Assembly: GCA_027493375.1 (NCBI GenBank)
Contig: JAPVWO010000287.1
Location: 1 to 41,626 of the forward strand
Direction of reading: 5' to 3'
Length of the DNA: 41,626 nucleotides
Origin: Candidatus Multivorans thiocomprendens
Lineage (GTDB): Bacteria; Acidobacteriota; Thermoanaerobaculia; Multivoradales; Multivoraceae
In this document: piece after piece, positions 1 to 41,626 of the stretch
How positions within the stretch are numbered: the stretch's first letter is position 1
How the letters are laid out: each line of letters starts with the position of its first letter
Position numbers and translations under genes: made by a program
Notes under the pieces: generated by a model
Told to the model about the DNA's origin: nothing
Seen by the model: only the letters and a program-made list of their open reading frames with translations
Database searches by the model: none

Positions 1-101
1 CGCAGGGACTCGTCGATCTGGTCGAACGGCGGCGCCGCCTGCTGCGCGGCGTCGACCCTGGTGGAGTTGTAACGGTAGCCCTGGAAGGCGTAGAGCTTCA
101 T
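1..101 (-). CDS. DUF1015 family protein, N-terminal part (cut by window edge)
   Basis: Only the first 33 codons are visible; the gene runs off the left edge. The ATG at 101-99 has an AGGAG ribosome binding site five bases upstream. The protein begins MKLYAFQGYRYN, followed by an Ala/Gln stretch and APPFDQID. This matches the start of DUF1015 proteins, which open with a 'F.G.RYN' strand and then 'APPYDVI'. The family has no established biochemical role. The gene lies on the same strand as clpB, about 120 bases downstream of it, so it could be the last member of the dnaJ-clpB transcript. The family call rests on the N-terminal motif only. Confidence 0.7.
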   Translation of the reverse strand, partial: MKLYAFQGYRYNSTRVDAAQQAAPPFDQIDESL

Positions 102-224
102 GCCGGCTCCTGGCGTCGGGGAGTGTGTGCGATGCAGCCGGACGCCCGGGCGCCCGTGGAGCGGTGGGCTGACAAGACGGTCGGCTGGTGGATGCGGAGT
201 GGGCGTGGCGACGGCGGGTTGCAA

Positions 225-2477
225 TCAGGCGGCGCGGTTGCCGTCGTCGACGGTCTCGACGGCGCTGCGCGCGGGTTCGCCGCGAATGCTGAGGCTACCG
301 TCCCCCACGTCGATCAGTACGCGGTCGCCTGGACCGATGTCGCCTCCGACCAGGGCGCGGCCGACGCGGGTCTCGACCTCGCGCTGCAGGTAGCGCTTGA
401 GCGGCCGCGCGCCGTAGACCGGGTCGTAGCCGGCGCGGGCGGTGAACTCGCGCGCCGCCGGGCTCAGCTCGAGGCCGATGCCCTGCTCGCCGAGCCGCTT
501 CGCCAGGTCGGCGGTCAAGAGGCCGACGATCTGCTCGATTTCGGAGACGGTGAGCGGCGAGAACAGCACGACCTCGTCGATCCGGTTGAGGAACTCGGGC
601 CGCATCGTGCGGCGGAGCTCGGTCATCACCGCGTCCCGGGCGGCGTCCGTGATCTCGCCCGCCGGCGTCACGCCTTCGAGCAGGTGCGGCGAGCCCAGGT
701 TCGAGGTCATGATGACGACGGTGTTCCTGAAGTCGACCGTCCGCCCCTGCGAGTCGGTGATCCGACCGTCGTCCAGGACCTGGAGCAGCACGTTGAACAC
801 GTCCCGGTGCGCCTTCTCGATCTCGTCGAAGAGGACGACCGCGTAGGGCTTGCGCCGCACCGCTTCGGTCAACTGGCCGCCGTCCTCGTGGCCGACGTAG
901 CCCGGCGGCGCGCCGACCAGCCGCGACACGGCGTGGCGCTCCATGTACTCGCTCATGTCGATGCGGACGATGTTGTCCTCGGTGTCGAAGAGGGCCTCCG
1001 CGAGGGTCTTCGCGAGCTCCGTCTTGCCGACGCCGGTGGGGCCGAGGAACAGGAAGGAGCCGATCGGGCGCCTAGGGTCCTTGATCCCCGAGCGGGCGCG
1101 GATCACGGCGTCCGCCACGAGCTGGACCGCCTCATCCTGGCCGATCACCCGGCGATGCAGGATCTCGTCGAGGCGCAGCAGCTTCTCGCGTTCTCCCTCG
1201 ACCAGGCGGGTGACAGGAACGCCGGTCCACTTCGACACGATCTCCGCGATCTCGTTGTCGGTCACCTCTTCCCGCAGGAGCCGCCCGGCCCCATCGGATT
1301 CGCCCCCGTCCTCTTCGTGACTCTCGAGCTTCGCCATCAGCCCAGGCAGCACCCCGTGGCGGAGTTCGGCGGCCCGGTTCAGGTCGTACTGGCGTTCGGC
1401 GACTTCGATCTCGTGCCGTACCTGCTCGACCTGCTCGCGCACCTTCCGTTCGTCGTCGATCGCGGCCTTCTCGCTCTCCCACTGGCTGCGCATGGCGGCG
1501 GCCTTCGTACGCAGGTCGGCGAGTTCCCGCCGCAGCGTCTGCAAGCGCTTCCTGCTCGACTCGTCGGTCTCCTTGTTGAGGGCCGCTTCCTCGATCTCGA
1601 GCCGCATGACGCGCCGGGTCGCCTCGTCGAGATCGGCCGGGAGGGAGTCGATCTCGGTGCGGATGAGGGCGCAGGCCTCATCGACGAGGTCGATCGCCTT
1701 GTCGGGCAGAAACCGGTCCGAGACGTAGCGGTCGGAGAGGGTGGCCGCGGCGACCAGGGCGTTGTCCTGGATGCGGACGCCGTGGTGGACCTCGAACCGT
1801 TCGCGCAGGCCGCGCAGGATGGACACGGTGTCCTCGACCGAGGGCGCGTCGACGACGATCGGCTGGAAGCGCCGCTCGAGCGCCGCGTCCTTCTCGATGT
1901 ACCGGCGGTACTCGTCGAGCGTGGTGGCCCCGATGCAGTGCAGCTCGCCACGCGCGAGCATCGGCTTCAGCAGGTTGCCGGCGTCGGTGGAACCCTCCGT
2001 GCGGCCGGCGCCGACGATGTTGTGGACCTCGTCGATGAACAGGAGAACGCGGCCCTCGCTCTGGGCGATCTCGTTCAGCACCGCCTTCAACCGCTCTTCG
2101 AACTCGCCGCGGTACTTGGCGCCGGCGAGAAGCGATCCGAGGTCGAGCGAGAACACGCTCCGGTCCTTGAGCCATTCGGGCACGTCCCCGCGGACGATGC
2201 GCTGGGCCAGACCCTCGACGATCGCCGTCTTGCCGACTCCGGGCTCGCCGATCAGGACCGGGTTGTTCTTTGTCTTGCGGGAGAGGATGCGGATGGCGCG
2301 GCGGATCTCCGAATCGCGGCCGATGACCGGATCCATCTTGCCTGTCCGCGCCTGGGCGACGAGATCGACACCGTACTTCTCGAGCGCTTCATAGGCCGTC
2401 TCCGGGTTGCGAGACCTTGGGCCTGCGTTCAAGGTCGCTCTGAATCCTGGTCCGGAGTGCGCCGGCGTCGACTTCAA
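225..2477 (-). CDS. clpB: ClpB disaggregase, main part (AAA1, middle domain, AAA2), separated from its N-domain by a frame change
   Basis: ClpB is the hexameric ATP-driven disaggregase that works with DnaK/DnaJ to resolubilise protein aggregates in the cytoplasm. Two AAA+ modules are visible: the first with Walker A GEPGVGKT and Walker [10 protein letters not shown], the second with [19 protein letters not shown] and the arginine-finger region. Between them lies the ClpB-type coiled-coil middle domain (Leu/Glu/Arg-rich, ending in [10 protein letters not shown]). The pore motif YRRYIEKD and the C-terminal Clp-D2-small domain are intact. The first about 20 residues from the ATG at 2477 read the N-domain DNA out of frame; homology begins near [13 protein letters not shown]. 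The second half of the usual N-domain (about 70-75 residues) is missing. A ClpB lacking the N-domain can still work in other species, so this part could be functional if it is translated by re-initiation. Confidence 0.85.
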
Positions 2478-2634
2478 GGCGATTCAGGATCCGCGGCGCC
2501 AGACCGTCCTGCTGCTCGAGCAGAGCCAGCAGGAGATGGTTCGCGTCCACCTGCTGGTGGTCGAGACGCCGTGCCAGATCCTGGGCCGCGGTCAGCGCTT
2601 CCTGCGACTTGATGGTCAGCTTGTTCGGGTCCAT
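2389..2634 (-). pseudogene. clpB: ClpB N-domain fragment (first Clp_N repeat only)
   Basis: This starts at an ATG 28 bases after the dnaJ stop. It encodes MDPNKLTIKSQEALTAAQ and on to LERRPKV, the first of the two helical repeats of the ClpB substrate-binding N-domain. It then stops at a TGA while the downstream AAA1 sequence continues in another frame across the same bases. A normal ClpB has a second repeat of about 70-75 residues between 'PKV' and the AAA1 entry; that repeat is absent here. The lesion is therefore an internal deletion whose length is not a multiple of three, with the junction near 2405-2420. It is either a real mutation or an assembly error. Confidence 0.75.
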
Positions 2635-2662
2635 GTCGTTCAGGTTCTCCTGCCAGGTGAAC

Positions 2663-3643
2663 TCAGGTGTCGTTGCGGGTGGGGCCGGACGCGTCGCGGG
2701 ACGGCTCGAACGCGGACGTCTCGGCCAACTGCTCGAACAGGGCTTTCTCCTCGTCGGTCAACTGTGTGGGAACGATGACCTGAATCTCGGCGAGCAGATC
2801 GCCGTCCGGTCCCTTCGGGTTCGGCAGACCGCGGCCTCGCAGTCGCATCTTCCGCCCGGTGGACGAACCGGCGGGGACCCGCGCCTCCACGGTTCCCCCG
2901 AGCGTCGGAATCCGGACCTTGCCGCCGAGCGCCGCCGTCCAGGGTGCGACCGGCACGTCGCAGTGGAGGTCGCGTTCGTGGCGCCGGAAGACCGGATGCG
3001 GCAGGGCTTCGACCCGGAGCAGCAGGTCGCCGTCGGGTCCGCCGGCGCCCTTTCCGCCCTGACCGCCGAGACGGATCGACTGGCCCGGCAGCACGCCCTT
3101 CGGTATCCGGACCTCCAGTCTCCGGGTCCGGCCGTTGGAGCGGTCGAGGAATTCGATCGTCTGGGCTCCGCCCTCAGCCAGGTTCTCGAGGCTGAGCGGC
3201 AGGGAGACCTCGTGGTTCCGGCCCCGGCGGGGAGGGGACCAGGTCGACTGCCGGCCGCCGCCGGGGAAGCCCTGAGGGCCCGCGCCGCCGAAGAGCATGT
3301 CGAAGAACGAGCTGAAGCCGGAGCCGCCGCCGGCGCTTCGGAACTCGAAGCGGCTGTCGCCGCCGCCGAAGTCGAACTGGAAGCCTTCCCAGCCGGGCGG
3401 TGGAGCGCTTCCGGTCCGGACCTGCTTCCAGGCGGCGCCGTACTGGTCGTACTTGCCGCGCTTGTCCGGATCCTTCAGCACCTCGTAGGCCTCGCCGATG
3501 TCCTTGAAGCGGGTCTCGGCACCCGCGTCCTTGTTGACGTCCGGGTGAAACTGGCGCGCCAGTTTGCGGTACGCCTTCTGGATGTCGGCGGCCGTCGCTT
3601 CCTTGTCGACGCCGAGCGTCTGGTAGTAGTCCTTGTACTCCAC
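2663..3643 (-). CDS. cbpA: CbpA/DnaJ-class co-chaperone without zinc finger
   Basis: This is a 326-residue J-domain protein that would stimulate the DnaK ATPase and deliver substrates to DnaK and ClpB. The J domain fills residues 1-70 with the HPD motif in RQFHPDVNK. A Gly/Phe-rich linker (about 90-145) and two DnaJ C-terminal beta domains (about 150-310) follow. The four CxxCxGxG zinc motifs of true DnaJ are absent, which gives the CbpA/DnaJ-type-II architecture. The GTG at 3643 was chosen because VEYKDYYQTLG aligns exactly with family N-termini and AGGAAG lies upstream; an ATG at 3688 would add 15 residues without family support. It is followed by clpB after 28 bases, so the two probably form a heat-shock operon. 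Confidence 0.85.
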   Translation of the reverse strand: MEYKDYYQTLGVDKEATAADIQKAYRKLARQFHPDVNKDAGAETRFKDIGEAYEVLKDPDKRGKYDQYGAAWKQVRTGSAPPPGWEGFQFDFGGGDSRFEFRSAGGGSGFSSFFDMLFGGAGPQGFPGGGRQSTWSPPRRGRNHEVSLPLSLENLAEGGAQTIEFLDRSNGRTRRLEVRIPKGVLPGQSIRLGGQGGKGAGGPDGDLLLRVEALPHPVFRRHERDLHCDVPVAPWTAALGGKVRIPTLGGTVEARVPAGSSTGRKMRLRGRGLPNPKGPDGDLLAEIQVIVPTQLTDEEKALFEQLAETSAFEPSRDASGPTRNDT

Positions 3644-3758
3644 GTTGTGCCTGCTTCCTGCGCGTGGGCTTGAGCGATTCCGACCCAACTCCGGCAGATA
3701 GTTTAGTCCAACTCACTCAACTTTGGAAGACTCGACGTCGTTCCCTCGTCCAGACGCA

Positions 3759-3788
3759 CGAAGGGCGCGACCCGCGTCGCGCCCTTCG
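3759..3788 (-). terminator. 13-bp perfect hairpin downstream of the ferredoxin gene
   Basis: A perfect inverted repeat has arms 3759-3771 and 3776-3788 around a 4-base loop. It sits 27 bases after the ferredoxin stop and upstream of the cbpA start. There is no T-run after the stem on the minus strand, so it is either a weak intrinsic terminator or an mRNA-stabilising 3' hairpin that separates the ferredoxin transcript from cbpA-clpB. Confidence 0.6.
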
Positions 3789-3814
3789 GAACTCGCGTGG
3801 ACCGGTTCAGCCCG

Positions 3815-4066
3815 TCACGGCGGGTCGAAGCCGAACGCCGTGTAGTTCAGCGCGATGTACTTCTCCTGGCCCTCGGGAACTTCCTCCAGGGGCAGGATCG
3901 CCTGCACCGGGCAGGCATCGACGCAGAGGCCGCAGTCGATGCACTCCTCCGGGTGAATCAAGAGCAGTTCCCAGTCGTCGTCGTCGTAGATGCAGTCGAC
4001 GGGGCAGACATCGACGCACGACGTGTCCTTCACGCCGATACAGGGTTCAAAGATGATGTGGGTCAT
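3815..4066 (-). CDS. fdxA: 7Fe ferredoxin (3Fe-4S / 4Fe-4S)
   Basis: This is an 83-residue soluble electron carrier. The ATG at 4066 follows AGGAAGAG at a good distance; an in-frame start at 4090 would add eight residues outside the family. Cys9, Cys17 and Cys52 fit the 3Fe-4S ligands and Cys21, Cys42, Cys45 and Cys48 the 4Fe-4S ligands, as in Azotobacter-type ferredoxin I. The non-ligand cysteine often found three residues after the first ligand is Val here (CIGVKDTSC), as in many 7Fe ferredoxins of GC-rich bacteria. An acidic DDDD run follows the first cluster. The gene stands alone, 84 bases after thiO, with its own 3' hairpin. Its redox partner cannot be read from the neighbours. Confidence 0.9.
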   Translation of the reverse strand: MTHIIFEPCIGVKDTSCVDVCPVDCIYDDDDWELLLIHPEECIDCGLCVDACPVQAILPLEEVPEGQEKYIALNYTAFGFDPP

Positions 4067-4150
4067 CGGACTCTTCCTCGCGGGCCGCACACCACCCCGG
4101 GCTCTTGTCGGGGCAGCCTTGAAACGCGGCAGACAGTAACAGAGTCGCCC

Positions 4151-4531
4151 TCAGGAGGAAAGACGCCGCGAGCCGGCAAAGCGGCCCGGGAGCATGGCTT
4201 CAGGGATGGCCAGCCGGTGGTCGACGGGCTGCTGGTCGAGCACCAGCGGCGCGATCATCCTCGCGGTGAGTGGAGCCAGCAGGATGCCGTTGCGGAAGTG
4301 GCCGGCAGCGACGTGCAGCCGCTCGCTCAACCGGCCGACGATCGGCCAGGGGTCGGGGGTACCCGGCCGCAGGCCGGCCCAGTGCTCGACCGGCTCACGG
4401 TCCTTCAGGGCCGGCAGCAGGGCGGCGGCCCCCGTCGCCAGATCCGCGCCGACCTCGTCGCTCAGGCTGAGATCGAAGCCGGCGTGTTCGACGGAGGCGC
4501 CGATCAGCAGGCGCCCTCCCGCCCGCCGCAC
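4151..4531 (-). pseudogene. thiO: ThiO-like FAD-dependent amine oxidase, C-terminal fragment
   Basis: This is the C-terminal third of a DAO-superfamily oxidase. It contains GRLLIGASVEHAGFD, then WAGLRPGTPDPWPIVG, then AAGHFRNGILLAPLTA, the three blocks that end glycine oxidase ThiO (FAD-binding GHFRNGI and substrate-site GLRPGTPD). The frame is closed by a TAG a few codons upstream of the homologous region, so this part has no independent start with a credible ribosome site. It belongs with the N-terminal fragment immediately upstream; about 85-95 residues that normally lie between the two are missing. Confidence 0.75.
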
Positions 4532-5070
4532 GCCGGCCTTCTATGGTGGCGCGTCGCCGCCGCCGCCGCGGTCGCCGCCAGGCGGTTGTCGACGCGATGC
4601 TCACCCGGCAGCAGAAGCGCTTCCTCGATTCCGGGGCGCAGATCGGGTACCAGTTCGGCCAGCTCGCCTCTGTCGAGATCCCGGGCCGCTTCGCCGAGGT
4701 CGAGAGCCCGCGCTCTGATCCCATCGAGCACCTTGCGGCCTTCAGGATCGAGCACCGGCAGGAGCGAGCCGGAGTCGTCGTAGTCGATCGACATCCCGCT
4801 CTCCCGTTCGAGCGCCGGCGCCAGATCGCGCCAGAGGTCGCGCGACCGAATGGACATCCTGGCGAATGCCTGGTCGGTGATGCTCTCGGCGACCGGCGCG
4901 ATCATCCCGGCCGCGTTGGGCGACGCCGCGCCTTCCTGCCGGTCGTCGACGACCTCGACCCGGGCGCCCGCGAGGGCGAGCTCGCGAGCGGTCAGCAGCC
5001 CGATCAGGCCGCCGCCGACGACGAGGACATCGGGACGCGGTCCCGAGCCCGAGGCAGCCCGCCGCGCCAT
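4504..5070 (-). pseudogene. thiO: ThiO-like FAD-dependent amine oxidase, N-terminal fragment
   Basis: ThiO oxidises glycine to dehydroglycine for thiazole synthesis in thiamine formation. The fragment starts at an ATG that shares its A with the TGA stop of the upstream gene. Residues 13-45 carry the Rossmann FAD site (VLVVGGGLIGLLTARELALAGARVEVVD, split by GxGxxG-like spacing), followed by GAASPNAAGMIAP, typical of ThiO. Homology continues to the HRVDNRL block near residue 160. The frame then collapses into an Ala-run and stops. The central substrate/FAD segment (including the usual 'VVVASGVWS' block) is absent. No other thiamine genes are nearby. The DAO family is clear; the ThiO label is likely but not certain. 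Confidence 0.7.
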
Positions 5071-7517
5071 CAGTTGTCGGCCAGCGCTTCCGCGTGCCAC
5101 CGGGCCCGCGGCGCGATCTCCGGTCCGGCGTCGGACCGGAGCCGACCGCGTTCGCTGGAGGCGAGTGCCTCGAAGACCGTGCGGGCCCGCGATCGGTACT
5201 CGTCCCGTCCCTCCTCCGCGAGGATGGTCAGGGCCAGGCCCAGCAGGTACTGGACCGTGTCGCGGCCGAGTCCGCTGCGGCCGGGGGCCTCGATCGTCCG
5301 GATCTGGCGGACCGCCTCCGCCGGGTCGCCGCCGGCCAGCAGCAGGTTGGCCAGATCGAGTTCCAGAAGCCACCGCGGGATGTCTCCGGTGCGTTCCAGC
5401 TCCTGGTGCAGCCGGGCCGTGACGGCCGAAGGCAGCAGGTCGGGATCGAACGCGTCGAGCAGTGCCCAACCCCATGCCGGTTCGACGCGGTGGACCGTGG
5501 CGCCGCCCTCGCCGCGGGTGACGAGTTCGATCTCATCTCCGGGCTCGGCGCTCTCGATGGCGTTCGTCAACTGGATCGTGGAAGACGCCGGCTCGCCGGC
5601 GATCGTGATGACTTCCATGCCGGGGACGAGCCCCGCCGCCGCGGCCGGGCCGCCCGGATCGACCGCCGCCACGATCGGCACGCCGCCGGCCCCGGAGTCG
5701 ATGCCAATTCCGGAGTCGATGAGTGTGGCGCCGAATCGGGGCGTCCTCTTCCCGAGCTCCGGATCGAGGGCCGCTGCCAGTCGCTGCAGCGCGCCCTGCT
5801 CGAGCCGCCGGTTCTCGATCCGCAGAGTCCGTATGTCGGGTGCCGGCGTTCCCGGGACGGCCGCCCACCACCACAGGTCGACCGCGTCGGCGACCAGGTC
5901 GTCGTTCAGGACGGCGGCGACGTAGAGCGCGGCCGGCAACCTCGCCTGGACCCGCTCCTGGATCGCTGCCCAGTCCAGCTCCCGTCGAGCCGTGGTCCGG
6001 GAGCGCAGGGTGTTCGCGTCGATGCCCAGTTCGGCGAGCAATTCCGTGCCCTCGGCGCCGCGATCGAGGACGGTGTACGTGCCGGCGCCGCGGAGTGCAT
6101 CGAGCGCGAACTCGACCGCGCGGACGCCGGCGGGATCGTCGCCGAGCACACCGACGTAGACCAGCGCCGGCCGGAGCTGGACATCGATGTCGAGCCGGCG
6201 CTGGTCCTCGGCGACCACCGAAGTTTCGAAGTAGCCGAGCGTGCCGTGGGTCACCGACAGGTCGTACGCTCCCGGCGGCAGGCGAACCTGGGGCGGCGAC
6301 CTCGACCAGTCGGGCCGGAGAACACGACCGTTGCCCAGGACGCTCGCGCCTTCGGTCAGGCCGACCAGGCCGATCACCGCCTCCTCGCGCTCCAGGACGA
6401 TCGGCGGCAGGTCGTAGTCCACGAGGTCGGGGAGCTGAAGACTGGTGCGGAAGCTCCGGAAGCCGTCCTTCTCGATGTCGATCCGGTAGCGGCCGGCCGG
6501 CAGGCCGTCTAGCCACAGTTCGCGCGAGAAGTCCTCGGGCGGGTGATCCACGGCTGCCCCCTCCGGCCGGAACCAGGGCTCGGCCTGGCCCTCGGTCAAT
6601 CCTCGTTCGATGCCGTCGACCAGCACGGCGGCGCCGGTCGGAGCGGTGCGCAGCCGGACGACCGCGCTGTCGCGCTCCAGTTCGACCGTCACCTCGAGAT
6701 CCCGTCCGCCGTCGAGGGCGAAGGCGGCGGTGGTCGGCAGGTAGCCGGGGCGGGACACCTGGGCCAGGTAGTCGCCCGCCAACATCGCGGTGGGCTCCGG
6801 CGGAACGAAGGGTTCGGGCTCGGCCTCCTCCTCGGAGGCGGCGTCCCCGGACGTGGCGGAGTCGCCGGCTTCGCCCGCCGGCTCCCCCTCCGCGCTTTCG
6901 TCCGCGGCCGCGTCTTCCGTCGCGTCCTCCCCGGTGGGCGGCGGCTCCGGCGGCGGCGCGGCGTTCTCGAACGCCAGGTCGCCGACGCGAATCTCCGCAT
7001 CCAGAGGCGCGACCACGAAGGAAACCCGGCCGACGAGTTCCTCCTTCCGGCTCTGCAGCCGATCCGTCAGTTGCCTGCCGGCGGTTTCCGCGTCGAGTTC
7101 GAACACCGGGTCGAGCCGGATGATCCGATCGAGCGCCTGGTCGGCGCCTTCCCGGTCATCCAGCGTCCAGCGGGCGGCCGCCAGGTAGAGCCAGGCGGTG
7201 CGCAGGGTCTCGAAGAGCCGTGGGTCGCCGGCGGCGAGGTTCCGTCCGCCTCCGGCGTCGGCGGCCAGCGGTTCGAGAGTGTCGATCACCTCCTGCAGCA
7301 GCGGAACGGCGCCTTCCGAGTCGCCGTCGGCGTAGATGTCGCCTGCCTCGCTCAGGGCGGCCGCCGTCCGGGGAGGCAGCCGGGTCGACCGCTCGATATC
7401 GAGGTCGCTTCGGCCGATCTCCTGAACGCCGATCCGTTGCGCGGAAGCCGCGCCGCAGAGGCCGGCCAGGACCGCCGGAACGGCCGCGAGGACGAGCAGG
7501 TTCCTGGACATCCTCAT
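5070..7517 (-). CDS. Secreted PEGA/PDZ/TPR envelope protein
   Basis: This is an 815-residue exported protein of unknown precise role. A signal peptide spans residues 1-26 (hydrophobic LLVLAAVPAVLAG, then AASA). A helical TPR-like segment follows to about residue 155. Next comes a first PEGA-like beta module, interrupted by a 45-residue Pro/Glu/Ala/Asp low-complexity insert, and a second PEGA module at about 285-365 (APTGAAVLVDG ... LPAGRYRIDIEKDG). A PDZ domain occupies about 590-680 (GGPAAAAGLVPGMEVITIAGEP), and C-terminal TPR-like helices end the protein. PEGA domains are common in surface and peptidoglycan-facing proteins, and PDZ domains bind peptide tails. It begins directly at the stop of the NHL gene and overlaps thiO by one base, so translation is probably coupled. 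A second ATG two codons in (7511) is equally possible. Confidence 0.8.
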   Translation of the reverse strand: MRMSRNLLVLAAVPAVLAGLCGAASAQRIGVQEIGRSDLDIERSTRLPPRTAAALSEAGDIYADGDSEGAVPLLQEVIDTLEPLAADAGGGRNLAAGDPRLFETLRTAWLYLAAARWTLDDREGADQALDRIIRLDPVFELDAETAGRQLTDRLQSRKEELVGRVSFVVAPLDAEIRVGDLAFENAAPPPEPPPTGEDATEDAAADESAEGEPAGEAGDSATSGDAASEEEAEPEPFVPPEPTAMLAGDYLAQVSRPGYLPTTAAFALDGGRDLEVTVELERDSAVVRLRTAPTGAAVLVDGIERGLTEGQAEPWFRPEGAAVDHPPEDFSRELWLDGLPAGRYRIDIEKDGFRSFRTSLQLPDLVDYDLPPIVLEREEAVIGLVGLTEGASVLGNGRVLRPDWSRSPPQVRLPPGAYDLSVTHGTLGYFETSVVAEDQRRLDIDVQLRPALVYVGVLGDDPAGVRAVEFALDALRGAGTYTVLDRGAEGTELLAELGIDANTLRSRTTARRELDWAAIQERVQARLPAALYVAAVLNDDLVADAVDLWWWAAVPGTPAPDIRTLRIENRRLEQGALQRLAAALDPELGKRTPRFGATLIDSGIGIDSGAGGVPIVAAVDPGGPAAAAGLVPGMEVITIAGEPASSTIQLTNAIESAEPGDEIELVTRGEGGATVHRVEPAWGWALLDAFDPDLLPSAVTARLHQELERTGDIPRWLLELDLANLLLAGGDPAEAVRQIRTIEAPGRSGLGRDTVQYLLGLALTILAEEGRDEYRSRARTVFEALASSERGRLRSDAGPEIAPRARWHAEALADN

Positions 7518-8897
7518 CTACTCCAGGACCACGACCTGGCCGAGGCGGCTGTCGGCGACGAAGATCCGCGCCTGGCCGTCGACGGCGACGTCCTCGGGAG
7601 CGCGGAGTTCCCGGCCGCCCGGCAGGACGGGCCCGAGGGCCGCCAGCGGCGTGGCTGCGGCATCGTAGACAAGGACCTGCAGCGTGCCGGCGTCGAGCAC
7701 GTAGCGGTTGCCGAACGCGTCGACGTCGAGCGCGACGGGACGTCTCCAGTCGACCCGGAAGGCCTCCTCGAAGCGCCCATCGGCGGCGAATCGCAACACC
7801 GAGGGCGGCGTGGAGCGAGCGCCCGCGTCGAGTACGTGAATGGCGCCGTCCCTTCCCACCGCCAGGTCGATGGGCTGCGCCAGCGCGGGGACGCGCAGCG
7901 TCTCGATCGGCCGCCCCCGCGCGTCGTAGCGCAGCACGTCGGCGGAGCGGCGCGACAGCACGGTCCAGTCGCCGAAGGCGTCGCGGTGCGCGGCGACGAT
8001 GCGGTCCAGCTCGCCGCCGCCGACCCGGCTGAAGGAGACGGTGCGGGGATCCTCGATCCCGGTCACGCCGTCGGCGGTGATGACGCCTGGGGAATCCGCC
8101 GCCGCGTGGCTCGGCCGGACGATGCCGCGGAGGTCGCGGGCGGACGCGGGTGCTCCGTCGGCGTCGAGGATCGCGGCCCGATTCGTCTCCGTGACGACGA
8201 GTCGACCGTCGGCCCCTGCGGCGACGCCGCGCGGCCTCTCGATGCCGGCCTGGGCGGGAAGGTAGCCGCGGGAGTCGAGCCAGCTCTCCTGGCCGGCGAG
8301 GGGCCGCAGGATCAGCCGATGGATCAGGGTCATCCGTTCGAGCGAGTCGCTGGCCACGTTGCCGTTCCCGCCGGTCGCGCCGATAGCGCCTTCCCGGGCC
8401 AGCCGCAGGTGCCGGGCGGCGTCCCGCCAGTCGCCTCGCATCAGCAGCAGGTCGCCGAGCTCGAAGTGAGCCCGCGGGGTCCACTCGCTCCCGGCCTCGC
8501 GCTCCAGCACCCGCAGGAGCTCGCCGCCGGCTTTCCTTTCGACGCCGGTCCGGCGTCCGAGCGCGGCGGCTTCCACCAGCGCCCGGCCGCGGAGCTGGAG
8601 CCGGGGATGCTGGCTCCGCGGGAAGCGCCGCGGGACTTCCAGGAACCGCTCCCGCGCCAGCGCGAGATCGTCGATGCTGGCCGCGTCGCGGGCGGCGGCC
8701 AGGGCGGCTTCGACGAGTGCGGCGGCTTCCCGTTCCGCCGCTTCGTCCTGCGCCGGCAGGACCGCCGCGAACAGGGTCAGGCCGACGAAGGTCCCCGCCC
8801 CGAAGCGGCTAGCGCCCCGAAACCCCTCCCGGACTCGGTGTTTCGGCCCATCCCGTCCTCGCTCAGGAGCTTGCGCCGGGCACTTGCTTCGCTGCAT
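7518..8897 (-). CDS. TPR-NHL beta-propeller protein, probably secreted
   Basis: The protein has about 459 residues. Near residues 30-50 is a hydrophobic stretch ending LFAAVLPAQ that looks like a signal peptide, preceded by an unusually long basic leader. TPR-like helices run to about residue 185. The C-terminal part contains repeated 'GVAAGADGRLVVTE', 'DLAVGRDGAIHVLD', 'ALDVDAFGNRYVLD' and 'DVAVDGQARIFVAD' blocks, the signature of NHL propeller blades. No catalytic residues are recognised; NHL propellers usually serve as interaction platforms. The ATG at 8897 is the only standard start between the previous stop and the hydrophobic segment, and it lies in the loop of a 14-bp inverted repeat, so the start is uncertain. 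It is a member of the M48-NHL-PEGA operon. Confidence 0.7.
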   Translation of the reverse strand: MQRSKCPAQAPERGRDGPKHRVREGFRGASRFGAGTFVGLTLFAAVLPAQDEAAEREAAALVEAALAAARDAASIDDLALARERFLEVPRRFPRSQHPRLQLRGRALVEAAALGRRTGVERKAGGELLRVLEREAGSEWTPRAHFELGDLLLMRGDWRDAARHLRLAREGAIGATGGNGNVASDSLERMTLIHRLILRPLAGQESWLDSRGYLPAQAGIERPRGVAAGADGRLVVTETNRAAILDADGAPASARDLRGIVRPSHAAADSPGVITADGVTGIEDPRTVSFSRVGGGELDRIVAAHRDAFGDWTVLSRRSADVLRYDARGRPIETLRVPALAQPIDLAVGRDGAIHVLDAGARSTPPSVLRFAADGRFEEAFRVDWRRPVALDVDAFGNRYVLDAGTLQVLVYDAAATPLAALGPVLPGGRELRAPEDVAVDGQARIFVADSRLGQVVVLE

Positions 8898-8915
8898 GCC
8901 TCGGCGCAAGCTCCT
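8865..8915. repeat. 14-bp inverted repeat spanning the M48 stop and the NHL start
   Basis: Perfect arms at 8865-8878 and 8902-8915 enclose a 23-base loop. The stop codon of the M48 protease gene lies at the edge of one arm and the ATG of the NHL gene in the loop. The AGGAG that would serve as ribosome binding site for the NHL gene is inside a stem arm. It may be a REP-like palindrome or an RNA hairpin limiting translation of the downstream gene. Confidence 0.7.
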
Positions 8916-10749
8916 ACGCGTCGAGTTCTTCTTCGAGCCGCTCGTCACTGAGCCGTCGGGCGGTTGGCGAGAGGGGGGCGTGGGTGAGGATCTGACTGGC
9001 GCGCGCAATCGCCTTCGCCGCGTCGCCCAGATCCTGGTAGATCACCATCTCCTTGTAGAGCAGGTCCGCCAGCTGGTTCAGTCGCTCCTCGACCTCTTCG
9101 GCGTGGGGTCCTTCGGGGAAGCGATCGAGATACTCCGAACCGCTCGTGATGTCGTCGTAGCTGCCGGCCAGCTTGCGCAGGCGATCCTCGGCTCGGTCTC
9201 CGAGTTCCGGGTCGCGTTCCTGGAGGGCCAGGTGCTGCAGGGAGCCGAGGCGAGTGAGCACCGGCGTCAGGTTGTGGAGCCCCCGCTGCGCCGCGGCGGC
9301 GGGACTGTTGCCCTCTTCGGCGATCTCCCCGGCCGGCTCCGACTCCCACGCCTTGAGGAAGCTCTCCACGGCCTGGGTCTCGCGGCCCAGCCGGCTGTAG
9401 GCGGTGCCGAGCAGAAGCGCCACCCTGGGCGCGCGCGGAGAATCGGGGTAGTTCGAGAGGAAGGCCTCGAGGAAGGGAGTTTCGAACACGCCGCGGTCGA
9501 GGATGTCGATCGACTGGGCGTAGAGCTCCTCGCTCTGGCGCCGGAGATCAGCGAGCTCCTGGCTGAGGACGGCGAGGAAGGGCGAGTCGGGGGTCAGGGC
9601 ACGGACGGTCTCCATCTCGTGGCGGTAGGCGGCGGTTATCCGACCGTAGTCCCTCGACGTCGCCAGCCGGTCGAGTTCCCGGGCCCGCAACTCATGCAGC
9701 CCGTCCAACCGAATCGACTCGGCTGCCGTTCCGCTGGGCCAGGCGTTGAGGGCCATCGTCTTCAGGAACCGGAGCGCCGGCGGCACGGCGGCCGACTCTC
9801 CGGGGCCGGTTCGGGCGAGGCGCTTCGACGGGTTCGCCGCGAACTCCAGCAGGCTCTCCTGCGTCGCCCGGCGGTAGGCGTCGATCTCCTGGCCCGGCGC
9901 CGCCTCGAGCGTCGCGAGGTAGCGGCCCCGGGCCCTGGCGGCCTGGACTCGCGAGTCGAAGAAGGGATGCGTCTGCCAGTAGCCGTACGCCTTCGACTGC
10001 GGAATGCGTTCGCCCATCTTGGCCATCAGCAGGCCGAGGGCGTTCGGATCGTAGCCGGCGGCCGCAGCGAAGCGCTGGCCCTCTTCGTCGCTTTCGTCCT
10101 CGTGCTCGCGCGAGTAGCTGCGCATGACGAGCTCGGTGATGGCCATGCCGCCGACCAGCGCGGCCTGGGCCGCCGCCTCGGTTGGACTCTGGTCCCGCGT
10201 GTAGCCGTAGGGGCCGACGTAGCCGTCGTCCCGGTCGGAGGCGCTGGCGGCCATCAGCCCCACGCCGAGCAGGGAACTCAGCAGGTTCAGTCTTGTCGCG
10301 CGCTTCTTCTGCTTGAGGAAGTGCTCGGACGTGACGTGCGCGATCTCGTGGCCGAGCAGACCGGCGAGCATGTCGTCGGACAGCCCCAGATCGAGCATGC
10401 CCCTGGTCACGAAGATCTGGCCGGCCGGGAGGGCGAAGGCGTTGGGGATCGGCGTGTCGACGACGGCGAACGTGAAGGGGTAGCTGTCGAAGTCCGCGTG
10501 GTATGCCACTTCGTAGCCGATCCGGTTGACCCGCTCCCGCACTTCCGGATCGTCCACGAGCCCGTATTGCCTTACCGCCTCGGCCGCCGCGGCGACGCTC
10601 TTCTCGAACAGGGCCGGATTCGCGATCTGGACGGCCGGCGCCGCGTGCGGCGCGGTCAGCGCGAGGGTCAGCGAGGCGGCGATGGCGGACCGCGTCGCCC
10701 TTCCGGGTCGAGAGGTTCTGCCGGTTCGGGACGATTCGTGTTCCTTCAT
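8914..10749 (-). CDS. Periplasmic M48 family metalloprotease with TPR tail (BepA-like)
   Basis: This is a 611-residue zinc metalloprotease. A basic N-terminus and a hydrophobic stretch (residues about 20-40, ending APAVQ) form a signal peptide. The catalytic zinc site is HEIAH in LLGHEIAHVTSEH near residues 134-142, and the third ligand is probably the Glu in SREHEDESDEEG, the usual M48 'ExxxD' block. The N-terminal IPNAFALPAGQIFVTRGML is typical of the BepA/YfgC and LoiP subfamily, which degrades or assembles outer-membrane proteins. The C-terminal half is helical and TPR-like. A short loop enriched in Gly/Tyr/Asp lies between the two parts of the protease domain. It is the first gene of a minus-strand envelope operon; no strong ribosome site is seen at the ATG. 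Confidence 0.85.
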   Translation of the reverse strand: MKEHESSRTGRTSRPGRATRSAIAASLTLALTAPHAAPAVQIANPALFEKSVAAAAEAVRQYGLVDDPEVRERVNRIGYEVAYHADFDSYPFTFAVVDTPIPNAFALPAGQIFVTRGMLDLGLSDDMLAGLLGHEIAHVTSEHFLKQKKRATRLNLLSSLLGVGLMAASASDRDDGYVGPYGYTRDQSPTEAAAQAALVGGMAITELVMRSYSREHEDESDEEGQRFAAAAGYDPNALGLLMAKMGERIPQSKAYGYWQTHPFFDSRVQAARARGRYLATLEAAPGQEIDAYRRATQESLLEFAANPSKRLARTGPGESAAVPPALRFLKTMALNAWPSGTAAESIRLDGLHELRARELDRLATSRDYGRITAAYRHEMETVRALTPDSPFLAVLSQELADLRRQSEELYAQSIDILDRGVFETPFLEAFLSNYPDSPRAPRVALLLGTAYSRLGRETQAVESFLKAWESEPAGEIAEEGNSPAAAAQRGLHNLTPVLTRLGSLQHLALQERDPELGDRAEDRLRKLAGSYDDITSGSEYLDRFPEGPHAEEVEERLNQLADLLYKEMVIYQDLGDAAKAIARASQILTHAPLSPTARRLSDERLEEELDA

Positions 10750-10873
10750 GGAGGGACCAACGGCCGCAGGGCCTGGCGGATTCCATCCGAACTCCCGGTG
10801 ACGGGCGCTCGGACGGGTTCGCGTGCAGCGCGAAACGCGCCACGCGGGTTCCGCAACGCCATAGGATACCCCC

Positions 10874-11575
10874 GTGGCGGCGTCACAGGCGCGGGAGGCG
10901 CTAGCGGCGGCGGCCCGTAGCCGCCGCGGCCATGAGCCGTGGCTGTTCTACCCGCGGGACGGCCGATGGCGATGGTGGTCGTTCGAGCGCGGTTGGACCG
11001 AGGTCGAGCGCTGGCGGGCCGTTCTGGAGCGCGGCGAGGGCCCTGCCGACGGCGCCGCGCCCGCGCCCGAATCCTCGCCGGAGGCGCTGTGCCGCCATCT
11101 TGCGGCGTCGGCCGGTGATTCCAGGGAGGCGCTCGCCGCGTTCGACCGGCTGCTCGCCCGCGATGCTTCGCCACGGGAGATCGTCGTCGTCACGCCGCCC
11201 GCGGAAGCGACGGCGCCGACGTCGGCGGACCGTCTCGCGCGGTTGTGGCTCGACTGGTGCTGCGTGAATCTGGCGGTGCTGGCGCTCGAGCCGAGCCGCC
11301 GCGCCCTGACCGGCTCCGTCCTGTGGTGCCGGCCGACGGCGATGCTGGTGGATGCGGGGCAGGAGCGGACGCTTGCCGCGGCGGTCGTGGAGCGGAGCAG
11401 GGGACGGGATCGCAAGGCAGCCGGGCTGCTCGACCGGTTGCGTCTCCTTCTGGTTGCTGAAGATGGCAGGGACGATGACCCGGATGACGCCCCTGCGGTA
11501 ACGCCGCCGGAAGCCAGTTGGCGGGCGTGGGGCGTCGAGCGCCGCGTAGTGAGGAAACGCGAGATCGCCCGTTGA
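10874..11575 (+). CDS. Hypothetical protein, Trp/Arg-rich N-terminus
   Basis: The protein has 233 residues and starts at a GTG. No family is recognised. The N-terminal part has an aromatic-rich block (PWLFYPRDGRWRWW ... ERGWTEVERW); the rest is Ala/Arg/Leu-rich with a hydrophobic WLDWCCVNLAVLAL segment near residue 130, and the C-terminal 40 residues are Asp/Arg-rich and probably disordered. There is no signal peptide. The aromatic block faintly recalls the start of AMP-forming ligases, but the adenylation motifs are absent, so I assign no function. It ends 14 bases before the TRAP binding-protein gene and is likely co-transcribed with it. Codon use matches the neighbours. Confidence 0.6.
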   Translation: MAASQAREALAAAARSRRGHEPWLFYPRDGRWRWWSFERGWTEVERWRAVLERGEGPADGAAPAPESSPEALCRHLAASAGDSREALAAFDRLLARDASPREIVVVTPPAEATAPTSADRLARLWLDWCCVNLAVLALEPSRRALTGSVLWCRPTAMLVDAGQERTLAAAVVERSRGRDRKAAGLLDRLRLLLVAEDGRDDDPDDAPAVTPPEASWRAWGVERRVVRKREIAR

Positions 11576-11589
11576 TACAGTGCCAACTG

Positions 11590-12624
11590 GTGAACACTGC
11601 CAAGCCATTGCTTCGGTTCCTGCCGCTGATCCTGATCGCGGCGTTCGTGACGCTTGCCGCGCGGCCCGTCGCCGGCGCCGGCTTCGCGGTCAAGATGGCG
11701 ACCCTCTCGCCCGACGGCTCGCCCTGGGACGGCTTCTTCGAGACGATGGGCAGGGACTGGGAGGCCGGTACCGACGGCCGGGTCACCCTCACGATCTACC
11801 CGGGCGGCGTCGCGGGCGACGAGCCGGACATCCTGCGCAAGATGAAGATCGGCCAGTACCACGCGGCAGCGCTCTCGGTCGCCGGTCTGGCCGACATCTC
11901 GAAGGACTTCACGGTTTTCGAGATCCCCCTGTTCTTTCACGACGAGCAGGAAATGTTCCATGTGCTGCGGGAACTGACCCCCGGTCTGCGCGAGGAATTG
12001 GACGAAGAGGGCTTCGTTCTTCTCGGCTGGGGCTACGTCGGCCAGGTCCACTTCTTCACGAACGAACTGGCCCGCACGGTCGAAGAGATGCAGCGGCTCA
12101 AGATCTTCACCTGGGCCGGCGACGAGGCGATGACGAGCTGGTGGCGCGAGGGCGGCTTCAAGCCGGTGGCGCTCGCGGCTACCGACATCGTGACCGGGCT
12201 CCAGACGGGCATGATCGACGCGCTCGCGGTGCCGCCGATCTACGCCATGCAGGTCCAGTTCTTCAAGCAGGCCAGGTACTTCGCCGACATTCCTCTGATT
12301 CCGATGATGGGCGCCATCGTGGTTACCAAGCGGGCATGGAACCGGATCTCCGAGGAGGACCGGGACGTGATGATCGCGGCCGGTCAGCGGGCCGAGAAGA
12401 GCATCTTCGAGACGATCCCCACCCTCGAGCAGACGGCGATCCGGCTGATGGGCGGTCAGGGCCTGGAAGTCGTGCCGATCGTCGGCAGCGAGGTCGAGGA
12501 CAACTGGGTCGAGATCGCCAACGACTTCGCGGCCAGCATGCGCGGAAGGACGGTTCCCGAGGCGATCTTCGACCGGGCGGAGGCGGTTCGGGACGCCTAC
12601 CGCCGGCAGTCATCGGTTGACTGA
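11590..12624 (+). CDS. dctP: TRAP transporter substrate-binding protein, DctP family
   Basis: This is a 344-residue periplasmic receptor for a secondary (ion-driven) TRAP transporter. The GTG at 11590 gives a clear signal peptide (LLRFLPLILIAAFVTLAA, cleavage near AGA). The body follows the DctP fold: KMATLSPDGSPW, GRVTLTIYPGG, and LQTGMIDALAVPP in the hinge region. The usual substrate-binding arginine after 'LKI' is not present; the sequence reads LKIFTWAGD. That pattern resembles the subgroup paired with TatT-like TPR proteins (TRAP-TPAT systems), which may not bind simple carboxylates. No TatT gene is seen next to it. It overlaps the permease gene by 8 bases. Confidence 0.85.
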   Translation: MNTAKPLLRFLPLILIAAFVTLAARPVAGAGFAVKMATLSPDGSPWDGFFETMGRDWEAGTDGRVTLTIYPGGVAGDEPDILRKMKIGQYHAAALSVAGLADISKDFTVFEIPLFFHDEQEMFHVLRELTPGLREELDEEGFVLLGWGYVGQVHFFTNELARTVEEMQRLKIFTWAGDEAMTSWWREGGFKPVALAATDIVTGLQTGMIDALAVPPIYAMQVQFFKQARYFADIPLIPMMGAIVVTKRAWNRISEEDRDVMIAAGQRAEKSIFETIPTLEQTAIRLMGGQGLEVVPIVGSEVEDNWVEIANDFAASMRGRTVPEAIFDRAEAVRDAYRRQSSVD

Positions 12625-14533
12625 AGGCGCCGCCGCGGCCCCCTCCAGGGTCCCGGTGCGCTTCCTCCACCGGCTGGAGGACGGTGTTTCGATCGTCCTG
12701 CTCGGCGCGATGGTGCTCCTGCCCCTGGCGGAGATCGTCGCCCGCCAGCTCGGCACCGGCATCCCGGGCGCGCTTCCGTTCGAGCAGCACCTGACCCTTT
12801 GGGTCGCGTTCCTGGGAGCGGCCCTGGCGGCGAGAGAGGGGCGCCTGCTCGCCCTGGCTACCGGCAACTTCCTGCCGGAAGGCAGGTTCCGGGCCGTCGC
12901 CGCCGTGTTCACCGGCGGCATCGGCGCCATGGTCGCGACCCTGCTCGGCACGGCCAGCCTGGATCTGGTCCGGATCGAGCGGGAAGGCGGCATCGAGATG
13001 GCGGCCGGCGTGCCGGTCTGGGTGGGGCAGGCGGTCATGCCGGTCGGCTTCGCGGTCCTTGCCCTGCGCCTGGCCTGGAAGTCGTCGGACCTGTGGGCGG
13101 GTCGGGCCATAGCCGGGTTCGGCATCCTGCTCGGTTTGTGGATCGGCGCGAACGCGGACACCTTCGCCGATCGTGCCGTCACGCCCTGGCTTGTCCTGAT
13201 CCTGGCCTCGACGCTTCTCGGCGGACCGATCTTCGCCGCCCTGGGCGGGGCGGCGGTCTTCCTGTTCCTGACGGACTGGGTGCCGCTCGCCGCGATCCCC
13301 GCGGAGAGCTACCGGCTCGCGGTGTCGCCGACCCTGGCGGCGATCCCCCTGTTCACGCTGACCGGCTTCCTGCTCGCCGAGGGCGGGGCGTCGGAGAGGC
13401 TGCTCAGGGTGTTCCGCGCCCTGTTCGGCTGGGCGCCGGGCAGTACGGCCGTGGTGTGCGCCGTCGTCTGCGCGTTCTTCACCGTCTTCACGGGCGGTTC
13501 CGGCGTCACGATCCTGGCGCTCGGCGGCGTGCTCTTCGCCGCCCTTTCGGCCGACGGCTACCGCGAGCGGTTTTCGCTCGGCCTGCTGACCTCGTCCGGG
13601 TCGTTGGGTCTGCTGCTGCCGCCGGCCCTGCCGCTGATCCTCTTCGGCATCGTCGCCGAGGTACCAATCGAGGACCTGTTCATCGGTGGACTCCTGCCGG
13701 GGCTTCTGCTGATCGCGCTCATAGGGCTATGGGGCGTCAGGGAGGGTTTGCGCGCCGGCGCCGGCGGGACGTCGATCTCCGCGAAGGAAGGGGAAACGTC
13801 GTCGGCGCCGACCCAGTGGGAGCGGATGCCGCCGGTTCTCAGGCGATTGCTGCCGCCCCGCGTCATCGAGATGGTGTTTGCCGTCTGGGCCGGCAAGTGG
13901 GAGCTGTTGCTGCCCTTCGTCATCCTGCGCGCGTTCTTCAGCGGCTACGCGACTCTGGTCGAAACGGCGGCGCTGGCAGCTCTCTACGCCTTCGTCGTCC
14001 AGTGCCTGGTGCACCGTGACGTGAAGCTGGGCAAGCCCCTGGTCGCCGTCTTCCGGCAATGCGCCGTCCTCGTCGGCGGCGTTCTGATCATCCTGGTCGT
14101 GGCGATGGGCCTCACCAGTTGGCTGGTCGACGCCCAGGCGGCCCAGGCCCTCGTCGATCTGGTGCAGAACAACATCGAGTCGAAGATCGTCTTCCTGCTC
14201 GCGCTCAACGTCTTCCTGCTGCTGGTCGGCTGCCTGATGGACATCTTCTCGGCCACCGTCGTCGTCGTGCCGCTGATCATCCCGCTCGGTCTGGCCTTCG
14301 GCGTCGACCCGATCCACCTCGGGATCATCTTCGTCGCCAACCTGGAGCTCGGCTACCTGACGCCGCCGGTGGGCCTCAACCTGTTCCTGGCGTCCTACCG
14401 CTTCGAGCGGCCGCTGCTGGCGGTCTATCGGGCCGCCGTGCCGGCGCTGGTCATCCTCGGCTTCGGCGTCCTGCTGATCACGTATGTTCCGGGGTTGACC
14501 CTGGGCCTGCTCGACCTGCTGGGCAGAAGGTAG
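12617..14533 (+). CDS. dctM: TRAP transporter fused permease (DctQ-DctM)
   Basis: This is a 638-residue inner-membrane protein. The first about 180 residues form the four-helix small subunit DctQ (VSIVLLGAMVLLPLAEIVARQL near the start, EQHLTLWVAFLGAALAAREGR). The remainder is the large DctM subunit with about 12 hydrophobic segments, including FFTVFTGGSGVTILALGG, SLGLLLPPALPLILFG, and ANLELGYLTPPVGLNLF near the end, the conserved DctM gating and binding blocks. A charged cytoplasmic loop of about 55 residues (around 390-440) separates two halves. The start is a TTG overlapping the dctP stop by 8 bases, which implies translational coupling; a GTG 13 codons later is a possible alternative. The substrate cannot be inferred. 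Confidence 0.88.
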   Translation: MTEGAAAAPSRVPVRFLHRLEDGVSIVLLGAMVLLPLAEIVARQLGTGIPGALPFEQHLTLWVAFLGAALAAREGRLLALATGNFLPEGRFRAVAAVFTGGIGAMVATLLGTASLDLVRIEREGGIEMAAGVPVWVGQAVMPVGFAVLALRLAWKSSDLWAGRAIAGFGILLGLWIGANADTFADRAVTPWLVLILASTLLGGPIFAALGGAAVFLFLTDWVPLAAIPAESYRLAVSPTLAAIPLFTLTGFLLAEGGASERLLRVFRALFGWAPGSTAVVCAVVCAFFTVFTGGSGVTILALGGVLFAALSADGYRERFSLGLLTSSGSLGLLLPPALPLILFGIVAEVPIEDLFIGGLLPGLLLIALIGLWGVREGLRAGAGGTSISAKEGETSSAPTQWERMPPVLRRLLPPRVIEMVFAVWAGKWELLLPFVILRAFFSGYATLVETAALAALYAFVVQCLVHRDVKLGKPLVAVFRQCAVLVGGVLIILVVAMGLTSWLVDAQAAQALVDLVQNNIESKIVFLLALNVFLLLVGCLMDIFSATVVVVPLIIPLGLAFGVDPIHLGIIFVANLELGYLTPPVGLNLFLASYRFERPLLAVYRAAVPALVILGFGVLLITYVPGLTLGLLDLLGRR

Positions 14534-14683
14534 CCGGAGACGCTTCGGCGACTACGGGCGAGGGAGGGCCGCATCCCGGGTGCGGCGCAGGGGCAGTGTA
14601 GTCGTGTAGCGTCCTCGGAACGGCAGCGGCGACTCCCGCATTCAGGCTGTCGTCGCGCCTGCACAACTAACGGGGACGAGATT

Positions 14684-15010
14684 GTGTGCATCGAGGTCGT
14701 TCAGGAGTGGGAGGGCTTCGTGGTCGCCATCGACGCCGGAACATTCAACGCGCGGCTTCTCGACGTGACCGCCGGGGACCGCTACGACTCCGCGGAGGCG
14801 ACGATTCCGCTGGAGGCGCTCTCCGGCGAAGATCGCGAGCGAATCGAGGAGGGGAGCATCTTCAGATGGGTTATCGGCCATCAGCGGGCCCCGGCCGGGT
14901 CCGGGAGGCGCGTGTCGCGAATCGTCCTCCGTGACCTTCCGATGACGGCCGCGGATGAGCGGGTCGGCCGTCGGTGGGCCCGGGAGATCATGGACAGGTT
15001 CGGTCTGTAA
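14684..15010 (+). CDS. Small conserved protein of unknown function, upstream of the R-M genes
   Basis: The protein has 108 residues. The GTG start is preceded by GGGACGAG at the right spacing. The first 65 residues read as a compact beta barrel (EWEGFVVAID, FNARLLDVTAG, AEATIPLEALS, FRWVIGHQRA), followed by RVSRIVLRDLP and an amphipathic C-terminal helix. I have seen this layout in short uncharacterised bacterial proteins but know of no demonstrated function. It lies 112 bases upstream of the C5 methyltransferase on the same strand, so it may be part of the restriction-modification island, for example as an accessory or control protein; there is no helix-turn-helix to support a C-protein role. 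Confidence 0.7.
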   Translation: MCIEVVQEWEGFVVAIDAGTFNARLLDVTAGDRYDSAEATIPLEALSGEDRERIEEGSIFRWVIGHQRAPAGSGRRVSRIVLRDLPMTAADERVGRRWAREIMDRFGL

Positions 15011-15122
15011 CTCTCGCCGCGTAGCGGGCGGCGACGACGCTGCGTCGCGCCCCGACTTTCCGCCGCCAAAGCGATCACCCCGGCTGGCCAAAGGACCGGA
15101 CAGCGCTGGTAACGTCCGGCGG

Positions 15123-16190
15123 ATGGAACAGAAGCAGCAAACCGGCGTAGTCGTGGATCTCTTCTGCGGCGCCGGCGGACTGAGCCACGGGTTCGTGCGG
15201 GAGGGCTTCAGGGTCCGCGCTGGCTTCGACATGGATCCGGCGTGCCGCCACGCGTTCGAGACGAACAACGACGCCGCGTTCAACGAACGGGACGTCGGCT
15301 CGTTGAAGAAGGCCGATCTGGCCGCCCTTTTCGGCAAGGACGAGCCGACCATCCTGGTCGGGTGCGCGCCTTGCCAGCCGTTCTCGACCAACAATCAGAG
15401 ACGGCCCGATCATCCGGAGTGGCGCCTCATCGAGAGCTTCGGCGTGCTGATCCGCGAGACGACGCCCGACTTCGTCTCAATGGAGAACGTCCCGCGGCTC
15501 AAATCGTTCAAGGGAGGCAAGCTCCTTGCCGAGTTCCGCAGTCTGCTGGAGGACGAACTCGGCTACTCCGTCTGGTGCGCTACGGTGAACTGCGCTTCCT
15601 ACGGCGTCCCGCAAACGAGGCGGCGGCTGGTGCTGCTCGCCTCCAGGGCGGGGCGAATCGAGCTCATTCCGCCAACGCACCAGCCGTCTGGCTTCCGCAC
15701 GGTTCGGGAGACGATCGCCCATCTTCCCCCGCTCGCTGCTGGTGGCCAGAGCCCGGACGACTCGCTTCACTGCGCCAGCCGAATGTCGACGACGAACCTG
15801 GCTCGAGTCAGGGCCTCAAGGCCCGGAGGGACATGGAGGGACTGGGACCACCACCTCGTCGCACCCTGCCACCGCCGATCCTCCGGTCGCCTTTACGACA
15901 ACGTTTACGGTCGCATGATCTGGGACGCTCCCGCACCTACGATCACCACCAAATGCACCGGTTTCGGCAACGGACGCTTCGGCCACCCCGAACAGGATCG
16001 CGCACTGTCGCTGCGCGAAGCCGCTCTGCTGCAGAGTTTCCCCGAGGACTACGAGTTCTTCGCGCCTGAAGAACCGGCACGGCCTCAGGTTGGCGCCCGC
16101 ATGATCGGAAACGCCGTTCCAGTAGCACTGGGGCAGGCGATCGCCGGCAGCGTGGCGAGGACCATCGGCGCCGGAGAAGGCGATGGCTGA
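15123..16190 (+). CDS. DNA (cytosine-5) methyltransferase of a Type II R-M system
   Basis: This is a 355-residue C5-cytosine methyltransferase that would protect host sites by transferring a methyl group from S-adenosylmethionine. Motif I is DLFCGAGGLSHGF (residues 11-23). Motif IV has catalytic Cys84 in APCQPFS, and motif VI has Glu121 in MENVPRL. Motif VIII is PQTRRRLVLLAS, and motifs IX-X are LSLREAALLQSFP and IGNAVPVALG. The variable target-recognition region lies between about 195 and 275. The ATG at 15123 was chosen because it starts eight residues before motif I, although its ribosome site is weak. The gene overlaps the ATPase/endonuclease gene by 8 bases. Third-position GC looks lower than in the flanking housekeeping genes, consistent with horizontal acquisition. 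Confidence 0.9.
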   Translation: MEQKQQTGVVVDLFCGAGGLSHGFVREGFRVRAGFDMDPACRHAFETNNDAAFNERDVGSLKKADLAALFGKDEPTILVGCAPCQPFSTNNQRRPDHPEWRLIESFGVLIRETTPDFVSMENVPRLKSFKGGKLLAEFRSLLEDELGYSVWCATVNCASYGVPQTRRRLVLLASRAGRIELIPPTHQPSGFRTVRETIAHLPPLAAGGQSPDDSLHCASRMSTTNLARVRASRPGGTWRDWDHHLVAPCHRRSSGRLYDNVYGRMIWDAPAPTITTKCTGFGNGRFGHPEQDRALSLREAALLQSFPEDYEFFAPEEPARPQVGARMIGNAVPVALGQAIAGSVARTIGAGEGDG

Positions 16191-18120
16191 GCAGCCTTAC
16201 TCCATGACGATCGATCTCAACGTTCTCAACCACCTTGGGATCAACCTCTACAGCAACAACCCGGCTGTACTGGCCGAGGCCGTGGCGAACGCATGGGATG
16301 CGGATGCCGAGCAGGTCGAGATAGAGATCGACTCCGAGGGCGGCACCATCGTCATCACCGACGACGGTCACGGCATGACGGGCGAGGACATCAACGAGAA
16401 GTTCCTGCGGGTCGGGAGGCGACGGCGCGAGCAGGAACCCAAAACGCCGAAGTTCGGCCGTCCCGTGATGGGCCGCAAGGGGATCGGCAAGCTGTCCCTC
16501 TTCTCGATCGCCGACACGATCGAAGTCCAGTCGGCCCAGAATGGCGAGAGCAGCGGCTTCACGATGTCCTTGACGGAGATCAAGAATGCCATCGAAGACA
16601 AGCCGACGGGCGTCTACCATCCTCCCCCTCTCCCAAGAGACGACGTCAATGTCGAGTCGGGAACCCGGCTTAGGCTTAGCAATCTGCGGAAGCGCTTGAC
16701 CAGTACGGAAAAGAACCTCCGCCGCCGATTGGCTCGGCGGTTCAGCGTGATCGGTCCAGAGCACCATTTCTCCGTCCTCATCAACGGTACGCCCGTTGGC
16801 GCGGACGACCGCGACTACTACTCGAAGCTCCAGTTCGTCTGGAAGTACGGCCAGCGTGGAGAGGAGTGCGCCGACCTCTTCAAGAACGCCCGCAACGTTG
16901 AAACGCGAGCGGTCGAGAGCTTCGTGGGCTGGATCGGTACCGTGGACAAACCGAGCCAGTTGAGCGACTCGGGCGACAGCTTCAACAACATCGTCTTGCT
17001 GGCGAGGGGAAAGCTGATCCAGGAGGACGTCCTCGGCGTCAGCAGTGAGGCCGGCGTCTTCGGCAAGTACATCGTTGGCGAACTTCAGGCCGACGACCTC
17101 GACTTGGACGACCGGGATGACATCGCCACGACGAATCGCCAGGCCGTCGTCGAGGAGGACCCGCGGGTTCAACTGCTGCGGAAGGAGATCGCCTGCGAAC
17201 TCAGCTACATCCGCGAATCGTGGACGAAACAGCGCAACAAGCTGGGCAGCAAGGCCGCGCTTGAGAACCGTGCCGTCAAGGCGTGGTTCGCGGAACTCGG
17301 GAAGGACGACAAGAGGAGAGCCGAGCGGGTCTTCGGCAAGATCAACGAGGTAACGACGGAGGATCCGGAGCAGCGGCGGATGCTGTTCACGTATGGCGTG
17401 TTCGCCTTCGAGCACATGAAGGCGAAGCGGAACCTCGACGCTCTCGAGAGGCTGTCGGGCGAGTCGCTTGTCGAGTTCGGCGAGATCTTCACGAACCAGG
17501 ACGATCTTGAAGCCAGCCTCTACCACCAGATCGTGAAGAGCCGCCTTCTCGTGATCAAGGCACTTCAAAACCACGTGGAAGCCAATGCGCTGGAGAAGGT
17601 GGTCCAGCGCCACGTCTTCAAGTCGCTCTGGTTGCTGGACCCGTCCTGGGAACGGGCGACAGGCACGGAGTACATGGAGAAGTCGGTCGCCAGCGAGTTT
17701 GCCAAGGTCGACAAGCAGCATCAGGGCAAGGCTCTCGGCCGAGTTGACATCAAGTACCGAAAAGCCGCGGGCACCCACGTCATCGTAGAGTTGAAGCGGG
17801 CGAAGGTCCGCACGTCTTCGGAGGAACTGCTTGGCCAAGTCCGAAAGTACCGCTTGGCACTGCGCAAGCTGCTTGAGAGGCGCGGCGAGCAGCACCCTCG
17901 GATCGAGGTCGTGTGCGTGGTGGGCGAGAGCCTGAGGGACTGGTCCGATCCCGACGGCAGGGAGGAATCCACCAGAATGCTCGCCGCCAGAAACGTCCGC
18001 GTCGTCACCTACCTGGAACTGATCGACAACGCCGAACGTGCCTACGCGGCGTTTCTTGAGGAGAACCGGCGAGCCGGTCGGCTCGTGCGCTTGCTGACGG
18101 CGATCGACGCGGACGAGTAG
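16183..18120 (+). CDS. GHKL-ATPase restriction endonuclease, HgiDII/BbrUI-like
   Basis: The protein has 645 residues. The N-terminal half is a GHKL (Hsp90/MutL/MORC type) ATPase: the N box has Glu32, Asn36 and Asp40 in LAEAVANAWDAD, motif G1 is DDGHGM (60-65), and motif G2 is GRKGIGKLSLFSIAD. The C-terminal region has a PD-(D/E)XK nuclease core with Asp522 (GRVDIKY) and Glu536-x-Lys538 (HVIVELKRAK). The size and order match the HgiDII/BbrUI family, Type II restriction enzymes encoded beside C5 methyltransferases; Iyer, Abhiman and Aravind described such MutL/MORC-like ATPases in restriction systems. The ATG lies inside the methyltransferase stop region (ATGGCTGA overlap), so the two are translationally coupled and form one restriction-modification unit. 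The recognition site is unknown. Confidence 0.85.
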   Translation: MAEQPYSMTIDLNVLNHLGINLYSNNPAVLAEAVANAWDADAEQVEIEIDSEGGTIVITDDGHGMTGEDINEKFLRVGRRRREQEPKTPKFGRPVMGRKGIGKLSLFSIADTIEVQSAQNGESSGFTMSLTEIKNAIEDKPTGVYHPPPLPRDDVNVESGTRLRLSNLRKRLTSTEKNLRRRLARRFSVIGPEHHFSVLINGTPVGADDRDYYSKLQFVWKYGQRGEECADLFKNARNVETRAVESFVGWIGTVDKPSQLSDSGDSFNNIVLLARGKLIQEDVLGVSSEAGVFGKYIVGELQADDLDLDDRDDIATTNRQAVVEEDPRVQLLRKEIACELSYIRESWTKQRNKLGSKAALENRAVKAWFAELGKDDKRRAERVFGKINEVTTEDPEQRRMLFTYGVFAFEHMKAKRNLDALERLSGESLVEFGEIFTNQDDLEASLYHQIVKSRLLVIKALQNHVEANALEKVVQRHVFKSLWLLDPSWERATGTEYMEKSVASEFAKVDKQHQGKALGRVDIKYRKAAGTHVIVELKRAKVRTSSEELLGQVRKYRLALRKLLERRGEQHPRIEVVCVVGESLRDWSDPDGREESTRMLAARNVRVVTYLELIDNAERAYAAFLEENRRAGRLVRLLTAIDADE

Positions 18121-18207
18121 CCCTGCGCCCGTCGAAGTCCTCGACGGTCGTTTCCTGGGGGATCGGGACGCCCGACCTGAGCGGCACGGCTTGAGTGGAA
18201 CTCGGCC

Positions 18208-18579
18208 TCAATCCTGCCCGGCGCTGGGCGCCGGCTCGTTGCTGATCGTGGGTTCCCTGGCGAGCTTTTGCCGCCACTCCGCGAGCTGGTCTTCGTCCGT
18301 GCCCAGGGCCAGAGCCGCGGCCTGGTCGATGATCCGGCGCGCCTCGCATTCCTCCGCCTGACGCATCGGCAGCAACTCCATTCGGCAGGCTTCGGTAAAG
18401 GCGGCTGCCAGGGCTTCCCAGGCTGAGTTGTCGAGCTTTGGGATGCGAATGGACTCCCAGTGGGCGACGGACCACTTTGGATAGTCCAGTGTCTTTGCCC
18501 GTCGGTTCAGGAGCATGAGCCGCGCTGGCGTCGAATTCAGCCACGCTGCGAGAGCCTTACTCCGGCACGACCATTGCAA
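18208..18579 (-). pseudogene. Out-of-frame C-terminal end of the Type ISP enzyme (target-recognition tail)
   Basis: These 123 codons directly follow the GTCG repeat in the -1 frame relative to the upstream open frame. They encode LQWSCRSKALAAWLNSTP and on through YPKWSVAHWESIRIPKL, the 'LNSTP ... lpvP' pattern that ends target-recognition regions of Type ISP and Type IIG enzymes, then a helical tail ending in SAGQD and a stop. No start codon with a ribosome site precedes it. It can only be made as the end of the Type ISP protein when the repeat number is 16 or 13 (or differs from these by three). This is the sequence that shows the upstream stop at 18537 is not the natural end of the protein. 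Confidence 0.85.
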
Positions 18580-21500
18580 GGTCGGTCGGTCGGTCGGTCG
18601 GTCGGTCGGTCGGTCGGTCGGTCGGTCGGTCGGTCGGTCGGCGCCACCGGTATCCAGCCGAATCCGAACGTCGATTCGCCCGATCGCAGAGCGGTAAGCC
18701 GGCCGTTGGTTGTCCTGAATCGCACGGCAACAAGAAGCGTCGATGCTTGGTCTCTGACGTTCCTCCAGAGGTGGGCGCGCCTGCCGCCCGGCTTGGCCCA
18801 CTGTTCTGGCTCGGCGGACATCGTCTGGCGCAGCTCGGCCGAAACGGAAGCGAAGACCCGGAGTGCGCTGGGGTCCTTGGGTGGTGTCGTTCCGTCGCAC
18901 TTGCGCCAGGAGTCCTGAGCAGCTCGTCCTGTGGGGCCGATGCCGTGTCGCTCACCGAGAAGCTCGAGTTCGGGCGAGTCCTCGATTCGCCTGACGGCGT
19001 CCGCCAACGATCCGTCGTACCACTGCACGGGCGTCCAGTCGCCGGCTTGCATGCGTTCCGCCGGCCAGAATGTGCGGCTGCCCCAGGCCTCGTTGCCGGC
19101 GTCAATGGCGTCCGCGGCGTCAATGGCCTCCTCTGCCGTCGCCGGCATGAGCCGGAGCGAAACGAACTCGGTCGTCGGCGCGGCCCGCGTGGTCCCGTCC
19201 CGACGTCGGCAGATGAGCAGCGACTCGTGAATGCCGGTGTTCTCCGAGAAGTTCACCCGCTTCGGGTCGTGCGAGGTGACGACGCGCTCGACGTTGAAGC
19301 GCTCGGCGAGGAAGCGCCGCTCCGGCTCGCCGGAGGCGCCGATACAAGCGGTCGCCGGGAGTACCTTGGCCACCGTGCCCCGGTCGCTCAGTACCTGGTC
19401 GGCCAGCGGTGTGAAGAAGGTCCGAATACTGTTGGTGTTGATGACCTCGCCGGCCTCCTGGTCGCGCTTCAGCAACTCGTCCCGGATCCGCAGTTCGCGT
19501 TCCTGCATCCGCTTCCTGGCCTCCCCCGTGAACTTCTCGCCGCGCTTGTCGTTGGCCGTGAACGGCGGGTTCATGATCACCAGGTCGACGTCTTTGGGCT
19601 GGAAGTCGCTTCCGATGCCGTCGGCTTCCCATTGGGCGCCGAGGGTGTCCGTTCCCTGGAGCCTTGAGGCCATGGAGAAGAGCGTGGGCGCGGTGCCGTC
19701 GTCGCGCGATCGGAGGATCTCCAGCGCCCCCGCCTTGACCGTCCCGTCGTCCTGGGGCCCGTGCCGCATCGTGTGCAGGTTCATCCGCGAGTAGTTCACC
19801 GACGGCGCGCCCAGGGTGAGGTTGCAGGCCGCGAGCTGGACGCCGTGGCGGTTGATGTCGAGGCCGCACAGCACGTCCTCGACCAGCGTCCGGTGCAGGC
19901 CCTCGTCGTTCCCTTCGCCCAGTGAGCCGCCCTCGCGCATTCGGGCCTTGATCGTCCGCAGCGCCGCCATCAGCAACGTGCCGGTGCCGCACGCCGGGTC
20001 GATGACGCGCAGCCGTGCCACCGCTTCCGGGTCGGACCAGTCGACGAACGACTCGTCGAGCGCGAGGCGGGCCAGCATCAGCGCCGAGACGTTGTTCGTG
20101 TAGAAGGCGCCGTCGCTCTTCGCCGAGCCGAGGATCCGGTGGTAGAGCGGGCCGGCATGGTCGTAGCCGAGGTCGTTCAGGCTGTCGGCGAGACTGTCGG
20201 CGCATTCCGACAGACCGCGCAGCGCGGTCCGGATGCCCTCGCTGTTCGGAAGCCCCTTGAGCGCCGCCAGCGCCGGCTCGAACACGGGCGCGTAGTCCAG
20301 TTCGAGGATCGTGCTCCACGAGGCCAGGAGAACGCTCGACGGATCGCCCGTGGCGCCGACCCGGCCGAGACCGGGCAGCATCTTCATCTCGGGCACGTCG
20401 CGCAGCCGGCGGTGCATGAGGCAGGCGTTGCAGAGCAGCAGGGCGGCGACCGTGCGGACTGCTTTCCGGGCCTGCTCGTTGTCCGCGTGCAGGTCCAGGG
20501 CGTCGGCCAGCGGCTCTTCGACCTCCTCGTCCCGGAAGATTTCGGCCGCCCGCTGGACCGCCCAGGCGATCTCGTCGGCGACCAGCGTGCCTGGCTGGCC
20601 GAGCCCGGACGCCGCCGCGACGTGGGCGAAGATGCCCTCGTCCGCAGGTTTGAGCTCAAGGCCGTCGAAGAGGTCGGGTTGATCGCCACCGGGGTCGCCC
20701 GGAGCGTCTCCTTCCATTGGCGTCGTTTCGTGAACCTGCACGAAGCGAGCGATGTCCTCGTGCAGCCGCTCGTCATGCGCCTGCAGCGCCCGTAGCACCT
20801 TGCCCAGTGTGTGGTAGCCCTCGGGGCTGTTCCGCAGGGCGTCCGCCACGTCCATGCCGGGCCGAACGATCACCGGGACCACGATGTAGCCGAACTTCTT
20901 GTCCTCGGCCCGTCGCATCACGCGGCCGACGGCCTGCACGACGTCGACCTGGCTGTCGCGCGGGTCGAGGAAGGCCACGGCGTTGAGGCTCGGCACGTCG
21001 ACGCCCTCGGTGAAGAGCTTCACGTTGCAAATGACGCGAAGCGTGCCGTCCTTGCCGGCTTCGCTGAGTTCCCGGAGCGCGAGGTTGCGTTCCAGGGCGC
21101 TGGCCGAGGCGTCGAGATGCCGGGCCTCGACGGACCAGGCTCGCTCCTCGCCGCGGAGGCGCCTGGTCGTCGCCCGCTTGACCTGAGAGTCCATCAACGC
21201 GGCGGTGAACCACTTCGACCGCTTGATGGTGTTCGCGTAGGCCATCGTGCGGGGGAGGCGGTCCGGACGCTCGATCCCCTTGCCTTCGCTCAACCCGTTG
21301 ATCGCCAGGGAGACTCCGAGCACGCGGGTGATGTCGTTCAGCGTCGGCTGGTTCTTCCCGTCGCCCTCGGCGAGGCCCTGCAGTCGGGTGCGCAGACCGG
21401 GCGTGACCTTGGACTGGTCGACACCGAGCACGATGACCCGGTAGTCCGAGAGCTTGCCGTCGTCCACGGCCGTCTTGAAGCGCAGCCGGTGGAACTGAGG

Positions 21501-22718
21501 GCCGTAAGTCGCTTCGTCGCTCATGTCGACGACTTCGATCTCGCGCCTCGCCAGCTTTCTCTTCGATCTCCGAGTGTAGATGCGCGGCGTCGCCGTCATG
21601 TACAGGCGTTTGCGCGTGAGCAACCGCTCCGCGTCGTGGACGAGTTGGAAGTCCACCTTCTCGCGCGGGCGGTTCAACACGCCGGTTGTGCGGTGCGCTT
21701 CGTCGGCGATGGTCAGGGCGAAGGGCGCGGTGCCGTGCGCGTTCTGTGCCTCGACGACCCTCGTGAGGGACTGGTAGGTGCAGAAGACGACCTTCGTGCG
21801 CTGGGCCGCGTTGAGCCTGGCCGCGATCTGCTCCGGATTCGAGACGACCGGGCACTCGAGTTCCGAGATGCCGATGTCCTCCTGCTCGTTCCGGCCGCCG
21901 GCGTACGGGTCGGAACAGACGACCAGGGAATCGAGGTGCCGAGTGGTGTGGGTCAGCCATTCGCGGCGGGCCTGGGAGACCAGCGCGATCGTCGGCGCCA
22001 GGAAGAGCATCGCGTCGTCGTTGGGCACGAAGCGCTCGGCGATGCGAAGCGCGGTGAACGTCTTGCCGGTGCCACAGGCCATGACGAGCCGCCCGCGGTC
22101 GTGGTGTTCCAGCCCCCGCAGGGTGTCCTCGATCGCCTCCCGTTGCAGCCGCCAGGGTTCCCGGACCGGGCGCTTGATGTCCCTGGCGATGATCCGCCGG
22201 TCCCGGTAGTTGCGGAAGTCGATTCGGCGGACGCCCGTGCCCCGGATGATGTTCTCGGCCGTTCGACCCCAACGGGAGGTGGTGACGATCCACCGCAGTC
22301 CGAAGACTCTCCCCCGTGTGCCGTCCGTGCCCGCCAGGAAGCTCTGTACGTCCGCCTTCGTCACGCGGTGGTGAGAGGCGTAGCACTTGCACTGAATCGC
22401 GATCCAGGTCCCGTCGCGGTGAAGTGCCACGAGATCCACGCCGATGTCCTGGCCAGAAAGGCCAGTCAAGCGCTTGCGTTCCGGCCACTGCGCCCAGTGC
22501 CAGACGCCTTCAAGCTCAAACTCGGGCTCGTGCCGAGCGAGCTGCGCGAAGAGGTTTTCGAACCACTGACCCTTCTCGGCTTCGGTGCGGCTGGTGTTGC
22601 GAATCCGTCGAAGCAGTTCGCTGGCTGTCAGATCGCCCCAGTCGAGATCCCGGTCTGGAGGCGGCGCGCCCAGATCGATTGCGGTCTGGACCGGGAGATC
22701 GTCGATGGGAGTGTTCAT
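18537..22718 (-). CDS. Type ISP single-chain restriction-modification enzyme, currently frameshifted at a tetranucleotide repeat
   Basis: Type ISP enzymes (LlaGI, LlaBIII) are single polypeptides that methylate adenine and translocate on DNA to cut it. Domains in order: an Mrr-like PD-(D/E)XK nuclease (Asp95 in GVDLVAL, Gln109-Cys-Lys111); an SF2 helicase (Walker A MACGTGKT 213-220, DEAH 339-342, YMTATPRIY, and TEGVDVPSLNAVAFLDPRDS with VQAVGRVMRR); a helical coupler (about 640-860); an N6-adenine methyltransferase (DPACGTG from 907, NPPF 1050-1053); and the start of the target-recognition region. At residues 1360-1380 the frame enters (TDRP)5, encoded by 15 GTCG units, and ends 13 residues later. 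With one unit more or two fewer, it would continue to 18208 (about 1504 residues, near the usual family length). The ATG at 22718 overlaps the divergent gene's 5' region. Confidence 0.9.
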   Translation of the reverse strand: MNTPIDDLPVQTAIDLGAPPPDRDLDWGDLTASELLRRIRNTSRTEAEKGQWFENLFAQLARHEPEFELEGVWHWAQWPERKRLTGLSGQDIGVDLVALHRDGTWIAIQCKCYASHHRVTKADVQSFLAGTDGTRGRVFGLRWIVTTSRWGRTAENIIRGTGVRRIDFRNYRDRRIIARDIKRPVREPWRLQREAIEDTLRGLEHHDRGRLVMACGTGKTFTALRIAERFVPNDDAMLFLAPTIALVSQARREWLTHTTRHLDSLVVCSDPYAGGRNEQEDIGISELECPVVSNPEQIAARLNAAQRTKVVFCTYQSLTRVVEAQNAHGTAPFALTIADEAHRTTGVLNRPREKVDFQLVHDAERLLTRKRLYMTATPRIYTRRSKRKLARREIEVVDMSDEATYGPQFHRLRFKTAVDDGKLSDYRVIVLGVDQSKVTPGLRTRLQGLAEGDGKNQPTLNDITRVLGVSLAINGLSEGKGIERPDRLPRTMAYANTIKRSKWFTAALMDSQVKRATTRRLRGEERAWSVEARHLDASASALERNLALRELSEAGKDGTLRVICNVKLFTEGVDVPSLNAVAFLDPRDSQVDVVQAVGRVMRRAEDKKFGYIVVPVIVRPGMDVADALRNSPEGYHTLGKVLRALQAHDERLHEDIARFVQVHETTPMEGDAPGDPGGDQPDLFDGLELKPADEGIFAHVAAASGLGQPGTLVADEIAWAVQRAAEIFRDEEVEEPLADALDLHADNEQARKAVRTVAALLLCNACLMHRRLRDVPEMKMLPGLGRVGATGDPSSVLLASWSTILELDYAPVFEPALAALKGLPNSEGIRTALRGLSECADSLADSLNDLGYDHAGPLYHRILGSAKSDGAFYTNNVSALMLARLALDESFVDWSDPEAVARLRVIDPACGTGTLLMAALRTIKARMREGGSLGEGNDEGLHRTLVEDVLCGLDINRHGVQLAACNLTLGAPSVNYSRMNLHTMRHGPQDDGTVKAGALEILRSRDDGTAPTLFSMASRLQGTDTLGAQWEADGIGSDFQPKDVDLVIMNPPFTANDKRGEKFTGEARKRMQERELRIRDELLKRDQEAGEVINTNSIRTFFTPLADQVLSDRGTVAKVLPATACIGASGEPERRFLAERFNVERVVTSHDPKRVNFSENTGIHESLLICRRRDGTTRAAPTTEFVSLRLMPATAEEAIDAADAIDAGNEAWGSRTFWPAERMQAGDWTPVQWYDGSLADAVRRIEDSPELELLGERHGIGPTGRAAQDSWRKCDGTTPPKDPSALRVFASVSAELRQTMSAEPEQWAKPGGRRAHLWRNVRDQASTLLVAVRFRTTNGRLTALRSGESTFGFGWIPVAPTDRPTDRPTDRPTDRPTDRPCNGRAGVRLSQRG
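18580..18641. repeat. Tetranucleotide simple-sequence repeat, 15 units of GTCG
   Basis: Bases 18581-18640 are 15 perfect GTCG units, extended by one matching base on each side (62 bases in all) with no interruption. On the coding (minus) strand it reads as CGAC units and gives the 4-residue repeat TDRP, because three 4-base units equal four codons. The tract lies inside the Type ISP target-recognition region. The three frames lead to a stop at 18557 (14 units), a stop at 18537 (15 units, present state) or the conserved C-terminus ending at 18208 (16 or 13 units). Long, perfect repeats of this kind mutate by slipped-strand mispairing. Confidence 0.97.
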
Positions 22719-22740
22719 GGCGCGTAGGATATGGCGTCAG

Positions 22741-23295
22741 ATGAACTTGCGGCGTTTGCAGAGCATCGCCGTCGTCTGGTCGGCGGTCTTCCTGGGCCTG
22801 GCGATCCTGACGATCGTCGGGGTCCAACTCGTTCCCCGCGAGGTGCCCGGCCTGGTCTGGGCGCTGCACGTGCTGGTGGCCGCGATCGGCTTCCTGTCCG
22901 GCATCGCGGCGGCGCGTCGGCGGGCCGAGATCGACGTCGAGCGCTGGCAGCGCGTGGAAGACCCGGACCTCACGTCGGGCGAGCGGGAACACGCCCACCG
23001 GGAGGCCGAGTCCCTGCTTCGGCGGGCCAGCGCCCAGTTCCTGCTCGCCGGCGTGACCCTGGGCGGCTGGCTGGCCTACCAGTTGCGCGCCGAGCGACCC
23101 GAGGCGGGCGCGGCCGTGACCCGGGTGCTCGGCGGCGAAACGCCGGACGTGCCGTCCCCGAACCAGACTCTGACCGAAGCCCTGGCGGCCGAGCCCGTGT
23201 ACACGCTGAGCCCTTCCGACCTGCTGATCGTGACGCCGCTGATCGCCTTCGGCCTCGGCATGCTCTGGGCGCGCTACCGGGCCGGCCGCGCCTAG
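22741..23295 (+). CDS. Small inner-membrane protein of unknown function
   Basis: The protein has 184 residues. Hydrophobic segments lie at about 8-29 (SIAVVWSAVFLGLAILTIVGV), 36-54, 100-118 and near the C-terminus (LLIVTPLIAFGLGMLWARY), so four membrane spans are likely, with a charged Arg/Glu loop between the second and third. No family is recognised. The ATG at 22741 gives a compact basic N-terminus before the first span; an in-frame ATG at 22717 would overlap the divergent Type ISP start. Its 3' end overlaps the convergent Smr gene by four bases. The position at the border of the restriction island suggests that its native upstream region was lost or replaced. Confidence 0.65.
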   Translation: MNLRRLQSIAVVWSAVFLGLAILTIVGVQLVPREVPGLVWALHVLVAAIGFLSGIAAARRRAEIDVERWQRVEDPDLTSGEREHAHREAESLLRRASAQFLLAGVTLGGWLAYQLRAERPEAGAAVTRVLGGETPDVPSPNQTLTEALAAEPVYTLSPSDLLIVTPLIAFGLGMLWARYRAGRA

Positions 23296-23582
23296 CGCAG
23301 CCGCGCCGCGGTGGCGCCCCAACCGCCTCCGCCCGGCCCGCCGCTCCTGAACGAGACAACCCGCGGATCCCGTTCCAGCACCTTGCGCACGATCTGCCGC
23401 TGCACACCGATCCCGCGCCCATGAATGATCCGCACCTCCCGGAACCCCTTCTCATACGCAGCATCCAGGTAGCTCTCGACCACATCCTTCACTTCCCGCG
23501 GCTGAAACGGATGCAGGTCCATCTCATCGCCAATGGGAACTTCTACGACATCGTCGGGCGTGAGTTCATCCTCGGGGTTCAT
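23292..23582 (-). CDS. Small Smr-domain protein
   Basis: This is a 96-residue protein made of little more than an Smr (small MutS-related) domain. It has the MDLHPF motif at residues 21-26, in which the DLH block is characteristic, and HGRGIG at 54-59, both needed for the nicking or RNA-cleaving activity reported for Smr proteins. The acidic N-terminus (PEDELTPDDVVEVP) is typical of stand-alone Smr proteins in this type of genome. The C-terminal SGGPGGGGWGATAARL is the usual Gly-rich strand. Nucleic-acid binding and cleavage is a family expectation; the target is unknown. The gene converges on and overlaps the membrane-protein gene by four bases. Confidence 0.85.
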   Translation of the reverse strand: MNPEDELTPDDVVEVPIGDEMDLHPFQPREVKDVVESYLDAAYEKGFREVRIIHGRGIGVQRQIVRKVLERDPRVVSFRSGGPGGGGWGATAARLR

Positions 23583-23883
23583 TTCTGAAGAGATAGGGGC
23601 TCGGGTCGTTTAGAGGATTCGCGCGGCGAGGGAGTTCGGAGGAGAGGCTTCCAGCGGGCACAGCGGCCCGTGGTTAGACTCCACCTGCATTCGACCGGCG
23701 ATGCATCGCGCTTGGCGTCGTTGCTCCTCAGGCAGATACAGCCCGGTATGTGTTCTTCGTCGCGCCTAGCCAGACGCGCGCCTCACCGGTCTCGGTGCCA
23801 CGGTGGAGTCTAACCACGGGCCGCGAGCCAAGCGACATGCAACGGTTAGGAGTTTGCGAGGGCGACCGAAGCGAGCGCTCCGC
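23583..23883. other. Intergenic region carrying an inverted-repeat element
   Basis: This 301-base stretch lies between the Smr start and the end of the outer-membrane protein gene. It contains no credible gene. Its main content is the 23-bp inverted repeat with a 116-base centre described separately; the remainder shows nothing beyond short purine-rich runs. The promoter of the Smr gene should be in the left third, but I see no convincing -10/-35 pair. Confidence 0.6.
23663..23824. repeat. 23-bp perfect inverted repeats around a 116-bp centre (MITE-like or structured element)
   Basis: Arm 1 (23663-23685) is the exact reverse complement of arm 2 (23802-23824). The enclosed 116 bases carry no clear open reading frame on either strand. 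Total size is 162 bp. Such long, perfect arms are not expected by chance in an intergenic region. It could be a non-autonomous transposable element, an integron- or REP-like palindrome, or a folded non-coding RNA. No target-site duplication is obvious beside the arms. The assignment is open; the repeat itself is certain. Confidence 0.8.
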
Positions 23884-26823
23884 TTAGAACAGCTTCAGCA
23901 CGGCGATGAAGGCGCTCCAGCCGTCGTCGGGGCCGGCGAGGGCGTGGCCTATGTCCATGTTGACGACGGTGCCCCAGGGGCCGATGAAGGTGCCGACGAT
24001 GCCGGCGCCGGCGAGCAGCTCGTGGTCGAGGCCGGAGGCGGGGTCGGTGGCCCAGGCGGCGTCGCCGACCAGGTCGATGCGGAAGATCTCGCCGAGCTCG
24101 AAGCCGTAGCTGACATGGGCGGCGGCGGCCCGTTCAGCCCGCACCTTGTCGCTCTGGTAGCCATGGACATTGACGTCCGAGAAGAAGCCGAACTCGTACT
24201 TGCTGAAGCGGTCGAGATCGCTGCCGTCGACGTACTCGAGGGCCACGCCGAACTTCTGGAACTTCGGCAGGTGCCAGGTCTTGGCGACGCCGACGTTCCA
24301 GAGGGTGTAGCTGTCCGGGGTCAGGTTGGCGGCGCCCAGGCCCCAGGGCTGCCACTCGTCCCGCAGGTTCCACGAGCCGCCGGCGACGAGCCGGTAGCCC
24401 GAGCGGATGTACCGGACGATGGCGCCGACGCTGTGGCTCAGGTGGTCCGACGGCAGAACGAAGTTCTCGCCCGTCTCGTCGGCGCGCTGGAAGTTGTGCC
24501 AGGACAGCTCGTAGCGGAGGTCGAGCTTGGTGAAGCTGCCGAGCGGGCGCCCGAGGCTGAAGTCGATGTTCGGGCGCAGGCGCTCGACGTTCTCGGTCGG
24601 CGATTCGACGCCTTCCCGGTAGAGCACGTCCTCGCCGGCGAACGCCAGCGCGAAGACGTCGACGCCGGCATCCCAGCGGGACCCGAACAGGCTCGGGTTC
24701 GCGATGTCGGCGAGAATGAGCGGCCCGGCGATGAACAGGTCGGCCTGCGTGCCCGTGCCGCGCCAGTCGAACGACAGCCAGTTCACCCCGCCCAGCGGCA
24801 GCGGGCCGTCCTGGGCCTCGTCGTAGAAGGCGCCGCCGAGCAGGAACATCCGCATCTTGTCGTCCTCCTTGACCACGCGTTCGCCGGTCTCCTGGTCGAG
24901 TTCCAGGTAGCGGAGCCCCACCTCCGTGTCGCGCACCATCGTCGCCTCGGAGGCCAGCGTCGCGTCGCGGCGAACGTCGAAATCGGTCGGGTTGACGGAG
25001 ATCCCGGTCAGTTCGATCTCCCGTTCAACGATCGTCGTCGCGTTCAGGACCGAGAACAACTGCTGGCCGATGACCCGGGTCGGCAACCAGTAGGACGACC
25101 GCTCCCACGCCGCCGGCTGGCCGGCCGCGTCCACGGGCGTGTAGAAGGTGGTCTCGTCGTTGGACAGCACGTCGCCGGTCAGGCCGAGTTGAACCGCGCG
25201 CGTCTTCACCCGCGCGTAGAGCTCCCGGTCCACCCAGACCGTGCCGCGGAACAGACTGCGGCCTTCGGTCAGTGCCGTCGCCGGCTCGAAGTCGACGACC
25301 CAGGTGTCGCGGCCTTCTACCGTCGCCGTGCCCCGCAGCCGGTAGCGGTACTCCCTTGTGAACGTGATCTCGGCCGGCATCGCCGCCGCCTTCTCGGGCT
25401 GGATCAGGGGGATCTCGGGGATCCGCTTGCGTCGCCAGCGGATGCCGTTGACGTAGAAGTTGTCCCAGGCCCAGTCGAAGCCGGCGCCCTGGCGGAAGAA
25501 GAAGGGACCCTGGAAGGTCGCGTCGACGGACTGAACGCCGGTGCCTAGCTGGAACCGGAGCGACGTCGTGTTCGTCGCGCTGTAGTTCGCCACCCGGCGC
25601 GACTGGTCGTCCTCGAAGGCCTGCAGGCGCCGGAGGATTTCGCCGACCGGGATGCGGCGGGTGTCGGCCACCGTGAGCGCCTCCTCGACGCTCCCGGCCC
25701 CGTCGAGTCCGACCGCCAGGTCCCGCTCCAGGCGGAACACGAAGGGCTCGGCGGCGTCCCTCAGTTCGAGCTCGTAGCCGTTGCGGGTGCGTCGCCCGCC
25801 GAAGACGAGGCCCGATTCGCCGGTCGACGGGTCGAAGCGCGCCGGCGCCCCGATCTGCCGGTCGCTGAAGCGGAGCGTGAACGGTCCGCCCCCGGCGGGC
25901 GGCGAGACGACGATCCGCAGGCTCAGATCCTCTCCCCGTACGAAGCTCCAGGCCTCGGCGCCGGCGGGAGTGGAGTAGGGATCGAAGGTGACGTCGCCCG
26001 AGAACTCCTGGGCGATCAGCCGGGCGGCACGCACGGTGGCCGCGTCGGCGCGGGCTTCGCCGGAGAGCGGGAACAGGGAGAGCGAAGCGCCCGCTTCCGC
26101 CTCGGCCGCGGCACGCACCAGTGTCGCTCCTTCGCCGCCCGCGGTTGCCGCGTTCGCTTCGAGTGCGACCAGCGCGTCCGGGTCGAGCTCCCGGATGAGC
26201 TCCTTCAGTTCTGCGACTCCCGCGGCGCCGGCTCCCCGGCCGGGTCGGAACGCGACTCCGTCGAGGTAGGCGTCGAGTTCCTGGGCGTAGAGCGCCCGGA
26301 CCAGTTCGGGGTCGGGCGGCAGAGACTCGGTGACCACGCTGGCGTCCGGCTGCGCGCCCGAAACGGCGACCGAGGCCCGCTTGAGCGCCAGCGCGTACTC
26401 CTGGACGGTCCGCGGTTCGTTCAGCAGCTCTCCCGGCCAGACGAGCTGGAAGAGGGACCCGGCCGGCGCCGAGCGCGCGATGTCGGCCAGCCGCTCGAGT
26501 TCCGGCGTCAGTTCGTCGCCCGCCTCGGCCGACGGCGGCGGGGTCGCGAAACGAACCGCGTACCAGGGGATGGCGCCGGCGGTCCGGACCACCGCGGCGG
26601 CGTCCCGGGCCGTCGCGGCCGCGGCGTCGTCGGCGAGTTCGACCGGCCACTTGACGACCAGGACCGCCTCCTCGGGAAGTGCCGGCAGCGTCGCGAGCAG
26701 TTCCGCCGTCCCCGCCGGATCGTCGGTCGCCAGGCCGACGCAGGGATTGCAGGGCAACTGGCCGGCGGCGGGCAGGACGCCCGCGAGGAGGAGCAGGAGG
26801 GTGGCGGAGATTCGTCGGAGCAT
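23884..26823 (-). CDS. Large exported protein with C-terminal outer-membrane beta-barrel and LolA-like middle domain
   Basis: The protein has 979 residues. The ATG at 26823 starts a signal peptide (ISATLLLLLAGVLPAAG); earlier in-frame starts lack one. Residues about 25-290 are Ala/Leu-rich alpha/beta with TIM-barrel-like spacing, possibly a glycosidase-like or degenerate barrel. Residues about 380-630 resemble LolA/RseB-type lipid-binding folds (YRYRLRGTATVEGRDTWVVDFEP, GTVWVDRELYARVKTRAVQ). From about 690 the sequence alternates as amphipathic strands (FIAGPLILADI, FKLDLRYELSWHNF-like blocks, RLVAGGSWNL) and ends in Phe, as beta-barrel proteins do. It is probably an outer-membrane protein with a periplasmic lipid- or polymer-handling part. 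It follows murB on the same strand after 171 bases holding two hairpins. The function is unknown. Confidence 0.75.
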   Translation of the reverse strand: MLRRISATLLLLLAGVLPAAGQLPCNPCVGLATDDPAGTAELLATLPALPEEAVLVVKWPVELADDAAAATARDAAAVVRTAGAIPWYAVRFATPPPSAEAGDELTPELERLADIARSAPAGSLFQLVWPGELLNEPRTVQEYALALKRASVAVSGAQPDASVVTESLPPDPELVRALYAQELDAYLDGVAFRPGRGAGAAGVAELKELIRELDPDALVALEANAATAGGEGATLVRAAAEAEAGASLSLFPLSGEARADAATVRAARLIAQEFSGDVTFDPYSTPAGAEAWSFVRGEDLSLRIVVSPPAGGGPFTLRFSDRQIGAPARFDPSTGESGLVFGGRRTRNGYELELRDAAEPFVFRLERDLAVGLDGAGSVEEALTVADTRRIPVGEILRRLQAFEDDQSRRVANYSATNTTSLRFQLGTGVQSVDATFQGPFFFRQGAGFDWAWDNFYVNGIRWRRKRIPEIPLIQPEKAAAMPAEITFTREYRYRLRGTATVEGRDTWVVDFEPATALTEGRSLFRGTVWVDRELYARVKTRAVQLGLTGDVLSNDETTFYTPVDAAGQPAAWERSSYWLPTRVIGQQLFSVLNATTIVEREIELTGISVNPTDFDVRRDATLASEATMVRDTEVGLRYLELDQETGERVVKEDDKMRMFLLGGAFYDEAQDGPLPLGGVNWLSFDWRGTGTQADLFIAGPLILADIANPSLFGSRWDAGVDVFALAFAGEDVLYREGVESPTENVERLRPNIDFSLGRPLGSFTKLDLRYELSWHNFQRADETGENFVLPSDHLSHSVGAIVRYIRSGYRLVAGGSWNLRDEWQPWGLGAANLTPDSYTLWNVGVAKTWHLPKFQKFGVALEYVDGSDLDRFSKYEFGFFSDVNVHGYQSDKVRAERAAAAHVSYGFELGEIFRIDLVGDAAWATDPASGLDHELLAGAGIVGTFIGPWGTVVNMDIGHALAGPDDGWSAFIAVLKLF

Positions 26824-26880
26824 TGGCGTTTGGGGGCTTCTTTGTGGTTGAGGCGAGGTTAGCGCCAGCAGATTCAGAGC

Positions 26881-26917
26881 CCGGCGCTTTGCGCCGGATG
26901 CCGGCGGGGACGCCGGC
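26881..26917. repeat. Two tandem GC-rich hairpins between murB and the outer-membrane protein gene
   Basis: The first hairpin has 7-bp arms 26881-26887 and 26891-26897 with loop TTT. The second has 7-bp arms 26900-26906 and 26911-26917 with loop GGGA. They lie back to back 58 bases upstream of the start of the outer-membrane protein gene and about 78 bases after the murB stop. No T-run follows. They may be a dispersed palindromic repeat or a partial terminator after murB. Confidence 0.6.
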
Positions 26918-26994
26918 GCACCCAGTTTGTGCCGCGCGGGCTCCTGGCCCGGATAACAGTCTGTCGAGGTCGAGATTCCCAATCCCCGTTCCGA

Positions 26995-28017
26995 TCAGGT
27001 TCCCTTACGATGTTCGGCCGCTGGTGTTTCGGCGGTTCGGCGCCAGAACTCCTCCGCCAGGTCGCCAGCGAGGACGATCTCGGGGCGCAGCTCGACGCCG
27101 AAACGGTCGCGTACGGCCCGGTGGGCCATGATCATCAGATCGAGGACATCGCCGGCTCGGGCCTTCTCCCGGTTGACGATCACGTTCGCGTGGCGCCGGC
27201 TGATCTCGGCGCCGCCGCTTGTCGTGCCCTTGAGACCGCAGGCCTCGATCAGGCGGCCGGCGAAGTCGCCCTCCGGGTTGCGGAACACGGAACCGGCGTT
27301 CGGCTTGCCCGAGGGCAGGCTCTTCCAGCGGCGGCGGTTCAGTTCGTCGATCCTCCGGAGCGCCGCGTCGCCGTCTCCCCGGCGGAGCCGGAACTCGGCG
27401 CGCGTGACCACCGTCTCCGTTCCCTGGAGGTTGGTCGTCCTGTAGCCGGGCTCCAGATCCGCCGCTTCGAGAGTCTCGACCGCGCGTCCGGGCCGCGCTA
27501 CCCGCACCTCCGTCAGCACGTCCCGGATCTCCGTGCCGTAGCAGCCGGCGTTCATGACGACGGCGCCGCCGACGGTCGAGGGGAAGCCGGACAGCGCCTC
27601 GAGACCGAGCAGGTCCCGCTTCGCCGTGTCGCGCGCCAGCCTGGCGAGGGTGACGCCGGCGCCGGACCGAACCGTCTCGCCGTCCACTTCGACCTGTTCC
27701 AGTTCCCCCCGCAAGCGGCAGACGATGCCCCGCGTGCCGCCGTCCGGAAACAGCACGTTCGAGCCGTGGCCGTGGAGGTGCAGTGCGAGTTCGTTCTCGC
27801 GGGCGGCGGTCATCACGTCCGTGAGCGCCGCCTCGGACTCGACCCGCACGAAGAACTCCGCCGGGCCGCCGATCCTGAGCGTCGTGACCGAGGCCAGCGG
27901 AACGGCCGCGCGAACCTCGACGCCGGGGATCGAGGCGAGGCGATCCCGGGTTTCCAGGTTGACGCCCTCGGGGGGCTGCAATACGCTGACCGCGCCCTTG
28001 TCGATGCCGGCTGTCAC
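26995..28017 (-). CDS. murB: UDP-N-acetylenolpyruvoylglucosamine reductase
   Basis: MurB reduces the enolpyruvyl group of UDP-GlcNAc-enolpyruvate with NADPH to give UDP-MurNAc, the second committed step of peptidoglycan synthesis in the cytoplasm. The protein has 340 residues. FAD-binding blocks are TLRIGGPAEFFV, GHGSNVLFPDGG and GFPSTVGGAVVMNAGCYG. The catalytic serine is in PNAGSVFRNPEG, and the C-terminal substrate glutamate is in LRPEIVLAG. The YRTTNLQ segment replaces the usual YR(D/K)S motif. The start is a GTG at 28017; homology proper begins about 30 residues later, so a shorter start is possible. It is divergent from recA. Confidence 0.93.
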   Translation of the reverse strand: MTAGIDKGAVSVLQPPEGVNLETRDRLASIPGVEVRAAVPLASVTTLRIGGPAEFFVRVESEAALTDVMTAARENELALHLHGHGSNVLFPDGGTRGIVCRLRGELEQVEVDGETVRSGAGVTLARLARDTAKRDLLGLEALSGFPSTVGGAVVMNAGCYGTEIRDVLTEVRVARPGRAVETLEAADLEPGYRTTNLQGTETVVTRAEFRLRRGDGDAALRRIDELNRRRWKSLPSGKPNAGSVFRNPEGDFAGRLIEACGLKGTTSGGAEISRRHANVIVNREKARAGDVLDLMIMAHRAVRDRFGVELRPEIVLAGDLAEEFWRRTAETPAAEHRKGT

Positions 28018-28240
28018 GTTCCTCTACGCCACGTCGCCGAGCGTCCGCAGCGGTCAACTCCCGACCTCCGTTCAACCGACTGACGATCCAGGGGAGCGCC
28101 GAACCGGTCGCGCGGGAGTATAGCCACGCGCCCACTCGGCCATGCCGCCGGATCGTGCCGATGGCCGTCTCCAAGGCTCTTCGCTGGCAACCCCAAAAGG
28201 CCCGCCAAGCCTCCATCAGCTACTCAGGAGAAAGCAACCC

Positions 28241-29299
28241 ATGAAGCAGAGCCGCGCGAACGCAAAGAAGGGAGCCGGCCGGCGGGAGGCCATCTCGGGC
28301 GCGCTCACCCAGATCGAACGGCAGTTCGGCAAGGGCGCGATCATGCGCCTCGGTGAACAGGAGAACCTCGGCATCGAGTCGATCTCGACCGGATCGCTCG
28401 CCGTCGACCATGCAATCGGCACCGGCGGCTTCCCGCGGGGCCGCGTGGTCGAGGTCTACGGCCCCGAGTCGAGCGGAAAGACCACGCTGGCCCTCTCGGT
28501 CACGGGGCAGGCCCAGCGCAGCGGCGGCACCGCCGCCTTCATCGATGCCGAGCACGCCCTCGACGCCGAGTACGCGGAGAAGATCGGCGTCAACATCGAC
28601 GAACTCCTCGTCTCCCAGCCCGACAGCGGCGAGCAGGCGCTCGAGATCGCCGAGATGCTCGTGCGGTCGAACGCGCTCGACATCGTGGTGATCGATTCCG
28701 TCGCCGCGCTCGTGCCGCGGGCCGAACTCGAAGGCGAGATGGGCGACTCCCACGTCGGCCTGCAGGCGCGTCTCATGTCCCAGGCGCTCCGCAAGCTGAC
28801 CGCGATCGTCGCCAAGTCCCGGACGACGCTCGTCTTCATCAACCAGATCCGCGAGAAGATCGGCGTCATGTTCGGCTCGCCCGAGACGACCACCGGCGGC
28901 CGCGCGCTCAAGTTCTACTCTTCCGTTCGCATCGACATCCGGCGCATCGCCGCGCTCAAGGACGGCGACCAGGTCGTCGGCTCGCGGGTCCGCGTCAAGG
29001 TCGTCAAGAACAAGGTCGCTCCGCCCTTCCGCGTCGCCGAGTTCGACATCGACTACGGCGAAGGCATCTCCCGCGTCGGCGAGTTGATCGACCTCGGCAT
29101 CCAGCACAAGCGGGTCATGAAGAGCGGCGCCTGGTTCTCCGCCGGCGACACCAGGCTCGGCCAGGGCCGCGAGAACGCCAAGCAGTTCCTTCGCGACAAC
29201 GGCGACCTCGCCGACGACATCGAAAGCCACCTCCGCTCCGAACTCGGCCTGCCGCCCATCGTCGTCGCCTCCGGCGACCAGGCCGCCGCGGCCGGGTAG
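28241..29299 (+). CDS. recA: Recombinase RecA
   Basis: RecA is the DNA-dependent ATPase that catalyses strand exchange and triggers LexA cleavage. The protein has 352 residues. The ATG at 28241 follows AGGAG at nine bases. Key blocks are [10 protein letters not shown], Walker [10 protein letters not shown] (74-82), [10 protein letters not shown], Walker [11 protein letters not shown], loop 2 [18 protein letters not shown], and the C-terminal domain with an Ala-rich tail. All catalytic residues are in place. The 223-base divergent gap to murB must hold its promoter; I could not find a convincing LexA box there. The gene is suitable as a phylogenetic marker for the host. Confidence 0.97.
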
Positions 29300-29364
29300 C
29301 GGCGTCGAACAGGCTATTCTCAGGTTCAAGCGGAGACACTCCGGATCGAGGGAAGGGAGAGGTC

Positions 29365-29904
29365 ATGAAGAGGATTGAGGATCGCGCATCGTGGTGGCGG
29401 TCGAGTGCGTTGGCGCTTGCCGTGGCCGCCTTGTTGCTGCTGGCCGCTTGCGCGGGCGAAGGCGGCGTTGCCGGGGCGCGTGGCGGCTACATCGCGGAGA
29501 TGGGGTCGTTCTCGGTTGTGCGGGCTCCCGCGGTAGCGGATGAGTCGACGGAAGCCGCCGATGCCGCCGCCGGGGCCGACGCGCAAGCAACTGACGAAGC
29601 CGCCGCGCCGGCCGAACCCGCGATGGCCAGCGTGCTGCTCGACTTCCTGATTCACAACGAGGGCTCCGGCGCGCTCGACGGCGTCACCGTCGACCTCACG
29701 ATCGCCGATCCGGACGGCAACGAGAAGGAACGCCGGCTGCTCTGGGTCGAGACGGCCGGCCTGACGAAGGGCTCGCAACGGCAGGTCGCCCATGAACTGA
29801 CCGATGTCGCCTACACCGACGGCGATGGTTTCCACGTCGAGGTCCGTCATCCGATCCCGATGGAAGAGCGCGGCGACTACCGCGAGTTCGACGCCGAGAA
29901 CTGA
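29365..29904 (+). CDS. Putative lipoprotein of unknown function
   Basis: The protein has 179 residues, and a strong ribosome site (GGGAGAGG) precedes the ATG. Residues 11-28 are hydrophobic and end in the lipobox LLAAC, so Cys29 should be lipidated. A low-complexity Ala/Asp/Glu/Pro stretch (about 55-85) acts as a linker. The C-terminal 90 residues look like one immunoglobulin-type beta sandwich (VLLDFLIHNEGSGALDGVTVDLTIADPDG ... RQVAHELTDVAYTDGDGFHVEV). That pattern is similar to periplasmic FxLYD/DUF3426-like folds, but I cannot name the family. It lies between recA and the glycosyltransferases. Confidence 0.75.
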   Translation: MKRIEDRASWWRSSALALAVAALLLLAACAGEGGVAGARGGYIAEMGSFSVVRAPAVADESTEAADAAAGADAQATDEAAAPAEPAMASVLLDFLIHNEGSGALDGVTVDLTIADPDGNEKERRLLWVETAGLTKGSQRQVAHELTDVAYTDGDGFHVEVRHPIPMEERGDYREFDAEN

Positions 29905-29957
29905 GACGTCGCGCTCATGGGAGCGCTCCCAGCCGTGCCGGCTGCCTGGTCTGGTCC

Positions 29958-31091
29958 GTGAGAATCGGTCTGGACGGGAAGATCCTGTCGCTGCGGGTCG
30001 GCGGCACGGGGCGCTACGCGATCAACCTGACGCGGGAGATCCTCGACGAGGCGGCGGCATCCCGTCCGGACCACGAGTTCGTCGTCTTCACGGGCCCGCG
30101 GAGCGATCCGGATGTCGTCGCCGAACTCGGCCGCCGGTGCGAGACGCATCGCCTGACCGCCGGCAGCAGCGTGATCCGTTCCCTGACCCAGGTGCCCCGG
30201 GCGATCCGCCGCCTGGGAATCGACGTCTTCCACGGCATGGACCACGTCGGGATTCCGTTCACCGGCCGCGACGCCAGGTACGTTGTGACCGTTCACGACG
30301 TGATCCCCCTCATCCTGCCCGAGACCTTCACGCCGCGGCACCGGCTCGTCGTCCGGGCGGCCCTCGCCCGGGTGCGCCGGCGGGCGGACCGTGTCCTCGT
30401 GCCGTCGGAGGCGGTCAAGCGGGACCTGGTCGAACGCGCCAGCGTGAACGAAGGTCTCGTCGTCGTCACCCCCGAGGCATGCGACCGTCGATTCCGCCCC
30501 GTGGGCGCCGAGGCGGTCCGGGCCGTCGCGGCGAGGCACGACTTGCCTGAACGCTACGTTCTGGCGGTGGGCACCCTCGAACCGCGCAAGAACCTGACCC
30601 GCCTGCTAGAGGCCTTCGCGCTTCTCCTGGGGCGGCGGCGGATCGCCCCGGACTACCGGCTCGTTCTGGTCGGCGCCCGCGGCTGGCTCGAGGGGCCGAT
30701 CTTCCGTGCCGTGAAGGATCTCGAGCTCGAAGGACACGTCCTCTTCACCGGCTTCGTCGCCGACGAGGATCTGCCGGCCGTCTACACCGGCGCGTCGCTC
30801 TTCGTCTTCCCGTCGCTGCACGAGGGCTTCGGCCTGCCGCTGCTCGAGGCGATGGCCTGCGGTGCGCCCGTCGTCGCTTCGAACGTGTCCTCGCTGCCGG
30901 AAGTGGCCGGGAGCGCCGCCGTGCTGGTCGACCCCCACGATGTGGAAGCTCTTGCCGGGGCGATCACCGGCGTCCTGGAAGACGACGCGCGGCGAGAGCG
31001 CCTCGTCGCCGCCGGTCTGGCGCGCGCCGACGAGTTCTCCTGGCGGCGGACGGCGCGTCAGACGCTCGACGTCTACTCGTCTCTGGCCTGA
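29958..31091 (+). CDS. GT4 family glycosyltransferase
   Basis: This is a 377-residue GT-B fold retaining glycosyltransferase, probably adding a sugar to a lipid-linked oligosaccharide at the inner face of the membrane. The N-terminal domain starts MRIGLDGKILS with the GGTGRYAINL acceptor-side loop. The C-terminal nucleotide-sugar domain carries YVLAVGTLEPRKNL, HVLFTGFVADEDLPAVY and the GT4 signature EGFGLPLLEAMACGAPVVAS, with the two Glu of the EX7E motif. The start is a GTG at 29958. A second glycosyltransferase gene follows after four bases and a sugar-1-phosphate transferase converges on the pair, which suggests exopolysaccharide or surface glycan synthesis. The sugar specificity cannot be read. 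Confidence 0.88.
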   Translation: MRIGLDGKILSLRVGGTGRYAINLTREILDEAAASRPDHEFVVFTGPRSDPDVVAELGRRCETHRLTAGSSVIRSLTQVPRAIRRLGIDVFHGMDHVGIPFTGRDARYVVTVHDVIPLILPETFTPRHRLVVRAALARVRRRADRVLVPSEAVKRDLVERASVNEGLVVVTPEACDRRFRPVGAEAVRAVAARHDLPERYVLAVGTLEPRKNLTRLLEAFALLLGRRRIAPDYRLVLVGARGWLEGPIFRAVKDLELEGHVLFTGFVADEDLPAVYTGASLFVFPSLHEGFGLPLLEAMACGAPVVASNVSSLPEVAGSAAVLVDPHDVEALAGAITGVLEDDARRERLVAAGLARADEFSWRRTARQTLDVYSSLA

Positions 31092-31095
31092 CGGG

Positions 31096-32298
31096 ATGAC
31101 GACCCACGAAACCGGCAGGGTCCTCCATGTCATGGCCTCCGGCGCGCGGGGCGGCGGGGCGGCCCATATCCTCGACCTGCTCCCCGAACTGCGCCGCATC
31201 GGCTGGGACTGCCAGGCGGCAGCCGGCAGCGATGGACCGCTGGCCTCCGAACTCGAGGCCCTCGGCGTGCCCGTCCATCCGCTCGACCTGATGGGGCGCC
31301 GGCTGGGGTTCGGTCGCGTCCGCGAAGCGGTGCGCCTGATGCGAACGGCCCGAAGTCTCCAGGCGGACGTCGTGCACATCCACGGCACGCGCGCGGCGTT
31401 CTTCCATGCCGCGGCCCGGTCGGCCGTGCGCGAAGGGCCGGAACGCCCGTCCGTCGTCTACACCGCGCACGGCCTCGCTTACCGCAAGGAGGCCTGGGCG
31501 GGCGAGCGGGTCGTGTCGCTGCTGGCGGAACGGATCGCCTGCAGGGGCGCGGACGCGGTGATGAGCGTCTCGCGGGCCGACCTCGACGACCTGGAGCGTC
31601 GCGGCTTCCTCGGGCGGCGGCCCGGGTTCCACGTCCGGAACGCCGTCCGGCTGTCGGAGGAGGCCGGGCCCCGGCGAGCCGAGGCGCGCCGCCGCCTCGG
31701 CCTGCCTTCGGACGGTCCGGTCGTCGGCACGGTGTCCCGGCTCGTGCCGCAGAAAGCTGTCGGCGATCTGATCGAGGCGGCAGGGGCGGCCCAGTCCGTT
31801 CGCTCGGCTGACGGTCCGCCGATCACGCTGGTCGTCGTCGGCGACGGGCCGCTGCGGTCCGAACTCGAGCGGCGGATCAGCGCCGAAGGCGCCGCGGTCC
31901 GCGGCTCGGGCGTCCGAGTGATGCTGCTTGGCACGCGCGACGACGTGCCGGACGTTCTTCCCGCCTTCGACCTGTTCGTTCTCTCCTCGCGCTGGGAAGG
32001 TGAGCCGATCGCTTTGCTCGAGGCGATGGCGGCCGGCCTGCCCTGCGTCGCGACGGAGACGGCGGGCGCCCGCGAGATTCTGGGCGGCTCGCCGGAAGCC
32101 GGACGCCTGACGCCGGTCGGCGATGCCGGGGCTCTCGGCCGGGTCATCGCCGACCTGATCGGCGACCGCGGCACGGCGGAGGCTCTCGGGGCCGGGGCGC
32201 GCGAACTCATGCGCACCCGCACGCCCCGCGCCCAGGCGCTGCGCGTCGCGGAGATTTACCGCTCCCTGCGCCCGGCCGCCTGCGCGGCCGGGCCGTGA
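31096..32298 (+). CDS. GT4 family glycosyltransferase
   Basis: This is a 400-residue GT-B glycosyltransferase. The ATG at 31096 lies four bases after the previous stop and gives MTTHETGRVLHVMASGARGGGAAHIL; the Gly-rich GARGGGAAHI loop binds the acceptor or donor phosphate. The nucleotide-sugar domain has VVGTVSRLVPQKAVGDLIEA, VVVGDGPLR and the EX7E block SSRWEGEPIALLEAMAAGLP. It is most like the GT4 enzymes of extracellular polysaccharide clusters. It shares a transcript with the upstream glycosyltransferase and converges on the sugar transferase gene with three bases between stops. Confidence 0.88.
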   Translation: MTTHETGRVLHVMASGARGGGAAHILDLLPELRRIGWDCQAAAGSDGPLASELEALGVPVHPLDLMGRRLGFGRVREAVRLMRTARSLQADVVHIHGTRAAFFHAAARSAVREGPERPSVVYTAHGLAYRKEAWAGERVVSLLAERIACRGADAVMSVSRADLDDLERRGFLGRRPGFHVRNAVRLSEEAGPRRAEARRRLGLPSDGPVVGTVSRLVPQKAVGDLIEAAGAAQSVRSADGPPITLVVVGDGPLRSELERRISAEGAAVRGSGVRVMLLGTRDDVPDVLPAFDLFVLSSRWEGEPIALLEAMAAGLPCVATETAGAREILGGSPEAGRLTPVGDAGALGRVIADLIGDRGTAEALGAGARELMRTRTPRAQALRVAEIYRSLRPAACAAGP

Positions 32299-32301
32299 CG
32301 G

Positions 32302-33729
32302 TCAGTAGGCGTTCCTGGTCAGGCCCCGCCGGAAGGTGAGCCAGAGGATCTGGAGGTCGAGGCGGAGGCTCCAGTTCTCGATGTAGTAGAGGTCGTACTG
32401 GATGCGTTTGCGGATGGACGTGTTGCCGCGCCAGCCGTGGACCTGGGCCCAGCCGGTGAGGCCGGACTTGACCCGGTGGCGAAGCATGTAGTTGGGGATC
32501 TTCTCGCGGAACTCGCGGACGAAGGCGGGGCGTTCGGGGCGGGGGCCGACGCAGGACATGTCGCCGAGGAAGATGTTCCAGAGCTGGGGCAGTTCGTCGA
32601 TCGACCAGCGGCGCAGGAAGGCGCCGATGCGCGTGCGGCGGGGGTCGTCCTCCGTTGCCCAGACCGGGCCGGTCGAGGATTCCGCGCCGACGCGCATCGA
32701 GCGGAACTTGAGGATCATGAAGGAGCGGCCGTCGAGGCCCATGCGCTCCTGGCGGTAGAAGAGCGGGCCGCGGTCCTCCAGCTTGATCAGCAGCATGACG
32801 ACCGGCAGGAAGGGGAGGAGCACGACCATGGTGGCGGCGGAAAGCGTGATGTCCATCGTGCGCTTGGCCAGGCTCGACCAGCCTTCCATCGGCACGTGCG
32901 AGAGATTGATGACCGGCGTGCCGTCGACGTCTTCGATCTCGGCGCGCAGCGTCGCGTACTGGAGGACGTTCGGGACGAGACGAATCTCGATCAATTCGTT
33001 GCCGATGCGGTCGAGCAGGTCGAGGATCTTGCGGTGGGCGGCGAACGGCAGGGCGATCATCACCTGGTCGACGCCGTGCCGTTCGATCGTCTCCTCCAGG
33101 TCGTTCAGGGTGCCGATGACACGCACACCGCCGCCGATGTCGGCGTCCGCCTTTTCCGGATCGTCGTCGAGGAACCCGACGACCTCGTAGCCGAGTTCCC
33201 GGTGACGGCCCAGCTTGGCCGCGATCTCCTCGCCGCTGTCGCCGGCGCCGACGATCAGGATGCGGCGCACGTTGTGGCCGCGTCGGCGAACCGTGCGCAG
33301 AACGGCGCGGGTCGACAGCCGGAGGACGGCGACGAGGAAGATGTCGGAGGCCGCGAACAGGGCGAAGAACGCCCGGCTGTAGGAAAAGGGATCGTCCGTG
33401 CCGGCCTGGGTGAGGCGGTCGAAGGTCAGCACCGAGGTCAGGAGGATCAGCGCCAGCACGGTGGCGACGACGATGCTGATCATCTCGTCCACCCGGCTGT
33501 GCCCGCGGCGGATGCGGTAGAGGCCGTGGAAGTAGTAGACGGTGGGCCAGATCAGGACGATGAACGGCAGCATCCTGAGGTAGGGCTCGAAGTCGGGCAC
33601 CGACTTCGTGATCTCGACCACCGGCTGGACGAACCGCAGGTACCAGGCCAGGAAGAAGGCCCCCACGGTCGCGGCGATGTCGCCGCCCAGGTTCAGCGCG
33701 GCGGTGACGCGAAGTTGCTTGTGGAGCAC
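32302..33729 (-). CDS. Undecaprenyl-phosphate sugar-1-phosphate transferase (WbaP/WcaJ-like)
   Basis: This is a 475-residue polytopic membrane enzyme that starts a surface polysaccharide by moving a hexose-1-phosphate from a nucleotide sugar onto undecaprenyl phosphate. Four to five hydrophobic segments fill residues 10-135. A Rossmann-like CoA-binding domain follows (RRILIVGAGDSGEEIAAKL, about 150-240). After a further hydrophobic hairpin near 285-310 comes the catalytic 'bacterial sugar transferase' domain, with the DRGPLFYRQERMGLDGRSF, LKFRSMR, RTRIGAFLRRWSIDELPQLWN and MSCVGPRPERP blocks, including the catalytic Asp-Glu of SIDELPQ. It ends LTRNAY. The two GT4 enzymes next door probably extend the same lipid-linked product. 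Confidence 0.92.
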   Translation of the reverse strand: MLHKQLRVTAALNLGGDIAATVGAFFLAWYLRFVQPVVEITKSVPDFEPYLRMLPFIVLIWPTVYYFHGLYRIRRGHSRVDEMISIVVATVLALILLTSVLTFDRLTQAGTDDPFSYSRAFFALFAASDIFLVAVLRLSTRAVLRTVRRRGHNVRRILIVGAGDSGEEIAAKLGRHRELGYEVVGFLDDDPEKADADIGGGVRVIGTLNDLEETIERHGVDQVMIALPFAAHRKILDLLDRIGNELIEIRLVPNVLQYATLRAEIEDVDGTPVINLSHVPMEGWSSLAKRTMDITLSAATMVVLLPFLPVVMLLIKLEDRGPLFYRQERMGLDGRSFMILKFRSMRVGAESSTGPVWATEDDPRRTRIGAFLRRWSIDELPQLWNIFLGDMSCVGPRPERPAFVREFREKIPNYMLRHRVKSGLTGWAQVHGWRGNTSIRKRIQYDLYYIENWSLRLDLQILWLTFRRGLTRNAY

Positions 33730-33923
33730 CGTCTTCAGTCCTGCGAGGCCGCCGCCGCTCGATCGCGCGGGCGCCGGATGCTACCAGTGCCCGAAGCCGG
33801 CGCGGCGGCCCGGTGCCGGCCGCGCCCGAACGCATCGCGACGTTGACAAGTGGCGGTAACGACTCGTAGCCTTCGGGGTTTGCGCGGTTGCGCCTTGCCG
33901 GAGTCGCGGCGGACCATGGAAGA

Positions 33924-33975
33924 GTGACCCGCGGAGGTGACCCGCGGAGGTGACTCGCAGAGGTGGCTCGCGGTT
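33924..33975. repeat. 13-bp direct repeats upstream of the DUF177-rpmF-fab operon
   Basis: Two identical 13-base units (33924-33936, 33937-33949) are followed by a third with two changes (33950-33962) and a degenerate fourth (33963-33975). They end about 30 bases before the start of the DUF177 gene, in the divergent gap with the sugar transferase gene. This is suitable for binding of a repeat-recognising regulator, but the 13-bp period does not match one helical turn. It could equally be a small tandem duplication. Confidence 0.6.
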
Positions 33976-34006
33976 TGAGACGGCGGACGCCTGACGGTGA
34001 AATCGG

Positions 34007-34573
34007 ATGCATCTGCAGCTCGACCAGGCCCGTAGCGGCCCTCTCCGCTGGAGCGACGCGATCGGCGTGGCGGCCGCGGACCTGCGCCGCAACGAAGCGC
34101 TGGTTCCGGGCACTGTCGACTGCGAAGGCAGCCTGACCTTCACCGGGCCGGACTTCCTGCTCCAGACGCGGCTGCGCTACCGCCATCGACTTCGCTGTGA
34201 CCGTTGCCTGACCCCTTACGAGGAGGATGTCGACTTGCCGCTCGCGTTCGTCGTGACGGCCGGCGACGCGGACGGCCCGGCCACGGCGGACGGCGAAGGG
34301 GACCCGCACGGCGCCCGCGAACTGGAGCCGGAGGATCTCTCGACGCTCGTCGCGGTCGACGGCGCCATCGACCTGTTCCGGCTGGTCCGCGAGCAGGTCG
34401 AGCTCAACGTGCCGATGAAACCGACGTGCGATCCGGCCTGCCGGGGCCTGTGCCCCCAGTGCGGAGTCGACCGGAACCGGGAGGCCTGCACCTGCTCCGG
34501 GGAGCGCGTCGATCCTCGCTGGGCCGGCCTGGAAGCGGTCCGCGAACGCCTTGCCGGTAGTCTGACCGGCTAG
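34007..34573 (+). CDS. yceD: YceD family protein (DUF177)
   Basis: The protein has 188 residues. YceD is widely conserved next to rpmF and has been implicated in 23S rRNA maturation and accumulation. The N-terminal half is beta-rich ([30 protein letters not shown]) with the CDRC pair. The C-terminal part has the second cysteine cluster ([13 protein letters not shown] ... ACTC), so a zinc site is likely. An acidic, low-complexity linker lies near 85-105. Immediately downstream are rpmF and plsX, the classic arrangement. The ATG at 34007 has no strong ribosome site. The family assignment is secure; the molecular role is known only in outline. Confidence 0.88.
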
Positions 34574-34602
34574 CCAATGAGCCAGGAAAGGAAATAGAAG
34601 GA

Positions 34603-34788
34603 ATGGCCAATCCCAAACGGCGGCACTCGAAGGCGCGTCGGGACCGGCGACGGTCCCATGACGCCTTGAAGCGTCCCGCCGCCTCAATCTGTCCGAACTG
34701 CGGCGAAACCAAGCTGCCGCATCGCGCATGCAGGTACTGCGGTTACTACCGCGGGCGTGACGTGATCGACGTCGAGGACGTTCTTTAG
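34603..34788 (+). CDS. rpmF: 50S ribosomal protein L32
   Basis: This is a 61-residue basic protein of the large ribosomal subunit. It begins [19 protein letters not shown], the universal L32 N-terminus, and has the zinc ribbon [20 protein letters not shown] with all four cysteines, the C+ form that needs zinc. The ATG follows GGAAAGG. It is co-directional with yceD (29-base gap) and plsX (30-base gap), the conserved link between translation and lipid synthesis. Confidence 0.97.
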
Positions 34789-34818
34789 CAGGCCGACGCC
34801 GGCGGCGCCGCGGTCCCG

Positions 34819-35871
34819 ATGACGAATCGATCCCCTGCACCCGAGCCGACGGTGATCGCCGTCGATGCGATGGGCGGCGATCACGCTCCGCGGACGGTGG
34901 TCGAGGGGGCGCTCCTGGCCGCGCGGGAGAGCGGCCTTCGGTTGCTGCTGGTCGGCCGTCGGGATGCGCTGGAACGGGAGATCGAGGAACTCGAATCCGT
35001 CGCGGCCGACCTCGACCGGATCGAGATCGTTCACGCCCGCGAAGTCGTCGGCATGGGCGAGTCGGCGCTGGCGGTGCGCCGGAAACGGGATTCCTCGGTG
35101 CGGGTCTGCGCCCGCCTGGTCAGGGAAGGCCGGGCCGCGGCGATGCTGACGGCGGGAAACACGGGCGCCGCCCTTGTCGCCGGCAAGATGGTCATCGGCG
35201 TCGCGCCCGGAGTTGATCGACCGGCCCTGGCCGTCGCGCTGCCGCGCCGCGACGGCAGCACGATCCTGCTCGATGCCGGCGCCAACGTGGACTCCAAGCT
35301 CCATCAGCTCCGCCAGTTCGCGGTGATGGGGCACTACCTGGCTGAGAACCTCCTGCGCCTGGAGTCGCCGCGGATCGGTCTGCTTTCGATCGGCGAGGAA
35401 GTGGGCAAGGGAACGGAACTCGTCCGCGAGGTGTTCAAGGCGCTCGACGCCACGGGCCTCAACTTCGTCGGCAACGTCGAGGGCGGCGACGTGTTCAACG
35501 GCGCTGTCGATGTCGTCGTCTGCGACGGTTTCGTCGGCAACGCGATCCTCAAGAGCGCCGAGTCCCTGGGCGAGTTCGTGAGCGGACAGTTGCGCCAGGA
35601 GATGGGAAGCACGTGGCGGGCGCGGTTCGGCTATCTGCTGGCGCGGTCGGCTTTCGAGCGCTTCAAGCGCCGCCTCGACTACAGCGAGTATGGCGGCGCG
35701 CCGCTGCTCGGGCTCCGGGGCGGCTGCTTCGTTGCCCACGGCCGTTCCTCCGCGCACGCGATCCACAGCGCCGTGCGGCGGGCGGTAGAGTTCTGCGACG
35801 CGGGCATTCACCTCAAGGTCAGCGCGAAGCTCGCCGAGGTCGCGTACGAAACGCGCTCGAAGGCGGGATGA
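34819..35871 (+). CDS. plsX: Phosphate acyltransferase PlsX
   Basis: PlsX converts acyl-ACP and phosphate to acyl-phosphate, the donor used by PlsY in the first acylation of glycerol-3-phosphate. The protein has 350 residues. The N-terminus VIAVDAMGGDHAPRTVVEGAL is the family signature, followed by LTAGNTGAALVAGK, LLDAGANVDSK, ARIGLLSIGEE-type (RIGLLSIGEEVGKG), NVEGGDVFNGAVDVVVCDGFVGN, and GGAPLLGLRGGCFVAHGRS near the C-terminus. It is a soluble, peripheral membrane enzyme. Its stop overlaps the fabH start (ATGA). Confidence 0.95.
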   Translation: MTNRSPAPEPTVIAVDAMGGDHAPRTVVEGALLAARESGLRLLLVGRRDALEREIEELESVAADLDRIEIVHAREVVGMGESALAVRRKRDSSVRVCARLVREGRAAAMLTAGNTGAALVAGKMVIGVAPGVDRPALAVALPRRDGSTILLDAGANVDSKLHQLRQFAVMGHYLAENLLRLESPRIGLLSIGEEVGKGTELVREVFKALDATGLNFVGNVEGGDVFNGAVDVVVCDGFVGNAILKSAESLGEFVSGQLRQEMGSTWRARFGYLLARSAFERFKRRLDYSEYGGAPLLGLRGGCFVAHGRSSAHAIHSAVRRAVEFCDAGIHLKVSAKLAEVAYETRSKAG

Positions 35872-36932
35872 CGAGGGATGACGGCGGAATGACGAACGGT
35901 TTGCAGGGACACTCCTCCAACGGGACGCTCCGGGTCCGGATCGCCGGCACGGGCCGCTCGGTGCCCGATCGGGTGCTGACCAACGCCGACCTGGAGCGCA
36001 TCGTCGACACGTCGAACGACTGGATCATCGCGCGTACCGGCATCGAGGAACGCCGGGTCGCGTCCGACGAGGAGTACACCTCGGTTTTCGCCGTCGACGC
36101 CGCCCGCAAGGCGATGGAGATGGCCGGGGTCGAGGCGTCGGACGTGGACCTCGTCCTGATCTCGACAGTGACGCCGGACATGCCCTTCCCGGCCACGGCC
36201 TGCCTGGTGCAGGAGGAACTCGGTGCGAAGGACGCCACCGCGTTCGACCTGAACGCCGGCTGCACGGGGTTCGTCTACGGCCTCTCCGTGGCCCACCAGT
36301 ACGTGTCGAGCGGCGCCGCCTCCACGGCCCTGGTCATCGGGGCCGAGTCGCTGACGAAGTACACGGACTACGAGGACCGTTCGACCTGCGTTCTGTTCGG
36401 CGACGGCGCCGGCGCGGTGGTGCTGCGCGGCGAGGACCCGCCGGGGCCCTCCAGCGAGAACGGGCTGTCGGGCATTCTCTCGGTGGCGATCCACAGCGAC
36501 GGCTCGCTCGCTCACCTGCTCGAGATGCCGGGCGGCGGCAGCCGCAATCCCCCGAACCGGCCCGAGACCCTGGAGGCCCGCCTGCCCTTCATCCGGATGC
36601 TCGGCAACGAGACCTTCAAGGTCGCGGTGCGCACCCTGGCCGAGGTTTCGGGCGAGGTGCTCGAGGGCGCCGGGCAACGTCCCGAAGACGTCCGGTGGCT
36701 GATACCCCACCAGGCCAACCGCCGGATCATCGACGCCGTGGGCCGCAGGATCGACGTGCCGGCCGACCGCGTCTACGTCAACGTCGAGCGTTACGGCAAC
36801 ACGTCGGCCGCATCCATCCCGATCGCCCTCGACGAGTTGAACCGTGACGGCCGGATCGACACCGGCGACCTGGTCCTGATGGCGGCCTTCGGCGCCGGCC
36901 TCACCTGGGGCGCGGCCGCGGTGCGCTTCTGA
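35868..36932 (+). CDS. fabH: 3-oxoacyl-ACP synthase III (FabH)
   Basis: FabH condenses an acyl-CoA primer with malonyl-ACP to start type II fatty-acid synthesis. The protein has 354 residues from the ATG that overlaps the plsX stop; a second ATG at 35889 would start closer to the conserved LRVRIAGTGRSVP and is also possible. The catalytic triad is Cys132 (NAGCTGF), His281 (IPHQANRR) and Asn311 (YGNTSAAS), all in standard context. SNDWIIARTGIEERR is the family N-terminal signature. The first gene-specific step of the fab cluster, it is probably translated in step with plsX. Confidence 0.95.
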   Translation: MTRDDGGMTNGLQGHSSNGTLRVRIAGTGRSVPDRVLTNADLERIVDTSNDWIIARTGIEERRVASDEEYTSVFAVDAARKAMEMAGVEASDVDLVLISTVTPDMPFPATACLVQEELGAKDATAFDLNAGCTGFVYGLSVAHQYVSSGAASTALVIGAESLTKYTDYEDRSTCVLFGDGAGAVVLRGEDPPGPSSENGLSGILSVAIHSDGSLAHLLEMPGGGSRNPPNRPETLEARLPFIRMLGNETFKVAVRTLAEVSGEVLEGAGQRPEDVRWLIPHQANRRIIDAVGRRIDVPADRVYVNVERYGNTSAASIPIALDELNRDGRIDTGDLVLMAAFGAGLTWGAAAVRF

Positions 36933-36957
36933 CGCTGGCTTGCCCGCGGGTTGCACG

Positions 36958-37887
36958 ATGAGCGCGGTCGCGTACGTCTTTCCGGGCCAGGGCTCGCAGC
37001 GGGTCGGCATGGGCCGGGCGCTGGCCTCGGCCTTTCCCGAGGCGCGGGCGGTGTTCGAGGAGGCGGACGACACGCTCGGCTTCTCCCTGTCCGGGCTCTG
37101 CTTCGAGGGTCCCGAGGACGAGCTCCAACTGACCGCGAACACCCAACCGGCGATCGTCGCCATGTCCGTCGCGGTGCTGCGCTGCTACCTGGCGCGGGAT
37201 CCTCGGCCGGAGGCCCCGGCCTTCGTCGCCGGTCACAGCCTGGGCGAGTACTCGGCTCTGGTGGCGGCCGGAGTCCTCGAACTCGCCGACGCCCTGCGGC
37301 TGGTGCGGGCCCGGGGGCAGGCGATGCAGCAGGCGGTGCCGGTCGGCGAGGGCGCCATGGCCGCGATCCTCGGGTTGAGCGAGGAGGAAACGGCAGCGGT
37401 GGCGGCAGAGGCGGCGAGCAACACGGGTGGCGTCTGCCAGCTCGCCAACCTGAACGCACCCGGACAGATCGTGATCGCCGGCGCGGCGGGAGCGGTCGGC
37501 AGGGCCGTGGAGCTTGCGGATGAGCGGGGCGCGCGGCGGGCGATTCCGCTGTCCGTGTCGGCGCCCTTCCACTGCGCTCTGATGGCGCCCGCGCGGGTCG
37601 CGATGGAGTCCCTGATCCGGGACGTTCCGATGGCGGATCCGGAGGTTCCGGTCGTCTGCAACGTGGATGCCGTAGAGGTCAAGACGGCGGCGGCGGCTCG
37701 GGACGCGCTGGTCCGGCAGATCGACGGCGCCGTGCGCTGGTCGGAGTCGGTGGCCCTCATGGCGGGCCTTGGCGTCGAGCGACTGGTCGAGATCGGACCG
37801 GGAAAGGTGCTCTCCGGGCTCGCCCGCCGTATCGAGCGCGGCCTGAAGGTTCAGGCGGTCGCCGAACCGAAGGACCTCGCCGCGTGA
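36958..37887 (+). CDS. fabD: Malonyl-CoA:ACP transacylase
   Basis: FabD loads malonyl units from CoA onto ACP. The protein has 309 residues. The ATG at 36958 gives [19 protein letters not shown], the usual N-terminus. The active-site serine is Ser94 in [12 protein letters not shown]. The arginine block [11 protein letters not shown] and the histidine of SAPFHCALM complete the active site. The region near [10 protein letters not shown] matches the family C-terminus. The TGA stop overlaps the GTG start of fabG by four bases. Confidence 0.95.
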
Positions 37888-38630
37888 GCGTCTTCGACCT
37901 GACGGGCAGAACCGCTCTGATCACCGGCGCCTCGCGCGGCATCGGCCGCGCCGCGGCGGTGCTGCTGGCGCGGCAGGGCGCGCGCGTGGTGCTTGCCGCC
38001 CGCAACGAGGAACTCCTCGACGAGGTTGCCGGCGCGATACGAGCGGGCGGCGGCGAGGCCCATTCGATGGCGCTCGATCTCGGCCATCACGAGTCGATCC
38101 CCACCGCGGTGCGGGGGCTTCCCTCGGAGTTCGCGGCCGTCGACATCCTGGTGAACAACGCGGGCATCACCGCCGACAACCTGCTGGCGCGGATGACTCT
38201 GGAGCAGTGGCGGCGGGTGCTGGACGTGAACCTCACCGGCGCCTTCGTCCTGACCAAGGCGCTGGTCCGCGGCATGATGCGGCGCCGCCGCGGCCGGGTC
38301 GTGTCCGTGTCTTCGGTGGCCGGGGTGGTCGGCAACGCGGGCCAGACGAACTACGCCGCCTCCAAGGCCGGCCTGATCGGGTTCAGCAAGTCGCTCGCGC
38401 GGGAGCTGCTGAGCCGCGGGATCACGGTCAACGTGGTGGCGCCCGGCTTCATCGAGACGGACATGACCGCGGCCCTGCCGGACGGAGCGGGCGAGCGCTT
38501 CCTGGAGCAGCACGGCCTGGTCCGTCTGGGGACGGTGGACGACATCGCGGCGGCGGTGCTGTACCTGGCGAGCGACGAGGCGTCCTATGTCACGGGCGAG
38601 GTGCTGAGCGTCAGCGGTGGCATGACCTAG
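37884..38630 (+). CDS. fabG: 3-oxoacyl-ACP reductase
   Basis: FabG reduces 3-ketoacyl-ACP with NADPH in each elongation cycle. This is a 248-residue short-chain dehydrogenase. The cofactor loop is [12 protein letters not shown] near residue 12, and NNAGIT follows near residue 90. The catalytic residues are the Ser of VSSVAG, Tyr157 and Lys161 (NYAASKAG). The C-terminal motif [11 protein letters not shown] and the end SVSGGMT are typical. It starts at a GTG overlapping fabD. A 119-base gap separates it from acpP. Confidence 0.96.
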
Positions 38631-38659
38631 CGGAGTCGATCGCGGCCGAAGACCTTGCA

Positions 38660-38689
38660 TTGGACGGATGGCCCCGGTGGTGGCATAGT
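38660..38689 (+). promoter_or_regulatory. Possible sigma70-type promoter for acpP
   Basis: TTGGAC (38660-38665) and CATAGT (38684-38689) are separated by 18 bases in the 119-base gap between fabG and acpP. Each hexamer matches four of six consensus positions. ACP is made in large excess over the other Fab enzymes in well-studied bacteria, so an internal promoter is plausible. The evidence is only the spacing and partial matches. Confidence 0.3.
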
Positions 38690-38749
38690 CTTCCCTCTGC
38701 CCGCGGGTCCGAAACGCCAAACCTGCCTTTACCCTCGAGAGGAACCAGA

Positions 38750-38989
38750 ATGTCCGTAGTCGAAAAGGTCAACAGCATCATCGTCGAGCAGCTCGGAGTC
38801 GATGCCGACGAAGTCACTCCGGAGGCCAGCTTCACTGACGACCTCGGTGCAGACTCGCTCGACATCGTCGAGTTGGTCATGGCCTTCGAGGAGGAGTTCG
38901 GTATCGAGATTCCGGACGAGGACGCCGAGAAGATCGGCTCGGTCAAGGAGGCCATCGACTACATTCAGGCTCACGGCTCTTCGAACTGA
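38750..38989 (+). CDS. acpP: Acyl carrier protein
   Basis: This is a 79-residue acidic carrier that holds growing acyl chains on a 4'-phosphopantetheine arm. The attachment serine is Ser36 in [13 protein letters not shown], the invariant ACP signature. The four-helix pattern is complete: helix [15 protein letters not shown], helix II after DSLD, and the C-terminal helix [12 protein letters not shown]. The ATG at 38750 follows GAGAGGA at a good distance. It has its own leader (119 bases) and is followed by three hairpins before fabF, which could set its expression apart from the other fab genes. Confidence 0.97.
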
Positions 38990-39004
38990 CCGTCCGCTGG
39001 GTGC

Positions 39005-39075
39005 GCGGGTCTTCTGACCCGCTGCCGCCGAAGGCGGCCAGAAGAACGTACCGGCCGTCAGGCCGGCGCTGTTTT
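39005..39075 (+). promoter_or_regulatory. Three hairpins with alternative pairing between acpP and fabF
   Basis: Hairpin 1 has 7-bp arms 39005-39011 and 39016-39022 with loop TTCT. Hairpin 2 has 6-bp arms 39024-39029 and 39033-39038 with loop GAA. Hairpin 3 has 6-bp arms 39051-39056 and 39061-39066 with loop GTCA and is followed by T4 at 39072-39075. In addition, CTTCTG (39011-39016) can pair with CAGAAG (39039-39044) around hairpin 2, which would dissolve hairpin 1. The set may attenuate transcription into fabF or stabilise the acpP message. Confidence 0.55.
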
Positions 39076-39094
39076 GGAGCAGATTCCTGGACCA

Positions 39095-40336
39095 ATGAGC
39101 GACCGTAGACGCGTCGTCATTACCGGCGTGGGGCTGGTGTCTCCGCTTGGCGTGGGCACGGAGGCGACCTGGTCCGGCCTGATGGAGGGACGGAGCGGTG
39201 TCGGTCCGCTGACGCGGGTCGACGCCGACCTCTACACGACGAAGATCGCCGCGGAGGTGCGGGACTTCGACGCCGAGCGGTTCATGGAGCGCAAGGCGAT
39301 TCGCCGGGTCGACCTGTTCATCCAGTTCGGCCTCGCCGCCGCGACGCTCGCCCACGAGGACGCGGGGCTTGTCATCGACGACGGCAACCGGGACCGCGTC
39401 GCCACCGTCGTCGGTTCCGGCATGGGCGGCCTGCCTCTGATCGAACACATGCACGGCATCTGGCGCGACCGCGGTCCGCGCCGGGTGTCGCCGTTCTTCA
39501 TCCCCGGCCTGGTCGCGAACATGGCCTCCGGCCAGATCTCGATCCGCTTCGGCGCGCGTGGCCCGAACACCTGCCCGACGACCGCCTGCACGACCGGCCT
39601 GCACGGCGTCGGCGACGCGTTCCGGATGATCCAGCATGGCTATGCCGACGCCGCCTTCGCCGGCGGCGCCGAGGCCACGACATCCGACCTGGCGCTGGCC
39701 GGCTTCGGCGCGATGAAGGCGCTCTCGGTGCGCAACGACGAGCCGACCAGGGCGTCGCGGCCGTGGGACAAGGACCGCGACGGCTTCGTGCTCGGGGAGG
39801 GCGCCGGGATCCTCATTCTGGAGGAGCGTGAGGCGGCGCTCGAGCGTGGCGCCCACGTCTACGCCGAGATCGTCGGCTACGGCATGAGTTCCGACGCCTA
39901 CCACGTCTCGGCGCCGGAGCCGGAGGGCGACGGCGCGGCCCGGGTGATGCTGGCGGCGCTCGACGACGCGGGGCTGGCGCCCGAGACGGTCGACTACGTC
40001 AACGCCCATGGCACCTCGACTCCGCTCGGCGACATCGCCGAGGTCCGGGCGGTCAAGCGCGTGTTCGGCGACCACGCCTACCGCTTGGCCGTGTCCTCGA
40101 CCAAGTCCTCGACGGGTCACCTGCTGGGCGCCGCGGGCGGCGTCGAAGCCGGCATCCTGGCGCTGACCGTCGACCGCCAGGTGCTGCCGGCGACGCTGAA
40201 TCTCGACGAAGCCGGCGAGGAGTGCGATCTGGACTTCGTGCCCCACGAGCCGCGCGAGGCGAAGGTCGACGTGGCGCTGACCAACTCCTTCGGCTTCGGC
40301 GGCACGAACGGCGCGCTGATCATGGCCAGGGCCTGA
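39095..40336 (+). CDS. fabF: 3-oxoacyl-ACP synthase II (FabF)
   Basis: FabF elongates acyl-ACP with malonyl-ACP. This is a 413-residue condensing enzyme; the ATG at 39095 gives [19 protein letters not shown]. The catalytic Cys165 is in [10 protein letters not shown], His305 in [11 protein letters not shown] and His342 in [27 protein letters not shown] ends the protein in the standard way. An in-frame ATG at 39074 would add seven residues. Last gene of the plsX-fabHDG-acpP-fabF run; rnc, often next, is not here. Confidence 0.96.
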
Positions 40337-40384
40337 CCGCGCACCGGCGCGGGGCCGGCGCCGGACTCCCATTTCAGAGATCGG

Positions 40385-40419
40385 TCAGATGGACTCAGCT
40401 TTCGTTCAGTTACGGTCAG
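40385..40419 (+). promoter_or_regulatory. Four helically phased TCAG motifs, candidate operator
   Basis: TCAG occurs at 40385, 40395, 40406 and 40416, spaced 10, 11 and 10 bases apart, so all four face the same side of the helix. They lie 27 bases upstream of the earliest start of the winged-helix regulator gene. The DNA-binding domain encoded next door is of the OmpR/PhoB type, which typically binds direct repeats at about 10-11-bp spacing. Autoregulation is an inference. Confidence 0.4.
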
Positions 40420-40445
40420 CGAAGTAGCGTGCGAGACTCCACGTA

Positions 40446-41192
40446 ATGCGCTTTCGAGGCTCCGGGTCCCGCTTGTCGCAACTGTTGAGACGCCACCCTG
40501 ACGGACCGGACTTCGACGGCTCGTCAGGCACCCTGGACGACATGACCGAAGATGTCCGGCGGCGGCCATTCGCTCCGCGCGGTTCCGGCCGGCTCGGGCT
40601 GGTTCCAGGGCGCCGCAAGCGCGACGGTTGTCCTCGGAGGCGCCGACTCCGGTTCGGCGACTTCGAGTTCGACCCTGGCGCTCGGGAGCTGATCGGGCCG
40701 GCCGGCGTCGTCAGGCTGCAGCCGCAGCCCGCCAGACTCCTGGAGTTGCTGCTCGAACGAAGCGGCGACGTGGTGTCGCGAGAAACGGTGAGGCGCCACC
40801 TCTGGCGGGACAAGATTCACGTCGAGTTCGACCAGGGAATGAACACCTGCGTCAAGAGGATCCGATCGGCGCTGAACGACAGGGCGGAGGCGCCTCGCTA
40901 CATCGAGACGCTGCCGCGACTCGGCTATCGATTCCTCGAGCCGGTGACCGAGATCGGCGGTGGCGGTGGCCTCCTCGGAATCCGGGGAGGAACTCACCGC
41001 GGCCGGTTCCGATTGACGATGCTCGCCATCCTTCTGGCGGTCGGGTTGGCGATCGGCATCGCCTCGCTGGCCGCCTGGCGCGCCTTCGTCCCGTCGCCCT
41101 GTTCGGAAACGGAAACCGCCACGCGACCCGGAGAGGCTTCGGTCCCCCGGGCGGCTTCCGGCCTCCGCGGCCCTCGCGGCGAAGTAGAGTAG
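40446..41192 (+). CDS. CadC/ToxR-like membrane-bound winged-helix regulator
   Basis: The protein has 248 residues from the ATG at 40446; an ATG at 40542 (residue 33) is closer to the domain and may be the real start. Residues about 67-165 form an OmpR/PhoB-type winged helix (RFGDFEFDPGARELIG, LQPQPARLLELLLERSGDVVSRETVRRHLW, YIETLPRLGYRFLEPV). A transmembrane segment follows at about 190-215 (LTMLAILLAVGLAIGIASLAAW), and only about 35 residues remain outside, so there is no sizeable sensor or TPR domain as in many relatives. It could be truncated or work through a partner protein. The ligand and targets are unknown. Confidence 0.78.
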   Translation: MRFRGSGSRLSQLLRRHPDGPDFDGSSGTLDDMTEDVRRRPFAPRGSGRLGLVPGRRKRDGCPRRRRLRFGDFEFDPGARELIGPAGVVRLQPQPARLLELLLERSGDVVSRETVRRHLWRDKIHVEFDQGMNTCVKRIRSALNDRAEAPRYIETLPRLGYRFLEPVTEIGGGGGLLGIRGGTHRGRFRLTMLAILLAVGLAIGIASLAAWRAFVPSPCSETETATRPGEASVPRAASGLRGPRGEVE

Positions 41193-41199
41193 CCGCTCC

Positions 41200-41376
41200 A
41201 TGGCCGACCCGGATTACTCCACCTTTCCGCTCGGCAGGAAGGGCAACCGCTACCAGGACTTCGAGGAAGAACCTGGTCGCAAAGCGGCGGGTGGTCGCGT
41301 CGTGACGCTCGGACGCCGCTGCCGAGGATGCCGTCACACGCGAGGCAACGCGCAGCTAGGGCTAGGGCTAAGCTGA
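41200..41376 (+). CDS. Possible short open frame, 58 codons
   Basis: An ATG at 41200 opens a 58-residue frame (MADPDYSTFPLGRKG at the start, then Arg/Gly-rich) that ends at a TGA. It does not resemble a known family. The same frame continues after the stop into a PIN-like segment, so this may be the eroded front of a lost gene, or no gene at all. The rest of 41193-41400 shows nothing except a short CTAGGG duplication at 41356-41369. Confidence 0.2.
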   Translation: MADPDYSTFPLGRKGNRYQDFEEEPGRKAAGGRVVTLGRRCRGCRHTRGNAQLGLGLS

Positions 41377-41521
41377 GCCAGGCGAGCGCGGCGCCAGGTT
41401 CGCCGTGGGCGCCACGTCCTCGCTCCAGCGAACGACGAGAGCGAACTGCTGTCCTTCGACCGTCACTACGAGCGGGTGGACGGTCTCGTGTGGAGAAGGC
41501 TCCGGCGCGAACCGGCCGGGT
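41377..41521 (+). pseudogene. Possible PIN-domain (VapC-like) toxin C-terminal remnant
   Basis: In frame with the preceding 58-codon frame but beyond its stop, these bases read to ANDESELLSFDRHYERVDGL and then VWRRLRREPAG before a TAG. The 'ELLSFDRHYERV.GL' block resembles the last strand of PIN-domain toxins, where 'LLTFDRDF.R..G' holds the final acidic residue. No N-terminal PIN sequence with its first catalytic Asp is recognisable upstream. If real, it is a decayed toxin gene. Confidence 0.3.
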
Positions 41522-41542
41522 AGCGCACGGCCGGCCGCGGTT

Positions 41543-41626
41543 TCATTCGCACTTGAAGGCGGCGGTGTCGCTTCCGGGCATCGCGGTGCGTCCGGCTTGG
41601 TTCGTGTGGCTCCAGCGGTTTCCTTC
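41543..41626 (-). CDS. C-terminal end of an unidentified gene (cut by window edge)
   Basis: The minus strand is open from the right edge to a TGA at 41545-41543. The 27 visible residues (EGNRWSHTNQAGRTAMPGSD, then TAAFKCE) have a composition like a folded exported protein rather than the Arg/Ala-rich shadows usual in this GC-rich DNA. The family cannot be named. Confidence 0.3.
   Translation of the reverse strand, partial: EGNRWSHTNQAGRTAMPGSDTAAFKCE

Follow-up and report, generated by a model that had tools for sequence, protein, structure and literature searches.

A tetranucleotide repeat as a probable ON/OFF switch in a Type ISP-like restriction-modification gene of an uncultured bacterial lineage

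We propose that a tandem array of CGAC units near the 3´ end of a restriction-modification (R-M) gene acts as a slipped-strand ON/OFF switch, i.e. as a contingency locus, and we hold this reading to be very probable. The gene is predicted to encode a single-chain, ATP-dependent, Type ISP-like enzyme, and the switch would work through the C-terminal part of its target-recognition domain (TRD). The array was found in a stretch of 41,626 nucleotides, which is called the window below.

Tandem Repeats Finder detects a single perfect period-4 array at 18580-18641 (62 bp, 15.5 copies, 100% matches), which is by a wide margin the top-scoring tandem repeat of the window. On the minus strand it reads as CGAC x15. 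One hundred dinucleotide shuffles of the window gave an expected number of 0.00 for runs of at least five tandem CGAC units. The present open reading frame (ORF) starts with ATG at 22718 and stops at 18537 after 1393 amino acids; beyond the array, a different frame is open to 18208. When only the unit count is altered in silico, 10, 13, 16, 19 and 22 units yield products of 1496, 1500, 1504, 1508 and 1512 amino acids, respectively, all with the common end ...EPAPSAGQD. Counts of 12, 15 and 18 lead to the present stop at 18537, and counts of 11, 14 and 17 to an earlier one at 18557. Between 11 and 23 units, every count except 13, 16, 19 and 22 results in an early stop. A long perfect simple repeat inside an ORF, with a unit that is not a multiple of three, is a feature of contingency genes, and (CGAC)15 is such a repeat. 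Repeat finding, ORFs and in-silico counts reproduce all coordinates and lengths of the initial annotation, which had placed 15 perfect units in a nuclease-helicase-N6-methyltransferase gene, noted an intact tail (18579-18208) in the other frame, and predicted a single frame after gain of one unit or loss of two and a stop at 18557 with fourteen. The count of 15 is to be read as a consensus count only, because it comes from a draft assembly (339 contigs), in which the window is a single contig of 41.6 kb, and not from individual reads. Features of the region are as follows.

18208..22718, minus strand: Type ISP-like R-M gene across two frames, 1504 residues if 16 units are present (ORFs, in-silico counts, full-length relatives)
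22215..22622, minus strand: Mrr-family nuclease domain, residues about 33-168 (Pfam Mrr_cat_2, E 1.9e-22; match to LlaBIII, 4xqk, from residue 31)
20748..22160, minus strand: superfamily 2 (SF2) helicase-like motor, residues about 187-657 (ResIII, E 1.2e-21; Helicase_C; LlaBIII match)
19149..20168, minus strand: N6-adenine methyltransferase domain, residues about 851-1190 (N6_Mtase, E 2.7e-9; Eco57I)
18642..19148, minus strand: part of the TRD before the array, residues 1191-1359 (identities to homologues; fold of the L024 homologue)
18580..18641, minus strand: (CGAC)15 tandem array, putative phase switch, PTDR linker when read (Tandem Repeats Finder, in-silico counts, shuffles)
18557..18559, minus strand: stop codon at 14 or 17 units, presumed OFF (ORF and in-silico counts)
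18537..18539, minus strand: stop codon at 15 units, 1393 amino acids, presumed OFF (ORF and in-silico counts)
18208..18579, minus strand: conserved C-terminal TRD tail, out of frame at 15 units (homologue identity, dN/dS, helices of the L024 model)
14955-16190, plus strand: C5-cytosine DNA methylase
16183-18120, plus strand: GHKL-ATPase gene, matching PADLOC models of Type II restriction endonucleases

The last two genes overlap each other, and the pair converges on the Type ISP-like gene, which places two R-M systems back to back.

Architecture of the interrupted gene

The gene shares its domain order with LlaBIII and LlaGI. An N-terminal Mrr-family nuclease and an SF2 helicase-like motor are followed by a gamma-class N6A methyltransferase and a C-terminal TRD, all in one chain, with the whole TRD available only at 3k+1 units. 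Both arrangements are features of Type ISP enzymes. The motor contains a Walker A sequence (ACGTGKT) and a DEAH box; in the methyltransferase, the motifs DPACGTGT and NPPF are present in the translation. The domain matches themselves extend over residues 68-168 for the nuclease and 190-603 for the motor, and begin at about residue 865 for the methyltransferase. Among solved structures, LlaBIII (4xqk), a Type ISP enzyme, gives the best match, with E 8.7e-89 over residues 31-656 only. A profile search with the methyltransferase/TRD half yielded no significant solved relative by sequence, LlaBIII and LlaGI included, and the best PADLOC model for the gene is REase_MTase_IIG (PDLC03597).

Further information on this half comes from an AlphaFold model of its counterpart in a homologue, L024, in which the TRD part mostly reaches pLDDT 70-94. 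With a mean pLDDT of 58 for the half as a whole, the model aligns to BpuSI, CamA, M.BseCI, BrxX/PglX and TRDs of HsdS, and the fold matches to 4xqk and 5ffj rank below those to Type IIG enzymes and stand-alone methyltransferases. Judged by sequence and model together, the gene appears to combine a motor half of LlaBIII type with a methyltransferase and recognition half that resembles Type IIG enzymes. Because the sequence match to LlaBIII and LlaGI extends over residues 31-656 only, "Type ISP-like" is the safer label, and Type ISP is firmer as a description of the architecture than of the whole chain. The original designation as a Type ISP enzyme thus stands for the domain order and the motor half, but the methyltransferase/TRD half is of a gamma class resembling Type IIG enzymes, CamA and BseCI; it models nearer to BpuSI, CamA and BseCI, and in this the gene differs from LlaBIII and LlaGI. 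Two other early proposals are well founded: Pfam and LlaBIII matches combined with the frame arithmetic support a switchable single-chain nuclease-helicase-N6A methyltransferase, and both the alignment of homologues and the L024 model place the array inside the target-recognition region.

Homologues and the proposed working of the switch

Close homologues over most of the chain occur in seven other genomes of the genus, with 73-84% identity. In six same-genus homologues without the array (79-83% identity), the tail is in frame and the array site is occupied by a loop of 6 residues (e.g. ILEERS or VEDEHT). In the L024 model this loop connects a strand (678-682) with a TRD helix (686-696), and the tail corresponds to predicted helices 686-790. 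The part of the TRD before the array is the most divergent between relatives, with 53-57% identity to the six homologues, whereas their N-terminal and methyltransferase parts are mostly 80-94% identical to the window gene. Compared with the homologue L004, N-terminal parts are 89-94% identical and the pre-array TRD 55%. Going by sequence, differences in specificity should also be located in this variable part. The tail itself has 63-74% amino acid identity to eight same-genus homologues, with dN of 0.20-0.28 versus dS of 0.96-1.75 in each comparison (dN/dS about 0.2), and is under purifying selection by these comparisons.

One homologue, in genome G012, is 84% identical to the window gene and carries the same array, 91 bp long, which corresponds to 22 units when counted as in the window. 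Its tail follows the array in frame (PVAPTDR...PTLQWSCRSKALALWLNSTPARLMLLNRRAKTLDYPKW); this ON gene was joined from two contigs, as C319 ends within the array and C99 begins 10 bp upstream. The presence of 15 units in the OFF gene of the window and 22 in the ON gene of G012 agrees with the frame arithmetic. The number of units is therefore not fixed among relatives, and homology of the tail in full-length homologues is clear from the six in which the same tail is in frame. The break within the 91-bp array (end of L021, start of L044) is odd, as the name of the contig points to k=141. A population with arrays of mixed length could have caused it, and we do not use the break as proof of such a mixture since its cause cannot be told.

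Since most homologues have no repeat at all, the family as such can do without switching. Viral contigs gave no match to the exact array flank. Among plasmids, 724 records match, none over more than 80% of the query and all below 60% identity; the best matches listed cover the motor half only, and some of them are annotated as Type ISP. The genomes with homologues come, to judge by their sample names, presumably from sponges, and the lineage is probably sponge-associated.

We suggest that replication slippage would add or remove CGAC units and so change the frame in living cells. With 3k+1 units, the array would be read as a (PTDR)n linker in the TRD loop between beta strand and helix, where variable length would presumably be tolerated, and a complete enzyme would result (ON). 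With other counts, such as the one assembled, the last ~124 residues, which form the helical part of the TRD, would be lost (OFF), and the 15-unit protein would keep nuclease, motor and methyltransferase. The TRD of LlaGI consists of core, jaw and guide; helices stacked on the central sheet of the core are well conserved, and TRD and methyltransferase together clamp the target (PMC4872093). By analogy, no target recognition would be expected once the helical part is lost, so that methylation and cleavage would stop together and the 15-unit protein should be inactive in both marking and cutting. The likely benefit would be a population mixed for defence against phages and foreign DNA. As the initial annotation proposed, sub-populations with 13 or 16 units may exist in this species, and the switch might act as a phasevarion, in which case methylation and expression of a set of genes would change with it.

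It had also been inferred that joint switching avoids self-cutting. This would hold in the direction from ON to OFF only, which would be safe because both activities go together. In the opposite direction, however, newly made enzyme would meet an unmethylated chromosome. Type ISP cleavage needs two converging enzymes, and this need may give time for methylation after the gene has been turned ON.

Three other explanations of the locus have to be considered. The 1393-residue form with its partial TRD might methylate or cut a different, looser motif, in which case the array would switch specificity. The array does sit inside the recognition domain, and there is a precedent in JHP1272 of Helicobacter pylori, where a frameshift in the C-terminal recognition region changes the motif from GGWTAA to GGWCNA (PMC3936762). 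In H. pylori, however, the TRD is complete in either case and the frameshift decides whether a further domain follows it, whereas the tail lost here belongs to the only TRD, of which it forms the conserved helical part, and is present in all intact aligned homologues; we therefore regard a switch of specificity as quite improbable. It is similarly doubtful, to the point of being very unlikely, that 15 is an error of sequencing or consensus and the true count is 16 (or 13), with the gene always ON. The draft state of the assembly, from which 15 was obtained as a consensus count, leaves some room for this, but ordinary reads span the 62-bp array, and a counting error would leave unexplained the siting of arrays in R-M genes as well as the differing lengths and frames in relatives.

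That an accidental expansion of the array has turned the gene into a pseudogene, with no switching at all, would fit its being out of frame as assembled, as well as the degraded copies found in relatives (G013:C118 and G012:C299). Against such a fixed loss, the gene extends over 4.5 kb without any other frame lesion, its tail is under purifying selection, the array is also present in one in-frame homologue, and long arrays are concentrated in R-M genes across several species of the genus (see below). We give this explanation hardly any credit, and the ON/OFF switch remains our preferred reading.

Relation to known phase-variable systems

Repeat-switched R-M systems of Type I, III and IIG are established. 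Type III mod genes (modA and others) and phasevarions resemble the window gene in that a DNA methyltransferase is turned ON or OFF by frame through a simple repeat within the coding sequence. In Type III systems, however, mod and res subunits are separate chains and the repeat is located near the 5´ end, whereas the window gene has the nuclease, the motor, the methyltransferase and the TRD on a single polypeptide, with its repeat near the 3´ end, in the TRD. Type IIG enzymes, which work without an ATP-driven motor, provide repeat-switched single-chain systems in Campylobacter jejuni and H. pylori, and the tract of JHP1272 is likewise in the recognition region. They differ from the present case in that their tracts are homopolymers and not tetranucleotides, and in that the C-terminal tract of JHP1272 changes specificity. 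Hpy99XIV, the Type IIG enzyme of H. pylori that serves as the precedent above, changes its motif when its second homopolymer tract changes (PMC3936762).

The nearest Type ISP case that we found is HP0667-HP0669 of H. pylori, a Type ISP gene that is frameshifted like the window gene and whose repaired version methylates GGANNAG, but its frameshifts are, according to the authors, not due to sequence repeats (PMC3936762). In the literature searched, LlaBIII and LlaGI are not described as repeat-switched, no report on R-M phase variation in sponge symbionts was found, and, for Type ISP genes, the open-access literature yielded no earlier case of switching by a repeat. That R-M genes can be phase-variable is well known; what is apparently new here, within the open-access literature, is the repeat switch in a Type ISP-like gene.

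Repeat arrays elsewhere in the genus

We searched 149 genomes of the class for (CGAC)10+, and the genus for (CGAC)6, (AG)15+ and (GGAC)6+. Only three of the 149 genomes contain (CGAC)10+, all from this genus and all in Type ISP-like genes: the window gene, its G012 homologue, and a member of a second Type ISP family ("ISP-B") in G019. The G012 member of ISP-B matches LlaBIII over its full length (1064 bits). The G019 gene, from a genome assembled as a single contig of 4.63 Mb, encodes 1732 amino acids in frame; its methyltransferase contains (AG)23 and its TRD (CGAC)47. The G016 copy, 94% identical to it, contains (AG)37 and is not in frame. Relatives thus differ both in unit number and in reading state (15 versus 22 CGAC units; AG23 ON versus AG37 OFF), another feature of contingency genes, although these states are read from assemblies, one genome per species, in which array lengths can be wrong. 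Other arrays are (AG)17, in frame, in G012:C194; (AG)21, out of frame, in G013:C60; (GGAC)8 at the TRD position, out of frame, in G001:C23; and, in a member of the window gene's own family (G001:C143), (AG)27 where the methyltransferase ends, in frame.

Nine of ten (AG)15+ arrays and both (GGAC)6+ arrays of the genus lie in R-M genes, figures that have to be read with the fact that CGAC, AG and GGAC were picked for this census after being seen in such genes. The ten AG arrays divide into six in Type ISP-like genes (one of them the degraded G013:C118) and one each in a Type III mod, a Type I hsdS, a Type IIG and a Calx-beta gene. The fair sample, consisting of AG arrays outside the R-M loci examined before the census, has three of four in R-M genes. 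As controls, three CCAG and three CA arrays of the genus were found in or near other genes and, as far as examined, none in a recognisable R-M gene. G13 tracts were common in the search, and several of those listed are at contig ends. The arrays outside Type ISP-like genes are these.

L065:4711-4760: (AG)25 in a Type III mod gene, close to its 5´ end, G005
L069:4949-5236: (GGAC)14.5 and (AG)22, about 187 bp apart in one Type IIG gene, G001
L068:5559-5596: (AG)19 where two half-hsdS reading frames meet, G013
L066:5915-5966: (AG)26 where a Calx-beta repeat protein of 2046 residues begins, G018

The two ends of the L069 gene are in different frames. The Calx-beta protein is, by its sequence, a possible phase-variable surface protein.

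A wider reading, to which we give about an even chance, is that this genus of uncultured Acidobacteriota runs multi-locus combinatorial phase variation over two Type ISP families as well as Type I hsdS, Type IIG and Type III mod genes. Long AG, CGAC and GGAC arrays would have arisen repeatedly in loops of recognition domains or methyltransferases, some genes would have two independent switches, and a symbiont population would comprise many defence states. This multi-locus pattern in an uncultured lineage is the more interesting part, compared with the single switch. So far, the known cases of R-M phase variation come mainly from pathogens of animals and humans, and most concern Types I, III and IIG; the host lineage lies outside the usual pathogens, and in its motor-driven single chain, recognition, marking, translocation and cutting can only change state together. 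Like switches in the same and in other defence genes of relatives suggest a gamble on which defences are ON. If the symbionts of sponge-type communities do differ in defence state within a population, this would explain how dense populations survive phages that sweep through clones.

Several minor observations concern the sister family. A second copy of the TRD segment ICVPG..KPFS..I.D..PDL....GQCFPRW comes after the first, in another frame (L043:7054-7400 and L105, minus strand); it is conserved in the sister Type ISP family of both G019 and G001. As to its use as an alternative TRD, codon-position differences favour neither frame. In the long-contig assembly of G016, two contigs, C10 (L052:1-300) and C12 (L109), both end in the ISP-B gene, one of them beside the (AG)37 array, and structural variation at this locus is possible. 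In contig C7 of the same genome (L054:7033-7788), a displaced fragment with a match to the C-terminal part of ISP-B lies upstream of the Type ISP gene and contains a G16 tract.
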